Source: Oscillospiraceae bacterium | Lineage (GTDB): Bacteria; Bacillota; Clostridia; Oscillospirales; Oscillospiraceae | NCBI GenBank assembly: GCA_021771635.1 | Contig: JAETOQ010000001.1 | Location: 62,001-126,000, forward strand | Reading direction: 5' to 3' | Length of the DNA stretch: 64,000 bases | Shown: in pieces, positions 1 through 64,000 of the stretch | How the letters are laid out: each line of letters begins with the position of its first letter | How positions within the stretch are numbered: position 1 is the first letter of the stretch | Program-made: the position numbers and the translations under genes | The notes under the pieces: generated by a model | Database searches by the model: none | The model's input: the letters and a program-made list of their open reading frames with translations, nothing else | What the model was told of the DNA's origin: nothing

Positions 1-388
1 GGCCATCCATGATGACATTGTGGGTGCGGGCCAGCTCCCGCTGCATCTCCAGCAGAAACGCCCGCACGCTGGGATGGGCGGAGACGGCGGATGCACAGAG
101 GGAGATCTCCGGCAGGCGGATCTCCTTCGTCACGTCCTGGCCGTTGAGCAGCATGTGCTGAAGGCCGTCCTCTCCATAGGTCAGACCCACATGGATCTGG
201 GGCAGCTCGGCTTTTACCGCTGGTTCGTCCTTGGGATCGATGCCCTTTCGGTGGGCATAGCAGCCGATGGTGCGGTAAATGGCGCCGGTGTCTACATATA
301 AATATCCCAGCTTCGCGGCCGCGCTGCGGGCCAGGGTGCTCTTCCCGGCGCCGGATGGGCCGTCGATGGCGATACTGATCGGTTTCAT
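1..388 (-). CDS. cmk: cytidylate kinase (partial, runs off left edge)
   Basis: minus-strand translation MKPISIAIDGPSGAGKSTLARSAAAKLGYLYVDTGAIYRT, the CMP kinase P-loop signature. Confidence 0.93.
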   Translation of the reverse strand, partial: MKPISIAIDGPSGAGKSTLARSAAAKLGYLYVDTGAIYRTIGCYAHRKGIDPKDEPAVKAELPQIHVGLTYGEDGLQHMLLNGQDVTKEIRLPEISLCASAVSAHPSVRAFLLEMQRELARTHNVIMDG

Positions 389-404
389 AAGGTCCTCTCT
401 CCTG

Positions 405-1649
405 TCACAGTTCTTCTCGCGCCGCCGTGATCCCGGCGGTCCGCCCGGTCGCCCAGGCGATCTGCAGGTTGAATCCGCCGGTGTAGGCATCTACATCGAT
501 CAGTTCACCCGCAAAGTATAATCCCTTTACAAGCTTTGACTCCATAGTAGTTGGGTTGATCTCTGCCACCTTGACGCCGCCGGAGGTCACAATGGCGTCG
601 GACACCGGGCAGGGCGCTGATATCTCCACGGAAAAATGCTTCAGCAGGTGCAGCAGATCCCGCCGCTGTTCCCGGGTGATCTCGTGGACCTTCCGGTGGG
701 ACGGAATGCCGCTTCCCGCCACGATGACAGGGATCAGCTTCTGGGGAAGCAGATCATCCAGCGCGTTGCAGAAATCGCTGTTGGCGTGCTTTTCAAAATC
801 CGAAAGCAGCCGTCTGTCCAGCGTCTGCTCGTCCAGGGCGGGCTTGAGGTCGATCTCCAAGCGGTAGGTCTTTTTGTCAAAGTGCCGCATATGGGCCGAG
901 GCGGACAGCACCAGCGGACCGCTGACGCCGAAGTGCGTGAACAGCAGTTCGCCGAAATCCGTATAGATCTTCTTATTGTTCTCAAAGACCGTCAGTCCAA
1001 TGTTCCGCAGGCTCAATCCCTGCAGCCGGACGCAGGGGCCTCCCTTTTCCAGCACGCCTTGCAGCGGCACCAGGGAACCCCGCAGAGGCGTCACCGTGTG
1101 CCCGGCCTCCGCCGCCATGCGGTGGCCCTCGCCGGTGGAGCCGGTGGCGGGATAGGAGACGCCGCCGGTGGCTAAAATCACCGCCTCCGCCGGGTAGCTC
1201 CGCCGCTCTCCCGCGACGCCTCCGACCATGCCGTCCACGATGTCCAGAGACAGCGCCCGGTCCCGGACCAGCGTCACTTTCAGAGCTTTCAGCCGCCGCT
1301 CCAGGGCGGCGCTGATGTCGAAGGCACGGTCGGACACGGGGAACACCCGGTTCCCCCGCTCCGTTTTCAGCGGCACGCCCAGACGCTCAAAAAACGCCAT
1401 GGCGTCCCGGCCGTCAAAGCGGGAAAAGGCGCTGTAAAGGAATTTTCCATTCCGGGGCGTATTAGCAAGCAGCGTCTCCAGATCCGCGTTGTTGGTCACA
1501 TTGCACCGGCCCTTGCCGGTGATATTCAATTTTTTCCCCAGCCGTTCATTCGGCTCCAGCAGAGTGACAGACGCCCCCTGCTCCGCCGCGCAGATAGCTG
1601 CCATCATGCCGGCGGCCCCGCCGCCGACCACCACGATCCGTTTACTCAT
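405..1649 (-). CDS. NAD(P)/FAD-dependent oxidoreductase, HI0933/BaiN-like family
   Basis: MSKRIVVVGGGAAGMMAAICAAEQG Rossmann motif; NITGKGRCNVTN and GLYFAGELIDVDAYTGGFNLQIAWATG are typical of the family. Confidence 0.92.
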   Translation of the reverse strand: MSKRIVVVGGGAAGMMAAICAAEQGASVTLLEPNERLGKKLNITGKGRCNVTNNADLETLLANTPRNGKFLYSAFSRFDGRDAMAFFERLGVPLKTERGNRVFPVSDRAFDISAALERRLKALKVTLVRDRALSLDIVDGMVGGVAGERRSYPAEAVILATGGVSYPATGSTGEGHRMAAEAGHTVTPLRGSLVPLQGVLEKGGPCVRLQGLSLRNIGLTVFENNKKIYTDFGELLFTHFGVSGPLVLSASAHMRHFDKKTYRLEIDLKPALDEQTLDRRLLSDFEKHANSDFCNALDDLLPQKLIPVIVAGSGIPSHRKVHEITREQRRDLLHLLKHFSVEISAPCPVSDAIVTSGGVKVAEINPTTMESKLVKGLYFAGELIDVDAYTGGFNLQIAWATGRTAGITAAREEL

Positions 1650-2508
1650 CATCCATCTTCCCAAATACGCCGAATTCGTTCCAGATGCCCTCCAGCTCCG
1701 CAAAGGTGGCGGACACATCCGTCCCCATCCGGCAGGCCAGCGCCACCAGCAGGGCGTTGATCAGGGACAGGGGCGCCACCATGGAGTCCACAAAGGAGAT
1801 CATCTCGCAGGGCGCCAGCAGCGCCGCGTCGGACATCTGATAGACCGGAGACAGCTCGTTGTCCGTGATGGCCACGATGGTGGCCCCGCGGCCCTGGGCA
1901 AATTTCACCGTGTTCATGGTGACCTTGGAATACCTGGGAAAGCTGATGGCGATCATCACATCACCGGGCCCGATGCGGAAGAGCTGCTCCAGGATCTCTC
2001 CGGCGGCGGTGGTCTGCACCAGTGTCACATTCTCAGACAGCAGATGCAGGTAAAAGTTCAGATAGCCCGCCACAAAAGTGGAGGAACGGGCGCCCAGGAT
2101 ATAGATGTGCCGTGCGCTCTGGATGCGGTCCACCACCTTGTCGAACTCCTGGCGGTCCGCTCCGCTGACCACTTCCCGCAGCTTTTCAATGTCCGACTGC
2201 AGGACCGCCCCCAGAATGTCCTGGCCCGCAAACATGTCCCCCGCCGCCTGGATGCGCTGGGTGGAGGTCAAACGGCTGCGGATCATCTCCTGCAAGGCCC
2301 TCTGCATGCTGGGATATCCGTCGTAGCCCAGTTCCGATGCAAATCGCACCACCGTGGACTCGCTGACACCTGCCAGTTTGCCCAGCTTGCTGGCGGTCAT
2401 GAATGCCGCCTTGTCGTAGTTCTCCAGGATATATCCAGCGATCCGCTTCTGTCCCTTGGAGAAGCTGTCCATATTGCGCTCAATGGTATGTAAAATGCTT
2501 TTCGCCAT
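1642..2508 (-). CDS. MurR/RpiR family transcriptional regulator (HTH + SIS domain)
   Basis: N-terminal HTH (ASKLGKLAGVSESTVVRFASELGYDGYPSMQRAL) and SIS-like C-terminus. Confidence 0.9.
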   Translation of the reverse strand: MAKSILHTIERNMDSFSKGQKRIAGYILENYDKAAFMTASKLGKLAGVSESTVVRFASELGYDGYPSMQRALQEMIRSRLTSTQRIQAAGDMFAGQDILGAVLQSDIEKLREVVSGADRQEFDKVVDRIQSARHIYILGARSSTFVAGYLNFYLHLLSENVTLVQTTAAGEILEQLFRIGPGDVMIAISFPRYSKVTMNTVKFAQGRGATIVAITDNELSPVYQMSDAALLAPCEMISFVDSMVAPLSLINALLVALACRMGTDVSATFAELEGIWNEFGVFGKMDDE

Positions 2509-2638
2509 ATGCCTTTCCTCCGCGTTTCCGGCCCCTTTGGGCCCACCGCGCCCGGTGCGTTATCCTGCCGTATTGTATCACAAATCCCACCGGATTCAAA
2601 TGGTTTTTGCAGGATTTTTTCCGGAACTTGCAAAAAAA

Positions 2639-2658
2639 CACGGAACTAACGTTCCGTG
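2639..2658 (-). terminator. Rho-independent terminator downstream of the pseudouridine synthase
   Basis: CACGGAACtaacGTTCCGTG followed by a T-run on the minus strand. Confidence 0.75.
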
Positions 2659-2736
2659 CTTCAGCTTGCTGAAAACTACCGTGTAAAAGGACAGACTATC
2701 GGTTATGCGGCGTCCCCGGTCTGTCTCACGTCTTTT

Positions 2737-3444
2737 TCATGCCTCTCTTAGAGCCTTGATCTCTTCCGCCGTTAAATACCGCCACGTTCCCGGCACCAGG
2801 TCCCCCAGCTCCAGGCTGTGCTCCCGCACCCGGCGCAGGCGCTTCACCGTCAGGCCGCAGGCGGCGCACATCCGACGGATCTGCCGGTTCTTCCCCTCGT
2901 GGATGGTGACAGCCAGCTCCGCCGTCCGGTGGGTCTGTCGCAGGACCTCCACATGGGCGGGCCGGATAGGCTCTCCCCCCAGATCTGTGACGGCAGACAG
3001 CCGCTCCGCCGCGCCTGTCACCGGCCCATAGACAGAGACGTGATAGGTCTTGGACACCTCATGGCTGGGATGCAGCAACTGCTGTGTCAGTTCCCCGTCG
3101 TTGGTCATCAGCAGCAGGCCCTCGGAGTCCAGATCCAGCCGCCCCACGGGATACACCCGGACGCCGCAGTCCGCCACCAGGTCCGCCGCCGTCCGGCGTC
3201 CCTTTTCATCGGACAGCGTGGTCACATAGCCCCGGGGCTTGTTCAGCATCAGATAGACAGGCTCCGCCCTGGATACCAGCGGTCTGCCATCCACACAGAT
3301 CTCATCCCGGTCCGGATCGGCCCGCTGGCCCAGCTCCGCCGGAACGCCGTTGACCGTCACCCGTCCGGCGGTGATGTACCCCTCCGCCGCCCGACGGGAG
3401 CATATCCCAGCAGCGGAGAGCAGTTTTTGCAGTCTTTCTTCCAT
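2737..3444 (-). CDS. RsuA/RluB-type pseudouridine synthase
   Basis: S4 domain MEERLQKLLSAAGICSRRAAEGYI; catalytic VYPVGRLDLDSEGLLLMTNDGEL. Confidence 0.92.
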   Translation of the reverse strand: MEERLQKLLSAAGICSRRAAEGYITAGRVTVNGVPAELGQRADPDRDEICVDGRPLVSRAEPVYLMLNKPRGYVTTLSDEKGRRTAADLVADCGVRVYPVGRLDLDSEGLLLMTNDGELTQQLLHPSHEVSKTYHVSVYGPVTGAAERLSAVTDLGGEPIRPAHVEVLRQTHRTAELAVTIHEGKNRQIRRMCAACGLTVKRLRRVREHSLELGDLVPGTWRYLTAEEIKALREA

Positions 3445-3455
3445 CGAATCGTTCC

Positions 3456-4556
3456 TTATGCCGGCAAACCCAGCTTCAGTGTACTCAGAGCGGATTCCAG
3501 CTTCGGCGGCACAGTCTCCCCGCACAGCAGGTCCACCCGCCCCACCTCAACGCCGTCCAGGGTGAACACGGCCTGTCCCACATTTGTCCCGGCGGCTACC
3601 GGGGCTGTCAGAGGGCCATCCAGTTCCACGCGCGTCTCCAGACGTTCCCCCTCGGCCACCGGCCACGCGAAGCTCTCCGCCGCCACCAGCGGCACCGTGC
3701 TTCGCAGGCCGCCCTGCACACCGGCCTGTCCGACCGGCTTTCCCAGCACCGCCGCCCGCTGGGCGGGATAGGCGGAAAAGCCGTATTCATACAGCGCTTG
3801 GTGGTCCGCCCAGTCGTTGCCGTCCTGGAGCGTCACCGCCACCAGCCGCTGTCCATTCCGCTCCCCGCAGCTGACCAGTGTCCGCCCCGCCGCCCGGGTA
3901 TAGCCCGTTTTCAGGCCGATGCAGCCATCCATGTAGGCCAGGAGCTTGTTGTGGTTGGTCATGGTGCGTCCGCCGATGGTCACGCTGCGGGTGGAGGCGA
4001 TGCGCACCAGCGTCTCATTCTCCACCGCCGCGCAGGCCAGCCGCGCCATGTCCCGGGCGGTGGAATAGTGGTCCTCATGGTCCAGGCCGTTGGGGTTGGC
4101 AAAAGAGGAGTGCTCCATCCCCAGCTCCTGGGCCGTCTTGTTCATCAGTTTCACGAATCCGGCCTGACTGCCGCCCACCGCGTCCGCGATGGCCACGGCG
4201 GCGTCGTTGCCGGAGCAGAGCAGCAGACCGTAGAGCAGCGTCTCCAGCGTCAGCTGCTCGCCCTCTTTCAGGTACATGGAGGAGCCCTCCGTCAGCGTGG
4301 CCTCCCGCTTCACCGTGACCACGGCGTCCAGGTCGCCCTCCCGGATCGCCACCAGTGCCGTCAGGATCTTGGTGGTGCTGGCGATCAGCATCTTCGCGTC
4401 GGCGTTCTGCTCATACAGCACCCGTCCGCTGTCCACATCCACCAAAATCGCTGATGCGGCGGAGGTCCCCACCGCGTGAGCCTGGCAAGGAACTATACTA
4501 AACAGCACTAGAAAGGCCGCCAAACAGCAGCCAAACCGTCTTGGCAAAACCATCAC
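3456..4556 (-). CDS. D-alanyl-D-alanine carboxypeptidase (DacF/DacB-like)
   Basis: signal peptide, SxxK (IASTTKILTAL), SGN (CSGNDAAVAIAD), KTG (LKTGYTRAAGRTLV). Confidence 0.92.
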   Translation of the reverse strand: MMVLPRRFGCCLAAFLVLFSIVPCQAHAVGTSAASAILVDVDSGRVLYEQNADAKMLIASTTKILTALVAIREGDLDAVVTVKREATLTEGSSMYLKEGEQLTLETLLYGLLLCSGNDAAVAIADAVGGSQAGFVKLMNKTAQELGMEHSSFANPNGLDHEDHYSTARDMARLACAAVENETLVRIASTRSVTIGGRTMTNHNKLLAYMDGCIGLKTGYTRAAGRTLVSCGERNGQRLVAVTLQDGNDWADHQALYEYGFSAYPAQRAAVLGKPVGQAGVQGGLRSTVPLVAAESFAWPVAEGERLETRVELDGPLTAPVAAGTNVGQAVFTLDGVEVGRVDLLCGETVPPKLESALSTLKLGLPA

Positions 4557-4589
4557 CTCATTTTTTGCAGTGATGGTAGTATACCCCTA

Positions 4590-4997
4590 TCAGTCGGTTT
4601 CTTTTGCTTCCTTCTTGTCGAAATATTTTTCCACCTTATCCATGATATCGGGAACCATCTCCACCACGCGGTCCAGCGTGGACACAGGCGGCACCGCCAC
4701 GGGCAGGACGCGGGTGGCGCCGTCCTTGATGACCAGGAACGCCACCGGATCGATCTTTACGCCAGCGCCGCTGCCGCCGCCGAAGTTCTCTTTGGGAGCC
4801 TTTCCGTAGTCCCCGCCGCCGCTGCCGAAGCCGAAGCTGACCTTGGAGATGGGGATCAGCGTCACACCGTCAGGGGTGGTGATGGGCTGTCCCACGATGG
4901 TGTTGGTGTCCACCATCTCGTGGATCTTCTCCATCGTAGAGCGCATCAGGTCGGTCAACGGGCTTTTCTTCTCCATCGTGTTATCCATTCTGCTCAT
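4590..4997 (-). CDS. GerW family sporulation protein (YtfJ-like)
   Basis: VGQPITTPDGVTLIPISKVSFGFGSGGGDYG is characteristic of YtfJ/GerW. Confidence 0.9.
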   Translation of the reverse strand: MSRMDNTMEKKSPLTDLMRSTMEKIHEMVDTNTIVGQPITTPDGVTLIPISKVSFGFGSGGGDYGKAPKENFGGGSGAGVKIDPVAFLVIKDGATRVLPVAVPPVSTLDRVVEMVPDIMDKVEKYFDKKEAKETD

Positions 4998-5055
4998 CCT
5001 TTCTGATCCTGTTCCCTGCCGCTTCCAGTGAAACGGCCTGTTTCCTTAATGCATA

Positions 5056-5718
5056 TCATGAGGCTGCGGCTTCCGCCGGTTCAGTCTTTGGCTGCTGCTT
5101 ATGTTTTTTCTGAAAGCGAAGGAACCACCGCAGCGCCGGGATGCCCACGCCAAGTCCAACGGCCAGCAGCGTCCCAATCCGGATGGAGATCCCGACCTCG
5201 CCCTCCAGCACGGTCTCCCGTGTGTCAAAGTCGATGCCAATGTGGATGTACGGGTCCGGAATGACCAGCAGTTCTTCCAGCACCGGCATCGCCGTCCAGA
5301 CGCCGGCATGGAGATAGCCGTACTGTTCCGCCGCTGCCGCCGGGTCCTCGCTGCCGCCCAGCGTCATCCGCAGGTCCAAGGGCTGGATGCGGATGCCCCG
5401 CCGCGTGCGGGCCAGCGCCCTTTTCAAAGGCGGCGCCAGGGCGCGGACGGCATCTTTGATATCCGCCAGGGCGATCTTCAGCAGGGCCTTCTTCTGTTTA
5501 CCTGTCTCTGCCGCAGTTTTACCCTTTTTCGGCTTTTTAGGCGGCGTTTCCGCTTTTTCGCCTTTCTCTTTCGCAGGCAGGATCCGTATGTGGAAAGGAC
5601 CGATCCTGGCGTCCACGGAGGCGGCCTCCTTTTGAAGCACCGCATGGATCCCCACACGGGTCCGGCACACCAGCAGGATCAGCGCCGCCAGGATGCCCAA
5701 TATCCAAAGCCAGATCAA
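5056..5718 (-). CDS. DUF2953 domain-containing protein
   Basis: N-terminal TM, DUF2953-like body; adjacent to ytfJ and scpB as in many Clostridia. Confidence 0.7.
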   Translation of the reverse strand: MIWLWILGILAALILLVCRTRVGIHAVLQKEAASVDARIGPFHIRILPAKEKGEKAETPPKKPKKGKTAAETGKQKKALLKIALADIKDAVRALAPPLKRALARTRRGIRIQPLDLRMTLGGSEDPAAAAEQYGYLHAGVWTAMPVLEELLVIPDPYIHIGIDFDTRETVLEGEVGISIRIGTLLAVGLGVGIPALRWFLRFQKKHKQQPKTEPAEAAAS

Positions 5719-5811
5719 CGTTCCACCCCCTCACCATCGTGTCCGCTTCGCTGGAACCCGCCGGGGGCCCAGCTTCGTATCCCTTGCCTCCGCCTGGGGG
5801 CGAAAGCTGTT

Positions 5812-6447
5812 TTATGCCTCGGTTGGAAAATCCGCGGTCTCCGGCGTATCCGCTCCGGTGATCTCCGTCTCCTCCACAGGATCAATGATCTCCCCGTTTT
5901 CATTCAGGCGCATCTGCCCCTCGCCGCCCAGGTCTGGCATCTCCGGCAGATCCTCCAGGCTGGTCAGGTGGAAGGCCCGCAGGAACTGCTTTGTTGTCCG
6001 GTACAGATGGGGCCGCCCCGGCACCTGCAGGCGTCCGCATTCCTCAATGAGCTTCCGCTCCTGCAGAAGTCCCATGGTATACGCGCTGTCCACGCCCCGG
6101 ATCTGGTCCACAAAGGCCCGGGTGGTGGGCTGGTAATAGGCGATGATGGTCAGGACCTCCAGCGCCGGCTGGCTCAGCTTGGCGGGCTTTCGGATCTCAA
6201 AGGCCCTGCGGATCACATCGGCATAGTCCGGCGCGGAGCAGAGCTGCCAGCTGTCCTCAATGTGCAGCAGGCGGATGCCCCGGCGCTCATAGGCGTAGTA
6301 GTCCATCAGCTTCTGGAGCACCTGCTCCACGGTGGGCCGGTCCATCTCCAGGGCCACGCAGATGCGGTCCACATTCACCGGCTCGCCGGACGCAAATAAG
6401 ATGCCCTCAATGGCGGATTCTATTTCTCTCATCTCCATGGTTTCCAT
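5812..6447 (-). CDS. scpB: SMC-Scp complex subunit ScpB
   Basis: ESAIEGILFASGEPV... LSQPALEVLTIIAYYQPTTRAFVDQIRGVDS. Confidence 0.95.
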   Translation of the reverse strand: METMEMREIESAIEGILFASGEPVNVDRICVALEMDRPTVEQVLQKLMDYYAYERRGIRLLHIEDSWQLCSAPDYADVIRRAFEIRKPAKLSQPALEVLTIIAYYQPTTRAFVDQIRGVDSAYTMGLLQERKLIEECGRLQVPGRPHLYRTTKQFLRAFHLTSLEDLPEMPDLGGEGQMRLNENGEIIDPVEETEITGADTPETADFPTEA

Positions 6448-6466
6448 GGCCGGTCTCTCCTTATAT

Positions 6467-7252
6467 TTACAGCAATGTCAAATGATCCGGCAGCTCCCGA
6501 TCCTGGCGGACGGTGCAGTCTGTCTCGGAGCCGGCCAGATGCAGCACGCGGGCACGGCACAGCTCCAGCACCGCCAGAAAGGTGGCCACCACCTCGCTGC
6601 GGCTGCGGTTGCCCCGGAACAACAGGCGGAACCGGGTAATGCCATGCTCCTTCAGCTGGCGGATGATCTCCCGTGCCTTGCTCTCCACGGGGTACGGCTC
6701 GTACTGGGCGATCTCCTGAAACGCGGTCCTGGGCGGCGGCAGCGTCCGTTCCGCCCGGTTCCGGATCTCCGCCATGGCGAGGATCAGGTCCGCCTTTTCC
6801 TGGCTGTATTCATAGATCTTGCCCCGCTCCATGGGCTCCGGGTTTCGGGTGATGATATTCCGCCCAAATTCCCCCATGGGGCCCAGCTTGACCGTCAGTG
6901 CCTTGATCCGGGCGTAGTTCTCGTTCCGGCGGCGCTCCTCCAGAGACTGGATCAGGGCGTCCATCTCGCTCTGGGCCTCCTCGTCCTCAATGGACAGCAG
7001 CATCCGCGTCTTGATGTAGACCAGATGGGACGCCATGGTGACGAACTCGCTGGCGACCTCCAGATCCATCTTCTGCCGCTGCTCCAGCCAGGTGATGTAC
7101 TGGTCGCAGATCAGAGAGATGGAGATGTCCTGGATCTCCATCTTATTCTTGCCCAGCAGGAAGAGGATTAGGTCCAGCGGACCCTCAAAGTCCTGCATCT
7201 CCTCCGATCTGGAGCGGACGACTTTTTCCAATTTGTAGACAGGATTTTCCAA
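6467..7252 (-). CDS. scpA: segregation and condensation protein ScpA
   Basis: FEGPLDLILFLLGKNKMEIQDISISLICDQYITWL. Confidence 0.95.
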   Translation of the reverse strand: MENPVYKLEKVVRSRSEEMQDFEGPLDLILFLLGKNKMEIQDISISLICDQYITWLEQRQKMDLEVASEFVTMASHLVYIKTRMLLSIEDEEAQSEMDALIQSLEERRRNENYARIKALTVKLGPMGEFGRNIITRNPEPMERGKIYEYSQEKADLILAMAEIRNRAERTLPPPRTAFQEIAQYEPYPVESKAREIIRQLKEHGITRFRLLFRGNRSRSEVVATFLAVLELCRARVLHLAGSETDCTVRQDRELPDHLTLL

Positions 7253-7293
7253 AAGAACACCTCAATCCGTCAAGTCGAAAAAGTGCCCTGTTT

Positions 7294-7956
7294 TCAATGG
7301 AAAAACAGGGTGAAAAAGGCCTGATACACCCCAAAGATCAAGTCGCTGATCAAATTGCCGCCGATGTCGGCAAAGGACAGCGCCAAAAGCACCAGGATCC
7401 CGTACCGCTCATAGCGCATCAGCTGCATGTAGGCCCGGTCCGGCAGAAAGACCGCCAGCACCTTGGAGCCGTCCAAAGGCGGGATGGGGATCAGGTTGAA
7501 CAGCCCCAGTCCGATGGACAGCGGCGCCAGAGAATACAGGCAAAAGCCAAAAAGCACGTCCCAGGCCTGGCTGTACGGTGCGTAAAGGTAAATCACTTTA
7601 GCAATAAGCATTGCCAGCAGCGCCAGCAGAAAGTTGGAGGCCGGCCCCGCCAGAGCGGTGAGGGCCATCCCCTGCTTGGGCTTTTTGAAATACCGGGGAT
7701 CCACCGGCACCGGCTTGGCCCAGCCGAACCCCACCGCGAACATCATGGCAAGGCCGAACCAGTCGATGTGGCGCAGAGGGTTCAGAGACAGCCTGTGCAT
7801 GGATTTGGCCGTTGTGTCTCCCAGTGCATAGGCCGCCAGACCATGGCAGGTCTCATGGACCGTCAGGCACAAAAAAATGGCGGCTACCCGCAGGGCGGCA
7901 TCCTCCATGGAGCCAAGGTCCAGGGCACGGAACAGTTCTTGCAGATAATGCAGCAT
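7294..7956 (-). CDS. site-2 protease family (M50) membrane protein
   Basis: HETCHGLAAYALGD (HExxH-like), NLIPIPPLDGSKVL. Confidence 0.9.
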   Translation of the reverse strand: MLHYLQELFRALDLGSMEDAALRVAAIFLCLTVHETCHGLAAYALGDTTAKSMHRLSLNPLRHIDWFGLAMMFAVGFGWAKPVPVDPRYFKKPKQGMALTALAGPASNFLLALLAMLIAKVIYLYAPYSQAWDVLFGFCLYSLAPLSIGLGLFNLIPIPPLDGSKVLAVFLPDRAYMQLMRYERYGILVLLALSFADIGGNLISDLIFGVYQAFFTLFFH

Positions 7957-7971
7957 AGCTCTCTCCAGTCA

Positions 7972-8285
7972 TACCCTCGGTGTACAAAGGGCAATACGGT
8001 TTTTCAGGGCATCTTGGGCGGTTGACTTGCGTTGTTTTTGTTGCCGGGCGTCAGCCCGGCTGCCTCAAAAGCCTTGCCAACCACCAAATCTGCTCTTGAA
8101 AAACTCCGAAGGACCTGCCAGCGAGAAAAAATCGGCGCTGGCAAGGATGAGGACGCAGGTGGGCTGGATTCCCACAGAATCTCCCGAGGCCCGTTCCTTT
8201 GGGCCGAGGGTGGCACCCACCAATGACACCGCCAGCGTTGGCTTTAGCCGCTGGCAGGCGTGTTGCCCTTTGTACACCGAGGGTA
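7972..8285. repeat. 314-bp non-coding element with 27-bp terminal inverted repeats and internal hairpins
   Basis: left TACCCTCGGTGTACAAAGGGCAATACG and right CGTGTTGCCCTTTGTACACCGAGGGTA are reverse complements with one mismatch. Confidence 0.85.
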
Positions 8286-8718
8286 ATGCCCAAAATGCAG
8301 AATTATTATACCAAACCGCAGCAAAAAACACAAGGGAAATCCAAAATCTCCCCCTGTGTGCGCATAAAACTTCATGCGCGGCACGCGCACCGCGAAAAAA
8401 GCAAAAGCTGCTGCGCGGGAAGCTGCTGTACAGCATGTTCGGCCGTCCCGAAGGAGCGGAGAAATGGCACATCATATTAGACTTCATGAAAAAGTAGACG
8501 AAGTCTCCCCGCAAGGGGGATGCGATATTCGTAAGGCGCTGAAGCGCCAACGACTATCCAATGCTTTTTATAGCGCCGAAGGCGCGTTGAAGTCTTATGA
8601 GACGGCATTTGTGCCTGTGGCACAAATGGGCGCGCTTAGCGACGCCTTCTTCCGCAGAAAATATCTATTTTCTGTGGAAGAATCGTATCACATGATCAGT
8701 TGTGCTTTGCATAGCAAA

Positions 8719-8746
8719 AAAGGAACCGCCCTGCGGCGGTTCCTTT
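8719..8746 (-). terminator. terminator of infC-rpmI-rplT
   Basis: AAAGGAACCGCCgcagGGCGGTTCCTTTTTT on the minus strand. Confidence 0.9.
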
Positions 8747-8760
8747 CAAACTTGCGAAAA

Positions 8761-9111
8761 TCAGGCCTTCTTGGCGATCTCGGTCAGCTGGGTGAAGGCG
8801 GCGGCGTCATTGACAGCCAGCTCGGCCAGCATCTTGCGGTTGATCTCAATGCCGGCGACCTTCAGGCCGTGCATGAAGGTGGAGTAGTTCATGCCGTTCA
8901 GCTTGCAGGCGGCGGAGATCCGGGTGATCCACAGGGAGCGGAAGTCACGCTTCTTCAGCCGGCGGCCAGTGTAAGCGTAGGTCAGGGACTTCATCACCGC
9001 CTGGTTGGCAACGCGGAAATGCTTGGACTTGGAACCCCAGTAGCCCTTGGCCATCTTCAGTGTCTTATTTCTTCTCTTGCGCGTCATCATCGCGCCTTTG
9101 ACTCTAGCCAT
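8761..9111 (-). CDS. rplT: 50S ribosomal protein L20
   Basis: [35 protein letters not shown]. Confidence 0.98.
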
Positions 9112-9145
9112 TTGTTAAAACCTCCTATTTGAAACGTCTCGTATC

Positions 9146-9343
9146 TTACTTGTAGGGGATCATCTTGCGGATCGCGTCCACATTGGTGGCGTCCGCATAG
9201 CCGCCCGTGCGCAGACGACGAGTACGCTTGGTATCCTTCTTGGTCAGGATATGGCTCTTGAAAGCCTTGGCGCGCTTGACCTTGCCGGTCTTGGTCAGGT
9301 TGAATCTCTTTTTTGCACCGCTATGGGTCTTCAGCTTAGGCAT
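9146..9343 (-). CDS. rpmI: 50S ribosomal protein L35
   Basis: [36 protein letters not shown]. Confidence 0.98.
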
Positions 9344-9382
9344 AGTAGTAGCTCCTTCCGTGTATTTGAAAATCTTGATAAC

Positions 9383-9901
9383 TTACTTTCCAGTCCTGGG
9401 AGACAGGAAGATGGACATCATCCGTCCCTCCAGCTTGGCGGGTTTGTCCAGGTTGGCGGCTTCGGCGCACTGTTCAGCGAAACGGTCCAGCAGCTCCTTG
9501 CCGATGTCGGTGTGAGCCATCTCACGGCCGCGGAAGCGGACGGAGACCTTGACGCGGTTGCCGTCGGCGATGAACTTCTGGGCGTTTTTCAGCTTCGTGT
9601 TGAAGTCTCCGATGTCGATGCCCGGGGACATCCGGATCTCCTTGATCTCGACCACATGCTGGTTCTTTCTGGCTTCCTTTTCCTTTTTGCTCTGCTCGAA
9701 CCGGAATTTGCCGTAATTCATCAGCTTGCAGACCGGCGGAACGGCCTGGGGCGAGATCTTGACCAGGTCCAGGCCCTGCTCATCGGCGATCTTCAGGGCC
9801 TCCGCAGGGGCCATGATGCCGAGCTGCTCGCCTCCGGAACCGATCAAACGAATCTCCTTGTCGCGGATCTCCTCATTCAGTTCATGCACTTGCTTACTAA
9901 T
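9383..9901 (-). CDS. infC: translation initiation factor IF-3, probably AUU start
   Basis: (M)SKQVHELNEEIRDKEIRLIGSGGEQLGIM; GGAGG SD is placed for the ATT at 9901-9899. Confidence 0.93.
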   Translation of the reverse strand: MSKQVHELNEEIRDKEIRLIGSGGEQLGIMAPAEALKIADEQGLDLVKISPQAVPPVCKLMNYGKFRFEQSKKEKEARKNQHVVEIKEIRMSPGIDIGDFNTKLKNAQKFIADGNRVKVSVRFRGREMAHTDIGKELLDRFAEQCAEAANLDKPAKLEGRMMSIFLSPRTGK

Positions 9902-9921
9902 GGTCGAAGCACCTCCATTCA

Positions 9922-10062
9922 TAAAATCACAAAACGCGGACACCACACAATGGCATCCGCGCGACAACAAACTGCTCCACGGCAGTCTGGGGTACAACGT
10001 TGTTGACCTCTTTGCCCATTGGCTGGAGGTGAGGCGGATGCAGTCAGCCTTCTTCGTTTTGC
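9922..10062 (-). promoter_or_regulatory. infC leader, candidate L20-type autoregulatory attenuator, with upstream promoter
   Basis: ~140-nt leader upstream of infC-rpmI-rplT with a terminator-like hairpin GCGGATGCCA-ttgtg-TGGTGTCCGC-GTTTT; promoter TTGACA-17 nt-TATACT at 10069-10097. Confidence 0.65.
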
Positions 10063-10184
10063 CTGATTAGTATACCAGCCGCATGTTGGTTTGTCAACCG
10101 TATTTTTCGAAATTTTTGTGTATATTTTCACGGACTTCTGTCCAGAATATCGGCTGTACCAGTGATGCGAAAGGAGGTACTTTT

Positions 10185-10289
10185 ATGCAGAACCGTGAAA
10201 ACAACCAGAATGAGCGCAATCAGAACCAGAACCAGCGCGAGAACAAGCAGCAGAATGAGCAGCGCAACCAGAAGGAAAACCGCAAGTAA
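10185..10289 (+). CDS. 34-aa Asn/Gln/Glu/Arg-rich microprotein
   Basis: ATG preceded by AAAGGAGG SD; MQNRENNQNERNQNQNQRENKQQNEQRNQKENRK; followed directly by a strong terminator. Confidence 0.8.
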   Translation: MQNRENNQNERNQNQNQRENKQQNEQRNQKENRK

Positions 10290-10306
10290 GCCCTTGCTCT
10301 TTACAA

Positions 10307-10343
10307 ACACGCGGCGGGACGCAGTACCCGCCGCGTGTTTTTT
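10307..10343 (+). terminator. Rho-independent terminator after the microprotein gene
   Basis: ACACGCGGCGGGacgcagtaCCCGCCGCGTGT + TTTTT. Confidence 0.9.
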
Positions 10344-10806
10344 ATGATCCGATATCAAACTCGGCGGCCAGCAGGAAATCGATATGGCCGCCCGGCTCCC
10401 GGTACTCAAAGAACCATTTTACCACCCGGTAATGCCCCTCCGGCAGGGAGCCGTACAGATCGGCCCACATCAGCTCCTGTTCCACGGTCTCGCCCTTGGG
10501 ATAGATCAGTGCCTCGGCGGTGTTGTCGTACCCATCTTTCCTGGTCTCCAGCCAGTACCATTCCCCATTCACTTCCTTTTGCAGGGAAAAATCATACGCG
10601 TTTCCGCTGTCGATCTCTCTGTCCGTGGTGTTCAGGATCTCAACTGTGACGGTCCCCGGATATGCCGTTCCCTCCGCAACGGTCATGGTCACGCCCTCAT
10701 AGGTATTGACCTCGCCCTCAAACTTCTCCCCTGTTTTGGCCTCCCCGCCGCAGCCGGTCAGCAGCAGAACGCAGAGCAGGACTGCCATACAATCGCGTTT
10801 TCGCAT
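10342..10806 (-). CDS. lipoprotein with Ig-like domain
   Basis: lipobox LLLTGCGG; beta-rich 'VTVEILNTTDREIDSGNAYDFSLQKEVNGEWY'. Confidence 0.75.
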   Translation of the reverse strand: MRKRDCMAVLLCVLLLTGCGGEAKTGEKFEGEVNTYEGVTMTVAEGTAYPGTVTVEILNTTDREIDSGNAYDFSLQKEVNGEWYWLETRKDGYDNTAEALIYPKGETVEQELMWADLYGSLPEGHYRVVKWFFEYREPGGHIDFLLAAEFDIGS

Positions 10807-11284
10807 AGGCTGGCTCCCCTTTCCGGCATGTATTTATCTCTTCAGACGGCGCGTTTCCTGTAAAAGTTCCCAGGAATCACCGCTTATTTGGAGTACAGGC
10901 TGGAGGATGATACGCCGCCATCCACTGGGAACGCGCCGCCGGTGATATATTCGGTCCCGCCTCTTCTCTTCCAGTTTTTCCTATTATATGCCTTTTCCAA
11001 ATGGGTGTAAATCGTTTCTTACGCCCCTGCGAAATATGGTATCATTGCCCACGATATCAAATCTTCCAGAAGAGATGGACCGCCCATGGAAAACGTGAAA
11101 AACACACTGGCCGCCTGTCTGCCCTCTTCACCATCACTGTGCGGGGATCCACATTCATTTCCAGCAAAAAACTGCCGGGCGCGATGCTCACCACCCTGGA
11201 TGTCGTGATCTCCCAGCGGCCCACAAAAGAGAAAAGCTCGGACAGCCTGCTGCTGTAAAGCGGCGCCTGCCGGCGTCTGAAAAA

Positions 11285-11313
11285 GCACCCGCTCCATCAA
11301 ACGGAGCGGGTGC
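11285..11313 (-). terminator. terminator downstream of the GH25-SLH gene
   Basis: GCACCCGCTCCgtttgatGGAGCGGGTGC-TTTTT on the minus strand. Confidence 0.85.
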
Positions 11314-11344
11314 TTCTTTCTGTGTATCTATGTTACCCGATATA

Positions 11345-12997
11345 TCAGCGGCGGCGAATGAATTGGATATTGCCGTCCACCCGGCCCGTTACGCCGTCCA
11401 CGGTGCAGGCACTGGAGAACTGCCAATAGTCCATCTGATAGTAGAAAGTGGGGTACAGCTTCTCGGAGGATGCGCTCTTGTACTCCGGATACCAGTAGAG
11501 ATAGGGCGCCAGGGCGTCCTGGTCGTACTTGATGTAGCTGACATACTGTCCGGCGTAGACCATGGGGGTGTAGCCCGCCTCGGCGACGCGTTCGCAGAAG
11601 GCCACGGCGCAGGCCGTTGCCATCTCCGGCGTGGTGCCGTAGACACGGTAGGAGGCATCGTGCATCTCCCAGTCATAGGCCACGGGACCGTCAATATCAT
11701 AGCCCCGCAGGAGCTCGATGACGTAGTCTGCCTCCTCAATGGCCTCCTCCACGGTGATGGCCTGGGCAAAGAAGTACACGCCGGTCTCAATGCCCGCCGC
11801 CATGGCTCCCTCGATGTTCTTTCCGTAGAAAGCGTCCGTGTTCAGCGAGCCGGAGCCGTAGCCCCGGAACCCCACACGGATCATGGCGAAATCCACGCCG
11901 TCCTCCGCGGCAGCCTCCCAGTCGATGGTCTTGTCCGGTCTGGCCTGGTTCTGATAGGCGGAGATGTCGATGCCGAAGCGGGTCCTGAATTCGTCTCCCA
12001 CATAGACCAGCCGGTCATCCTCCCACACAAAGTCCCCTTCGCCTACCTGAATGGGCTCCGCGTCCTCGTATACGGGGATCTGCTTATTGTCATAGCTGAT
12101 GTATTCCCCGGTGGTCTCGCCGGGAGTATAGACCTCGCCGGGCTGGATGCCCGGTGCCTCCGGGGTCTCCGGATCTTTGGGCTCCTCCGGTACGACAGGC
12201 TCCGCGACCGTTGTCGGCACGATGGAACTGAAATTCCGGATGTGGCCCATGACCGTCACGTTGGAGAGAAGCACATCCCCTACAACGCCAGGGGCCAGGA
12301 TCAGGTCGCCGTAGATGGTCATGTTCTCCAGGGCCGCGCCGTCGGCGGCGTTGATCATCAGTGTCCCCTGGACATCGCCGGAATAGGTGCCGGAGGTCTG
12401 GACGAGTGTCTGGATCATATTGCCAAGGATGTTGACGATCTCCGCCCGGGTAATAGGCTCCTGGGGACGGAAGTTGCCGTCCCAGCAGTCCGTGATGTAG
12501 CCCCGGACCGTCATCTCCGCCACAGGGCCTTTGGCATACTCCGCGAACTGGCCGGCGTCGCCATAGGGCAGGTCGGTGGTGGTGGCGTCGATATGAAAGG
12601 CGCGGGCGATCATCGTCACCGCCTGCTGGCGGGTGATGGTGTCCCCCGCCAGGGCCTTGCCGTTGTTGCCCAGATACACCCCGGCGGCGTGAAGCTTCAG
12701 GATGGCGCTCTCCCAATAGTTCCCCTTGATATCGGAGAAGGTGCCCGCGCCGGAGATGGACTGAAATTGCAAAAAGCGGTCCATGATGCCCGCGAAAGCG
12801 CCCCGTGTGATGGAGTTGTCCGGTCGGAACGTCCCGTCCTCATACCCCTGGATGATGCTGTATTCCTCGCTCCACTTGGCGATGGAGCTCTCGGCCCAGT
12901 GTCCGGCGGTATCGGTGAACGCGGCCGCTGGCGTCAGAGCCAGGGCGGCGGCCAGCGCCGCGGACGCCAGCCGTTTCGGCAGTCGAATGTGATGCAT
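11345..12997 (-). CDS. secreted SLH-domain protein with C-terminal GH25 lysozyme domain
   Basis: signal peptide; SLH repeats (FTDTAGHWAESSIAKWSEEYSIIQGYEDGTFRPDNSITRG); GH25 'FGIDISAYQNQARPDKTIDWEAAAEDGVDFAMIRVGFRGYGSG...VYFFAQA'. Confidence 0.9.
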   Translation of the reverse strand: MHHIRLPKRLASAALAAALALTPAAAFTDTAGHWAESSIAKWSEEYSIIQGYEDGTFRPDNSITRGAFAGIMDRFLQFQSISGAGTFSDIKGNYWESAILKLHAAGVYLGNNGKALAGDTITRQQAVTMIARAFHIDATTTDLPYGDAGQFAEYAKGPVAEMTVRGYITDCWDGNFRPQEPITRAEIVNILGNMIQTLVQTSGTYSGDVQGTLMINAADGAALENMTIYGDLILAPGVVGDVLLSNVTVMGHIRNFSSIVPTTVAEPVVPEEPKDPETPEAPGIQPGEVYTPGETTGEYISYDNKQIPVYEDAEPIQVGEGDFVWEDDRLVYVGDEFRTRFGIDISAYQNQARPDKTIDWEAAAEDGVDFAMIRVGFRGYGSGSLNTDAFYGKNIEGAMAAGIETGVYFFAQAITVEEAIEEADYVIELLRGYDIDGPVAYDWEMHDASYRVYGTTPEMATACAVAFCERVAEAGYTPMVYAGQYVSYIKYDQDALAPYLYWYPEYKSASSEKLYPTFYYQMDYWQFSSACTVDGVTGRVDGNIQFIRRR

Positions 12998-13306
12998 GGC
13001 AGTCCCTTTCTGTCGTTTTTTGTCGGTTTGGATATCAAAAAAAGCGCCGCGGCCCAGTGTGGGCTGCGGTGTTATGTCACCCTTTGAACAGCGCCTTTTT
13101 TTATTATAGCGGACGTTGCCTCTCCGGTCAAGGCACATGTAGGGATTTGTCAAAAAATGTTATGTCTCCCAATACAGGAAGCCTCTGCCTCTCCCGCCGC
13201 TCCTTTTTTGTTGGACGCATCATCTCTTCATTTGGTTCCGCCGCCGGAAAAAAACGGCGAAACAGCCAAAGAAGTCCCCCTCCTTTTGGCTGTTCCGCTG
13301 TTTCTC

Positions 13307-14704
13307 CTATGCAGTTTTGCGGGGAATGAACGCTCTGCCCCGGCTGTCCTCCCGGACGATGGAGCTGCTGTGAAAAACCGACAGCAGGATCCCTAAAAGC
13401 GCACAGTCCACCACCAGAGCTGTGCCGCCGTCGGAGAGCAGCGGGTATGGGAAGGGTGTCAGAAGTGCTTTCCAGCCCAAAAGTCCTGTCATCGTCTGGA
13501 CCACATAGGCGGCGGCCTGCCAGGTCAGTGTCAGCAGAACGGCGGAGGCCAGCAGGCGGCCCAGCACCGCCGTCTGGCGGCGGCATGTTCGCCAGCCCAC
13601 AGCCAGCAGGACCGCCATGGGTGCCTGCACCGCCAGGAAGCCCAGCCAGCCGAAGTTTGCCAAAACCGCAAACAGCATATCGTCGTAGTGTGCAAAGTCG
13701 AGTATCCAGTGCAAACTCTCCTGCCATTGTGCCGGGTTCTCCCATTCCTTCGGCATGTCGGCCGCGCCCACCAGCCGGGCGTTAGACAGCAGCTCCCGGA
13801 CAAACCGCTTCGAATATACGGCGTAGTCATCCTTCCCACCCTGTGCCCGCCAAACCGCGTCGATCAGGGAATGGGGCGCTCCGCCGGTCAGGACCGTCAG
13901 CGCCAGCAGGATGGCCCCCAGCGCGGCCAGGGCATAGCCCGCCACCAGCAGCCAGTTCCGCTTTTGCCCGCCAAACCAGCCGCTTTTGACGGCCAGCATC
14001 AGCAGCGCCGTGTTGCACAGCAGCGTGGGCCAGAGCATCTGCATCCATCCCAGGGCGATCCACGGAAGTGTGGGCGCAAGCCCCAGAACACAGCAGGCCG
14101 CAAGTCCCCGTGTCCCCTTCTCCCGCAGGGCGTAGATCGCCAGCGCCATGGCGAAGGGCAGCAGCAGGGGCAGATAGTCCCCCAGCGAATGTGTGTAGCT
14201 AAAAGAAGGGAGCGTGACTTCCAGCAGGGGGCGGCCAAACACCGCCGCCGTCACCAGCCCCGCCGCCAGCAGAGGCCTCTTTCCAAAAAGGGTGTAGTCC
14301 AGAAAATACAGGAGGACCATGGCCCCCAGCGCCAGGACAATGGTGCCGCCCCAGCGGGGAGCATAATAGTCCGCAAGATAGCTCACGCCCCAATGCTGGT
14401 ACACCCGGAAGCCCAGCCAGACCGCCAGAGAAAGCATAACCGGGACAAAGATCCCCCAGGCGGACCTGGGCCGGTGGATGCGGTCCAGCTCCGTGCCCAC
14501 GGTCACCGGGTCCCCCATCTCCTCCACCGCCAGGCGCTCCGCCTCCTCCGGACTGTTTTCCTCCTCCGCGAAGGCGTCCCGCTGGTCCTCCAGGTGCCGC
14601 TTCAGTTCCAGGGCCACCATGGGCCTGGCCCGCTTCCACCGGATCTGCTCCTCCACCGCTGTCAGATATGCCTGTATGGTCTTACGCTCTGGCACAGCAG
14701 GCAC
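13307..14704 (-). CDS. multi-TM protein with N-terminal permease-prefix-like domain
   Basis: N-terminal ALELKRHLEDQRDAFAEEENSPEEAERLAVEEMGDPVTVGTELDRIHRPR followed by many TMs; coupled to a PadR regulator. Confidence 0.65.
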   Translation of the reverse strand: MPAVPERKTIQAYLTAVEEQIRWKRARPMVALELKRHLEDQRDAFAEEENSPEEAERLAVEEMGDPVTVGTELDRIHRPRSAWGIFVPVMLSLAVWLGFRVYQHWGVSYLADYYAPRWGGTIVLALGAMVLLYFLDYTLFGKRPLLAAGLVTAAVFGRPLLEVTLPSFSYTHSLGDYLPLLLPFAMALAIYALREKGTRGLAACCVLGLAPTLPWIALGWMQMLWPTLLCNTALLMLAVKSGWFGGQKRNWLLVAGYALAALGAILLALTVLTGGAPHSLIDAVWRAQGGKDDYAVYSKRFVRELLSNARLVGAADMPKEWENPAQWQESLHWILDFAHYDDMLFAVLANFGWLGFLAVQAPMAVLLAVGWRTCRRQTAVLGRLLASAVLLTLTWQAAAYVVQTMTGLLGWKALLTPFPYPLLSDGGTALVVDCALLGILLSVFHSSSIVREDSRGRAFIPRKTA

Positions 14705-15029
14705 CTCCCTTCAAAACCCGGCCCACAGCGTGGGCATAGGCGTTCCAGGACGCCTCCTTCTCCCGGAGGGCCGCGCCGCCCTCCTTTGTCAAATGATAGT
14801 ACCGCCGGGGCTTTCCGGCGGCGGCCTCCCCCTCGTAGGCCGTGACAAGTCCCTTTTCTTCCAGACTGTGGAGCAGAGGGTACAGCGTCCCTGCCTTCAG
14901 GTGGAAAGTGTCATCGCTGCGGCGCTTCAGCTCCTCGATCATCTGATAGCCGTACTTGTCCCCGTCCTCCAGCAGCTTCAGCACCAGCAGGGCCATGCTT
15001 CCGCTGACCAGGCTTTTTTCCAGTTCCAT
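14682..15029 (-). CDS. PadR family transcriptional regulator
   Basis: LVLKLLEDGDKYGYQMIEELKRRSDDTFHLKAGTLYPLLHSLEEKGLV. Confidence 0.93.
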   Translation of the reverse strand: MELEKSLVSGSMALLVLKLLEDGDKYGYQMIEELKRRSDDTFHLKAGTLYPLLHSLEEKGLVTAYEGEAAAGKPRRYYHLTKEGGAALREKEASWNAYAHAVGRVLKGGACCARA

Positions 15030-15175
15030 ACAGCTCCTCCTTATATCGGTAATCTATATATTTGATTATATATCGATTTTCTATATATGTCAATCATAAC
15101 CACGGCCGTGCCGGTGGCTTTTTTACAAAAATGAAAGGAGAGCGGCCTTCGCCGCTCCCCTTTGGTCCACAAAGA

Positions 15176-15913
15176 TCAGTCGTTGTTCCAGTTGTGCCAG
15201 ACGTTCTGCACGTCATCGGAATCCTCCAGCATGTCGATGAGCTTTTCCATGTTCTTCACGTCGCCCTCGTCGCTGAGAGTGATGTAGTTCTGGGGCACCA
15301 TCTCGATGTCGGCGTTGACAAAGCTGTACCCCTTCCCCTCCAGGGCCTTCACCACGTCGTTGAAGGCGTCGGGATCGGTGGTGATCTCCAGAGCGGGACC
15401 GTCGGCCTCGAAGTCGGCGGCGCCGGCCTCCAGCGCGTCCATCATCACAGTGTCCTCGTCCAGCTCGCCCTCCTCGTTGTCGATGACGATGACGCCCTTC
15501 TTGTCGAAGGACCAGCTGACGCAGCCCTGAGCGCCCATGTTGCCGTTGCACTTGTCAAAGGCGTGGCGCACTTCGGGGGCGGTGCGCTGGCGGTTGTCCG
15601 TCAGGGCCTCCACGATGACGGCCACGCCGCCGGGGCCGTAGCCCTCGTAGGTGACGGCCTCGTAGTTCTCGGTGCTGCCGGCGCCCAGCGCCTTGTCGAT
15701 GGTGCGCTTGATGTTGTCGTTGGGCATGTTCACGGCCTTGGCCTTGGCGATGACGGTGGCAAGGCGGGAGTTGTTGTTGGGATCGCCGGAGCCGCCGCCC
15801 TCTTTCACGGCCACGATGATCTCCTTGGCGATCTTGGTGAACGCGGCGGAGCGCTTGGCGTCCTGCGCGCCCTTGGTCTTTTGGATATTATGCCATTTAG
15901 AATGTCCGGACAT
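15176..15913 (-). CDS. YebC/PmpR family protein
   Basis: MSGHSKWHNIQKTKGAQDAKRSAAFTKIAKEIIVAVKEGG. Confidence 0.97.
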   Translation of the reverse strand: MSGHSKWHNIQKTKGAQDAKRSAAFTKIAKEIIVAVKEGGGSGDPNNNSRLATVIAKAKAVNMPNDNIKRTIDKALGAGSTENYEAVTYEGYGPGGVAVIVEALTDNRQRTAPEVRHAFDKCNGNMGAQGCVSWSFDKKGVIVIDNEEGELDEDTVMMDALEAGAADFEADGPALEITTDPDAFNDVVKALEGKGYSFVNADIEMVPQNYITLSDEGDVKNMEKLIDMLEDSDDVQNVWHNWNND

Positions 15914-15919
15914 AGGTAG

Positions 15920-16708
15920 TTACTCTCCTTCAACGTAATAGTGGATGACTTCCCGGTGGGAAGCGGATTTTTCAACGGTCAGTTCCGGGAACCGGCCGGA
16001 TAGATACGAGACGAGCTTTGCGCAGATGGGGTCCTCCGTGGGGAAATGGCCCGCGTCGATGAGGTTGATGCCCTTCCCCTTCGCGTCCAGGAACTGGTGG
16101 TAGCTCAGGTCCGCGGTGACGAAGGTGTCGCACCCGGCGGCGATGGCGGCGTCCTCAAACTCGCCGCAGGCGCCGCCGCCCACAGCCACCTGATGGACAG
16201 GCCGGCCGGCGTCGGCGTAGCGCACGCCGCTGCATTGCAGGGCCTGACAGACGAAGCGGACAAAATCCGGCAGCGCCATGGACTCCGCCAGCAGGCCGCA
16301 CCGGCCCACCTGGTTGTCCGTAAAAGGCCCAGGGTCGACAAGCTTCAGCGTCTCCGCCAAAACGTCGTTGACACCTCCCTCAGCGGCGTCCAGATTGGTG
16401 TGCATGCAGATGGCGGACACGCCGCTGCGCAGCAGCTTCAGCAGCAGATGGCCCTGGGGCGTGTCGTCCCGGATGCTCTGCACCGGCAGCCACCGGCAGT
16501 TCATCACGGGATGGTGGGCCACGATCAGCTCACAGCCTTTGGCAATGGCCTCGTCTGCCACATCTTCAGTGATATCCAGAGCCACCAAAACCCGGGAGAC
16601 GGGCCAATCGGCATCCCCCAGCAGATGGCCCACATTGTCCCACTCCATGGCGAGCTCCCGGGGAGCCACGTCAAACAGGGCCTGTTCAATTTCACGGACA
16701 GTTGGCAT
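15920..16708 (-). CDS. Nif3-like dinuclear metal center protein
   Basis: MEWDNVGHLLGD...ELIVAHHPVMNC...ICMHTNLDAAEGGVND. Confidence 0.94.
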   Translation of the reverse strand: MPTVREIEQALFDVAPRELAMEWDNVGHLLGDADWPVSRVLVALDITEDVADEAIAKGCELIVAHHPVMNCRWLPVQSIRDDTPQGHLLLKLLRSGVSAICMHTNLDAAEGGVNDVLAETLKLVDPGPFTDNQVGRCGLLAESMALPDFVRFVCQALQCSGVRYADAGRPVHQVAVGGGACGEFEDAAIAAGCDTFVTADLSYHQFLDAKGKGINLIDAGHFPTEDPICAKLVSYLSGRFPELTVEKSASHREVIHYYVEGE

Positions 16709-17396
16709 GGCGCCACTCCTCTCGCATGGCCAGCAGCGCTGTGAGAATGTCCCGCAGCCCGTCGGCCTTTTGCCGGTCCGCAGGCTCCGCCGAGCGGTTC
16801 AGGCCCGCCACGGCCCCTTGCAGCCGGATGATCTTCTCAATGATGTAACGGTCCCCCAGCGGGTCGCGGAGCAGCTTTGCCCCGCCCCAGAGCTGACCTA
16901 AGGAGAGTGTCATCTCCCCCGATCCGGCCTCCATCACGGGATAGATGGTGCCCCGGTCACAGGCCAGCGCCTCCCGGGTGATGGCATAGCCGTGGTCCAT
17001 CAGGAACCGCCGCAGCTCCTCCGCCCTGGTCTGGGGCTGGAGCAGCAGGGTATGGCGCCCGTCCGCCGTCCAGGGCGCGGCGGCCAGGATGGCGGCGATG
17101 TTCTCCCCGCCCATGCCGGCGATGACGATGGTGTCCGCCTCGTCGGGCCGGATGAAGGCCAGACCGTCTCCCAGGCGGAAGTCGATGCCCTCCGCCCCGT
17201 AGGTCCGGCCAGTCGCCCTGGCCCGTTCCAGGGGGCCCTTCCGCAGGTCGCTGGCAATGGCAGAGGCCACACGGCCGTGAAGCGTCAGCCACACGGGCAG
17301 ATAGGCGTGGTCCGTGCCAACATCAGCGAGCTTGGCGCCGGGAGGCACCCAGCCGGCGATGAGGGCCAGCCTGGGACTCAGTTCCAGTTGTTTCAT
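16692..17396 (-). CDS. trmK: tRNA (adenine22-N1)-methyltransferase-like protein
   Basis: LSPRLALIAGWVPPGAKLADVGTDHAYLPVWL; adjacent to the Nif3-like gene as usual. Confidence 0.88.
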   Translation of the reverse strand: MKQLELSPRLALIAGWVPPGAKLADVGTDHAYLPVWLTLHGRVASAIASDLRKGPLERARATGRTYGAEGIDFRLGDGLAFIRPDEADTIVIAGMGGENIAAILAAAPWTADGRHTLLLQPQTRAEELRRFLMDHGYAITREALACDRGTIYPVMEAGSGEMTLSLGQLWGGAKLLRDPLGDRYIIEKIIRLQGAVAGLNRSAEPADRQKADGLRDILTALLAMREEWRHANCP

Positions 17397-17452
17397 GCTT
17401 CCTCCGTGGAAGGACGCATACGGTTGCCCGTATGCGTCCTGTCGGTCCTCTC

Positions 17453-17680
17453 TTACTGGGCCTTGTTGGCTTCCTCATTCACCAGGGCCAGCAGCTTTTC
17501 CACATCCACGCCGTGGACCATGCAGGCCTCTTCCACCGTCTCGCCCCGGGAAGAGGGGCAGCCCAGGCAGTGCATGCCGATGGACAGGAAGATGGGAGCG
17601 GTGTGGGGGGCAATGTCCAGAATATCACCAATGATGGTGTCTTTGGTAATTTCGATCATGGGAAAGTTCCTCCATTCCAA
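17453..17680 (-). CDS. DUF1858 domain-containing protein
   Basis: ITKDTIIGDILDIAPHTAPIFLSIGMHCLGCPSSRGETVEEACMVHGVD. Confidence 0.9.
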   Translation of the reverse strand: MEWRNFPMIEITKDTIIGDILDIAPHTAPIFLSIGMHCLGCPSSRGETVEEACMVHGVDVEKLLALVNEEANKAQ

Positions 17681-17931
17681 ATTTCAACGGGAAATAACCG
17701 TGTCGCGGGTATTATACTCTATTATGGGCGCGAATTCAATAGAAAATCCGAGAAAACCGTGGATTTTGCGAAAAGTCGGCGCAGAGATCCGGCCCTGCCG
17801 TGATGGGGCCGGGATTCCCCGGCCTGTCCACAGAACGCGTCCCTCTCTATTCATGCCAGCAGTCCAAAAAAGCGGCGCCCGCTCTCACGGACGCCGTTTT
17901 TCTGCAAGAAACAAAAGCTGTATACAGTTTG

Positions 17932-18210
17932 TTATCTCTGCTCGCGCATCTTGGCGAAGCACTCGCTGCAATACACGGGACGGTCAGACTTGGGCTCGAA
18001 GGGAACCTTGGCCTCGCCGCCGCAGGAAGCGCAGACAGCGGTGAAGTACTCGCGAGGGCCGCGGGCGGCGTTCTTGCGGGCGTCACGGCAAGCCTTGCAG
18101 CGCTGAGGCTCGTTCTGGAAGCCGCGCTCGGCGTAAAACTCCTGCTCACCGGCGGTAAACACGAACTCCTGGCCGCACTCTTTGCACACTAAAGTCTTGT
18201 CTTCGTACAT
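17932..18210 (-). CDS. zinc-ribbon / CxxC protein
   Basis: MYEDKTLVCKECGQEFVFTAGEQEFYAERGF...RCKACRDARK...CASCGGEAKVPF...YCSECF. Confidence 0.9.
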   Translation of the reverse strand: MYEDKTLVCKECGQEFVFTAGEQEFYAERGFQNEPQRCKACRDARKNAARGPREYFTAVCASCGGEAKVPFEPKSDRPVYCSECFAKMREQR

Positions 18211-18248
18211 GATTTTACCCTCTCTTTGAAAAGAAAAATATATTGCGT

Positions 18249-18890
18249 TCAGCTTTTGCTGAGATCGCCGGAAAGTAACTGCTGTGCCACCTTGCGTCGA
18301 ATGCGCTGCACAGCGTTGTCCACGGACTTTGGGGGCTTGCCTACCGTTTCGGCAATTTCCCTGCATGAAAGGCCGTCTAAATAGTACCCCAAAATCTTCG
18401 CTTCAAATTCGGACAACTGTTTCCGGACACCGGATAAGAGGGCTGCCGTGTGCTCCCTGTCGATCAAAAAATCTTCAGGGTTTCGCTGCGCCAAGTTATT
18501 GGGACCAGAGGTGTAGGAATTACTGTCAAATTCGGGAGTATCCAGAGAAACCGACTGGTTAAGCGCCTTGTGCTTCTCCCGCGCCGCGGCGCGGAGAACG
18601 GAATACAGCCGGTTACGAATGCAGATTTCCGCAAAGGTCCGGAACGACGCCTCTTTCACAGCGTCATACTCGCGGACCGCCTTGATGAGCCCCACCATCC
18701 CCTCCTGGATCAGATCCTCGCTGTCGCCGCCCACCAGAAAGAAGGGCCGCGCGCAGGTGCGGACGAACCGGATATACCGGGTGACCAGCGCCTCCTCCGC
18801 CATGCGGTTTCCGGCGGCTGCCAGAAGGCACAGGTCCTCGTCCCGCATCTGTTCCAGGGACATGATTTGGTTCTCACAAGATTTGTTCAT
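18249..18890 (-). CDS. sigH: RNA polymerase sporulation sigma factor SigH
   Basis: MSLEQMRDEDLCLLAAAGNRMAEEALVTRYIRFVR...LIQEGMVGLIKAVREYD...LSCREIAETVGKPPKSVDNAVQRIRRK. Confidence 0.9.
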   Translation of the reverse strand: MNKSCENQIMSLEQMRDEDLCLLAAAGNRMAEEALVTRYIRFVRTCARPFFLVGGDSEDLIQEGMVGLIKAVREYDAVKEASFRTFAEICIRNRLYSVLRAAAREKHKALNQSVSLDTPEFDSNSYTSGPNNLAQRNPEDFLIDREHTAALLSGVRKQLSEFEAKILGYYLDGLSCREIAETVGKPPKSVDNAVQRIRRKVAQQLLSGDLSKS

Positions 18891-18955
18891 ATGGTATTAT
18901 ACCTGTCTACTCTATCAAATGTCAAGTAAATGTTAAAAATTCACGGAAAAAATCC

Positions 18956-20311
18956 TCAGAATTTTAAGGATTTTATAAAATCTGCCAGACGGCCCGCCAC
19001 GGCTTCCGCGATCCCGGTGGTCTTAGCCTCCACCATGACGCGGATCAGCGCCTCGGTGCCGGAGGCCCGGACCAGCACCCGGCCCGCGCCCGCCAGGGCG
19101 TCCTCCTCCCGCTTCACGGCCTCCGCCAGCTCCGCCGACGCCATGATCTTCTCCTTCACGCCGCCGCTGTGGGGCACCTCCACGTTGATCAGGACCTGGG
19201 GATACGCGGCACAGATGGACGCCAGCTCGCTGGCCCTCTTCCCGGACCGGGCCAGGACCTGGAGGAACTGGAGGGCCGTCACCTCGCCGTCGCCGGTGGT
19301 CTCCAGGGCGGTGAAGATGGTGTGGCCGGACTGCTCGCCGCCGATGCGGAAGTCATGGCGCAGCATCTCCTCCAGCACGTTCCGGTCGCCCACGGCGGTG
19401 CAGATCAGGTCGATGCCGTTGTTCCGGCAGAACTCGTGGAGGCCCAGATTGCTCATGACCGTCGCCACGATGGTGTTGCCGTTCAGCGCTCCCCGGCGCT
19501 TCATGTCCAGGGCGCAGACAGCCATCACCTTGTCGCCGTCGATCATATTTCCCCGCTCATCCACCAGCAGACAGCGGTCCGCGTCGCCGTCAAAGGCCAC
19601 GCCGATGTCATAGCCGCCCTTCACCACCATGGCGGACAGATCCTCCATGTGGGTGGAGCCGCAGCGGTTATTGATGTTCACACCGTCCGGCTCCCGGTGG
19701 AGGAAGTCCGTCCGGGCCTTGAAGCGGCCGAACAGCTCCGGCGCGGTGGCGCTGGCGGCGCCGTTAGCGCAGTCCACCAGGATCTTCAGCCCCGCCAGAT
19801 CGGTTTCCACCGTGGAGGCCACGAAGTCGATATACTCCCGCTTCAGCTGGCGCATGCCGTGGTGGCGCAGGCCGATCTCGCCCCGGGTGCGGTGCTTCAT
19901 AGGCTCGCCGGAGAGGATCCTCTCCTCGATGCGGGCCTCCACCTCGTCGGAGAGCTTGTAGCCCTGGCCGCTGAAGACCTTGATGCCGTTGTGCTCATAG
20001 GGGTTGTGGCTGGCGGAGATGACGATGCCGGCGTCGGCCCGCTCCCGCCGGGCCAGATACGCCACGGCGGGGGTGGGGATGGTGCCCACCGGCTTCACGT
20101 CGCCGCCCATGTCGCAGATGCCCGCGATCAGGGCGGATTCCAGCATGTCGGAGGAGATGCGGGTGTCCTTGCCGATGACCACGGTGGGACGGCTCCCCTT
20201 CTCCTCCATCAAAACAGCGCCCACGGCCTGCCCCACGCGGAAGGCCATGTCGGCGGTCAAGTTCTCCCCCACCACGCCGCGAATGCCGTCGGTTCCAAAT
20301 AATTTACCCAT
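18956..20311 (-). CDS. glmM: phosphoglucosamine mutase
   Basis: MGKLFGTDGIRGVVGENLTADMAFRVGQA...ISASHNPYEHNGIKVFSGQGYKL. Confidence 0.97.
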   Translation of the reverse strand: MGKLFGTDGIRGVVGENLTADMAFRVGQAVGAVLMEEKGSRPTVVIGKDTRISSDMLESALIAGICDMGGDVKPVGTIPTPAVAYLARRERADAGIVISASHNPYEHNGIKVFSGQGYKLSDEVEARIEERILSGEPMKHRTRGEIGLRHHGMRQLKREYIDFVASTVETDLAGLKILVDCANGAASATAPELFGRFKARTDFLHREPDGVNINNRCGSTHMEDLSAMVVKGGYDIGVAFDGDADRCLLVDERGNMIDGDKVMAVCALDMKRRGALNGNTIVATVMSNLGLHEFCRNNGIDLICTAVGDRNVLEEMLRHDFRIGGEQSGHTIFTALETTGDGEVTALQFLQVLARSGKRASELASICAAYPQVLINVEVPHSGGVKEKIMASAELAEAVKREEDALAGAGRVLVRASGTEALIRVMVEAKTTGIAEAVAGRLADFIKSLKF

Positions 20312-20344
20312 AATCCATTACCTCGTTTGCTTCAAAACTCTGAT

Positions 20345-20443
20345 GCGCCCCCGTTTTCTTTTCGGCAAGACGAAAAGAAAACGGGGGTTCATTCCCAGCA
20401 CGGCAAAGCCGTGCAATCTCTCTCCGCCCGCAGGCGCCTCTCC
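20345..20443 (-). repeat. hairpin repeat 'HP-GGGAATGAACCCCC-HP', copy A (3' of XRE gene 1)
   Basis: minus: GCACGGCTTTGCCGTGCtGGGAATGAACCCCCGTTTTCTTTTCGtcttgcCGAAAAGAAAACGG. Confidence 0.85.
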
Positions 20444-20650
20444 TCACCGCTCTTCCGAGCGTCCCGCCAGATAGTCCAACGACACGCCGAAGTGGTCGGC
20501 GATGGCAATAAACGTATCTAAACTAGGCCGGTGTTCTCCGGATTCCAAATACTGATACGGCCGCTCACCGATTCCAATAGCTGTGGCGACCTGCTTTTGC
20601 GTCTCGCCCGATTCTTTGCGGAGTTCCCGCAATCTTTCCTTAAGTTCCAT
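20444..20650 (-). CDS. XRE-family HTH regulator (module 1)
   Basis: MELKERLRELRKESGETQKQVATAIGIGERPYQYLESGEHRPSLDTFIAIADHFGVSLDYLAGRSEER. Confidence 0.9.
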   Translation of the reverse strand: MELKERLRELRKESGETQKQVATAIGIGERPYQYLESGEHRPSLDTFIAIADHFGVSLDYLAGRSEER

Positions 20651-20662
20651 TGGTCCATCCTC

Positions 20663-20721
20663 TTGACACGCTCAATAAAGCGTGGTATCATCATTATACA
20701 CGCTTCAAAGAGCGTTTGAAA
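20663..20721. promoter_or_regulatory. back-to-back promoters with two 16-bp operators
   Basis: + promoter TTGACA-17-TATCAT holds O1 ACGCTcaataaAGCGT; - promoter TTTCAA-17-TATAAT holds O2 ACGCTtcaaagAGCGT. Confidence 0.8.
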
Positions 20722-20733
20722 GGAGTTCTTTAT

Positions 20734-20940
20734 ATGTCAGATTTTATGAAATGGCTGTATGTCCAATACATCCGCCCACAGCTGGACAATGCCCCGCCGG
20801 ACGAATACGAGATGTGGCTCTCCCTGCTGGACGGCAATCTGACCAGCGACATGCGCCGGGATTACGAAAAGTGCCGGGAGTTCACCGCCATCCACGCCTT
20901 CCTGCTGGGCCTGCGCACGGGCCGGGGCCTGCCGCGGTGA
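20734..20940 (+). CDS. small protein of unknown function, 'MSDFMKWLY' family (module 1)
   Basis: AGGAG SD; 68 aa MSDFMKWLYVQYIRPQLD...REFTAIHAFLLGLRTGRGLPR; paralog at 54306. Confidence 0.85.
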   Translation: MSDFMKWLYVQYIRPQLDNAPPDEYEMWLSLLDGNLTSDMRRDYEKCREFTAIHAFLLGLRTGRGLPR

Positions 20941-20943
20941 CGC

Positions 20944-22005
20944 TCACAGCGTCAGCTGGTCCATGGGGTTCTCCGGCATGGCGCCGCCTGGGATCGGCTT
21001 GTGGAGGTGCTGGTACGCCTTCTGCGTCACGCACCGGCCCCGGGGCGTCCGTGTCAGGAAGCCCAGCTGCATCAGGTACGGCTCGTACACGTCCTCCAGC
21101 GTCACGGCCTCCTCGCCGATGGTGGCGGCCAGCGTCTCCAGGCCCACAGGGCCGCCGTTGTAGTTGTCGATGATGGCCCCCAGCATCCGGCGGTCCACCG
21201 GGTCCAGGCCCAGATAGTCGATCTCCAGGGCGCACAGGGCCTGGTCCGCTACCTCCTTGGTAATAACGCCGTCGGCCTTCACCTGGGCAAAGTCCCGGAC
21301 GCGGCGGAGCATCCGGTTGGCGATGCGGGGCGTGCCCCGGCTCCGGCGGGCGATCTCATAGGCGCCCTCGTCCACGATGTCCACGTTCAGAATGCCGGCG
21401 GACCGGGTGACGATGGTCGCCAGCTCCTCCGGGGTGTACAGCTCCAGCCGCAGCGTCACGCCGAAGCGGTCCCGCAGGGGCGCGGACAGCTGCCCCGCCC
21501 GGGTGGTGGCGCCGATGAGGGTGAACCGGGGCAGGTCCAGCCGGATGGAGTTGGCGGACGGCCCCTTGCCCACGATGATGTCCAGGGCGTAGTCCTCCAT
21601 GGCGGGGTACAAAATCTCCTCCACGGAGCGGTTCAGCCGGTGGATCTCGTCCACAAAGAGGATGTCCCCCTCGCTGAGGTTGGTCAAAAGCGCCGCCAGG
21701 TCGCCGGGCTTTTCAATGGCGGGGCCGGAGGTGATGCGGATGTTGACGCCCATCTCCTGGGCGATGATGCCCGCCAGGGTAGTCTTGCCCAGGCCTGGGG
21801 GGCCGTGGAGCAGCACGTGGTCCAGGGACTCCTCCCGCTTCCGGGCGGCCTGGATGAAGATGGAGAGGTTCTCCTTGGCCTTCTCCTGTCCGATGTACTC
21901 CTTTAAGGTCCTGGGGCGCAGGGAGACCTCGCCGCTGTCCTCCTCCAGAAAGGTCTTGGCGACGATGGGCTCCTCATAGATGTCGTTTCCAAAATCGATG
22001 CTCAT
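20944..22005 (-). CDS. ruvB: Holliday junction branch migration DNA helicase RuvB
   Basis: [59 protein letters not shown]. Confidence 0.98.
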
Positions 22006-22017
22006 GGGTTCACTTCC

Positions 22018-22626
22018 TTATGGTTTCACCATCTTCTTCAGGCTCTGGCGGATGATCTCCTCCAGAGGCAGGTTTTCCACGTCCACGCCCTTGAGGGCCA
22101 TGGAGACCTCCTGGCTGGAATAGCCCAGCACCGCCAGGGCCTGGGCGGCCTCTGTGGCCTTATTTGTAAAGGCAGGCACATTCACAGATGCCCCGCCGGA
22201 GAAATCCAGTCCGGTGGCGGCGCTCTCCCGAGCCATCTTGTCCTTCAGCTCCAGGATGATGCGCTGGGCGATCTTCTTGCCGATGCCCGGCGCCGCCGTC
22301 AATGTCTTGGTGTCCTCCGTCACGATGGCCATGGCCAGGCCCTCCGGCGTGGAGGAGGACAGGATCGCCAGCGCCGCCTTGGGGCCGACGCCGGACACGC
22401 CCAGCAGCAGCTTGAAGCTGTTCAGCTCGTTCTGGCTGGCGAAGCCGTATAGCTCAAACACGTCCTCTCCCACGTTCAAATAGGTATAGAGTCTCCCCCG
22501 CTGGCCCTTTTTCAGGCTGGACAGGGTGTTGTTGGTGGTTTTGCAGGCGTAGCCCACGCCGCCGCAGTCGATGACCGCCAGATACGGCAGGATCTCGGCC
22601 ACTGTGCCGTCGAGATAGTAGAACAA
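22018..22626 (-). CDS. ruvA: Holliday junction branch migration protein RuvA (TTG start)
   Basis: (M)FYYLDGTVAEILPYLAVIDCGGVGYACKT...; SD GGGAGG 5' of TTG. Confidence 0.95.
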   Translation of the reverse strand: MFYYLDGTVAEILPYLAVIDCGGVGYACKTTNNTLSSLKKGQRGRLYTYLNVGEDVFELYGFASQNELNSFKLLLGVSGVGPKAALAILSSSTPEGLAMAIVTEDTKTLTAAPGIGKKIAQRIILELKDKMARESAATGLDFSGGASVNVPAFTNKATEAAQALAVLGYSSQEVSMALKGVDVENLPLEEIIRQSLKKMVKP

Positions 22627-22643
22627 GGCAATACCTCCCAAAT

Positions 22644-22786
22644 AATTGACAATGGACAATTGATAATTGACAATGAATGCACACTAGACATACGTGCTTC
22701 TCTTGGGCGCGGCCATTTCCGGGAGGTTCTCCATAACAACGGGACCACCGGCGCCGGATAAGCGCCATAATTGTCCATTGTCAATT
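22644..22786. mobile_element. MITE-like element with 18-bp perfect TIRs between ruvC and ruvA
   Basis: AATTGACAATGGACAATT (22644-22661) / AATTGTCCATTGTCAATT (22769-22786). Confidence 0.8.
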
Positions 22787-23294
22787 AAATCGTTTCTTTT
22801 ACGTTCCCCATCTGCGGCAGGCGCGAGGTGAAGCTTCTGGCATGACAGAGGGCCAGCGCCAGGGCGTCCGCCGCGTCATCGGGCCGGGGGACGGCCTTCA
22901 GCTTCAGCAGCCGCTTCGTCATGTCCATCACCTGCCGCTTTTCCGCCTTGCCGTAGCCTGTCACCGCCAGCTTCACCTGAGAGGGCGTGTACTCATGGAG
23001 GGGAATGCCGCACTTCTCCGCGGCGCAGAGGATCACGCCCCGCCCGTGGGCCACGGCGATGCCGGTGGTGATGTTGGTGTTGAAGAACAGCTCTTCGATG
23101 GAGATCACGTCCGGCTTCAGCTGGCCGATCAGGTCCTCCATGTCGCGGCTGATCTGATACAGCCGCCGGCTGAGGGGCAGCCCCGCCGGGGTGGTGATGG
23201 CCCCGTAGGTCACCATATGGACTTGCCCCCGGTCCGCCTCCACCAGGCCGAAGCCGATGGTGGCAAAGCCGGGGTCGATGCCTAAGATGCGCAT
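22785..23294 (-). CDS. ruvC: crossover junction endodeoxyribonuclease RuvC
   Basis: MRILGIDPGFATIGFGLVEADRG...VISIEELFFNTNITTGIAVAHGRG. Confidence 0.97.
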   Translation of the reverse strand: MRILGIDPGFATIGFGLVEADRGQVHMVTYGAITTPAGLPLSRRLYQISRDMEDLIGQLKPDVISIEELFFNTNITTGIAVAHGRGVILCAAEKCGIPLHEYTPSQVKLAVTGYGKAEKRQVMDMTKRLLKLKAVPRPDDAADALALALCHARSFTSRLPQMGNVKETI

Positions 23295-23396
23295 GGCGGC
23301 TCCTCTCTGATTTGCATTCTTTGCATTCTTAGTTAGTATAGCAAATTTCGCGGCAATACGCAACCGAAAAAACGAGCGCCCGAACGGGCGCTCGTT

Positions 23397-23567
23397 CAGC
23401 TTGTCGAAAAAGTCTTTTCGGCAAGCTGCTTAAGATTTCAGAACTTTAAAAAAGTTCTGAAATCTATTGAATCTATTGATTTGAATGGCGCAGGGCACCC
23501 TTCCTGGGTTCCCCGCGCACACCCCTCCTTCCCGTTTTCTTACTCTGCCGGGTTTATTGACAGTCAG
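23397..23567. mobile_element. terminator-flanked element, copy 1
   Basis: flanked by 26-bp near-identical terminator hairpins AACGAGCGCCCGa(a/c)CGGGCGCTCGTT at 23371-23396 and 23568-23593; core shared with 35014 and 60338. Confidence 0.85.
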
Positions 23568-23621
23568 AACGAGCGCCCGACCGGGCGCTCGTTCCCTAAT
23601 ATACACGACCGCTGAACGCCG

Positions 23622-25016
23622 TCACTTGATGGGGATCGTGATGGGGGTTTCAAAGGTGCTGATACTGCTGAACAGCGGCTCCAGATACGCCGTATCGCCA
23701 TGGTAGCCCGCCAGAGGGAATTCGGTGGTGAACACGCTGTCACTGTCCACCCGTTCCCCTGTGGAGCGGTCTATATAACCGTAGGTGTGGCTCTCCTGGG
23801 TAATATCGTATTCCTGGCCCGTCTCGTCCCAGAAAGTATGCTGGAACAGGCCGAACATGGTGTGTTCCCCCTTGATCCCCGCCACGAAAGAGATAATCCA
23901 GCCGCCGGATAGCTCTTCCGCCTTCAAAAAGCGGACATCCTCCGGCAGATTTTCCGCCGTGCCCTGCCGCAGATCCAGCCGGACCCGAGGCGCCGATTTG
24001 GCCAGCCACTCCGCCCCGGTGATGTGGAGTGTCAGCTTCCGGCTGCTTTCAAAATAGGGGCTGTCCAGCCAGACGGTGGAATCGTCGCTGCCGCCGGTCA
24101 TGCCGGAGGACAGGAGGCCGTTGGTGGTCGGCCGGAACTGATGGCCCGTCTCGTCCTCCATGTAGAACTCCAACCCGGTGAGCCAAGCGTCGTTGCCTGT
24201 GTCTGTGCGGAGATTCAGCCGCATATGGGTCGGATAGACCTCCGCCTCTGTGATGGAAACGGTGCGGCCGTCCAGCTCAAACACGGCCTCCACTGGGAAT
24301 ATCTCCCCCTTGGCGGTGAACTGGGGGTCAAATTCCAGGGTGAAGGTGAACTCCGCCAGGTACTCCGGGTCATCGCTGACGGGGGAAAAGGGGTCGTCCT
24401 CCCCGGCGGGAACCGGCGCCGCCGGTTCCGCGTCACCGCGGCCCGCGTAGACCTTCAGTTGGAAATTCAGCGTTTCCGGGATATCCAGCTCAATGAAGTC
24501 CAGCCGGAAAGACCGCAGTTCTCCGTTGGGCGTGCCATAGGAGCTGCTGCCGCCGCTCCACCCTCCTGTCTCCCCCGGCAGAAGGACGTCGCCGTTGGCC
24601 TCCAGTTGTGAATACTGGCGGGAGTCCAGGGTGTAGTAAATGTTGAGTTGTTTCATGTCCACGATGACGTATTCCACCGTTGCGGTGATGCCGTTCACCG
24701 TCTGGCTCTGGCCGATGGGCTGCACATAATCGTTCTCCACAGCGGCGGAGAGACTGGGCGACCAGGCCACGGCCTTCGCCAGCTCCCGCAGGATGGGCAC
24801 GCTGCCGCAGGCCCGGGCAAAGGGTGGAAACAGGTTCACCAGCAGCATGAAACCCAGGAAGCAGGCCGCCAGGCTCCCCGCCGGGATGCCGAAAAAGCGC
24901 CATTTCTTCCGTGAAGTATTCTTCCTATTCAGTGCTCGCTCCACCGTGTATTCCAGTGCTTCCGGCGTCCGGTCCAGCTCCGCCAGCAGGACGGCGTATT
25001 CCTCGTTGCGGTTCAT
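23622..25016 (-). CDS. DUF4179-type membrane protein, probable anti-sigma factor
   Basis: MNRNEEYAVLLAELDRTPEALEYTVERALNRKNTSRKKW + TM; overlaps the 3' end of an ECF-like sigma gene. Confidence 0.8.
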   Translation of the reverse strand: MNRNEEYAVLLAELDRTPEALEYTVERALNRKNTSRKKWRFFGIPAGSLAACFLGFMLLVNLFPPFARACGSVPILRELAKAVAWSPSLSAAVENDYVQPIGQSQTVNGITATVEYVIVDMKQLNIYYTLDSRQYSQLEANGDVLLPGETGGWSGGSSSYGTPNGELRSFRLDFIELDIPETLNFQLKVYAGRGDAEPAAPVPAGEDDPFSPVSDDPEYLAEFTFTLEFDPQFTAKGEIFPVEAVFELDGRTVSITEAEVYPTHMRLNLRTDTGNDAWLTGLEFYMEDETGHQFRPTTNGLLSSGMTGGSDDSTVWLDSPYFESSRKLTLHITGAEWLAKSAPRVRLDLRQGTAENLPEDVRFLKAEELSGGWIISFVAGIKGEHTMFGLFQHTFWDETGQEYDITQESHTYGYIDRSTGERVDSDSVFTTEFPLAGYHGDTAYLEPLFSSISTFETPITIPIK

Positions 25017-25486
25017 AGGTTCTCCTCCTCTCCCAGTTCCAGACGCAGCAATTGCAGAGCCTTTCTCTGCCGGGTGGCGGCGGTGCCCTGGGGAATGCCC
25101 AGCGCGGCGGCGGTCTCCGCCTGGGTGTACCCGGCGAAGAACCGCAGGATCACCACCAGCCGCAGGTCCTCCGGCAGACGACGGACCGCCTCGCGCAAAG
25201 GCAGGGCGTCGTAAGCGTCCGGCCCGGCGGTATCGGGAAGAGACTCCTCCGGTGCGAACCGCTTCCTGCGGCGCAGCTCCCGGTGGCACTCGTTGATGAG
25301 GATGCGTGTCAGCCAGGTCTCGAAAGCCTCCGGCTGGCGCAGCTTTTTCAATGCCCGCAGGGCCTGATACACCGCCTCGTCCACGGCCTCCAGGGCGTCG
25401 GCCTCGCTGCCGAGGTACAGGTATGCGGTCCGGTACAGCCGCGCCTTGACCGCCTCCGTCCGGGCGGCGAATTCGTCCTTGTCCAC
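25013..25486 (-). CDS. sigma-70 family (ECF-like) RNA polymerase sigma factor, GTG start
   Basis: region 2 'FETWLTRILINECHRELRRRKR' and region 4 'LPEDLRLVVILRFFAGYTQAETAAALGIPQGTAATRQRKALQLL'; GGAGG SD before GTG. Confidence 0.88.
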   Translation of the reverse strand: MDKDEFAARTEAVKARLYRTAYLYLGSEADALEAVDEAVYQALRALKKLRQPEAFETWLTRILINECHRELRRRKRFAPEESLPDTAGPDAYDALPLREAVRRLPEDLRLVVILRFFAGYTQAETAAALGIPQGTAATRQRKALQLLRLELGEEENL

Positions 25487-25598
25487 AGGCGCCCCTCCTT
25501 TTCTCTTTCTGTCTATTAGAGTTTGCAAACGTGGATTTTGTTTTTCGATCAGAAAAATTAGGCGCAAAAAAAGTCCCGGCCAAGGCGTGTACCTGGAC

Positions 25599-25720
25599 GG
25601 GACACCACTGCCCCTGGCCAACCGCGGCCAGGGCCGCCTTTGCCATGCAAAGGCGAGGGGGTTCAGCGGAGGCGGGCACGCCCGCCGAAGCGTCTAAGGG
25701 GGACGCCAGTCCCCCTTGGA
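25599..25720 (-). repeat. four-hairpin structured repeat, copy 1 (immediately 3' of xerD)
   Basis: minus TCCAAGGGGGACTGGCGTCCCCCTTAGACGCT...TGAACCCCCTCGCC...AGTGGTGTCCC, shared with 45187-45299. Confidence 0.85.
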
Positions 25721-25721
25721 A

Positions 25722-26609
25722 TCAGGCTCTCGGATGTGCCTTCTGATACACATCCTTCAACTGCCGTTTCACCACGTGGGTGTAGATCTGGGTGGAGGAG
25801 ATGTCCGCATGGCCCAGCATCTCCTGGATGGACCGCAGGTCCGCCCCATTTTCCAGCAGGTGGACGGCAAAGGAGTGGCGCAGGGTGTGAGGCGTGATGT
25901 CCTTCTCGATACCCGCCTTCTCCTGGTAGTGCTTGATGATCTTCCAGAAGCCCTGGCGGCTCATGCGCTCGCCGTTCATGTTGACGAACAGGGCCTCTTC
26001 CTCCCCGTCCGCGATCAGCTGGGGCCGGATGTTCTTCACGTAGTCCTGGATGGCCTTCACCGCGCCGTGGTACAGGGGAATGATCCGCTCCTTGCCCCGG
26101 CTGGCACACCGGATGAAGCCGGCGGTCAGATTCAGGTCGCCAAGGTCCAGGGAGATCAGCTCGCTGACACGGATGCCGGTGGCGTAGAGCAGCTCCAGCA
26201 TGGCGTGGTCCCGGAAGCCCTTGGCGTCCACGCACTGGGGCTGTTCCAGAAACAGCTCCACTTCCTTGGCCGTCAGGATCTCCGGATACTTCCGCTCCAC
26301 CTTGGCGGCGGTAACGCCCCTGGTGGGATTGGACTGGATATCGCCCTGGGAGAGCAGATAGTTGTAGAAGGATTTGATGGAGGCCAGAAACCGGGTGGCG
26401 GAGGCGGCGGATTTGCCGTGGATCAGCATCCAGCTCATGTAGTTCCGGACCATCTCGCCGGTAGCCTCCCGCAGGCCGCAGTCCTCATTGTGCTGTAAGT
26501 ACGCCGCGAACTGGTTCACATCCCGCAGATAGGAACTGATGGTGTTCTGGGAGGAGTGCCTTTCCTCCGCCAAATAGGCGCCGTAGCGCGCGATATCGTC
26601 CGTTGCCAG
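25722..26609 (-). CDS. xerD: tyrosine recombinase XerD (start codon uncertain)
   Basis: ARYGAYLAEERHSSQNTISSYLRDVNQFAAYL...HTLRHSFAVHLLENGADLRSIQEMLGHADISSTQIYTHV. Confidence 0.93.
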   Translation of the reverse strand: MATDDIARYGAYLAEERHSSQNTISSYLRDVNQFAAYLQHNEDCGLREATGEMVRNYMSWMLIHGKSAASATRFLASIKSFYNYLLSQGDIQSNPTRGVTAAKVERKYPEILTAKEVELFLEQPQCVDAKGFRDHAMLELLYATGIRVSELISLDLGDLNLTAGFIRCASRGKERIIPLYHGAVKAIQDYVKNIRPQLIADGEEEALFVNMNGERMSRQGFWKIIKHYQEKAGIEKDITPHTLRHSFAVHLLENGADLRSIQEMLGHADISSTQIYTHVVKRQLKDVYQKAHPRA

Positions 26610-26634
26610 GGGAATCCCCTCCCTCTCTTTCGTA

Positions 26635-27273
26635 TCATGCCAGAATCCGCTCCAGCACCAGCCGCAGAAACCACGGCGAAATAAACAGATCCACACACAC
26701 GCCCGCCAGCAGCACCGCCCCGCACGCCGCCAGACGGAGCCACCAGCCGCGGCCATAGGCCACCGGAGCACACCGCCGTCCCCTCCCAAAGGACAGGCTT
26801 GCCAGGGCGGCGGACGCCCCCCAGGAGGGCACCGCCAGCAGGAAGAACACCGGCAGCGTCACCGCGCACCGCAGTCCGAAGACCGCCAGGGCCAGCAAGA
26901 CGCCGTCCGCGCCGAAAGCCGCCGTGAAGCAGCTGACGGAAAAGGACAAAAAGAAACCGAAGGCCGCCGTCACGCAGGGCAGCAGCACCACCCCCACAGA
27001 GGCGAACCCAAGCAAAAATGCCAGCAGTGGGTAGCGGAAGTAGATCACCGCCGCCGACAGTGCAGTCCTGGCCGTCAGGTCCGGCTCACCACTGATCTGA
27101 ATATAATCCGTCAGGTATCGGGAAAGCTCGCCGCCAGTGGCGTCGGGCACCCGGCCCGCCAGGACCTGTCCCAAAATCACGCCGGTGAAAAAAAACAGCG
27201 CCAGAAACAGCAGGCGGGGCAGCGGCAAAGTCTGTCCTGCGCGGTCACGCTTCTTGAAATTCAACCCTCTCAC
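26635..27273 (-). CDS. spoIIM: SpoIIM-like stage II sporulation membrane protein
   Basis: multi-TM protein next to xerD (same neighbourhood as Bacillus spoIIM/ripX). Confidence 0.72.
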   Translation of the reverse strand: MRGLNFKKRDRAGQTLPLPRLLFLALFFFTGVILGQVLAGRVPDATGGELSRYLTDYIQISGEPDLTARTALSAAVIYFRYPLLAFLLGFASVGVVLLPCVTAAFGFFLSFSVSCFTAAFGADGVLLALAVFGLRCAVTLPVFFLLAVPSWGASAALASLSFGRGRRCAPVAYGRGWWLRLAACGAVLLAGVCVDLFISPWFLRLVLERILA

Positions 27274-27614
27274 CTCGCTGCATCCTATGAGCCAGGCGGA
27301 GGGTTTATGCGCTGTGGTTGACGTAAAGTTTTATCTTTATTAAATATAGTGCACTTTCCTGATTTTATCAAGGAAATTACAGGAAAAAGAAGTTTTTTGG
27401 CAGTTATGACGAAATATTATGTAAACAATATTATGTAAACTTTTGAAACAAGGGCCGGATCGTGCGGAAAAGAGGACCACATATGGGGGCTATCCTCGTT
27501 CCGGCGCCCCATATTTGCGGTCCTCCCTCCCCTGCCCCGCCGGACGGACACGGGGCGGCGATGTCCCCTGTCAAAACGCTGGATCTCCGAAATTTTGTGA
27601 AAAATCACGATTCG

Positions 27615-28025
27615 TCATTTCCGCTTCCGTCTGCCGCCCCGCTTCCGGCGGCCGCCCAGCAGGCCCGCCAGCGCCCCCCCGGCCAGGGCGCACAGCAGCA
27701 GGATGCCGCCGCGGCCCAGCCATGTGATGCTCTCCCAGCAGGACAGCCCCACCACCAGCAGCACTCCGGCGAACAGCCCCGCTGTGAGCAGTCCGGCGGG
27801 CAGCGTGCCCCAGGGAGACCTGCGGACGGTCAGCAGCCCTCCGCAGGCCACCGACAGCCCGCACAGAACTGCCACCGCGGGAAAGGCGCCTCTCTCCGGC
27901 AGAGTCCCCTTCACCAGCAGCAGGGCAAGCAGAAGCTGTCCCCCCAGATAGATGCCCAGTGCCGCCAAAAGCCCCTGCAGGAACACCATCCAAACCGCCG
28001 TCTGTTGTTTTCGCCCTTTGCCCAT
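27615..28025 (-). CDS. TIGR04086-like membrane protein
   Basis: four-TM small protein, upstream neighbour of yajC. Confidence 0.6.
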   Translation of the reverse strand: MGKGRKQQTAVWMVFLQGLLAALGIYLGGQLLLALLLVKGTLPERGAFPAVAVLCGLSVACGGLLTVRRSPWGTLPAGLLTAGLFAGVLLVVGLSCWESITWLGRGGILLLCALAGGALAGLLGGRRKRGGRRKRK

Positions 28026-28119
28026 AAAAAATCCTCCCTCGCAACATGCTCGTTACTGGAGCATATTCCAAGGGAGGTGCTTTTTATGATTGACCGCCTC
28101 TTTTATTTTGGGGATACGA

Positions 28120-28491
28120 TCACTTTTCCTCAGCTTCGGAGGACTCTTCCACCGTGGGGACCTCGGCAGGCTCTTCAGCGGCTTCCTTCTTGTCCTTCTT
28201 CTTTTCCTCAGGCTGCTCGCCGGACTGGACGCCGGTGGTGGAGACAGCCCACTTGGTCAGCTCCATGCGGACGCGGTCATCGCTGGTCTCAATGACGATG
28301 GTGTCATTACTGACAGACACGATCTTGCCCACAATACCGCCGATGGTGGTGATGACGTCGCCCTTCTTCAGGCTGTCCCGCATCTCCTGGGCCTTCTTTT
28401 TGCGCTTGTTCTCCGGACGGATCATCAGGAAATACATGATCACGAACAGCACCGCGATCATCACAAGCGTAGACATCATATTCTGATCCAT
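28120..28491 (-). CDS. yajC: preprotein translocase subunit YajC
   Basis: VIMYFLMIRPENKRKKKAQEMRDSLKKGDVITTIGGIVGKI. Confidence 0.96.
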   Translation of the reverse strand: MDQNMMSTLVMIAVLFVIMYFLMIRPENKRKKKAQEMRDSLKKGDVITTIGGIVGKIVSVSNDTIVIETSDDRVRMELTKWAVSTTGVQSGEQPEEKKKDKKEAAEEPAEVPTVEESSEAEEK

Positions 28492-28695
28492 ATTAGAAAC
28501 TCCTCTTTCCTTCGTATATTCAGAATGAGACCATTATACCAAATATCCCAGCTTTTGCAAGCACTTTCTTTTCCAGCGTTCTGGCAGGTCTCCGGCACTG
28601 GCCGCGGCGTCCTTTTGAAGCATCAGACACGGTCCGGTCGGCGCCCGGAAGGGCCAGAAAGGCCAGCGCGAACAGGCGATATGCAGAGGCCTGCT

Positions 28696-29829
28696 TCACG
28701 CCCGCTCCTCCAGCTTTCCGCTGTACCGGGCGCGGAAGGCGGCGAAGGTCCCCTGGTCCAGAGCCTGGCGGATCTTCGCCATCAGGTCGTTGTAGAAATA
28801 CAGGTTGTGCAGCACCGCCAGCCGCAGCGCCAGCACCTCGTCCGCCTTAAAAAGATGCCTCAGGTACGCCCGGGAGAAATTACGGCACACAGGGCACTGG
28901 CAGCTCTCGCTGATGGGCCGCTCGTCCGCGGCGTACTTCTCATTCAAGATGTTCACCGTGCCCTCCCAGGTGAAGAGCTTGCCGTGGCGGCCGTTGCGGG
29001 ATGGCATCACGCAGTCGAAGAAGTCCACGCCCCGGCTGACGCCCTCGATGATGTTGCTGGGGGTGCCCACGCCCATGAGATACCGGGGCTTTTCCCGGGG
29101 CATGAAAGGCTCCACCACGTTGATCATCTCATACATGACCTCCGCCGGCTCTCCCACCGCCAGGCCGCCGATGGCATAGCCGTCGCAGTCCAGCTTGGCG
29201 ATCTCCTGCATGTGCCAAGCCCGCAGGTCCGCGAAGGTGGCGCCCTGGTTGATGCCAAAGAGCATCTGGCCCGGGTTCACCGTGTCCGGCAGGCTGTTGA
29301 GCCGGTCATGCTCGGCCTTGCACCGCTCCAGCCAGCGGAGGGTGCGCTCCACAGAGGCCTTGGCATACTCGTACCGGGCGGGATTTTCCACGCATTCGTC
29401 AAAGGCCATGGCGATGTCGCTGCCCAGGTTGGACTGGATCCGCATGGACTCCTCCGGTCCCATGAAGATCCTGTGCCCATCGATGTGGCTGGCGAAGGTG
29501 ACGCCCTCCTCCTTGATCTTCCGCAGGGAAGCAAGGGAGAACACCTGGAACCCGCCGGAGTCCGTCAGGATAGGGCCGTCCCAGTTCATGAACTTGTGCA
29601 GGCCGCCCATCTGGCGCACCAGCTTGTCACCGGGGCGCAGGTGCAGGTGGTAGGTGTTGCTCAGCTCGATCTGACAGCCCACCTCTTTCAGATCAAGGGC
29701 GGACACGCCGCCTTTGATGGCCGCCTGGGTGCCCACGTTCATAAAAACAGGCGTCTGGACGGTGCCGCCGTGGGCGCAGGAAAATTCGCCGCGCCGGGCG
29801 CGGCCTTCGGTTTTGAGAACTTTGAACAT
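28696..29829 (-). CDS. tgt: tRNA-guanine transglycosylase
   Basis: HGGTVQTPVFMNVGTQAAIKG...LTDSGGFQVFSLASLRKI...YLMGVGTP. Confidence 0.97.
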   Translation of the reverse strand: MFKVLKTEGRARRGEFSCAHGGTVQTPVFMNVGTQAAIKGGVSALDLKEVGCQIELSNTYHLHLRPGDKLVRQMGGLHKFMNWDGPILTDSGGFQVFSLASLRKIKEEGVTFASHIDGHRIFMGPEESMRIQSNLGSDIAMAFDECVENPARYEYAKASVERTLRWLERCKAEHDRLNSLPDTVNPGQMLFGINQGATFADLRAWHMQEIAKLDCDGYAIGGLAVGEPAEVMYEMINVVEPFMPREKPRYLMGVGTPSNIIEGVSRGVDFFDCVMPSRNGRHGKLFTWEGTVNILNEKYAADERPISESCQCPVCRNFSRAYLRHLFKADEVLALRLAVLHNLYFYNDLMAKIRQALDQGTFAAFRARYSGKLEERA

Positions 29830-29900
29830 ATTAGGATTCTCCTAAAACTGTGATAGGGGTGCCGCCACGCAGGCGGCATATCGCTTTCCAAAAACAGTGC

Positions 29901-30926
29901 TCACGAAATAAACATCGCGTCACCAAAGCTGAAGAAGCGGTACTTCTCCCGCACGGCCTCCGCATAGGCCGCCAGGACCTGCTCCCGCCCCGCAAAGGCG
30001 GACACCAGCATCACGAGGGTGCTCTCCGGCAGGTGGAAGTTGGTCACCAGGGCGTCCATCACCTTGAACCTGTACCCCGGATAGATATAGATGTCGGTCC
30101 ACCCCGCCTTGGCCTCCATGGTGCCGTCGTCATTTGCCCAGGATTCCAGTGTCCGGCAGGAGGTGGTGCCCACGCACACGCACCGTCCGCCGCCCGCCTT
30201 GGTGCGGTTGATGAGGTCCGCCGTCTCCTGGGAGATGACGCAGTATTCGCTGTGCATGGTGTGGTCTGTAATGTTTTCTTCCTTCACAGGCCGGAAGGTG
30301 CCCAGGCCCACGTGCAGCGTCACATAGCCGATGCCCACGCCGCGGCCTTCGATCTTCTCCAGCAGTTCCGGCGTGAAGTGCAGGCCCGCCGTGGGAGCCG
30401 CCGCGCTGCCCACCACCTTGGAGTAGACGGTCTGATACCGCTCCCGGTCCTGGAGTTCCTCCTTGATGTAGGGCGGCAGGGGCATTTTGCCCAGGCGCTC
30501 CAGCACCTCCAGGAAGATGCCCTCGTAGTCGAACCGGACCAGGCGGTTGCCGCCCTCCAGCTCGCCCACGACCTCCGCCGTCAGCTCGCCGTTCCCGAAG
30601 CTGAGCTTCGCCCCGGTGCGCATCTTCCGTCCGGGACGGACCAGGCATTCCCAGGTCTTGTCCCCCTTGTCGATCAGCAGCAGGACCTCGCAGGCGCCGC
30701 CGCCCGGCAGGCGCTGGCCCAGCAGACGGGCGGGCAGGACGCGGGAATCGTTCAGGATCAGGCAGTCACCGGGGTTCAGGAAGTCCGGCAGCTCATAAAA
30801 ATGGTGGTGCTCCACCGCCCCGGTGGCCCTGTCCAGCGTCATCAGACGGGAGGCGTCCCGCCGGTCAAGAGGCGTCTGGGCGATCAGTTCCTGGGGAAGA
30901 TCATAGTAAAAGTCGCTGGTTTTCAT
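29901..30926 (-). CDS. queA: S-adenosylmethionine:tRNA ribosyltransferase-isomerase
   Basis: [33 protein letters not shown]. Confidence 0.97.
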
Positions 30927-30942
30927 AGGGTTCCTTTCTTTT

Positions 30943-30961
30943 CAATGGACAATTGACAATT
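30943..30961. repeat. solitary MITE end, related to the 22644 element
   Basis: CAATGGACAATTGACAATT. Confidence 0.5.
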
Positions 30962-30976
30962 CCATCCCTTGCCGAT

Positions 30977-32644
30977 TTATCTGATGTCGATGTCCGTATA
31001 ATAAAATTCCAAAATATCGACGTAGTCATAGCCTTCCTCCGCCATGGCCTTGGCGCCGTACTGGCTCATGCCCACATTATGCCCGTTTCCGGTGCCGGTA
31101 ATGGTGAAATTCCCCTTTTTGGAGGAGGTGGGCTTGGCCGCCGTGCCGCCGGAGGCCGTCACGGTGGAGGTGCCGGAGGAGGAGATCACGGATACCGTAT
31201 CGCCTCCAAGCTCCGTGATCTTCCCGCCGCCGGAGATGACGGACACGCCGTCCAGGCCGGACAGCTGGGAATCGGAGCCGTTGACATAGACACCGCTCCC
31301 CGTGGAGGACGGCCCGCCGCCGTTGATGGAGAACCGCAGGCTCTTGACGGATTTGTTATAGGTGCTGCTGTAAAAGATGGTCCGGCAGACATCGCCCTTC
31401 ACCGTCAGGGTGCCGCCGGTGTGCTCGAAGGTCACCTTGTACACGTTGCCCATGGGCGTGTATTCCGATACATACACGTTTTTGACCGTGCCCACACCGT
31501 AGCCCTTCTGCTGTAAGATCCAGGTCAGCTCCTCGGCGGTGTAGGTGACGGACCAGCTGTAATTGGGGATGCTGGTCTTGGCCTCGTAGCGGTCCTCCAC
31601 CCCCTTCAAATAGGGCGTCTCAGTGCCCCAGACGTAGTAGCCATCCTCCGTGGCGCCGCCGTCAGAGGAGTGGTACACCGGCTCCTGGATCAGCTCCCTG
31701 CCGTAATACAGGCACTCCCCTTCCGTGTTCTCCACGGCCTCGTCGGTGGCGGCCGTGGCGGTGTTCACGCCGTTGTAGACCTGACAGTCCGTGGTGGCGC
31801 ACATGTCGAAGTCATATCCCATGTGCTTATCGGTGCGGCAGGCGTAGGTCCGGGCGCAGACCGCCTGGGCCTGAAGGGCCTCCATGGGCCAGCCGCCGCC
31901 CATCTCATAGGGCAGGACGCCCTTCACGTAATCCTCCAGGTCCACCACGTTGATGACGCTGAGATTTCCGCCGGTAACACGGGCGTACTCAAATCCGCCG
32001 GCGTACTTGTACCCCTTGAACCAGGTGATGGCGGTCCCCTTCCGGGCCGAGGGCAGGACGCCCAGGTTCAAAATGCCGCTGCAGTCGAACTCGAACAGCA
32101 CCTCCGTGGTCCGGGTGACGGTCACCATCACGCCGGTGGAGGAGGACTTCACCGCGTCCCCCTCCCCCAGGTCATCGGCGGCGTCCTCCGCCTCGGACCG
32201 GGACTCATAGCAGCCCACCCGGACCACGTATTCCCAGTCGATCCAGGCGGGATAGGCGTTGTCATAGTCCCGGGCGGCGTCCTCCGCCTCGTCAAAGTCC
32301 CGGAAGCCGCCGATCTCCACATGCCAGGCCCCCATGTGGCGGAAGCCGCCGGAGGGCATGTCTGTGGAATAAGTTCCGCTGCCGTCCATATAGATATCAC
32401 CGGCGGCGGTCATGGAGATGGCGGTCTCCTTGGTCTGGCCCAGGGCCTGAAACTCCCGGTCCTCGTCGAAATAGCCGAACTCATAGCCGGAACCCTCGGC
32501 ATTTTCCAGATTGGCGGAAAACAGCGCCGACGAGCCGTACCGCAATCCCACCTTCACCGTGTCATTCACCACGGCGGAGGCGGAAACGGCGCTCAAAGCA
32601 AAAAATGTCACAACAAACATCGCTGTCAGAAGCAGTTTTTTCAT
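30977..32644 (-). CDS. SpoIID/LytB domain protein with SPOR-like region
   Basis: VINVVDLEDYVKGVLPYEMGGGWPMEALQAQAVCARTYACRTD...GHNVGMSQYGAKAMAEEGYDYVDILEFYYTDIDI. Confidence 0.9.
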   Translation of the reverse strand: MKKLLLTAMFVVTFFALSAVSASAVVNDTVKVGLRYGSSALFSANLENAEGSGYEFGYFDEDREFQALGQTKETAISMTAAGDIYMDGSGTYSTDMPSGGFRHMGAWHVEIGGFRDFDEAEDAARDYDNAYPAWIDWEYVVRVGCYESRSEAEDAADDLGEGDAVKSSSTGVMVTVTRTTEVLFEFDCSGILNLGVLPSARKGTAITWFKGYKYAGGFEYARVTGGNLSVINVVDLEDYVKGVLPYEMGGGWPMEALQAQAVCARTYACRTDKHMGYDFDMCATTDCQVYNGVNTATAATDEAVENTEGECLYYGRELIQEPVYHSSDGGATEDGYYVWGTETPYLKGVEDRYEAKTSIPNYSWSVTYTAEELTWILQQKGYGVGTVKNVYVSEYTPMGNVYKVTFEHTGGTLTVKGDVCRTIFYSSTYNKSVKSLRFSINGGGPSSTGSGVYVNGSDSQLSGLDGVSVISGGGKITELGGDTVSVISSSGTSTVTASGGTAAKPTSSKKGNFTITGTGNGHNVGMSQYGAKAMAEEGYDYVDILEFYYTDIDIR

Positions 32645-32833
32645 GGAACCTCCCAATGGCACCAGCCTTGACGGGGATGGGAAAGTATGCTACCATACAT
32701 ACAAATGTCCGCCCCAGAAGCACAAATCCAATTTTTCCTCAATAAAATATATTATAGTACAAAAAGGCGGCACATTCAACCAAAATCGGCGCAGACACCT
32801 TTCGCCGCAACAACACAGCAGGAGGCACAACCT

Positions 32834-33925
32834 ATGAAACAGTATAAAGTCGGCATCATCGGAGGCACGGGCATGGTGGGCCAGCGCTTCATCACCCTGA
32901 TGGAGAACCACCCCTGGTTCCAGCTCACCGCCATCGCCGCCAGCGCCCGCAGCGCGGGCAAACCCTACGAGGAGGCCGTGGAGGGCCGCTGGGCCCTGGA
33001 TACCCCCATGCCGGAGGAAGCGAAGAAGCTCGTGGTCCTGGACGCCGAGGCGGACGCGGAAAAGCTGGCGGCCATGGTGGACTTCTGCTTCTGTGCCGTG
33101 GATATGAAAAAAGAGGAGATCCGCGCCCTGGAGGAGAAGTACGCCAAGCTGGAGTGCCCCATCGTCTCCAACAACTCCGCCCACCGCTGGACGGACGACG
33201 TGCCCATGGTGGTGCCGGAGATCAACGCGGACCACATCCAGGTCATCGAGGCTCAGCGCAAGCGTCTGGGCACCAAACGGGGCTTCATCGCCGTGAAGTC
33301 CAACTGCTCCCTCCAGAGCTATGTCCCCGCCCTGCATCCCCTGAAGAAATACGGTCTGGAGCAGGCCCTGGTCTGCACCTATCAGGCCATCTCCGGTGCC
33401 GGCAAGACCTTCGCCCGCTGGCCGGAGATGGTGGACAACTGCATCCCCTACATCGGCGGCGAGGAGGAAAAATCCGAGCAGGAGCCCCTAAAGCTGTGGG
33501 GCCATATTGAGGACGGAAAGATCGTCAAGGCGGAGGGCCCCTCCATCACCGCCCAGTGCTTCCGGGTGGCCTGCCAGGACGGCCACATGGCCGCCGTGTT
33601 CATGAAGTTCCAGGACGGCTGCAAGCCCTCTATTGACCAGATCAAGGCGGACTGGGCCGCTTTCCGAGGCCCCGCCCAGGAGCTGGACCTCCCCTCCGCC
33701 CCCAAGCAGTTCCTCCACTACTTTGAGGAGGAGAACCGCCCCCAGACCAGGCTGGACCGGAACCTGGAGCACGGCATGGCGGTTTCCATCGGCCGTCTGC
33801 GGCCCGACACCCAGTACGACTATAAATTTGTCTGCCTGTCCCACAACACCCTCCGGGGCGCGGCAGGCGGCGCGGTCCTGCTGGCGGAACTGTTGTGCGC
33901 CAAGGGATACATCGAGGCCAAGTAA
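32834..33925 (+). CDS. asd: aspartate-semialdehyde dehydrogenase
   Basis: KVGIIGGTGMVGQRFITLMENHPWFQL...SNCSLQSYVPALHPL. Confidence 0.96.
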   Translation: MKQYKVGIIGGTGMVGQRFITLMENHPWFQLTAIAASARSAGKPYEEAVEGRWALDTPMPEEAKKLVVLDAEADAEKLAAMVDFCFCAVDMKKEEIRALEEKYAKLECPIVSNNSAHRWTDDVPMVVPEINADHIQVIEAQRKRLGTKRGFIAVKSNCSLQSYVPALHPLKKYGLEQALVCTYQAISGAGKTFARWPEMVDNCIPYIGGEEEKSEQEPLKLWGHIEDGKIVKAEGPSITAQCFRVACQDGHMAAVFMKFQDGCKPSIDQIKADWAAFRGPAQELDLPSAPKQFLHYFEEENRPQTRLDRNLEHGMAVSIGRLRPDTQYDYKFVCLSHNTLRGAAGGAVLLAELLCAKGYIEAK

Positions 33926-33939
33926 ACACCGTAAAAGAA

Positions 33940-33968
33940 GCAGGCGCCGGTCCGGCGTCTGCTTTTTT
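33940..33968 (+). terminator. terminator of asd
   Basis: GCAGGCGCCGGtCCGGCGTCTGC + TTTTTT. Confidence 0.88.
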
Positions 33969-34086
33969 CGCCGCCAAAAGAGGACATGTTTTGCATGGTT
34001 TCTAGCACTTATTTTGATTATATTGCATAAAATGATCCTATACAATCATATGCAAAGGGTTATTGGACTGTATAGGAGGTACAGAT

Positions 34087-34986
34087 ATGCGAACACCCAT
34101 TTTCACCGGCTCCGGCGTGGCCATTGTCACACCCTTCAACAACGAGACGGTGGACCTGCCCACCCTGGGCCGGCTCATCGACTTCCAGCTGGAAAACGGC
34201 ACCGACGCCGTCATCGTCTGCGGCACCACCGGCGAGGCCACCACCATGACCTATCACGAGCGGATGCAGACCATCGAGTTCTGCGTGGAGCATGTGAACG
34301 GCCGCGTCCCGGTCATCGCCGGCAGCGGCTCCAACTCCACGGAGGTGTCCACCGCCCTGTCCCGGGATGCGGAGAGAGCTGGGGCGGACGGATTGCTGCT
34401 GGTGACGCCCTATTACAACAAGGCAAGCCAAACGGGCCTGCTCCGCCATTATCAGGTCATCGCCGACGCGGTGGACACCCCCTGCATCCTCTACAACGTG
34501 CCCTCCCGCACCGGCGTCGCCATCGCGCCGGAGACCTACGCCCAGCTTGCCCAGCACCCCAACATCAACGGCGTCAAGGAGGCCTCCGGCAATCTCGGCA
34601 ATATCCAGAGGACGCGAAACCTCTGCCCGGAGGACTTCTCCATCTGGTCCGGCAACGACGACGAGGTGGTTCCCATCTGCGCCCTGGGGGGCGTGGGCGT
34701 CATCTCTGTGGCAGCCAACATCCTCCCCGCCGAGATGCACGCCCTGGTGAAGCTGTGTTTGGACAACGACTTCGCCTCCGCCGGGAAGCTGCAATTGTAC
34801 TTAAAGGACTTCTGCGACGCCATGTTCTGCGAGGTGAACCCCATCCCGGTGAAAACGGCTCTGAACCTGCTGGACTGGAAAGCCGGGGACCTGCGCCTGC
34901 CCCTGTGCCCGCCCAGCGAGGCCAACACAGCGCGCATCCGGCAGACCTTGGTAAAATACGGATTGCTGAAGGCGGAAACGGTATGA
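34087..34986 (+). CDS. dapA: 4-hydroxy-tetrahydrodipicolinate synthase
   Basis: GSGVAIVTPFNNETVDLPTLGRLIDFQLENGTDAVIVCGTTGEATTMTYHE...LLVTPYYNKASQTGLLRHY. Confidence 0.97.
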   Translation: MRTPIFTGSGVAIVTPFNNETVDLPTLGRLIDFQLENGTDAVIVCGTTGEATTMTYHERMQTIEFCVEHVNGRVPVIAGSGSNSTEVSTALSRDAERAGADGLLLVTPYYNKASQTGLLRHYQVIADAVDTPCILYNVPSRTGVAIAPETYAQLAQHPNINGVKEASGNLGNIQRTRNLCPEDFSIWSGNDDEVVPICALGGVGVISVAANILPAEMHALVKLCLDNDFASAGKLQLYLKDFCDAMFCEVNPIPVKTALNLLDWKAGDLRLPLCPPSEANTARIRQTLVKYGLLKAETV

Positions 34987-35013
34987 GAAAAGGGCGGGAG
35001 ATCCCTCCCGCCC

Positions 35014-35178
35014 TCAGCTTGTCGAAAAAAGTTTTTTCGACAAGCTGCTTAAGATTTCAGAACTTTTTAAAAGTTCTGAAATCTGTTGATTTAAATGGCG
35101 CGGGGCACCCTTCCTGGGTTCCCCGCGCACACCCCTCCTTCCCGTTTTCATGCTCTTCCGGGTTTATCGACAGTCTGA
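35014..35178. mobile_element. terminator-flanked element, copy 2
   Basis: flanked by identical AGGGCGGGAGATCCCTCCCGCCCTC hairpins (34991.. and 35178..). Confidence 0.87.
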
Positions 35179-35234
35179 GGGCGGGAGATCCCTCCCGCCC
35201 TCTCTTCCGTTCCGTCGTTCCGTTATTTCGTGCG

Positions 35235-36146
35235 TTATTTCGTGCCCTTGCCAATTACAGGCGAGGCCTGGGTGGTTTCCGCGGAGATGACGACCTTGGT
35301 CACGGCGTCGTCCTTCACGGCGGTGAGGCCGATAGAGAGGTTCTGCTTCAGCGGGTCCGCCCCATCCGTGACGTAGAATGCCCGCTCTGCCGTCTGCCCG
35401 GCGGGAATTTTGATCGTAGTGAACCGCTGGCTCTCGCCGCCTGCCCGGATGGTATAGGGCCGGTCCACCTGCCATTTCACGTCGCAGGAGCTCTCATTTT
35501 TCACTGTGATGACGGTATACTCCCCGTCCGCGCAGTAAATGCCCTCGCTGACGCCGGTCATGGATTCAAACCGGGCGTTATACAGGCTGAACCCCATGCT
35601 GGTGCGGTCCACAGTCTTTGCACTGACCTCCTTGATGGGTCCCGCCGTTGTGCCCAGCTTGGGCGCGGTGGGCATGGCCGCCAGCTCCTGAGCCTTCAGC
35701 TTGTCCATATTTTCCTTGCTTCCGTGGGTGACTGTGATGGTATGGGTCGGCAGGTCCGTAGGGACCGTCTCCCCCTTGTCCAGATCCACCTTCACAAAAT
35801 GAACATCACCTTTATCCTCCGCGATAAAGTTCACGCAGTTGTTGGCACTGTCCCAGGAGGGCGCCTCGCTCATGTCGAACAGCTCCGCCACCTTCTCCGC
35901 GGCGATGTAGTGGGTGGTGCCACCCTTGGCGTCGGTATAGGTGACGGTGACAGGCACCCGCTCCCCGCTGGCGGCGGTCATGGACACGCCGGGGGCGTAT
36001 TTCTTCCTGCTGAAGACCTCCACGCCCACCTGTCCAAAGCTGGCCCTTCCGTTGAAGGTCCCCGCCGCCATAGCGGGCACCATCAGCGCCATCAACATCA
36101 CCATGGTCAGCGCGCCGCACACAAATGACTTCCAACTGTTTTTCAT
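35235..36146 (-). CDS. secreted protein of unknown function
   Basis: signal peptide MKNSWKSFVCGALTMVMLMALMVPAMAAGTFNGRASFGQ. Confidence 0.7.
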   Translation of the reverse strand: MKNSWKSFVCGALTMVMLMALMVPAMAAGTFNGRASFGQVGVEVFSRKKYAPGVSMTAASGERVPVTVTYTDAKGGTTHYIAAEKVAELFDMSEAPSWDSANNCVNFIAEDKGDVHFVKVDLDKGETVPTDLPTHTITVTHGSKENMDKLKAQELAAMPTAPKLGTTAGPIKEVSAKTVDRTSMGFSLYNARFESMTGVSEGIYCADGEYTVITVKNESSCDVKWQVDRPYTIRAGGESQRFTTIKIPAGQTAERAFYVTDGADPLKQNLSIGLTAVKDDAVTKVVISAETTQASPVIGKGTK

Positions 36147-36147
36147 T

Positions 36148-36819
36148 TCAATTTCCCCTTTCCTGGTCCCATGTGATATGCTCCGCGATCCTGACAGCCT
36201 CTTCTTTGGAGAGCGCCCCGGATATCCCCATGACATACTCCTTTTCCGTCCAGAGCATCAGGGTATCCCCTGTCTCCTCGCTGTGGTACAGGTCCGCCTC
36301 CGCGCCGTGGATCTCCGGGTGCTCCAGCGTGTAATCAGACCGGTCGCCGAAGCCCATATCCAGGCGGTCTGTCATCTGCTGTTCGGCATAGAATTTTCCG
36401 CCCGCTCCGTTCTCAAAGGTCAGGATATACCGGGTATAGGTCTCCGTCTCCTTCCGGTATTCGCCGGTCTGCTCGTACCCCTCCGGCAGATATCCAAGCC
36501 TCATGGGCTGAAAGGCTCCCAGCTCGTCCATGGTGCGGAAAGCATACCGGGTGCCGCTGGTCTCCGTCTCTGACCGGAAGACCTGGAAAACAGCCTCCCG
36601 AATGGCCCCAACGCTTATGCACAGCAGTGCCGCCAGCACCGCCGCGATCAGCAGGGCACGCTTCCACATCCTCTTTTTCCCAGCCGGCACCAGCCGCATC
36701 TTGGCCTCAAACCGCCGGGAAAACATGTGTCCGCAGGACTCCCGGTCCGGCAGGGACGCCAAAAACAACTCCGCCGCCCGGGGCGCCGCCTCGTACAGCA
36801 TCTCGTCCGTGATGGTCAT
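36148..36819 (-). CDS. DUF4367-like membrane protein, probable anti-sigma
   Basis: single TM; YLPEGYEQTGEYRKETETYTRYILTFENGAGGKFYAEQQ; overlaps the 3' end of a sigma gene. Confidence 0.75.
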   Translation of the reverse strand: MTITDEMLYEAAPRAAELFLASLPDRESCGHMFSRRFEAKMRLVPAGKKRMWKRALLIAAVLAALLCISVGAIREAVFQVFRSETETSGTRYAFRTMDELGAFQPMRLGYLPEGYEQTGEYRKETETYTRYILTFENGAGGKFYAEQQMTDRLDMGFGDRSDYTLEHPEIHGAEADLYHSEETGDTLMLWTEKEYVMGISGALSKEEAVRIAEHITWDQERGN

Positions 36820-37343
36820 AGGTTCTCCCCCCTCTCCGCCAGTTCCGCCGCCAGCCTCTTTTTCGCCCGGAAGATGATCTGGCGCACATTCTCCGGTGTG
36901 GTGTCCAGAAAGCCGGCGATCTCGCCGTTGTCGTAGCCGTTGTAGTATTTCAGCAGCAGCACCTCCCTGTATCGGGGAGGCAGGGCCGCCATGGCGGCGG
37001 CAAGGGTGCCGTCTGACGGCAGCTCCTGGTCATAGGACAGGGGCAGCTCCTCCAGGTCCGCTGTGGGGTGCCGCCGCTTGGCCCGGTACAGGTCGATGGC
37101 CTTTCGCTCGGCGATGGTCACCGCCAGCGCCCTGGCTCTCGGCCCCAGCGTCTCCGGCACCAGCTCCATGCGCTCCGCCAGCTTCAAAAAGGCCAGGTGC
37201 ACCGCGTCCTCCGCGTCCTGTTCATTTCGCAGGATATGCTCCGCCACATGGAACATCAGCCCCCGGTAGGCAAGGTACAGCGCCTCGAACCGCGTCCGGT
37301 CCGACGGATTCTCCATGGCTTGCAGATAGGCCAGCAATGTCAT
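36816..37343 (-). CDS. sigma-70 family (ECF) RNA polymerase sigma factor
   Basis: HILRNEQDAEDAVHLAFLKLAER...LPPRYREVLLLKYYNGYDNGEIAGFLDTTPENVRQIIFRAKKRL. Confidence 0.92.
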   Translation of the reverse strand: MTLLAYLQAMENPSDRTRFEALYLAYRGLMFHVAEHILRNEQDAEDAVHLAFLKLAERMELVPETLGPRARALAVTIAERKAIDLYRAKRRHPTADLEELPLSYDQELPSDGTLAAAMAALPPRYREVLLLKYYNGYDNGEIAGFLDTTPENVRQIIFRAKKRLAAELAERGENL

Positions 37344-37431
37344 CCCCCCTGTCCTTCTGTACTCTGTAACGCTCCCGGTATCGCAGAATGTGACACAGCC
37401 GGCCGAAAATTTTTCGGCCGGCTGTGGTTGC

Positions 37432-38655
37432 CTATGCGATCCCCCGGATCTCTTTGGACCATGTTTCGTAATTCCGCAGATTTTCCTCCAGGGACTGATT
37501 CTCATCATAGAGACAGTCATCTCCCCAGAAGTCCGTATTCTCCCGGAACTCCCCGCCGCTGCCGCCGGTGCGGAACGCGCCGCCCTCCGTGGTCAGCAGC
37601 AGGGTGCTGTTGTCCAAATAGCCGTGGACCTCCTCCAAAAAGGCGGCGATGGTCGACGGATCGAAGCCTTCATGAAATTCAGAACCAAAGTTGATGTCAA
37701 AATCCACACTGTTCTCCCGGAGCAGCACCTCCTGTCCGGCGGTGTCCAAAGAGAACAGCCGATAACTGTACGTGGCGCAGCCCTGGTACATGACGGGATC
37801 ATAGCAGAGCAGATAGTCCTCCCCGTTTTCCCGGCAGGCAAAGATGGAGGCCCATCCCACATGGGCCAGGGCGGCGTCCTGTGTCCACAGTGCTGTCCCG
37901 TCCGGGCGCGTCACCCGCAGCTCGTACCATGCGGGAAAATAGGGCGTCTCCGGCGTCAGGACCGTCACCAGCTCCACGATCTCCGCCTCTCCGTCGTGGT
38001 CAAAGTCGTAGTCCCCCGGAAGGCGCTCCGTGGTCTGCTCCAGGGTGCTGCCGCTGAGCTCTCCGGTTTGCGCGTCGGCAAAAACGGAACAGCGGTAGGT
38101 GTGCTGTTCCCCAGCGTCGCCGCCCCGGCCCACCGTCACCTCCAGGGTGTAATCCATCAAGCTGCTGTACCGCCACCGGCCCCAGTCCTCCGGCAGAAAG
38201 GCCGGAATGGGCGAGCCGTCCGGCAGGGTGAAATCCCAGCTGGTCCAATAGGCTGTGGAGATGACCGTTACAGCCTGCCATGTCCGGCCCCCGTAGGCCA
38301 GCGCCACAAAGTCGTTCACCGGAGACCACAGGACGGACTGCCACACATAGCCCTGGTCCTCCCATTTGACCTCCCCGGTCCGGGTATCCACGATCTGCAA
38401 ACGCTCCGGCACCCGCACGCCGCTGACATAAATATCACTGGCGCCCAGCGTCCGGACCTGAAACCTGCCGTTGGGAGAGAGCGTCTCCCCCTCCAGTTCC
38501 GCCAGGGGCGTGGCGGACAGCAGCTCCACATAGGCAGCCTCCTCGCCGGAAGGGGCGGGGCACTGATCCGGAGCCTGGGGGCGGCCCGCCGCCGCGGCAG
38601 CCGCCGCTGTTATCAAAACCAGGGCTAAAAGCCCGTATATCTGCTGTTTTTTCAT
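37432..38655 (-). CDS. secreted protein of unknown function
   Basis: signal peptide MKKQQIYGLLALVLITAAAAAAAG; DYDFDHDGEAEIVEL motif. Confidence 0.7.
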   Translation of the reverse strand: MKKQQIYGLLALVLITAAAAAAAGRPQAPDQCPAPSGEEAAYVELLSATPLAELEGETLSPNGRFQVRTLGASDIYVSGVRVPERLQIVDTRTGEVKWEDQGYVWQSVLWSPVNDFVALAYGGRTWQAVTVISTAYWTSWDFTLPDGSPIPAFLPEDWGRWRYSSLMDYTLEVTVGRGGDAGEQHTYRCSVFADAQTGELSGSTLEQTTERLPGDYDFDHDGEAEIVELVTVLTPETPYFPAWYELRVTRPDGTALWTQDAALAHVGWASIFACRENGEDYLLCYDPVMYQGCATYSYRLFSLDTAGQEVLLRENSVDFDINFGSEFHEGFDPSTIAAFLEEVHGYLDNSTLLLTTEGGAFRTGGSGGEFRENTDFWGDDCLYDENQSLEENLRNYETWSKEIRGIA

Positions 38656-38802
38656 GAAAAATGCCGCCTTTTTACTGTGATAGAAACAGTATAGAGGCGG
38701 CAATGTTCCATATCAACAACGAAGCAGTGACAAAAAGTTACAAAATCGTACTTTCCATCTCAAAATAGATCTACCCCTTGGAAAGCAATACATGTAAAGT
38801 AA

Positions 38803-38842
38803 AACAGCCTCCCAGATCTTCAAAAGGGCCGGAGAGGCTGTT
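38803..38842 (-). terminator. terminator of the ABC-F gene
   Basis: minus AACAGCCTC...GAGGCTGTT followed by TTAC/TTT. Confidence 0.65.
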
Positions 38843-38920
38843 CAGGATATCAGATGTCGGTCATTCCGCGTTGGCGCAGCCGGAACAGGTCATATAAGGA
38901 CCGGAAATTCCGGGATCGTC

Positions 38921-40528
38921 TTAGACCTCCGCCCGGCGGAAAGCGATATAGTCCTCGTAGGTGCCCATCTTGTCAATGAGCTTCCCGTTTTCAAACTCCA
39001 TGATGCGGTTGGCGATGGTCTGAACGAACTCGTGGTCGTGGCTGGCGAACAGCACCACGCCCTTGAAGTCAATCAGGCCGTTGTTCACGGCGGTGATGGA
39101 CTCCAGGTCCAGATGGTTGGTGGGCTGGTCCAGCACCAGCACGTTGGAGCCGAACAGCATCATCCGGGAGAGCATGCACCGCACCTTCTCGCCGCCGGAG
39201 AGAACCTTCACCGGCTTGAACACATCGTCGCCGGAGAACAGCATCCGGCCCAGGAAGGACCGCTTGAAGGACTCGGTATTCTCCTCGGCGTTGTCCGCCG
39301 TGTACTGGGCCAGCCAATCCAGCAGGTTCAGATCACAGTCATTGAAGAAGGCGGAGTTGTCCAGGGGGAAGTAGCTGGTGGTGATGGTGGTGCCCCACTT
39401 ATAAGAGCCCTCGTCCGGCTCCATCTCCCCCATGATGATCTTGAACAGGGTGGTCTTGGCGATCTCGTCCTCCCCCACGAAGGCCACCTTCTCATCCCGG
39501 TTGATCCGGAAGCTGACATTGTCCAGCACCTTCCGGCCGTCCACGGTCTTGGACAGGTTCTCCACGGTCAAAATTTCCTTGCCGCACTCCCGGTCCATCT
39601 TGAAGCCCACAAAGGGATACCGGCGGGAGGAGGCGGGCATCTCCTCCACCGTCAGCTTGTCCAGGAGCTTGCGGCGGGCGGTGGCCTGCTTGGACTTGGA
39701 CTTGTTGGCGGAGAAGCGCTGAATGAACAGCTGCAGCTCTTTGATCTTCTCCTCGTTCTTCCGGTTCTGGTCCCGGATCATCCGCTGGACCAGCTGGCTG
39801 GACTCATACCAGAACTCATAGTTGCCCACATACATTTTGATCTGGCCGTAGTCCACGTCCACGATGTTGGTGCAGACGGTGTTGAGGAAGTGGCGGTCAT
39901 GGGAAACCACCAGCGTCAGGGCCTCACAGTCCATCAGAAAGTCCTCCAGCCACTCGATGGCCTGGATGTCCAGATGGTTGGTGGGCTCGTCCAGCAGGAT
40001 GATGTCAGGCTTTCCAAACAGCGCCTGGGCCAGCAGGACCTTCACCTTTTCCTTGGCGGTGAGGCTGCTCATCTCGCTGTACAAAATGTCGTTGGCGAGG
40101 CCCAGGCCCTGAATCAGGCGGCTGACATCGGACTCCGCCTCCCAGCCGTTCATCTCCGCGAACTCCGCCTCCAGCTCGCTGGCCTTCACACCGTCCTCAT
40201 CGGTGAAGTCCGCCTTCTCATAGAGGGCGTCCTTCTCCTTCATCACATCGTAGAGGTGCTGGTTGCCCATGATGACCGTGTCCAGCACGGTGTAGGCATC
40301 GTACTGGAAGTGGTCCTGCTTCAAAATGGACATCCGCTCTTCCTTGGGGATGATGACCTCGCCGGTGGTGGGCTCCAAATCGCCGGAGAGGATGCGGAGG
40401 AACGTGGACTTTCCGGCGCCGTTGGCGCCGATGATGCCGTAGCAGTTGCCGGGGGTGAATTTCAGGTCCACATGCTTGAACAGCGTCTGGCCGGAGAAAT
40501 TCATGCTGACGTCATTAACTGTGATCAT
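38921..40528 (-). CDS. ABC-F family ATPase
   Basis: two ABC domains (IIGANGAGKSTFLRILSG; VAFVGEDEIAKTTLFKIIMG) without TMs. Confidence 0.94.
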   Translation of the reverse strand: MITVNDVSMNFSGQTLFKHVDLKFTPGNCYGIIGANGAGKSTFLRILSGDLEPTTGEVIIPKEERMSILKQDHFQYDAYTVLDTVIMGNQHLYDVMKEKDALYEKADFTDEDGVKASELEAEFAEMNGWEAESDVSRLIQGLGLANDILYSEMSSLTAKEKVKVLLAQALFGKPDIILLDEPTNHLDIQAIEWLEDFLMDCEALTLVVSHDRHFLNTVCTNIVDVDYGQIKMYVGNYEFWYESSQLVQRMIRDQNRKNEEKIKELQLFIQRFSANKSKSKQATARRKLLDKLTVEEMPASSRRYPFVGFKMDRECGKEILTVENLSKTVDGRKVLDNVSFRINRDEKVAFVGEDEIAKTTLFKIIMGEMEPDEGSYKWGTTITTSYFPLDNSAFFNDCDLNLLDWLAQYTADNAEENTESFKRSFLGRMLFSGDDVFKPVKVLSGGEKVRCMLSRMMLFGSNVLVLDQPTNHLDLESITAVNNGLIDFKGVVLFASHDHEFVQTIANRIMEFENGKLIDKMGTYEDYIAFRRAEV

Positions 40529-40611
40529 GGTTTTGTTCCTTTTCAATCAAGAATTTCTAAACGCACAAGCAGGCGCGGCACCGAAGCGCCGCGTCTGCCC
40601 TTGGTATTCTA

Positions 40612-41838
40612 TTATTTCACAAAAGCGCGGTGGAACACCTTTTTGCCCTTCTTGATGACCACGCCCTCGCCCTGGAAATCGCTCTGGTCGAAGGACGCGG
40701 CCACGTCGGTGACCTTCTGGTCGTTGACGGCCATGCCGCCCTGCTGGATCAGCCGCCGGGCCTCGCCGTTGGAGGGGCACAGGCCGCAGGCCACCAGCAG
40801 ACTGATGGCGCCGATCTTTCCGTTTTCAAACTTGTCGGCGGAAAGCTCTGTGGCGGGCATGTTGGCTGTGGAGCCGCCGCCGGAGAACAGGCCGCGGGCG
40901 GTCTCCTGGGCCTTTTCCGCCTCCTCCTCGCCGTGGACCAGCTTGGTCAGCTCGTAGGCCAGGATCTCCTTGGCCTGGTTCAGCTGGCTGCCCTCCCACT
41001 TGTCCATCTCGTCGATCTGCTCCAGGGGCAGGAACGTCAGCATCCGGATGCACTTGAGGACGTCGGCGTCGCCCACGTTCCGCCAGTACTGGTAGAACTC
41101 GAAGGGAGAGGTCTTGTTGGTGTCCAGCCACACGGCGCCGCTGGCGGTCTTGCCCATCTTCTTGCCCTCGGAGTTCAGCAGCAGGGTGATGGTCATGGCG
41201 TAGGCGTCCTTGCCCAGCTTGCGGCGGATCAGCTCCGTGCCGCCCAGCATGTTGGACCACTGGTCGTCGCCGCCGAACTGCATGTTGCAGCCCACGGTCT
41301 GGAACATGTGGTAGAAGTCGTAGGACTGCATGATCATATAGTTGAACTCCAGGAAGCTCAGGCCCTTCTCCATCCGCTGCTTATAGCACTCCGCCCGCAG
41401 CATGTTGTTCACGGAGAAGCAGGCGCCCACCTCCCGCAGCAGGTCCACATAGTTCAGCTTCAGCAGCCAGTCGGCGTTGTTCAGCATCATGGCCTTGCCC
41501 TCGCCGAACTCGATGAATTTCTCCATCTGCTTTTTGAAGCACTCGCAGTTGTGCTGGATGGTCTCCGGCGTCATCATGTTCCGCATGTCCGTGCGGCCGG
41601 AGGGGTCGCCGATATAGCCCGTGCCGCCGCCGATGAGGGCGATGGGCCGGTTGCCCGCCATCTGGAGCCGCTTCATCAGGCACAGGGCCATGAAGTGGCC
41701 CACGTGGAGGCTGTCCGCCGTGGGGTCAAAGCCGATGTAAAAGACGGCCTTGCCGTTGTTCACCAGCTCCCGGATCTCCTCCTCATCGGTGACCTGGGCA
41801 ATGAGGCCCCGGGCCTTCAGTTCTTCATAGATCTGCAT
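40612..41838 (-). CDS. tyrS: tyrosyl-tRNA synthetase
   Basis: FYIGFDPTADSLHVGHFMALCLMKRLQMAG; KMGKTASGAVWLD (KMSKS-like); C-terminal S4. Confidence 0.97.
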   Translation of the reverse strand: MQIYEELKARGLIAQVTDEEEIRELVNNGKAVFYIGFDPTADSLHVGHFMALCLMKRLQMAGNRPIALIGGGTGYIGDPSGRTDMRNMMTPETIQHNCECFKKQMEKFIEFGEGKAMMLNNADWLLKLNYVDLLREVGACFSVNNMLRAECYKQRMEKGLSFLEFNYMIMQSYDFYHMFQTVGCNMQFGGDDQWSNMLGGTELIRRKLGKDAYAMTITLLLNSEGKKMGKTASGAVWLDTNKTSPFEFYQYWRNVGDADVLKCIRMLTFLPLEQIDEMDKWEGSQLNQAKEILAYELTKLVHGEEEAEKAQETARGLFSGGGSTANMPATELSADKFENGKIGAISLLVACGLCPSNGEARRLIQQGGMAVNDQKVTDVAASFDQSDFQGEGVVIKKGKKVFHRAFVK

Positions 41839-41878
41839 ACGATTCTCTCCTCAAAATAGATTTCGGGACAGGGAAAAA

Positions 41879-42146
41879 CGCCCTCCGTCCCATGGGGGAC
41901 AGAGGGCGAAATGCTTTCGCGGTACCACCTCTGGTTCGCCGCCCCCTCGCGGCGGGCGGCCTCACGCCGTGCCATCACACGGCAGCGCTGTAACGGGCGC
42001 TCCCGGAGCACGCCTACTGGGCCAAAGGCCGTTGGGGTGCCGGCTCCAAGGTGTATTCGCCGCCCGATCCTCTCCCCTTTTCACCGCGCCAGGGGTTCTC
42101 TATGCAGGAGCATGACGGTTACTGGTCCTCTTCTTCGCTGTATACA
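41879..42146 (-). promoter_or_regulatory. T-box riboswitch (Tyr) upstream of tyrS
   Basis: AGAGGTGGTACCGCG T-box (41918-41932), terminator CGCCCTCTGTCCCCCATGGGACGGAGGGCG-TTTTT (41879-41908), probable specifier UAC (42053-42055); promoter TTGACA-17-TACAAT (42153-42181). Confidence 0.93.
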
Positions 42147-42177
42147 GGGGGTATTGTATCTGATTTGTGGAAGATTG

Positions 42178-42393
42178 TCAACCAAAATCAGCAAAATAAT
42201 CGGGGGCTTCCTGCCTCCTCCGGTCAGGGGATTCCGCCTCCCCGCAGTAGATGTCCTCCGCGGCCCGCATGCCCGCCTCCAGGATCTCGTATACCTTTAT
42301 ATTCTCCGGAAACAGCGGCAGAATGTCCAGGGCTTCATCAATTTTTCCCAACAGTGCCATGTACATGCGCTTCCAATCAGGTTCTCTTTCCAT
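42178..42393 (-). CDS. 71-aa protein of unknown function
   Basis: MEREPDWKRMYMALLGKIDEALDILPLFPENIKVYEILEAGMRAAEDIYCGE; GGGGGAG SD; divergent from an RHH gene. Confidence 0.72.
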   Translation of the reverse strand: MEREPDWKRMYMALLGKIDEALDILPLFPENIKVYEILEAGMRAAEDIYCGEAESPDRRRQEAPDYFADFG

Positions 42394-42507
42394 CAGGTAC
42401 TCCCCCTCACAAAATTTTTGTGCACTAACATTGAGTGCGTTTCATACATAATAACTTATATTGCACTTAAAATCAACTTATATTTAGACTAATTGGATGT
42501 GAGTTAA

Positions 42508-42702
42508 GTGGAAAAGTACGGTGACAAGAAGAAACACATCAGTATTCGCTTCGATACAGAAACCCATGATAAATTGTTCTATATCGCTGAATACGAGGGC
42601 CGTACCGGAAGCGGGCAGATCATGTACCTGATCCGCCGGTGCATCATGGACTTTGAGCAGGAGCACGGAAAAATCGAATGGGAAGAAAACAAAAACGGCT
42701 GA
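42508..42702 (+). CDS. ribbon-helix-helix DNA-binding protein
   Basis: KKKHISIRFDTETHDKLFYIAEYEGRTGSGQIMYLIRRCIMDFEQEHG, Arc/MetJ-like. Confidence 0.8.
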   Translation: MEKYGDKKKHISIRFDTETHDKLFYIAEYEGRTGSGQIMYLIRRCIMDFEQEHGKIEWEENKNG

Positions 42703-42708
42703 CAGATG

Positions 42709-43368
42709 TCAGCCGTTTTTCCACTGCCGGATCAGACCGGAGGCCCAGTCCAGCAGCAGGCCGGAGCACTCCGTGAACCGCTCGGCAAACGCTCCGGACA
42801 GCAGCGATTCCAGCACCGCCCTGTCCGCTCCGGCCAGACGGTCCAGCAGGTCCGCCTGACCGGAAATATACGCGCCGGTCTCCAGATAGTACCTGGCCTG
42901 GAGCACAAAAAACGCGGATTTGCAGCAGGCCTTTAAAATCTCCGGCTCCCGCTCGTGGAGGTAGTTGTGACAGCAGGCGTGGTAGATGTTGCAGGCCCCC
43001 AGATGCACCGCCCGGCGGACCGCCGCCTCGTCCACGCGGGGCAGCAGGAAGTCCAGATCCCCCAAGTACGGCGTTGTGTCGTGATAGAACTGGAACAGGT
43101 CCGCTGCGTCCCAGCGGGCCAGCTCCTCCCGCCCCGACACGAATCCGCAGAGAAGCTCCCGGTGGGGCAGGTCCGCCGCCGCGGCCCGGTAGGCGTCCAG
43201 GTCCTTGATCGTCAGGCGGTCCAGGATCACCACCACATCGATGTCGCTGTCCGCCGTCCCCTCGCCCCGGCCACGGCTCCCCTGCAATCCCACAAAGGCC
43301 AGCCGGCTGCCGAAGCACACCCGCATCCGGGCCAAAAAGTCCTCCATCCAAGCATAAATTTCCATCAT
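42709..43368 (-). CDS. nucleotidyltransferase-domain (MNT-like) protein
   Basis: LAFVGLQGSRGRGEGTADSDIDVVVIL (GSxxRGxxxxxSDIDL-type motif). Confidence 0.88.
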   Translation of the reverse strand: MMEIYAWMEDFLARMRVCFGSRLAFVGLQGSRGRGEGTADSDIDVVVILDRLTIKDLDAYRAAAADLPHRELLCGFVSGREELARWDAADLFQFYHDTTPYLGDLDFLLPRVDEAAVRRAVHLGACNIYHACCHNYLHEREPEILKACCKSAFFVLQARYYLETGAYISGQADLLDRLAGADRAVLESLLSGAFAERFTECSGLLLDWASGLIRQWKNG

Positions 43369-43397
43369 ACACCTCCTGAGATCATCATGGCCGCAAA

Positions 43398-43428
43398 ACG
43401 GCCCCGTTCAGAGCCGAACGGGACCGTT
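43398..43428 (-). terminator. terminator between the nucleotidyltransferase gene and recN
   Basis: AACGGcCCCGTTCagagcCGAACGGGaCCGTT. Confidence 0.7.
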
Positions 43429-43440
43429 TTTACTGCGCTT

Positions 43441-45123
43441 TTATAGTGTCTTTCGGTACGCCTCCGCCTCGTCCAGCAGCTCTCCGGCGCTTTCCAGCAG
43501 GGCCTCCGTCACCTTGGAGCCGCCGGTGATCCGGGCCAGCTCCGCCTTGCGGCGCTCCCGGTCCAGCTGGACGACCTTTGTAAAGGTTCTCCCCTTGCTC
43601 TCCCCTTTCTCCACAGAGAAATGGGTGTCCGCCATGGCCGCCAGCTGAGGCAGGTGCGTCACGCACAGCACCTGTTTGCGGCGGCTGACCTGGGCCAGCT
43701 TTTCCGCCACTTTCTGGGCCGCACGGCCGCTGACGCCGGTGTCCACTTCATCGAACACCAGGGTGCCGATGGCCTCCTGCTCCGCCAGCACGTTTTTCAG
43801 GGCCAGCATGATGCGGGCCAGCTCGCCGCCGGAGGCGATCTTGGCGATGGGCCGCAGATCCTCACCCACGTTGGCGGACATCAAAAACCGAATGGTGTCG
43901 CAGCCGTCAGCGGCGGGCTCTTTTTCCGCAAAGTCGATGGCAAAGCGGATCTTCTTCATGTCCAGATCCCGCAGCTCGGTCTGGATGCGGTCCTCCAGGG
44001 CTTTGGCGGCTTCTTTCCGGGCCTTTGTCAGCTCCGCGCCCGCCGTCCGGACGGCCTTTTCCGCCTTGGCCAGCTTTTGCCCCAGCAGGATCAGCGTGTC
44101 GTCCGCCGTCTCCATGGCGTCCAGCTCCGCCCGGCACTTGTCCAGGTACGCCAAACAGTCCTCCACTGTGGCGCCGTACTTCTTTTTCAGGCGGTACAGC
44201 TGGTCGGCGCGGCTCTCCACCGCGTCCAGCTCCGCCGGAGAGAAGTCAAATTCCGTTCGTTTTTCCCGGATGATCTCGGCAAGGTCATACGCTTCACAGC
44301 GCAGTTCTCCCAGTCGTTTATAAAGCTCCGCCAGGTCATTGCCCAGGGTGCGGATGCCGGACAGGGCCTCCTCCGCGTCCCGCAGCTGATTCACGGCTCC
44401 GGCGCTTTCATCGTCGCCGCTGAGGCAGTAGTCCGCGCCGGACAGGGCCTCCAAATACTTCTCTCCGTTCCGCAGGAGGTCCCGCCGCGCCGTCAACTCC
44501 TCTTCCTCGCCCGGGATCAGCTCCGCCCGCTCCAATTCGTCGATCTGGAACCGCAGGCTGTCCACCCGGCGGGCCTTCTCCGCCTCGTCCATCTGCAATG
44601 CCCGGATCTGGGCGCGCAGCTCCGCCATGGCGCTGTATTCCCTCTGGTAGGCTTCCAGCTCTGCCTCCGTCCGGCCAAAGCGGTCCAGGTACGCGCCGTG
44701 CTGCTCCTCGTCCAGAAGCTGCTGGCCGTCGTGTTGGCCGTGGATGTTCAGCAGCTCCTCGCCGATCCTTCGCAGCTGGGCCACGGTGATGGGCCGTCCA
44801 TTCGCCCGGCAGAGATTTTTTCCGTCTCCGCCGATCTCCCTCTGGAGCAGCAGATTGCCGTCCTCGTCCGGGGTGATGCCGTTTTCCGCCAGCCCCGGCA
44901 GTCCCGCTGAAACGCCGGAGAACTCCGCGCTGACAAAGGCCCTGTCCGCCCCGGTGCGGATCAGATCCCGGGAGGTCCGCCCCCCCAGCACCGCGCCCAT
45001 GGCGTCGATGACGATGGACTTGCCCGCGCCGGTCTCACCGGTCAGGGCGTTGAAGCCGGGGCGGAACTGGATGTCCGCCTGCTCGATGACCGCGATATTC
45101 TCAATGTGCAGCAGTTCCAGCAT
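43441..45123 (-). CDS. recN: DNA repair protein RecN
   Basis: MLELLHIENIAVIEQADIQFRPGFNALTGETGAGKSIVIDAMGAVLGGR. Confidence 0.97.
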   Translation of the reverse strand: MLELLHIENIAVIEQADIQFRPGFNALTGETGAGKSIVIDAMGAVLGGRTSRDLIRTGADRAFVSAEFSGVSAGLPGLAENGITPDEDGNLLLQREIGGDGKNLCRANGRPITVAQLRRIGEELLNIHGQHDGQQLLDEEQHGAYLDRFGRTEAELEAYQREYSAMAELRAQIRALQMDEAEKARRVDSLRFQIDELERAELIPGEEEELTARRDLLRNGEKYLEALSGADYCLSGDDESAGAVNQLRDAEEALSGIRTLGNDLAELYKRLGELRCEAYDLAEIIREKRTEFDFSPAELDAVESRADQLYRLKKKYGATVEDCLAYLDKCRAELDAMETADDTLILLGQKLAKAEKAVRTAGAELTKARKEAAKALEDRIQTELRDLDMKKIRFAIDFAEKEPAADGCDTIRFLMSANVGEDLRPIAKIASGGELARIMLALKNVLAEQEAIGTLVFDEVDTGVSGRAAQKVAEKLAQVSRRKQVLCVTHLPQLAAMADTHFSVEKGESKGRTFTKVVQLDRERRKAELARITGGSKVTEALLESAGELLDEAEAYRKTL

Positions 45124-45186
45124 ACTCTGGCCCTTCCTTCACGATTTTGGAACGTTCATTCCGTCCCGGCGGAATTCATTTCTGCC

Positions 45187-45299
45187 GGGACACCTCTGCC
45201 CGCCGCGGCGGCCGCCCGCATCGTACGCGGGCGAGGGGGTTCAACGGAGCCGGGCAGCGTCCGGCGCAGCGTCTAAGGGGGACGCCAGTCCCCCTTGGA
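45187..45299 (-). repeat. four-hairpin structured repeat, copy 2 (immediately 3' of argR)
   Basis: conserved linkers with 25599-25720; stems compensated. Confidence 0.85.
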
Positions 45300-45302
45300 G
45301 GT

Positions 45303-45755
45303 TTAAAGCATCTCCTTGATCTCCTCGCAGAAGATCGCCGCGGACTCCGTATCCTGCATCAGCAGAAACGCCGTGTCGTCCCCCGCCAGGGAACCCACCA
45401 TATAGGTGATGTTCATATTATCCAGGGCGGAGCAGGCGGCGCTGGCCAGCCCCGGCATGGTCTTGATGACCACGATGTTCTGGGCATAGGCGATGCTGGT
45501 GATGCTCTCACGGAAGATGGTCCGCAGCTTCTCCGCAAAGTTCAGCTTGGTCCGGTTTCCGGAGACCGCATACTTATATACGCCCTGCCCAACCGGCTCC
45601 TTGATCAGGTGCATCTGCTTGATGTCCCGGGAGATGGTGGCCTGGGTGCTGCTGATGCCCCGCTCCTGAAGGCGGGCCAAAAGCTGTTCCTGTGTTTCGA
45701 TATTTTCCTGGGAAATGATCTCCAGGATCATGGATTGACGGTCATTTTTCATCAT
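45303..45755 (-). CDS. argR: arginine repressor ArgR
   Basis: ILEIISQENIETQEQLLARLQERGISSTQATISRDIKQMHLIK. Confidence 0.96.
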   Translation of the reverse strand: MMKNDRQSMILEIISQENIETQEQLLARLQERGISSTQATISRDIKQMHLIKEPVGQGVYKYAVSGNRTKLNFAEKLRTIFRESITSIAYAQNIVVIKTMPGLASAACSALDNMNITYMVGSLAGDDTAFLLMQDTESAAIFCEEIKEML

Positions 45756-46626
45756 TCAGACCTCCCGGCAGCATTTTTTGGGCAAAGATCTCACAGAAGC
45801 TCTTCTCCGACAGGCGGACCAGCCTGAGGGCGTATTTGCTCCGCCGCACCAGCACCTTGTCGTCGGACCGCAGGGCAAAGGCCCGGCTCTCGTCCACAAA
45901 CAGATACACCGGCTTGCGGCCGTTGCGCTCCAGCTCCACCGTCAGCACATGTTCGGGCGACAGAACGTAGGAGGAAAAGCGCATGTTGTGGATGCAGATG
46001 GGACAGACCACCATGGTCTGGGCCACCGGCTCCACCACCGGCCCGCCGGCGGACAGAGAGTAAGCCGTGGATCCGGTGGGCGTGGCGATGATCACGCCGT
46101 CCCCGGCGATATCCGCCAGATGCCGCCCATCCGAGGAAATTTTCAGGTGGATCACATGGGAGATCGGGCCCTCCCGGATCACGGCGTCGTTCAGGCCCAG
46201 ATTGGTGTAGATCTGCCTGCCGTCCCGGATCACGGAGACATCCAGCATCATCCGCTGTTCCGTCTCAAAGTCCCAGTCCCTCAGCTTCTCCAGAACGTCC
46301 AGTTCTCCGGCCTCCAGCTCCGCCACAAAGCCAAGCCCGCCCATGTTGATGCCAAGGACCGGCATCTTGTTCAATGCCGCCAGCTTCGCCAGATGCAGAA
46401 TGGTGCCGTCTCCGCCGAAGGTGATCAGCAGATCCGCGCCCTTCAGCTCCTGGGGCAGGGGCCGGACGTCATAGTCGGCAAAGGCCCCTTCCTTTTGGTC
46501 CTTGAAGGGGGAGCATACCACGGTTTGAAAGCCCATCCCGTGAAGGATCTTTTCTGCGGCCTTGGTGGCCGTCATTCCCTGGTCCCGGCTGGGATTGGGA
46601 CACAGGATGATTTTCTTCGGATTCAT
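45742..46626 (-). CDS. nadK: NAD kinase
   Basis: LLITFGGDGTILHLAKLAALNKMPVLGINMGGLGFVAEL; GDGVIIATPTGSTAYSLSAGGPVV. Confidence 0.97.
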   Translation of the reverse strand: MNPKKIILCPNPSRDQGMTATKAAEKILHGMGFQTVVCSPFKDQKEGAFADYDVRPLPQELKGADLLITFGGDGTILHLAKLAALNKMPVLGINMGGLGFVAELEAGELDVLEKLRDWDFETEQRMMLDVSVIRDGRQIYTNLGLNDAVIREGPISHVIHLKISSDGRHLADIAGDGVIIATPTGSTAYSLSAGGPVVEPVAQTMVVCPICIHNMRFSSYVLSPEHVLTVELERNGRKPVYLFVDESRAFALRSDDKVLVRRSKYALRLVRLSEKSFCEIFAQKMLPGGLNDEK

Positions 46627-47447
46627 AGGCCGCTCCCCTCTCCGTGCTCCTTCAATACCTGGTGGGATTCCTCCACCAGGGCCTTCAGATCAAATTCCAT
46701 GGGCAGCCATTCGCCCTTCTCCAGATATCCCAGGTATTCAATATTCCCCTCCGGTCCGCGGATTGGAGAATAAGTCAGCCCAAGAACTGTAAAGCCGGAT
46801 TCCTTTGCATGTTCCAGGAAGTGCTCCAGCACCTCCAGATGGACTGCCGGGTCCCGGACCACGCCCTTTTTGCCCACTTTTTCCTTTCCCGCCTCAAACT
46901 GGGGCTTTACCAGGCAGGCCGCGTGGCCGCCGTCTTTCAGCAGGCCGCACAGAGGCGGCAGGATCAGCTTCAGGGAGATGAAGCTCACATCCACCGACGC
47001 AAAGTCCAGTTCGTCGGGGATCTGCTCATGTGTCAGGTAGCGGGCGTTGGTCCGCTCCATGCAGACCACACGGGGGTCCTCCCGCAGCTTCCAGGCCAGC
47101 TGTCCGTAGCCGACATCCACGGAATAGACCTTGGACGCGCCGTTTTGCAGCATGCAGTCGGTAAAGCCCCCGGTGGAGGCGCCGACGTCGCCGCATACCG
47201 CTCCCGCCAAGGTGATGGGGAACGAGGCCATGGCTTTTTCCAGCTTCAGCCCGCCCCGGCTGACGTATTTCAGGGCATTGCCCCGGACCTCGATCTCCGC
47301 GTCATTGGGGACGGCGGTGCCGGGCTTGTCCACCCGCTGGCCCTTCACGAATACCAGACCGCTCATGATGGTGGCCTGGGCCCTCTGACGGCTCTCCTGC
47401 AGGCCGCGCTCCACCAGCAGCACATCCAGCCGCGTCTTATTTGCCAT
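46623..47447 (-). CDS. TlyA family rRNA methyltransferase / S4 protein
   Basis: MANKTRLDVLLVERGLQESRQRAQATIMSGLVFVKGQRVDKPG; DVGASTGGFTDCMLQNGASKVYSVDVGYGQLAWKLR. Confidence 0.95.
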   Translation of the reverse strand: MANKTRLDVLLVERGLQESRQRAQATIMSGLVFVKGQRVDKPGTAVPNDAEIEVRGNALKYVSRGGLKLEKAMASFPITLAGAVCGDVGASTGGFTDCMLQNGASKVYSVDVGYGQLAWKLREDPRVVCMERTNARYLTHEQIPDELDFASVDVSFISLKLILPPLCGLLKDGGHAACLVKPQFEAGKEKVGKKGVVRDPAVHLEVLEHFLEHAKESGFTVLGLTYSPIRGPEGNIEYLGYLEKGEWLPMEFDLKALVEESHQVLKEHGEGSGL

Positions 47448-49296
47448 ATCCCATCGCCTCCCGTACTGCCGCCGCCACAGCGGCGGCGTCCAGGCCAAAG
47501 CTGTGTTCCAGCTGGCTGATGCTGCCCTCCGGGGCAAAGGTCTTTCCAAGGTTTTTCAAGATCAGCTTTTTCGGTGCCCGGCCATGCTCCGCCAGGATGG
47601 CGGCCAGCCGCTGGCCCACACACCCGGGGCCGAAAGAATCCTCTAACACCAATATGATATCCCGGCCGCCCAGACAGCCGCAGACCGTCTCATGGTCCAG
47701 CGGTGCGATCTGGTTCAGCTTTACGACCTCCGCCCGGATGCCGTCCTTTGCCAGCAGGTCTGCCGCCGCCAGCAGATTATTCACCATAACGCCGTAGCCC
47801 GCCAGCGTCACATCGCCGCCCTCCCGCAGACAGGCCGCGGGCTTGTCCGACGTATCCGCCCGGAATGCCCCTTCCCCGCCCCGGGGATAGCGGACCGCCA
47901 CGGGGCCGTCCAGCTGGAATAATGCCCGCCGCAGCATGGACCGCAGCTCCGCGAAGCTGGCCGGACACAGCACGGTGAACCCCGGAATGGTGCAGAGGAA
48001 CAGCGGATCAAAGCAGCCGTGGTGTGTCTCGCCGTCGGCGCCCACCAGGCCCGCCCGGTCCACGCCCAGCACCACATGGAGCCGCTCCAGAGCCACGTCG
48101 TGGATCAGCATGTCGTAGCCCCGCTGCAAAAAGGTGGAGTAGACCGCGAACACCGGCAGCATCCCCTGGCTGGCAAGGCCCGCCGCCATGGACACACCGT
48201 GGCCCTCGGCGATGGCCACATCGAAGAACCGCTCCGGAAACTCCCTGGCAAAGCCGGTCAGTCCGGTGCCGTCCGCCATGGCGGCGGTGATGGCGCAGAC
48301 CCGGCTGTCCTCCGCCGCGCAGTCCGCCAGCGTCTTGCCGAAAACGGAGGAAAAGCTCTCTCCGCCCGGTTTTTTCAAAAGGCCCGTCTCGGGATCGAAG
48401 GGGCTGATGCCGTGGAATTTGCCGGGATTCTGCTCCGCGAAGGAGTACCCCTTTCCCTTTACCGTGTTCACATGGACCACCACGGGGCCGTTCAACTCCT
48501 TGGCCCACTCCAGCACATCGCACAGGCGGGGCAGGTCGTGACCGTCCACAGGCCCCAGGTAGGTGAATCCCATGTCTTCGAACAGCGTGCTGCCGGGCCA
48601 AAGCGTCTTTTTCAAAGAGGTCTTTACCCGGTGGTTGAAGCGGTACAGCCTGCTTTCCATGGGCCGTTTGCCAAACAGGCTCCGGTACCACTTTTTAAAA
48701 TGGTAGTAGGCCGGCTTGCTCCGCAGGCGGCTCAGGTGGGACGGCATGGCCCCCACGTTGGGGTTGATGGACATGCCGTTGTCATTCAGAATGACGATCA
48801 GCGGCTCCCGGGAGGCCCCTGCGTTGTTCAGCCCCTCATAGGCGAGGCCGCCGGTGAGGGCGCCGTCGCCGATCAGGGCCAGGACGCTGTAATCTTCTTT
48901 CTGTAAAGTCCTCGCCCTTGCCATTCCAAGCGCCACGGATACGGAATTGGACGCATGGCCCGCGATAAAGGCGTCATGCACGCTCTCATAGGGCTTTGGG
49001 AAGCCGGACAGGCCTCCGAACTGGCGGAGGGTGGAAAACAGCTCCTGCCGCCCGGTGAGGGCCTTGTGGACATAGCACTGGTGGCCCACGTCGAACACCA
49101 GCCGGTCTTTTTCCGTGTCGAACACCCGGTGGATGGCCACCGTCAGCTCCACCGCGCCCAGGTTGGAGGCCAGATGCCCCCCGGTCTGGGATACGTTTTG
49201 CACCAAAAACTCCCGCAGCTCCTGACAGAGCCGGGGCAGCTGCTCCTCTCCCAGCGCCTTGACGTCGGCGGGAGAGCGGATGCTTTCCAATATCAT
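47437..49296 (-). CDS. dxs: 1-deoxy-D-xylulose-5-phosphate synthase
   Basis: GGHLASNLGAVELTVAIHRVFDTEKDRLVFDVGHQCYVHKALTGR. Confidence 0.97.
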   Translation of the reverse strand: MILESIRSPADVKALGEEQLPRLCQELREFLVQNVSQTGGHLASNLGAVELTVAIHRVFDTEKDRLVFDVGHQCYVHKALTGRQELFSTLRQFGGLSGFPKPYESVHDAFIAGHASNSVSVALGMARARTLQKEDYSVLALIGDGALTGGLAYEGLNNAGASREPLIVILNDNGMSINPNVGAMPSHLSRLRSKPAYYHFKKWYRSLFGKRPMESRLYRFNHRVKTSLKKTLWPGSTLFEDMGFTYLGPVDGHDLPRLCDVLEWAKELNGPVVVHVNTVKGKGYSFAEQNPGKFHGISPFDPETGLLKKPGGESFSSVFGKTLADCAAEDSRVCAITAAMADGTGLTGFAREFPERFFDVAIAEGHGVSMAAGLASQGMLPVFAVYSTFLQRGYDMLIHDVALERLHVVLGVDRAGLVGADGETHHGCFDPLFLCTIPGFTVLCPASFAELRSMLRRALFQLDGPVAVRYPRGGEGAFRADTSDKPAACLREGGDVTLAGYGVMVNNLLAAADLLAKDGIRAEVVKLNQIAPLDHETVCGCLGGRDIILVLEDSFGPGCVGQRLAAILAEHGRAPKKLILKNLGKTFAPEGSISQLEHSFGLDAAAVAAAVREAMGYGK

Positions 49297-49315
49297 ATAT
49301 TCGCGTCCTCCTCTC

Positions 49316-49870
49316 TCAGCGGTGGAAGAGATGCAGGAAGCGGCCCGCCCAATAGACCACCTTGGTGCTCTGCTTCATGGCAAAGGTCTTGGACAGCGCC
49401 TTGCCTCCGATGGTCAGGCCGGACACCAGTGCGGTGACGCCCACGGAGATCAGCACGGTCTGGGTGTTCAGGGCCTTTTGCAGCTGTGTCACGATCACCG
49501 CGCCGGTGGCGCCGCTGACGATGCCGCAGATGTCGCCCACCACGTCGTTGCAGACGCTGGAGACATGGCTGGCATTGCGGAGCAGGCCTAATGCCTCCCT
49601 GGCGCCCTTTTCCCTGTGGGACGCCATGGAGTGAAAGGGCTTGGGGTCCGCCGCCGTCACAGCCACGCCGATAACGTCAAACACGATGCCAAGCCCGATA
49701 AACAGGGCCAAAATCAAAAGAGCGACTGCCACGCCCGCGCCCGAGAGCATCGACTGGGATGCCAGGCTCAGCACCGCGGACAGGGCGACCGCCATCAAAA
49801 AGACCGTAAAAGCCCACCGATATGGAGAGGACGCGCCTCCCTTTCTCTCTTCCTTTTGTGTTTTTTTCAA
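49316..49870 (-). CDS. oapA: OapA-like OLE-RNA-associated membrane protein (TTG start likely; ORF extends to 49903)
   Basis: multi-TM ~184 aa, CNDVVGDICG = D-x3-D motif, between OLE-like RNA and dxs; SD GGGAGG before TTG. Confidence 0.78.
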   Translation of the reverse strand: MKKTQKEERKGGASSPYRWAFTVFLMAVALSAVLSLASQSMLSGAGVAVALLILALFIGLGIVFDVIGVAVTAADPKPFHSMASHREKGAREALGLLRNASHVSSVCNDVVGDICGIVSGATGAVIVTQLQKALNTQTVLISVGVTALVSGLTIGGKALSKTFAMKQSTKVVYWAGRFLHLFHR

Positions 49871-50009
49871 ACAGGATACCTCCCACAGAGGGAAATTCTT
49901 CAAAAAAACGGCTGTTTACAGCCATTTTCGCGCCAGACGGCCTTTTGTGGGCCGCGGCTGAAACCAAATGTCTAAAAACTGCTAACCGGCGGCGGCAGAA
50001 AAAGTAAAT

Positions 50010-50637
50010 CTTACGGCTTAGGTACGGGTTGGATTTCCCCGCGGCGCACCTCTCGTTGCCGATGGAGGCGGTTCCCCCTTCGGCGCCGCAGTACCGTGTT
50101 GCCAGCGATACTACCCGATTGCCACTTAGTCCGCACTGCAATCCTTTTTCTGCCTCTTCTGAACAGCCTAGGTGATTTCCACCACAGTCCATCCGCTTCT
50201 TTAGCCTCTTTTGCAGACCGGGTTTCAAAGGGCGATCGCGGCTGACGCTCTGGCCAGAGCATAGCGCCGCGTTGTTCCCTCATCCACCCGCCCCACGCAA
50301 GGCAGGCTACGTCTGCACACAGCGTTACGGCCCCCAAAGGGACCGATGCACCGCATTGCAGGTTCACAATCTGCTTCGTACACAGGCCGGAAATACCACG
50401 TTGGGAGTACGTCTGTGCACAAGAACAGGTCTCCACGAAAACAGGGTCGGGTTGATCATGCCATTGTTCATCGCCCTGAGTCCGCAAGCGCGCGCAGCGC
50501 GCTTCCCCCCAGCACCCACCCAAAACTGGGCGTATCAAGCAGGCACCAGAGGTTTCATAGATGTGCCCTTCAGAGGATTTTTAGGCCCTCCCTCGGAAGC
50601 GGCGGATCTGACTAGAATACTGCGCCGCCGTTAGCGA
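50010..50637 (-). ncRNA. ole: OLE RNA (ornate large extremophilic RNA) candidate
   Basis: ~630 nt non-coding, own promoter, between ispA and a DxxxD membrane protein + dxs; dense hairpins. Confidence 0.85.
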
Positions 50638-50642
50638 GGTTT

Positions 50643-50671
50643 AGTATAGCACGGTTTTCATAAATATACAA
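50643..50671 (-). promoter_or_regulatory. sigma-A-type promoter for the OLE RNA
   Basis: TTGTAT (50666-50671) - 17 nt - TATACT (50643-50648). Confidence 0.8.
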
Positions 50672-50802
50672 CATATTCCGTATATACAAATTGTGAATTT
50701 TTTCGGACAGGCCCATGGGCCGTTTGTCATAACGTCCATTGCTCTGATCCTTAACGGCGTCTTTATGCCGTTTCCTCCCTGCGCCTGCTACACGAAATTG
50801 AA

Positions 50803-50826
50803 ACCTGGCGTTGATCAACGCCAGGT
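50803..50826. repeat. perfect 24-bp palindrome 3' of ispA
   Basis: ACCTGGCGTTGATCAACGCCAGGT. Confidence 0.8.
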
Positions 50827-50909
50827 CTCGTAAGGTTTTATATTTTCAGTCTGCTCAGGAACTCTGGAACTTCGAGCTTATTTCCTGTTGCACTGAGTTT
50901 GACAATTCA

Positions 50910-51788
50910 CTATTGATCCCGCTCCGCCAGGCTGTCCGCCAGGGCGGAGAGAAAGCCATCGGCGTCATAGGCGGCCACCGCCGCCTTGGCCCTCTCCGTG
51001 CAGTCCCGGACGGCGGCGGTGCAGCCCTCCAGGCCCAGCAGGTCCACGAAAGTCACTTTGCCCTCCTCGGCGTCAGAGCCGATGGGCTTGCCGAAAGTGG
51101 CTTCATCGCCCACCACGTCCAGCATATCGTCCCGGATCTGGAAGGCCATGCCCAATTGATAGGCGTATGCCTCCGCCGCGTTCCGCAGGGCGTCTTCCCC
51201 GCCGGCGGCGGCCACGCCCAGCTTGCAGGCGCCGGCGATCATGGCCCCGGTCTTCAGCCGGTGGACCTCCGTCAGCTCCTCCCGCGTCTTCGGCGCGTGG
51301 AGGGTGTCCAGCACCTGGCCGCCCACCATGCCGTCGGCTCCGGCGGCCTGCGCCAGGATCAGAGCGCAGTCGGCTCTCTGATCCGCCGTCAATCCGGGGG
51401 CCGTCAGGATCAGGCGGTACGCCTCCGGCTGGAGGGCATCCCCCGCCAGCACCGCCAGCGTCTCGCCGTAGACCTTGTGGTTGGTGGGCTTTCCCCGCCG
51501 GAGGTCGTCATCGTCCATACAGGGCAGGTCGTCGTGGATCAGAGAGTACGTATGCACCAGCTCCAGGGCGCAGGCCACGGGGACCGCCCCTTTCCAGTCC
51601 ATCCCCGCCAACCGTGCGAATTCCAGCGTCAGCACCGGGCGGATGCGCTTGCCTCCCGCCAGCAGGCTGTACCGCATGGACTCGTACAGGTCCTCCCAAT
51701 CGGTCTTTTTCGTGAACAGGCCGTCCAGATATGTCTCCACCGCCTGCCGGTATGCCCCGTACCTGGCGTCAAATACCGCTTTCTCCAT
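50910..51788 (-). CDS. ispA: polyprenyl synthetase (farnesyl diphosphate synthase)
   Basis: LLAGGKRIRPVLTLEFARLAG; LELVHTYSLIHDDLPCMDDDDLRRGKPTNHKVYGE. Confidence 0.97.
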   Translation of the reverse strand: MEKAVFDARYGAYRQAVETYLDGLFTKKTDWEDLYESMRYSLLAGGKRIRPVLTLEFARLAGMDWKGAVPVACALELVHTYSLIHDDLPCMDDDDLRRGKPTNHKVYGETLAVLAGDALQPEAYRLILTAPGLTADQRADCALILAQAAGADGMVGGQVLDTLHAPKTREELTEVHRLKTGAMIAGACKLGVAAAGGEDALRNAAEAYAYQLGMAFQIRDDMLDVVGDEATFGKPIGSDAEEGKVTFVDLLGLEGCTAAVRDCTERAKAAVAAYDADGFLSALADSLAERDQ

Positions 51789-51790
51789 GA

Positions 51791-52024
51791 TCAGTCCTCC
51801 GTTTCAAAGGGCAGCTCCACCGGCGTGCCGTCAGCGCTCTTCTTCAGCCTGACCACCTGCTGCTCCGCCTGGTCCAGCTGCTTTGTGCAGGCGGTGATCA
51901 GCTTTGTCCCCTCCTCAAACAATGCCAGGGAGTCCGCCAAAAGGGCGTCGCCTTTTTCCAGCGCCGCCACGATCTCCTCCAGCCGTGTGATCCGCTGTTC
52001 AAATGTCACCTTTTTTTCACTCAT
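51791..52024 (-). CDS. xseB: exodeoxyribonuclease VII small subunit
   Basis: TFEQRITRLEEIVAALEKGDALLADSLALFEEGTKLITACTKQLDQAEQQV. Confidence 0.96.
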   Translation of the reverse strand: MSEKKVTFEQRITRLEEIVAALEKGDALLADSLALFEEGTKLITACTKQLDQAEQQVVRLKKSADGTPVELPFETED

Positions 52025-53238
52025 GTTCGCGTTACCTCCTCAAAAGGCCTGTCCACCGTGCAGGTGAAACCGCCCTCGCCCAGTGTCACGGACACCCGGT
52101 CTCCGGCTGTCACATCCTGATAGCTCTTCAATATCTGACCGTCTTTGTTCTGGGCCATGGCATAGCCCCGGCCCAGGACCTTCAGGGGGCTCATAGCGTC
52201 CAGCGACGCCGCCAGCGCGGAAAAACGCTGCCGTTTCCGGGCCACCAGCGCCCCGGACAGGTCCCCCAGCCTCTGCTGGACGTGGACCAACTCCATCCGC
52301 TTGTCCTGGACATAAGCCAGGTGGTCGGTCATCACCCGCTTTTCGGCCAGGGTGTCCAGCCGCTGGCGCAGGGCCTCCAGACGGGCGGTCTCGCTTTGCT
52401 CCATCCGTTCCTCCGCGCCCCGGAGCCACCGCAGCAGCTCCATCTGGTCCGGCACGGCGATCTCCGCCGCGTTGGAAGGGGTACTGGCCCGGGCATCCGC
52501 CACGAAATCCGAGATCGTCACATCCGGCTCATGGCCCACGGCGGAGATGACCGGCAGCTCCGATCCATAGATCGCCCGCGCCACCCGCTCGTCGTTGAAG
52601 GCCCACAGGTCCTCGATGGAGCCGCCGCCCCGGCCGGTGATGATCAGATCCCCCACCTTCCAGCGGTTGGCGTACCGGATGGCCCCGGCGATCTGAGGCG
52701 GCGCCTCCGCCCCCTGGACCAGCACCGGCATCAGGATCACCTTCGCAATGGGATACCGGCGGCGCAGGATGCGGATCATGTCATGGACCGCCGCGCCTGT
52801 CGGGGAGGTGATGACGGCAATGCGCTCCGGATAGGCCGGCAGGGGCTTTTTGTGAGCCTGGTCAAACAGGCCTTCGGCATGCAGCCTGGTCTTCAGCTGT
52901 TCAAAGGCCACTGACAGTTCACCCACGCCCTCCGGTGTCATGGTCTCACAGTAAAACTGGCATCTTCCCTCCTGGGGGTATATGGAGATGTGTCCGGACA
53001 GGACCACCTTCATGCCGTTTTCCGGCCGGAACCGCAGACGGACGGCCCTGCCCCGGAACATGACGCAGCCCAAGGCCCCCTCCGGGTCCTTCAGGGTAAA
53101 ATAGTGCTGGCCCGAGGAATGGATTTTGTAATTGGACAGCTCGCCGCGCACCTGGACATTTTGGAGCATCGGTTCGTTGTCCAGCACCAGCTTGATCAGA
53201 TCGTTGAGCTCTCTGACACCGAAGATATGTTGCTGCAT
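52021..53238 (-). CDS. xseA: exodeoxyribonuclease VII large subunit
   Basis: FGVRELNDLIKLVLDNEPMLQNVQVRGELSNYKIHSSGQHYFTLKD. Confidence 0.97.
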   Translation of the reverse strand: MQQHIFGVRELNDLIKLVLDNEPMLQNVQVRGELSNYKIHSSGQHYFTLKDPEGALGCVMFRGRAVRLRFRPENGMKVVLSGHISIYPQEGRCQFYCETMTPEGVGELSVAFEQLKTRLHAEGLFDQAHKKPLPAYPERIAVITSPTGAAVHDMIRILRRRYPIAKVILMPVLVQGAEAPPQIAGAIRYANRWKVGDLIITGRGGGSIEDLWAFNDERVARAIYGSELPVISAVGHEPDVTISDFVADARASTPSNAAEIAVPDQMELLRWLRGAEERMEQSETARLEALRQRLDTLAEKRVMTDHLAYVQDKRMELVHVQQRLGDLSGALVARKRQRFSALAASLDAMSPLKVLGRGYAMAQNKDGQILKSYQDVTAGDRVSVTLGEGGFTCTVDRPFEEVTRT

Positions 53239-53369
53239 AAAGCTCTCCTTTGTGGGATAATTTCCACGCTAAAAGCCGCTCCGCGGCGGTTGCGCTCCGA
53301 CAGATACCTGGCAGGGCGGGAACAGAGGGGTTCCGCCTGCAGGCGGGGAAGAGAGATATCCGGCCACGG

Positions 53370-53990
53370 GCCGGGGACGGCGCACGCCTGGCAGGCGTGC
53401 TGGGAATGCACCCCCCATTTCTCTTTTTCTTGAAAAAGAGAAACGGGCCGTGCACGGTCCAAAGAGAAATCGCTTGGGCGCAAAACGGCGCGTTGCGCCT
53501 TATTTGCTTGAGATTTTGGGTCGGGCGAGACGGTGCAATACAGACTCGTCAGCCTTCTGCGGGGTGCGCTAGACCGGGTACGAGGGTAGGACTGCTCCGC
53601 CGCATTTGGGGGCTTAGGTGCATGGCCGGGGTGGTCATCGCAAGGCTTTCAGCAACCAGCCCCGCTGCCGCTACCCTGGCGCTCCAGGCCAGCGGCAGCG
53701 GAAAGGAACGCTGGTCCTTGCGGTCTTTGCCCGTCCCTGCAATTCCGATTCGCGTGGCGCAAAGCCAAACATATAGCAAGACTGTGCCCGCGCCCAACGC
53801 AGGATCTGGCAGCGTCCACCCAAGGTCTCTTTCTGGGGCCCCTCGTCTGGTCACAACTTGGCCTATTCAGGTCAAGTTGGGACGGAAAGCGCCTTTTCTT
53901 TTGACCGTGAACGGCCGTTTTCTTTTCGGCAAGACGAAAAGAAAATGGGGGTTCATTCCCGTGCCGCAAAGCGGCACATTCCCCGCCCTC
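53370..53990. repeat. composite element: inverted hairpin-repeat ends around a ~430-bp structured core
   Basis: plus copy C (GCACGCCTGGCAGGCGTGCTGGGAATGCACCCCCC...) at left and minus copy B (GTGCCGCTTTGCGGCACGGGAATGAACCCCC...) at right. Confidence 0.75.
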
Positions 53991-54016
53991 CGGCCGTGGC
54001 CGAACGCCTTTCGTCG

Positions 54017-54223
54017 TTACCGCTGGTCCGAGCGCCCCGCCAAATAGTCCAGGCTCACGCCAAAATGGTCCGCCAGGGCACAGAATATCTCCAGACCAGG
54101 CAGGCCCTCATCATTCTCAATGCGTTGATAGTGGCGGCTTCCCATTCCCACGGCAGCCGCGACCTGTGCTTGTGTTTCTTTGCGCTCCATCCGTAATTCT
54201 TTTAATTTCCTGCCTATTTTCAT
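54017..54223 (-). CDS. XRE-family HTH regulator (module 2)
   Basis: MKIGRKLKELRMERKETQAQVAAAVGMGSRHYQRIENDEGLPGLEIFCALADHFGVSLDYLAGRSDQR. Confidence 0.9.
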   Translation of the reverse strand: MKIGRKLKELRMERKETQAQVAAAVGMGSRHYQRIENDEGLPGLEIFCALADHFGVSLDYLAGRSDQR

Positions 54224-54233
54224 AAAATCCCCC

Positions 54234-54284
54234 TTGACACGCCATATCAGGCGTAGTATTATAAAAATACGCCAGATGTGGCGC
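54234..54284. promoter_or_regulatory. divergent promoter region with two 16-bp operators
   Basis: + promoter TTGACA-17-TATTAT holds O1 ACGCCatatcaGGCGT; O2 ACGCCagatgtGGCGC. Confidence 0.78.
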
Positions 54285-54305
54285 GATCAGAAAGGAGTTA
54301 CAAGC

Positions 54306-54557
54306 ATGTCCGACTTCATGAAATGGCTGTATCCCCACTACATCAAGCCCTATCTGGACTCCGTTCCAATGGGCGATGACGCCTTCCATTTCGATCTGCT
54401 GAAAAACGACCTGACGTCAGATCTCCAGAACGAACTGGAGGCCTGTCTGGCGTTTACCGCCATCCACGCCTTTCTTCTGGGCGGCTGCACCGGCGCGGGA
54501 CTGGCCCCGTATATTCCCGTCAGGCCTCCCGTGGTCCCTTCTTCCTGCATCCCATAG
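54306..54557 (+). CDS. small protein of unknown function, 'MSDFMKWLY' family (module 2)
   Basis: AGGAG SD; MSDFMKWLYPHYIKPYLD...LAFTAIHAFLLGGCTGAGL. Confidence 0.85.
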   Translation: MSDFMKWLYPHYIKPYLDSVPMGDDAFHFDLLKNDLTSDLQNELEACLAFTAIHAFLLGGCTGAGLAPYIPVRPPVVPSSCIP

Positions 54558-54632
54558 TAAAAACTTTTATGAAAAAGCAGAGCCGGACAAGCGGTGGCCG
54601 CGCCACCCTGCCCCGCTCTGCCATTTTTCTGC

Positions 54633-55082
54633 TTATTCGGAGATCTCCTGCCGCACAAAGCTGCCCAGGATCCCGTTGATGAACTTTACCGTCTCCGGTG
54701 TCTCATACTTCTTGGCGATCTCCACCGCCTCGTTGATGGCGGCTCCGTTGGGGATGTCCGGCATGTACAAGATCTCATACATGGCCACCCGCATGATGGC
54801 GGAGGCCACCAGGGGGATCCGGGCAAAGTTCCAGCCCTTGGCATATTTGGCGATATAGCCATCCAGCTCCGCCCCGTGTTCGTCCACGCCTTTCACCAGG
54901 CGGCGGATATAGTCCGCCTGCTTGGCGTTAGGCGCCTCCCGGTAGATATCGTCCTCCTCCGCCAGAGCGGCGAAGGTCTCCGCCGTCAGACGTTCGTCCA
55001 GCAGCGTGTCGATGGGCTTGTCGGTAAAGCTCAGCTCATAGGAAAGATGGATGGCGATCTCCCGCGCGGTGTTCCGTACCAT
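54633..55082 (-). CDS. nusB: transcription antitermination factor NusB
   Basis: ARIPLVASAIMRVAMYEILYMPDIPNGAAINEAVEIAKKYETPETVKFINGILG. Confidence 0.95.
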   Translation of the reverse strand: MVRNTAREIAIHLSYELSFTDKPIDTLLDERLTAETFAALAEEDDIYREAPNAKQADYIRRLVKGVDEHGAELDGYIAKYAKGWNFARIPLVASAIMRVAMYEILYMPDIPNGAAINEAVEIAKKYETPETVKFINGILGSFVRQEISE

Positions 55083-55124
55083 ATAGCAACTCGTCCTTTT
55101 CTCTCTCGTTCACACTCCGGCGGC

Positions 55125-55502
55125 TCAGTCCAGTGTCACGCCGCCCACACGGATGTTGACCGCCTCCACGGCGCAGCCGGTCATGGCCTCCACAGCGGAG
55201 ATGACCGCCTTCTGGGCGTTCTCCGCCACCTCGGGGATGGCGTAACCGTATTTCACCGTCAGATACAGGTCCAGCTTCAGCGCCGCGCCTGTCATGTCGA
55301 TCTTCACGCCCCTGGCGCCCTTCTGTGCGTTCTTTTTGTTGTTCACCAGGTCGGTGACGCTGCCGCCCATGGCGGTCATCATTCCGGTCACGCCCTCCAC
55401 CTCACGGACGGCGCCCACCGCGATGGAAGCGATCACTTCCTCTGCGATATTGATGCTGCCATTCTCCTCCGGCAGCGTCATGTATTCCTTGCTTTCGGCC
55501 AT
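55125..55502 (-). CDS. Asp23/Gls24 family envelope stress response protein
   Basis: GSINIAEEVIASIAVGAVREVEGVTGM...LDLYLTVKYGYAIPEVAENAQKAV. Confidence 0.94.
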   Translation of the reverse strand: MAESKEYMTLPEENGSINIAEEVIASIAVGAVREVEGVTGMMTAMGGSVTDLVNNKKNAQKGARGVKIDMTGAALKLDLYLTVKYGYAIPEVAENAQKAVISAVEAMTGCAVEAVNIRVGGVTLD

Positions 55503-55598
55503 GATACGATTCTCCTTATCCGTTGTATCCTTGGTAAAAGATATGGTCAAATAGTTCCAGACTGTTATTTTACCATGTTATCCCGGAAATTACAACAG

Positions 55599-56171
55599 CT
55601 AATTTGCCGCCATGACCTTGATCCCGCTGGCGGGATAGCCGGTCTCGGATTTGGCGATGTCCGTGATCTTCGCCACATCGGTGCCGGTCAGCTCCCCGCT
55701 GTCGGTGGAGACCACCACGCTGACGCCGTCATCCCCCATGAAGGCCACACAGTCCTTGTATCCCTTGGCGGTGACGAGGTTTTCGATCTGCGCCTCCTTC
55801 AGCGTATAGGCGGCCAGGACCTGGATCCCCTCGCTGGCCTCGTTGGCGGTGGCGGTGTCCGCCCCCTCCTGATCCGCCGCGTCCTGCAGAAGGGAGATGG
55901 CGTTGTCCCGGGCCTGCTGCCGTGTCAGCCGGGCGGAGGCAAAGTAGTCCGAGCCGGTATAGACCGCCTCCTCATCCGTGGGCGCGCCGGTCTCCGTGTC
56001 CACCCCGTCCTGTCCGGACACCAGGGCAGCCTCGCCCAGGATCTTGGTTCCAGCCTCCTGGGCGTCCTCCAGCGCCTCCCTGCTGGAGTATCTCCAGTTC
56101 AGTCCCACCGCCGCGCACACCAGCACGGCCATGGTCGCCACCACCGCGTTGCGTTTCCATCTTGCATTCAT
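55599..56171 (-). CDS. spoIIIAH: stage III sporulation protein AH
   Basis: MNARWKRNAVVATMAVLVCAAVGLNWRYS...YFASARLTRQQARDNAISLLQ. Confidence 0.93.
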   Translation of the reverse strand: MNARWKRNAVVATMAVLVCAAVGLNWRYSSREALEDAQEAGTKILGEAALVSGQDGVDTETGAPTDEEAVYTGSDYFASARLTRQQARDNAISLLQDAADQEGADTATANEASEGIQVLAAYTLKEAQIENLVTAKGYKDCVAFMGDDGVSVVVSTDSGELTGTDVAKITDIAKSETGYPASGIKVMAAN

Positions 56172-56194
56172 ATGTCCTTTCCTCCTCCAAATGA

Positions 56195-56704
56195 TCACTG
56201 CCATTTTGCCACTGTGATGCGGTCCGCGGACAGGCCGGTCAGCGCCGCCACCGCCTCCGTCACCGCCAGCTTCACATCCGCCCGGTCTCCGCCCTGGCAC
56301 ACCACCAGCGCCCCCCGGTATGTGGGATACAGCGTCCGGACCACCACCGTCCCGTCTCCGCCTTCCCCATCCACCAAGACGGTCTCGGACCTGCGGGAGT
56401 AGTCCTCCGGTGCCGCCGTGTCGCCGCTGTACGTCAGCTCGGTGTCCTGGGCCAGCTGCCGCTCGCCGTCGGAGTCCACCGTCAGCAGCACCTTCACCTG
56501 TCCCACACCGTTCATGGCGCCAAGAATATCCGCCATCTCCGCCTGCAGGCTCCCGCTGGACGGTTCTTCCGTCCGTTTCAAGGGGTTCTTCTCCGTACTG
56601 CCGCCGCCACTCGGCCACAGCAGCAGCCCGGCGCCGATCAGCGCCACCAAGGCCGCGTATTTGTATTTGTCCCATAGCTTTCGCACTCCTTCAATTTTCT
56701 TCAT
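56195..56704 (-). CDS. spoIIIAG: stage III sporulation protein AG
   Basis: single-TM; VKVLLTVDSDGERQLAQDTELTYS; position in spoIIIA operon. Confidence 0.92.
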   Translation of the reverse strand: MKKIEGVRKLWDKYKYAALVALIGAGLLLWPSGGGSTEKNPLKRTEEPSSGSLQAEMADILGAMNGVGQVKVLLTVDSDGERQLAQDTELTYSGDTAAPEDYSRRSETVLVDGEGGDGTVVVRTLYPTYRGALVVCQGGDRADVKLAVTEAVAALTGLSADRITVAKWQ

Positions 56705-57167
56705 GCCAAACCTGCCTCTCCCGGGGAATGCCCAGTTCCCCTTCGATGTACGCCGTCAGTGCCTCGGACCGCTCTCCCTTCAGGCGGACGGCCACCGGCA
56801 CCGGGACGCCGTCGGTCCCCGTCTCCGTCTCCACCCGGGCCGTCACGGTCAGGCCCAGCGTGTTCGCTTTGTCCGATATATATGCGGCTGTCCGCTCCGC
56901 TATGAGTCCCGCAAGTTCCTCTTTTCCGGCGCCGTCCAGTTCTGCGCGGCGGTCCTCGATGGCGCCGGCATAATCGCTGAGGTCCAGCCGCAGGCGGCCC
57001 AGGTCCGTCCGCAGCACCGGCTGCAGCAGCGCCGCCAGCAGGATCAGTCCCCCGGTGAAGAACGCGATCTTGCGGATGGTCCCCTCCGGGATCAGCGTCT
57101 GGGCCACCGACAGCAGCATAGTCACCACCACGATGGAGGTGAGCCACTCCCGCAGCGCCCCGATCAT
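56691..57167 (-). CDS. spoIIIAF: stage III sporulation protein AF
   Basis: MIGALREWLTSIVVVTMLLSVAQTLIPEGTIRKIAFFTGGLILLAALLQPV. Confidence 0.92.
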   Translation of the reverse strand: MIGALREWLTSIVVVTMLLSVAQTLIPEGTIRKIAFFTGGLILLAALLQPVLRTDLGRLRLDLSDYAGAIEDRRAELDGAGKEELAGLIAERTAAYISDKANTLGLTVTARVETETGTDGVPVPVAVRLKGERSEALTAYIEGELGIPRERQVWHEEN

Positions 57168-58243
57168 GGCATCACCGCCGCCACGGAGGACAGCACCGAG
57201 ATCAGAAGCAGCAGCGCGCAGCTCCCTGTCATGCCCAGCACCAGGCCAAAGGCGCCGCCCAGACCGTCGATGAGCTTGCAGAGGCCGGGCGCGCCCACCG
57301 TGGCGGCCAGGAACGCCGTCAGCTTGTACAGCAGGTACTGAATGCCCAATTGCAGAAACGGATAGGCGCAGGCCGCCAGAATCGCCAGCATTCCGAACAC
57401 GCCGATGGTGTTCTTCAGCAGGCCCGCTCCGGCCAGCACCGTCTCCGCCGCCTCGGCGATAATGCTCCCCACCACCGGCACCACGTTGGAGATGGCGGTT
57501 TTCGCCACCTTCACCGTGGTGCCGTCCACCGCGCCGGAGATCACTCTCGCTGCGGAGAGGTACACGGTGAACAGCAGCAGCGCCGTGGTCAGGAGCCAGG
57601 TGATGATCTTTTTCAGGCCGTCCGCGATGACGCCCAGCCGGTTCTCCGGCAGGCAGGCCCCGGCGGCCAGGGCGCCGATGTACAGATATACCAGCGGCAA
57701 AAGCAGGCCGTTGATGAGATTCATCAGCAGGTCCACCAGAAACACAGTGGTCACCTGCTGAAATGTGGCGGTGCTCACCGCGCCGGAGGCCGCCGTGGCC
57801 GCCGCCAGGGTGGGCAGGAGCACCTTGGAGAACACGTTCAGCTCTCCGATGGTCTCCGCGCCGAGGCCAATGAGGGAGTCCAGGCTCCCCGCCGTCACCA
57901 GCGTCACCGACAGGGTCCCCACCATGGGCAGGAACATGGCGGCCTTGCCGCCTCCGGCGCCCTGGTAAAAGCCCTCCACCGCGCCGCACAGCACCACCAC
58001 CAGCAGCACCGACGCCGCGCCCCGGACCCGCTGGCGGAGAATGGTCCCCACCTGACCGCCCACCTTCTCCAAAATACGGCTCACGCCGCCGGCAAAGCCT
58101 TGGGCATCCGAGGGATCAATATCCCGCAGCAGCTCCCCGGCCCCCTCCGGCAGGGCGTCCGTCAGGTCCTTCGGGACCTCCGCCGCCTGGGCGTGAACAG
58201 TCACCGCCAGCAGGACGATGACCAGACAAATCAATTTCTTCAT
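57164..58243 (-). CDS. spoIIIAE: stage III sporulation protein AE
   Basis: multi-TM 'VPVVGSIIAEAAETVLAGAGLLKNTIGVFGMLAI'. Confidence 0.94.
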   Translation of the reverse strand: MKKLICLVIVLLAVTVHAQAAEVPKDLTDALPEGAGELLRDIDPSDAQGFAGGVSRILEKVGGQVGTILRQRVRGAASVLLVVVLCGAVEGFYQGAGGGKAAMFLPMVGTLSVTLVTAGSLDSLIGLGAETIGELNVFSKVLLPTLAAATAASGAVSTATFQQVTTVFLVDLLMNLINGLLLPLVYLYIGALAAGACLPENRLGVIADGLKKIITWLLTTALLLFTVYLSAARVISGAVDGTTVKVAKTAISNVVPVVGSIIAEAAETVLAGAGLLKNTIGVFGMLAILAACAYPFLQLGIQYLLYKLTAFLAATVGAPGLCKLIDGLGGAFGLVLGMTGSCALLLLISVLSSVAAVMP

Positions 58244-58629
58244 TGCATCAGCTCCAGCAGCAGCGTCAGCACCGCCCGCAGCAGCGGCAGGGCCACCAGC
58301 AGGGCGCATACCGCCCCTGCTGTCTCCACCACCGCCGCCAGGGCCGATTCCCCGGCGTCCCGGCAGAGACTGCCCCCCACCTTAACGACCAAGGCGATGC
58401 CCACGGTTTTGTACAAGGGAACAAACAGGTCGCCGGAGATGCCGCTTTGTGTCCCCAGCTCCTTCAAAAACGACACCAGCTCCTCCATGGCTCCCACCAG
58501 GAACAGCAGCACCGCCGCGGCAGTCCCCAGCGTCAGCAGAAGGCCCATCTCCGGACTGCCCTTTTTCAGCACCAGGGCCAGCAGGGCGCCCACCACACAC
58601 AGCACCGTCACCTGCGCGACCATCTCCAT
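58240..58629 (-). CDS. spoIIIAD: stage III sporulation protein AD
   Basis: ALLALVLKKGSPEMGLLLTLGTAAAVLLFLVGAMEELVSFLKEL. Confidence 0.93.
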   Translation of the reverse strand: MEMVAQVTVLCVVGALLALVLKKGSPEMGLLLTLGTAAAVLLFLVGAMEELVSFLKELGTQSGISGDLFVPLYKTVGIALVVKVGGSLCRDAGESALAAVVETAGAVCALLVALPLLRAVLTLLLELMQ

Positions 58630-58631
58630 GG

Positions 58632-58826
58632 CTAAAAGTGAAACAGTGTCTTGATGAGGTCGAACAGGTCGCTGATCTCCTGGACCATCATCATCAGGAC
58701 CACCACCAACCCCGCCAGCACCACCATCATGCCCTGCTCCTCCCGTCCAGAGCGGATCAGCAGCTGGTTCAGCACCGCCACCAGAATGCCGATGGCGGCG
58801 ATCTTAAAAATCAAATCCACATCCAT
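58632..58826 (-). CDS. spoIIIAC: stage III sporulation protein AC
   Basis: MDVDLIFKIAAIGILVAVLNQLLIRSGREEQGMMVVLAGLVVVLMMMVQEISDLFDLIKTLFHF. Confidence 0.95.
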   Translation of the reverse strand: MDVDLIFKIAAIGILVAVLNQLLIRSGREEQGMMVVLAGLVVVLMMMVQEISDLFDLIKTLFHF

Positions 58827-58836
58827 ATTCGATCCC

Positions 58837-59334
58837 TCAAATCAGCAAGATCACCAGCAGCGCGGCGGCGGAAAAACACAGCGCCGTGGCCTGTTTTTCC
58901 TCCGAACGGCGGCTCTGTTCCGCTGTCTCCGCGCTTTTTGCCAGCTCATAAGCGACAATGGATATTGCTTTACAGGCGTTCTCCTCGTCGCCGTGGATGT
59001 CTTTTCCAAGGCCCGCGAGAGCAGCCTTGTCCATCTCGGACAGCGGCAGGCGCTCCGCCCCTTCCCTCCACGCGGCGGGCAGGTCCTCCCCCTGCCTGGC
59101 GGCCTCCGCGGTCTTCCGGAAAAAGGATGCCGCCTCCGGTCCGCAGGTCCGGGACAGCGTGTCCAGCAGCGGCGGCAGGGGCGTCCGGGCCATTCGGATC
59201 TCCTCCGCCATGCGCCGCAGGGCCGCCAACAAGTCCGACAGCGTGTCCCGCTTCCGCCTGCGCTCCGCCATCTGCACCCACCAGGCCAGAGCACCGCCGG
59301 AGAAAATGCAGAGGCTTCCCAGCAGCTTCACCAT
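58837..59334 (-). CDS. spoIIIAB: stage III sporulation protein AB
   Basis: MVKLLGSLCIFSGGALAWWVQMAERRRKRDTLSDLLAALRRMAEEIRM. Confidence 0.92.
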   Translation of the reverse strand: MVKLLGSLCIFSGGALAWWVQMAERRRKRDTLSDLLAALRRMAEEIRMARTPLPPLLDTLSRTCGPEAASFFRKTAEAARQGEDLPAAWREGAERLPLSEMDKAALAGLGKDIHGDEENACKAISIVAYELAKSAETAEQSRRSEEKQATALCFSAAALLVILLI

Positions 59335-60242
59335 GGCAGCTCCTCCACCTCGTAGGCCCGTCCCGTTTCCGTCCGGACGATGCGCACCGCCAGACGGAAC
59401 ACCCGGTCCTCCAGCAGCTGGCGGTACAGGGGCTTCTGCTCCAATTCCGACAGGTCGGCGGCATGGATGGTGGCCAGCAGGCCCACGCCGCACCCCGCCG
59501 CCATGGAGACGGCCCGCAGGTCCTCCCGGACGGTGATCTCGTCCACGGCGATGATCTGGGGATTCATGGCCCGCAGAACGATGGGGATGCCCAGGGCTTT
59601 GGGGCAGGCGTCCAGCACGTCGGTGTGAGGCCCCACGTCCATCTGTGGCTCGCCCCGGTACATCACCGCCACCTCTCCCCGCTCGTCGATGAGGGAGATC
59701 CGCCGGGGACCGTTGGCCGCCGTCCCCTCCGACAGCTGCCGCACCAGGTCCCGCAGCAGCGTTGTCTTGCCGCCGCCCGGCGGTGAGAGGATCAGGGTGC
59801 TGGCAAATCTTCCGTCCCGGAACAGCTGGTCCGCCAGTCCGTCGGCGATGCCCTTCTGCTCCCGGGCGATGCGGACCACCGCCGAGGAAAAGCTCTTCAA
59901 GTTCGTATTGGCGCCGTCTTTCATCACCGCTGTGCCGCAAAGCCCCACCCGGAAGCCGCCCCGGACGGGCAGAAAGCCCTCCCTCAGCGTCTCCGCCGCC
60001 GCATAGCGGGAAAATTCCGTGGCCAGGTCGCACAGCGTCTCCAATTCCTCCGGCTCCACGAAGGCGTCCAGCGGCACCTCTCCCGTGGGCAGCAGCACCG
60101 TCATGGGCCGCCCCGCCCGGAGGCGGAATTCCTCCGCCTCCGCCCGCTGATTCTCCGGCAGGGCCAGAGCCAGCTTTCGCAGGCGGTTCGGCAGGATGGC
60201 GGCGGCGTCCTCATAGCGCAGGATGTTCAAATTCTTCCGCAA
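59328..60242 (-). CDS. spoIIIAA: stage III sporulation protein AA (ATPase)
   Basis: STLILSPPGGGKTTLLRDLVRQLSEG...DVLDACPKALGIPIVLRAMNPQIIAVDEI. Confidence 0.95.
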   Translation of the reverse strand: MRKNLNILRYEDAAAILPNRLRKLALALPENQRAEAEEFRLRAGRPMTVLLPTGEVPLDAFVEPEELETLCDLATEFSRYAAAETLREGFLPVRGGFRVGLCGTAVMKDGANTNLKSFSSAVVRIAREQKGIADGLADQLFRDGRFASTLILSPPGGGKTTLLRDLVRQLSEGTAANGPRRISLIDERGEVAVMYRGEPQMDVGPHTDVLDACPKALGIPIVLRAMNPQIIAVDEITVREDLRAVSMAAGCGVGLLATIHAADLSELEQKPLYRQLLEDRVFRLAVRIVRTETGRAYEVEELPW

Positions 60243-60337
60243 GGGTCCTCCCCCTTTCTTTTGTTACTCCACTCTATGACGGCTCGTCCAGAGGTATGCC
60301 TAAAATTTGGAGAGGGCCGGTCTCCGGGACCGGCCCC

Positions 60338-60465
60338 CAGCTTGTCGAAAAAGCCTTTTCGACAAACTGCTTGAGATTTGAATAGCGCAGGACACCCTTC
60401 CTGGGTTTCCCGCGCACACCCTTCCTTCCCATTTTCCTGATTTTTGGGGTTTATCGACAGCCTGA
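60338..60465. mobile_element. terminator-flanked element, copy 3 (internal hairpin missing)
   Basis: flanked by identical GGGCCGGTCtccggGACCGGCCC hairpins (60314-60336, 60466-60488). Confidence 0.87.
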
Positions 60466-60525
60466 GGGCCGGTCTCCGGGACCGGCCCCCTCTCTGAATC
60501 CTGGAATTCTGTCTGAATCCTGGCT

Positions 60526-61230
60526 TTACTTGCCGCAGGCGCAGCAGCACTTGGCATCCTCATAATTGTCCGGCATCCGGACCGTGTTGGGCGGGAAAAA
60601 CTCGCCCACCGGGAAGGAGATGTTCCGGAAGATGCAACAGGGGTCCTCCTTGTCGCTGCCGCAGGAGCACTCCTTATCGGGCATGCAGTAGTCGTACACC
60701 GGCACCAGCAGCTGGGAATCCCGCTCCAGGCGCACGATGGAGAACTGGCCCAGAGTGACGTAGATCCGGCGGCTGTCATCGCCGCTGGACAGCTCGCCGC
60801 CAAAGCAGCTGTTGACAAAGGACGGCACCTCGCACAGGTCGCAGTCGCAGTCCCGCTTGCCGCAGCAGTCCATAATGCGGGCATCCAGCACGATGGGATC
60901 CACGGCCTCCACCACGGCGATGGGGGCGTTGGCACGCTTCATCATCTGCATGTCAGGCTCACCCACCCGCAGCTCGGAGGAGAAGATCTTGGCATTCCCC
61001 TCGCTGCCGAACAGGATGGCACGCTTGTCGAACACGCACAGGCCCTCCACGGTGACGGGGACGGGGCAGCTCAAATAGGCTTGAAGCGTCACGGAGTAGA
61101 AAAATCGCATATCCACGGTGTAGAAGCCCCGGTTGAAGCTGACGGGCTCCACATCCACGTACACATACAGCAGCTTGGCGCTGCCGCCCTTGACGGACAG
61201 GGCGCGGTTGATGATATCCACACACTGCAT
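60526..61230 (-). CDS. Cys-rich conserved hypothetical protein (5' end probably upstream/disrupted)
   Basis: MQCVDIINRALSVKGGSAKLLYVYVDVEPVSFNRGFYTVDMRFFY...CCGKRDCDCDLC...CSCGSDKEDPCC...CCCACGK. Confidence 0.75.
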   Translation of the reverse strand: MQCVDIINRALSVKGGSAKLLYVYVDVEPVSFNRGFYTVDMRFFYSVTLQAYLSCPVPVTVEGLCVFDKRAILFGSEGNAKIFSSELRVGEPDMQMMKRANAPIAVVEAVDPIVLDARIMDCCGKRDCDCDLCEVPSFVNSCFGGELSSGDDSRRIYVTLGQFSIVRLERDSQLLVPVYDYCMPDKECSCGSDKEDPCCIFRNISFPVGEFFPPNTVRMPDNYEDAKCCCACGK

Positions 61231-61295
61231 CTTGGGATAGAAGCGCAGGTCTTCGATGCAGTCTTTATCACAGTATGAAGCAATTTATAGAAAAT

Positions 61296-61329
61296 GGCGC
61301 CCTGAATACAAATTCAGAGCGCCTTTTTT
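61296..61329 (+). terminator. hairpin/terminator at the end of the phage-type gene
   Basis: GGCGCcctGAATacaaATTCagaGCGCC + TTTTTT. Confidence 0.75.
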
Positions 61330-61330
61330 G

Positions 61331-64000
61331 TTATTCTACCAGCCTCGGCATGATATCGTCAAGAGCCGACAACCGTCCCCCGCCGCTTTGGTTTACCGGC
61401 GTCAGACTTCCTCCGCTCAGCCTCGGCATGATATCATCGGCTTTTCCATACCAAGGAGCCTCGTCCAGCGTGCTCTCCTTATACCCTGCGGCATAATACA
61501 GAGCCGTCTTCTGCCTGTTGGAGATCTGCATGGCATCAATAGCCGCCATCACCTTGGCCTTCTTGCTTCCGGAAACAGTTTTGCCGTTCATATCTTTGTC
61601 AGCGGTCAGGTCCTGCGTGGTCTCCCGAAACTCCACATACTGCCCGGGGCTCAAACCAGCACCGCAGGCGGTTTCCAGCTTTTCAAATTCAGTGTCATCC
61701 ATCATGCTCTCCAGGGCCTTCATCTGCTCTGATTCTGAAATCCCGGAATTCACAACGGCTCTGTACCTCTGAATATTGCTGACACTGGTTTGCCCCGCCC
61801 GCGGCTTTAGGTTCCCAATCGCATCCGCAAGGCTTTCCGCATGGGCAGAAGAGAGTCCCGCATCGGTGAGTTCTGTATACCGCTCCGCTCCCGCTGGGAT
61901 CTGGCTGTAAAATTTCAGGGCCTCTTTGACCTCCCTGCTCTGCTTCTCGCTCAGATCACTGCGATCCAGATATGCCGCAAATTGAGTCGCCTTTTCCGAG
62001 GCCCCCATGTCTTCCGCTTCGTCCAAAGCAAGGTATTTCTGATAAGCATCAGAGATCTGCTGCCAGGACATGCCACCCATCAGCATCTGGCGGAACTGGC
62101 CTGGCTTCTTTGCGCCTTTGCTGGCAATGACAGTCGTGTACAGCTGCCATCTCTGGCGGTCCGTCAGATCATCCGCCTCAGACAAAGCCGCCAGCTTCTC
62201 GCTGGTATCCGCTCCCTTCCGGATACGCTGGATCGCACGATATACCGCCTCCCTATCAGCTCCCTCGTTGACCAGCAGTTTCAGAACATTCGTCTGATTT
62301 GCGGAAAGGCCGCTTTCCCCGGACGCATAGAAATCCCGTGTTTCGGACAGACCAGAATTTCCAAACAGCACCGCTTGCAGCCACTTATCCGGTGTCTGCT
62401 CCACGGTGTACTGAAGCCTCTGTTTATCTCCATAACCATAGGCCCGTCCACCGTTCAGCATGGTTTGAATACCCTGTGAAGTTTTCTGGATCTGCCGTCC
62501 GCCAGGGATCAGCGTCTTGCCCAGATCCAGAAATGCCCCGCCAATCTCGCCGGCGGACTTCTCCTCCGCCGCCAGCGCTTTCCCGACGCCCTGGGCCGCC
62601 TCCGCCATGTTGGTGAACGGCATGGTCTGGTCACCCAGGCCCAGCAGTCCCGCCGCGTTCCTGAAGAACGGAACATCATTAGATACGTTATAGAGTAGAT
62701 TCGATGACGCCGAACCCAAGTCAAATGGTTGCAGCTCCTTTTCATCGTCATCTCCCAGCAGTCCTTCTCCGAACATGGCTTTCCACCCGGCGTTCAGCAG
62801 CTGCTTCAACCCCTCATTGGTGGTCATGCCGAAGCCGGAGGACACGAAGTTGGCGATGTAGCCCAGCACATCAAACGGTGCGGGGGTGCCTCCGTAGGCC
62901 GCCTCCGCCACACGATTCAGCAGGAATGCGGACAGCAGGCCCTTTGTCAGCACCGTGGCCACCGCCCTGGTGGCCGCCTTCTTTCCGTGGGTTTTCTCAA
63001 TGTTCCGATACTTGTAGGGCAGGTCCTGGCTCAGATGTTCCCAGCTGTTCAGTGCTTCCACCTGGAACAGGTGGACCATTTGATTGACCACATTCTTACT
63101 CTCGAAGGCCACGGGACGGCTGCCCTTCATCCGGGACGCCATGATCTGCGTGGCCCAGCGGTCCGCCTCCAGCATGGCTGCCTCGGATGGCTTCCCCTCT
63201 GCTACCAGCTGGTTGTACTTGCTCTGGACCGCCAGGGCAGATACCATGCTGTCCATGATGTCCGCCGGCTTGAACATGGCTGAGACCATACGGTCAAACT
63301 TGCTGTCGTCCGCCGTCAGGTATTCGATGCCCTTCTTTCCCGTCAGCAGGTCGCTCTGGTCGAAGAGCTGTGTCTCCTTGATGTTCCACAGCCTACCCTT
63401 TGTGCTCTTAGCCAGGTCCATCGCAGCTTTGGCGATGTACTTTCCATCCACCTCCGCCGTGATCTGCGCCAGCTGGGAACTCTGGTTCAGCACGGAAGAT
63501 ACATTTCCGGCCACCTGGGCCCGTCCGAAGGCAGCCACCAGCTTGTTGCCGGCGTTGAGGCTGGTCCGGCCCGCCATGTACTCCATGCCTCGGTCCGCCA
63601 TGCTCTGCTTGCCCGCCAGCAGATTGGCATAGTTGTCAATGTACTTCACGAACTCTCCATACTTGGTCATCTTGGTCACGTTGTCGTACAGCTCGTTGAT
63701 GTAATCGTCCATCATGGCCCTGGCGTCCTCATAGGTGAGCTTGGTCCCCTCCGAGATTTTCCCGGCGTCCTTCAGCACCTCCGTCTGTGTGCGCAGGTCC
63801 GCATAGCGCAGGCTCTCCGCGTGGTCGATGGCGTTGTTGATCTCCTCCGGTCCGAAGGTCTTCCGCAGATACCGGGAGACACCCCGCAGGCGGGCGATGT
63901 CGTCCGTGTGATAGAGGATGTCACCCAGATAGCTGACGTAGGACTCATAGCCCTTTGCCACGTCATAATCCGTTTTGCTGCCCATGCGGGACTGGAAGAA
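61331..64000 (-). CDS. large phage-type (polyvalent/internal virion-like) protein, partial, open at right edge
   Basis: reads in frame to base 64000 (FFQSRMGSKTDYDVAKGYESYVSYLGDILYHTDDIARLRG); helical, low Cys, large. Confidence 0.7.
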   Translation of the reverse strand, partial: FFQSRMGSKTDYDVAKGYESYVSYLGDILYHTDDIARLRGVSRYLRKTFGPEEINNAIDHAESLRYADLRTQTEVLKDAGKISEGTKLTYEDARAMMDDYINELYDNVTKMTKYGEFVKYIDNYANLLAGKQSMADRGMEYMAGRTSLNAGNKLVAAFGRAQVAGNVSSVLNQSSQLAQITAEVDGKYIAKAAMDLAKSTKGRLWNIKETQLFDQSDLLTGKKGIEYLTADDSKFDRMVSAMFKPADIMDSMVSALAVQSKYNQLVAEGKPSEAAMLEADRWATQIMASRMKGSRPVAFESKNVVNQMVHLFQVEALNSWEHLSQDLPYKYRNIEKTHGKKAATRAVATVLTKGLLSAFLLNRVAEAAYGGTPAPFDVLGYIANFVSSGFGMTTNEGLKQLLNAGWKAMFGEGLLGDDDEKELQPFDLGSASSNLLYNVSNDVPFFRNAAGLLGLGDQTMPFTNMAEAAQGVGKALAAEEKSAGEIGGAFLDLGKTLIPGGRQIQKTSQGIQTMLNGGRAYGYGDKQRLQYTVEQTPDKWLQAVLFGNSGLSETRDFYASGESGLSANQTNVLKLLVNEGADREAVYRAIQRIRKGADTSEKLAALSEADDLTDRQRWQLYTTVIASKGAKKPGQFRQMLMGGMSWQQISDAYQKYLALDEAEDMGASEKATQFAAYLDRSDLSEKQSREVKEALKFYSQIPAGAERYTELTDAGLSSAHAESLADAIGNLKPRAGQTSVSNIQRYRAVVNSGISESEQMKALESMMDDTEFEKLETACGAGLSPGQYVEFRETTQDLTADKDMNGKTVSGSKKAKVMAAIDAMQISNRQKTALYYAAGYKESTLDEAPWYGKADDIMPRLSGGSLTPVNQSGGGRLSALDDIMPRLVE

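Follow-up and report, generated by a model that had tools for sequence, protein, structure and literature searches.

A short multicopy element of an Oscillospiraceae bacterium lies between duplicate copies of terminator hairpins and shares its ends with IS1182-family transposons

The 163-bp element downstream of dapA is a miniature non-autonomous transposon (MITE) that was inserted in the dapA terminator hairpin, and the whole hairpin was copied to both sides of it. It is one of three copies in the 64,000-nucleotide stretch of DNA analyzed here (the window). Very probably, the transposase that moves this MITE in trans is a DDE enzyme of the IS1182 family, which joins the element's ends to the feet of a palindromic hairpin, with gap repair then duplicating the hairpin.

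Hairpin duplications around the element and its relatives

The element (CAGCTTGTCG...CGACAGTCTG) occupies 35015-35177. The dapA terminator hairpin stands on each side of it as an exact 24-bp copy. The hairpin sequence, AGGGCGGGAGATCCCTCCCGCCCT(C), occurs exactly at both 34991-35014(15) and 35178-35201(02), and folded as DNA it has a predicted energy of -12.8 kcal/mol (z -5.8). A preliminary description of this DNA had reported an identical 25-bp repeat flanking a 165-bp core after dapA. The exact repeat, its coordinates and its sequence stand, and the upstream gene is indeed dapA by its TIGR00674 match. The lengths change if the element is taken to be bounded by CAG...CTG, as in its relatives: the duplication is then 24 bp and the element 163 bp, and the 25th base is ambiguous or part of the element. 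The features of the window are as follows.

34063..34986, + strand: dapA, the gene whose terminator is the target (TIGR00674, 332 bits against a cut-off of 206)
34991..35014, + strand: left copy of the target-site duplication (TSD), the dapA terminator hairpin AGGGCGGGAGATCCCTCCCGCCCT (exact repeat; single copy at the empty site of genome G013)
35015..35177, + strand: MITE, 163 bp, with ends CAGCTTGTCGA / TCGACAGTCTG (multicopy; ends common to IS1182-family ISs)
35015..35048, + strand: H1, internal hairpin including the left terminal repeat (alignment and folding)
35052..35085, + strand: H2, internal hairpin, missing from the 127-bp variant, copy 3 (alignment and folding)
35098..35128, + strand: H3, internal hairpin with an invariant ACCC-TTCCT-GGGT apex and a covarying outer stem (6 of 12 pairs with compensatory change)
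35178..35201, + strand: right TSD copy, followed by the T/C tract of the terminator (exact repeat)
23371..23593, + strand: copy 1, hairpins at 23371-23396 and 23568-23593 (26 bp, one mismatch) around a 171-bp element at 23397-23567
60313..60489, + strand: copy 3, hairpins at 60313-60337 and 60465-60489 (25 bp, identical) around a 127-bp element at 60338-60464 that lacks H2

The hairpin sequence is different at each of the three loci, as the preliminary description had stated. Its further statement that the hairpins are identical within each locus applies to copies 2 and 3; in copy 1, one loop base differs (AACGAGCGCCCGAACGGG... / ...GACCGGG...).

A BLAST search of the source assembly (2.8 Mb, 170 contigs) gave 100 matches including sub-matches, which correspond to roughly 30 distinct sites. 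Full-length copies are short (127 to 220 bp), multicopy and without a transposase gene. Where both sides were assembled, nearly all copies lie between two strong local hairpins of 23 to 35 bp that are identical or have few differences. The exceptions, L025, L035, L037, and L038, are decayed, and one flank hairpin or element end is missing. The 127-bp variant (60338-60464, also L028 and L036) lacks exactly H2, apparently through a deletion between short GATTT repeats. At L006, compensatory changes distinguish the stems of the left and right hairpins (AGAGCGG...CCGCTCT versus AGGGCGG...CCGCCCT), which suggests quasi-palindrome correction after duplication. Several source contigs start or stop within the element, and the flanking hairpins pair contig C52 with C80 and C78 with C153; hairpin duplications can thus be used to join contigs broken at the element.

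The MITE was present in 37 of the 99 relatives searched. All carriers belong to the same genus, and the 38 genomes in that search from other families of the order had no copy. At 68 of the 87 element sites readable on both sides, the alignment score of the left flank against the right was at least 30. For mismatched left and right flanks from different loci (2,000 draws), the median score was 14, the 99th percentile was 24, and the highest score was 45. The likeness of the flanks is therefore not due to chance. The compilation of insertion sites that had been proposed as a check on terminator specificity gave terminator-like hairpins with duplication, and the source-genome copies with only one hairpin are cases of truncation or of flank loss.

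Since the hairpins are nearly always present and adjoin the element ends, they might belong to the element itself and be carried as long terminal repeats. The flanks of five source-genome insertions were joined and searched against the genus for empty sites. At the dapA site of G013, a single hairpin, GAAACGGGCGGGAGCTCTCTCCCGCCCTCG, was found with no element. Likewise, G050 has one hairpin at the site of L002 (AAAAAACGGCCAGCCCTCCCGGGCTGGCCGTTTC) and one at the site of L005. This means that the hairpin was there before the insertion, which then duplicated it. As had been proposed, the repeated hairpin is a target-site duplication, not an element end. The empty sites refute the terminal-repeat explanation, which is also at odds with the unrelated hairpin sequences at different loci and with the placement of the hairpins between the A- and T-tracts of the local terminator, and we regard it as extremely unlikely. 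At the site orthologous to L005 (L281, G050:C1:328900-330000), another insertion, of a different kind and composed of nested inverted repeats over about 180 bp, lies immediately upstream of the empty terminator.

IS1182-family elements with matching ends

A transposase with matching TIRs, which the preliminary description had suggested looking for, was found in genomes of the same genus and of other Firmicutes: it belongs to the IS1182 family, and its element has the ends CAGNCTGTCGAAAAAG...TCGACAGNCTG. An intact IS1182 transposase was not found in the source assembly (no PF13751 match and one PF05598 remnant without ends), although this assembly is a draft of 170 contigs, with breaks at repeats. 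A search of the source genome for other right ends likewise found no IS; it found at least one further MITE family, about 235 bp long, whose ends are CAGGCTGTCGAAAAAGGCC... and TTTTTCGACAAGCTG and most copies of which have duplicated terminator hairpins around them. Its loci are L155-L162, and together with L164, which resembles a third MITE type, they lie in contigs of G000 that include C15, C31, C58, C62, C105, C151, C160, C124, and C130.

Within the genus, PF13751 matches were found in 17 of 62 genomes, and in eleven of those loci the end TCGACAGNCTG is followed directly by a hairpin. A complete IS copy of the genus, L075, has a 25-bp palindromic duplication. Most of the genus loci are contig-end or partial copies in which the TSD is unreadable, so a wider collection of 80 loci was drawn from GTDB genomes scanned with one transposase of the genus. 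Among the 47 loci examined for ends, 23 had CAGNCTGT-type ends or a close variant together with a palindromic direct repeat of 21 to 39 bp. The hosts of these 23 ISs are Clostridia MAGs, Anaerotruncus, Gemmiger, Clostridium cadaveris, Sporosarcina, Domibacillus, and Mesobacillus. Four of the transposases matched PF13751 and PF05598 and also NF033551, the IS1182 equivalog, for which their scores were 389 to 464 bits (cut-off 270). Hairpin duplications were also found around ISs of the same type on a Bacillus and a Klebsiella plasmid (L288 and L290). Among the IS1182 members compared, hairpin duplication was confined to the subgroup with CAGNCTGT-type ends; none was found at the more distant ISCfr1 (L292; a 9-bp repeat only) or at the members from Sinorhizobium meliloti (L293) and C. 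pasteurianum (L291).

The MITE ends, CAGCTTGTCGAAAAAG...CGGGTTTATCGACAGTCTG, match the IS ends, CAGNCTGTCGAAAAAG...CCGGGTTTCTCGACAGGCTG, over about 15 to 20 bp at each end. The IS right end nearest to CGGGTTTATCGACAGTCTG is CCGGGTTTCTCGACAGNCTG, from G025 and G039, and G025 contains both the MITE and the IS. The TSD that comprises a whole hairpin is likewise common to the MITE and the autonomous elements. Judged from these sequence matches, IS1182-type transposons with matching ends probably move the MITE in trans.

The shared ends also bear on a retroelement-like or site-specific integration at terminators, in the manner of group IIC introns, which insert beside terminator stem-loops and so occupy the same kind of location. 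The inverted ends of the element are common to DDE ISs, and the target is duplicated here, unlike the targets of group II introns. In addition, a low-threshold Rfam scan of 34900-35300, which covers the element, gave sub-threshold matches only, with no intron family among them. The probability of such an integration appears close to nil.

One feature of the ISs themselves was noted. The IS1182 transposase at L168 (170-1672), from Anaerotruncus, is without a stop codon of its own; the IS ends in ...TCGACAGGCTG, and TGA is completed by the A with which the target hairpin begins. Read-through across the IS end was also seen at L075.

Target geometry, internal hairpins, and the proposed mechanism

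For 76 sites (53 MITE and 23 IS), the target was rebuilt and the dyad of the hairpin was located. Some trends were apparent. First, the TSD is 18 to 39 bp long (median, 26), and its center is within 0.5 bp of the hairpin dyad at 73 of the 76 sites. Second, its ends mostly lie 0 to 3 bp beyond the last G-C pair of the stem. Third, TSD length was correlated with the length of the GC stem (r = 0.49, P = 6e-6 for all 76 sites; r = 0.61, P = 0.002 for the ISs alone), and the correlation was weaker (r = 0.36) when pairs of the A and T tracts were counted in the hairpin. Finally, the flanks are skewed in composition, with 56% A in the six bases before the TSD and 52% T in the six bases after it. At 56 of 62 sites, the hairpin is read into from one flanking gene or from both, and at 28 of 62 it lies between convergent genes; stop codons are often less than 30 bp from the hairpin. 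The target sites thus look like terminators of the bidirectional type. The orientation of the MITE relative to transcription showed no clear bias (16 co-directional versus 12).

Could insertion be untargeted, with terminators simply being the places where intergenic insertions survive and hairpins the usual content of the gaps? The sites are intergenic, the genome is compact, and a hairpin often follows within 30 bp of a stop codon. However, such insertions should be scattered within the intergenic gaps, whereas both boundaries were observed at the hairpin feet, centered on the dyad, which makes this explanation very unlikely. A second possibility is that a DDE transposase prefers terminators and cuts with a long stagger, so that the enzyme and not the hairpin sets the length of the TSD. 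Relatives of IS1202 make duplications of 23 to 29 bp, most TSDs here are 24 to 28 bp, and TSD length follows stem length only moderately (r about 0.5); a stagger on duplex DNA that is flexible within limits may therefore be considered. Against it, the TSD ranges from 18 to 39 bp yet stays centered on the dyad in 73 of 76 cases, and the family with matching ends is IS1182. On balance, a TSD length set by the enzyme is unlikely.

In the mechanism that we favor, an IS1182-family DDE transposase would act in trans on the MITE and join each transposon end to one foot of a strong palindromic hairpin, in most cases that of a transcription terminator. Through gap repair, the hairpin would then be copied on both sides; the TSD would thus correspond to the entire hairpin and be as long as the hairpin happens to be. 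From the geometry alone, the target may be read as an extruded hairpin or a cruciform. The four-way junction of a cruciform would bring both points of attack together whatever the length of the hairpin, and one enzyme geometry could therefore serve varying distances along the DNA. A dyad-centered TSD of 18 to 39 bp between A- and T-tracts is what would be expected from strand transfer at both feet of an extruded hairpin. In this model, the 3' ends attack the 5' feet, which would give duplication, whereas attack on the 3' feet, as proposed for IS1272, would give deletion.

The hairpins within the MITE were analyzed in an alignment of 40 full-length copies. In H1 and H3, 95.9% of the positions were paired, and nine pairs showed compensatory change. 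Both sides of a pair were changed in 56 cells, compared to 17 expected by shuffling and 0 to 11 with slid partners, and a single-sided change that kept a G-U pair was found in one cell only. This near-absence of G-U intermediates favors maintenance as DNA or correction by template switching over selection on RNA, and the alignment thus points to internal hairpins that are maintained in one of the former ways more than by RNA selection. Within 35098-35144, the H3 apex, ACCCTTCCTGGGT, is invariant or almost so, and CTTCCTTCCCG downstream of it is near-invariant; the opposite strand reads as GGAAGG motifs. The motif matched no Rfam family.

Among 65 informative pairs of duplicate hairpins, the loop was inverted between the two copies in about 10 clear cases, for example, GCAGCGAAAGCTGC / GCAGCTTTCGCTGC at L121. 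At L008, L034, L048, L058, L112, L114, L115, L121, L122, L130, and L155, the loops of the two duplicates are exact or near reverse complements of each other. Loop inversion was at first read as a footprint of insertion. The loops of the MITE's own hairpins are likewise inverted between copies, so general template switching at hairpins explains the inversions equally well, and they may reflect this ordinary process rather than a trace of insertion.

A more detailed version of the mechanism is possible rather than probable. The transposase would recognize the extruded hairpin or cruciform and cut it at its feet, so that the hairpin measures the TSD; the MITE hairpins would be kept as DNA structures, with the element perhaps a substrate or decoy of the same enzyme; and loop inversion would be the footprint of a hairpin intermediate.

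Relation to known systems and significance

IS1272 and TnSha1, IS1182-family elements of Staphylococcus, use stem-loops as targets, frequently those of terminators, and show no preference for a primary sequence (PMC4923244, PMC5678879); they share with the present elements both the transposase family and the targeting of stem-loops. The outcome is different: IS1272 deletes the stem-loop (reported in PMC4923244) or replaces it (observed in PMC5678879) without duplication, whereas the whole stem-loop is duplicated at the MITE sites. Duplication of a whole stem-loop appears as a hypothetical pathway b in the scheme of Fig 13 of PMC5678879. The ISMac2 MITEs of Methanosarcina are non-autonomous IS1182 derivatives of similar size, 160 to 169 bp; in the parts of that report consulted, the last repeat sizes are tabulated as 4 and 0 bp for two of these derivatives, and no duplication of terminator hairpins is described (PMC3852290).

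Already known, therefore, are the targeting of palindromes by some IS1182 members (from a review as cited in PMC4923244 and PMC5678879), IS1272 at terminator stem-loops, and IS1182 MITEs in Methanosarcina (PMC3852290). In the open-access literature, no paper was found that describes IS1182 elements duplicating whole terminators; the Siguier reviews or ISfinder may contain such a description. Relative to the open-access literature, what is new is the systematic duplication of whole terminators, its dyad-centered and variable length, and a successful MITE family that uses it, as well as the conserved covarying motif within the MITE.

The 76 measured sites, from several genera, are a large natural data set on the choice of stem-loops by IS1182 transposases, and they display the duplication outcome that was only postulated in earlier work. 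In this gut bacterium, the MITE lands between genes and a terminator hairpin is kept on either side of it, and a high copy number may thus be possible with little harm.

Follow-up and report, generated by a model that had tools for sequence, protein, structure and literature searches.

A full-length OLE RNA in the isoprenoid operon of an Oscillospiraceae bacterium that also encodes its partners

In this genome of the Oscillibacter/Dysosmobacter group, the region between ispA and oapA almost certainly encodes a genuine OLE RNA of the full-length type, set within an ole-oapA module. When the whole window (the 64,000-nucleotide stretch of DNA analysed here) was compared with Rfam using cmscan, the minus strand matched RF01071 (OLE) at 50644-49973 with 402.5 bits (E 9.1e-115), some 350 bits above the gathering score of 50 for this family. 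All model positions (1-616 of 616) were matched, this was the sole above-threshold Rfam match in the window, and a search of the genome (2.80 Mb in 170 contigs, 94.7% complete) found no second copy. The first-pass annotation had proposed an OLE RNA at this place, a reading that the covariance model bears out over its full length on the minus strand. The extent it gave, 50010-50671, locates the RNA correctly, but the end at 50010 falls about 30 nt short, since the helix that closes the RNA ends at 49981 and the model match at 49973. The transcript is predicted to run from about 50636 to 49978, that is, over some 650 nt.

The description of about 630 nt packed with hairpins and devoid of a convincing ORF also stands. 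Folding of the 668-nt strand yields -290.5 kcal/mol, compared with -257.7 +/- 6.5 for shuffled sequences (z -5.1). The longest ORFs (175 aa on the minus strand, 50011-50538, and 120 aa on the plus strand) overlap one another across several frames, as is expected in G+C-rich DNA, and conservation across the region tracks base pairs rather than codons. The copy could in principle be a decayed, non-functional remnant, given that its 402 bits lie below the 505 reached by the best family members and that ole has been lost from some genomes of the genus. Yet such a score is typical for the genus, where nearly all copies range from 323 to 411 bits, the model is matched without gaps in its coverage, and the conserved loops and helices, the promoter and oapA are all intact. 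Decay of this OLE copy at the sequence level is excluded, and we give a non-functional remnant practically no credence.

Conserved structure of the RNA

The OLE secondary structure is conserved by compensatory change. This was assessed on 71 OLE RNAs from relatives (Oscillibacter, Dysosmobacter, Oscillospiraceae and further family members) aligned with MAFFT, the pairs counted being those of the Rfam structure transferred onto the window sequence and of two added helices. In this alignment 87.9% of the cells are paired, 119 of the 176 pairs have changed on both sides and 1419 cells are two-sided. Controls in which the partners were slid by 1-3 columns gave 38-50% paired cells, 61-73 two-sided pairs and 275-370 two-sided cells, and shuffled alignments never attain the observed values of pairing or covariation. 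P7, P8, the long P9 and P13 are all present, with model positions 1-616 matched and the helices paired, so the RNA corresponds neither to variant 1 nor to variant 2. Those variants, from the gut symbionts TANB77 and RF39 respectively, are likewise OLE RNAs of uncultured gut bacteria (PMC11332333), but they are shortened, in P7-P9 or in P13, and most of their hosts are without OapB and OapC, whereas here all stems and both proteins are present.

The RNA departs from the RF01071 consensus in two respects. One is a closing helix, not drawn by Rfam, that joins both ends of the RNA: on the minus strand, its 5' strand GCTAACGGCGGC (50635-50624) pairs with the 3' strand GCCGCCGGTTAGC (49993-49981), which is followed by AGTTTTT, in 12 bp with one bulged base. 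In duplex energy the true partners beat every shuffled pairing: their mean is -23.2 kcal/mol, compared with -18.3 +/- 0.37 when partners are swapped between species. The alignment of relatives contains compensatory switches, for instance from GCTAAGC/GCTTAGC to ACTGAACAG/CTGTTCAGT. The helix is only 66.5% paired in the covariation count, where the outer pairs score low, in part at least through misplacement of the ends by MAFFT. Since published OLE models include P1 (PMC12265935), the closing helix is probably already known and only missing from the Rfam drawing. In 36 of the 71 relatives a run of at least four T follows, no more than 32 nt from where its 3' strand begins (49993-49974 in the window). 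Judging from the sequence, the closing helix, including the RNA's own 5' end, could serve as a long-range terminator. The first-pass annotation had assigned the role of 3' closing stem to GCGGCGC/GCGCCGC, which turns out to be an internal helix (about 50089-50040); the stem-loops at 50040-50089 (minus strand) near the 3' end, delimited by the model match and covariation (helices 22-23), correspond by position to P12.2/P13, the OapB-binding region of OLE RNA (PMC9723947).

The other departure is an extra hairpin that the first-pass annotation had pointed out, AAGCGCGC-TGC-GCGCGCTT (50504-50486, minus strand). It lies between the P5-like and P6-like stems and is an insertion with respect to the Rfam consensus. 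Of the 71 relatives, 63 have this hairpin and 8 lack it; it is 95.8% paired, and two-sided changes affect 7 of its 8 pairs.

OLE RNA has been reported to dimerise (PMC12286853), and the loop sequences of the dimer contacts are present here, on the minus strand. The A-rich loop CCTAAAAATCC of P4 (50585-50575), kept in nearly all 71 relatives, corresponds to the published dimer bridge B1. The loop CGCCCAG (50532-50526) is complementary to the CAATGGCA loop at 50466-50459; with names assigned by loop order, the two would match the published P5.1/P6.1 intermolecular kissing contact. Finally, the palindromic loop CTGGCCAG of L9.3 (50257-50250) contains the GGCC of the published symmetric kissing loop.

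Operon context and protein partners

Pfam and NCBIfam confirm every gene of the order xseA-xseB-ispA-OLE-oapA-dxs-tlyA-nadK-argR-recN, as the first-pass annotation had listed it; tlyA was identified through its FtsJ/S4 domains, and nusB and an Asp23 gene lie further up. All on the minus strand, ispA (50910-51788) encodes a polyprenyl synthetase (PF00348, 193 bits), dxs occupies 47437-49296 (PF13292, 385 bits) and argR 45303-45755 (PF01316/PF02863, with TIGR01529 above its cut-off). A terminator-like hairpin, AGACCTGGCGTTGATCAACGCCAGGTTT, follows ispA (50801-50828, minus strand; pattern scan and fold). Another, GGCTG-TAAA-CAGCC-G-TTTTTTT, lies in the gap between OLE and oapA (49902-49923, minus strand) and was recognised by sequence and fold, the pattern scan leaving it unlisted. 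Among the related OLE-bearing loci, oapA and then dxs follow in all those with enough flank. In 53 loci ispA precedes ole; a search of 19 others, where the flank was long enough, did not find it.

The small polytopic membrane protein noted before dxs is OapA. The gene (49316-49870, minus strand) starts with TTG at 49870, preceded by a GGGAGG box, and encodes 184 aa with hydrophobic segments that fit four membrane helices and the motif DVVGD, an instance of the DxxxD that is the hallmark of OapA (PMC11332333). Its CNNM match (PF01595, 28.9 bits) is only just above the cut-off, a marginal score that is expected of an OapA. The NCBIfam search offered no family for OapA or OapB. The OapA proteins of named relatives, assigned to Oscillibacter, Dysosmobacter and Oscillospiraceae and in many cases of animal-gut origin, are up to 92% identical to it.

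The remaining partners of the OLE ribonucleoprotein are encoded elsewhere in the genome, so that OapA, OapB, OapC and bS21 are all present; OapB and RpsU, which had been put forward as partners, were both found. OapB, a protein of 94 aa encoded between map and infA, is matched in the PDB by 7k9b, OLE-associated protein B (E 1.1e-7); it has no Pfam or NCBIfam match, and its identity rests on the PDB match and its position. The Pfam KOW matches were considered as OapB candidates and rejected, as they fall at two sites only, in frames of 178 and 109 aa that read as NusG and RplX. OapC (YbxF) is an L7Ae-type protein of 98 aa encoded between rpoC and rpsL that matches 4lck/3v7e (E 1e-10), and bS21 has 60 aa (80.8 bits). 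In other species OapC binds the k-turn of OLE (PMC9723947), bS21 binds OLE RNA (PMC12054373) and the placement of the RNA at the membrane depends on OapA (PMC12265935).

Promoter, candidate operator and losses of the module

The promoter of ole (50643-50671, minus strand) has the sequence that the first-pass annotation reported, a -35 TTGTAT (50671-50666) and a -10 TATACT (50648-50643) separated by 17 nt. This pair, which the pattern scanner did not list, is conserved among relatives, mostly at the same spacing.

A 21-bp operator-like element, TATACGGAATATGTTGTATAT (50664-50684, minus strand), overlaps the -35. It is conserved in ole loci and constitutes a single site in its own genome at up to three mismatches. 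Of 90 ole loci, 37 carry TATACNGAATATNTTGNATAT with at most one mismatch, while locally shuffled sequences never come below 4 mismatches, a comparison biased toward the motif in that it was derived from these same loci, with close kin counted separately. In the Oscillibacter clade the element overlaps the -35 and ends 40-41 nt before GCAGTAT; in a second clade, which has a separate -35, its position is 13-15 nt further upstream (54-56 nt). As the block shifts relative to the promoter, a bound protein appears favoured over promoter elements alone. We tentatively propose, giving it somewhat less than even credence, that in Oscillospiraceae TATACNGAATATNTTGNATAT is an operator dedicated to the ole promoter and bound by a protein; it would govern ole-oapA, and dxs by read-through, and would tie expression of the OLE particle to a signal.

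ArgR was considered as the binder, since argR belongs to the operon, yet the single genomic site argues against a shared regulon and this candidate is not supported. The element does not appear to have the 18-bp spacing of ARG boxes. An unpublished link between ArgR and OLE has been mentioned (PMC12265935). A regulon sharing the element was likewise rejected on the strength of the one site in its own genome. Among relatives, only two sites with up to one mismatch have no adjacent OLE, and both are this same locus after the loss of ole (L121 and L125); the sites that have two mismatches and lack OLE appear fortuitous, the genes having been checked at L128 only. Upstream of distant ole loci (L060, L091 and others) there are repeated TGAATATTCA-like half sites spaced by 9-12 bp, which may represent a diverged version of this operator.

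The two losses occurred in genomes of the same genus, G132 (L121:1501-1640) and G124 (L125:1501-1732), in which ole and oapA are gone and the promoter and element lie directly before dxs; L121 retains ispA in front of the promoter. Neither genome is complete (71% and 76%), but the deletion junctions lie inside contigs. Two other apparent losses (G122 and G149) were set aside as probable assembly gaps, oapA being at a contig edge.

These loci bear on another reading of the region, namely that it acts in cis, as a leader or an attenuator regulating oapA-dxs, and is no functional RNA in its own right. The RNA does immediately precede oapA and dxs on their strand, with a terminator-like hairpin in between, and in G124 and G132 the promoter drives dxs directly once the RNA is lost. 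However, the full-length match is to OLE, an RNA that forms part of a membrane particle in other species (PMC12265935, PMC9723947), and its loss together with oapA fits an RNA-protein module. A cis-regulator is therefore very improbable, and a separate OLE RNA acting with OapA is the reading we retain.

OLE and MpfA in the family

OLE and the Mg2+ exporter MpfA are known to exclude each other across Bacillota (PMC11332333), and this exclusion is repeated within a single family. OLE is present in 34 and MpfA in 86 of the 121 genomes surveyed; MpfA is present in 7 of the 34 genomes with OLE and in 79 of the 87 without it (Fisher p=1e-13, kinship ignored). The replacement is not absolute, since 13 of the 55 OLE-bearing genomes of the genus carry both. 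MpfA was not detected in the genome studied here, in which no CorC_HlyC domain was found. As for the two genomes from which ole and oapA have disappeared, G124 encodes MpfA twice, and none was found in G132 (71% complete). In three loci (L138, L139/L008 and L019) an MpfA-type gene lies divergently just upstream of ole; in L138 (2978-4213) and L139 (2252-3511) it has the full CNNM-CBS-CorC_HlyC architecture and stands between ole and ispA. OapA is distantly related to the CNNM domain of the MpfA/CorC exporters and consists of the membrane domain alone.

The mechanism that we envisage follows that of other species. A sigma-70-type promoter of its own, situated shortly after ispA, would drive transcription of the RNA, which the 12-bp end-to-end helix closes and which adopts the conserved OLE structure. 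The RNA would most likely dimerise through its conserved loops, recruit OapA to sit at the membrane and be bound by OapB, OapC and bS21 at the known sites. Published work gives OLE a role under stress from Mg2+, cold and alcohol (PMC11332333, PMC12265935), and the particle may help the cell to withstand stress, above all an excess of Mg2+, as in Halalkalibacterium halodurans, acting in place of MpfA.

With its full-length structure, its own promoter, its position among isoprenoid genes upstream of oapA, its conserved dimer loops and the four partner proteins encoded, this copy resembles the OLE RNAs of H. halodurans and Clostridium, from which it differs in the operator-like element and in its host, a gut anaerobe in which no intact spo0A frame was found. 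The label of spore former given to this host is unsupported: in the genome (94.7% complete), the sole trace of Spo0A_C is a partial match with an in-frame TGA (L140:1050-1244, minus strand). OLE persists in this host though spo0A looks decayed. That ole has a promoter of its own has been published for B. halodurans (PMC9723947), and 2,822 OLE matches in Bacillota, gut clades included, were catalogued earlier (PMC11332333). As its own promoter, the neighbouring oapA and gut hosts are all published, the copy is an ordinary and sound addition to the known OLE class. What it contributes is a case from a gut anaerobe whose ole promoter is unusually conserved and some of whose relatives have lost ole naturally. 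None of the papers searched names both OLE RNA and Oscillibacter, which is weak evidence.

Few conserved bacterial RNAs of unknown chemistry are as large as OLE, and its presence in a group with cultured gut species would provide model organisms beyond the alkaliphiles. The divergent mpfA-ole neighbours and the mutual exclusion of the two systems offer ready comparisons for the Mg2+ hypothesis, the in-place deletions of ole-oapA constitute natural tests of the exchange between OLE and MpfA, and the candidate operator may give a handle on the signal that controls OLE.
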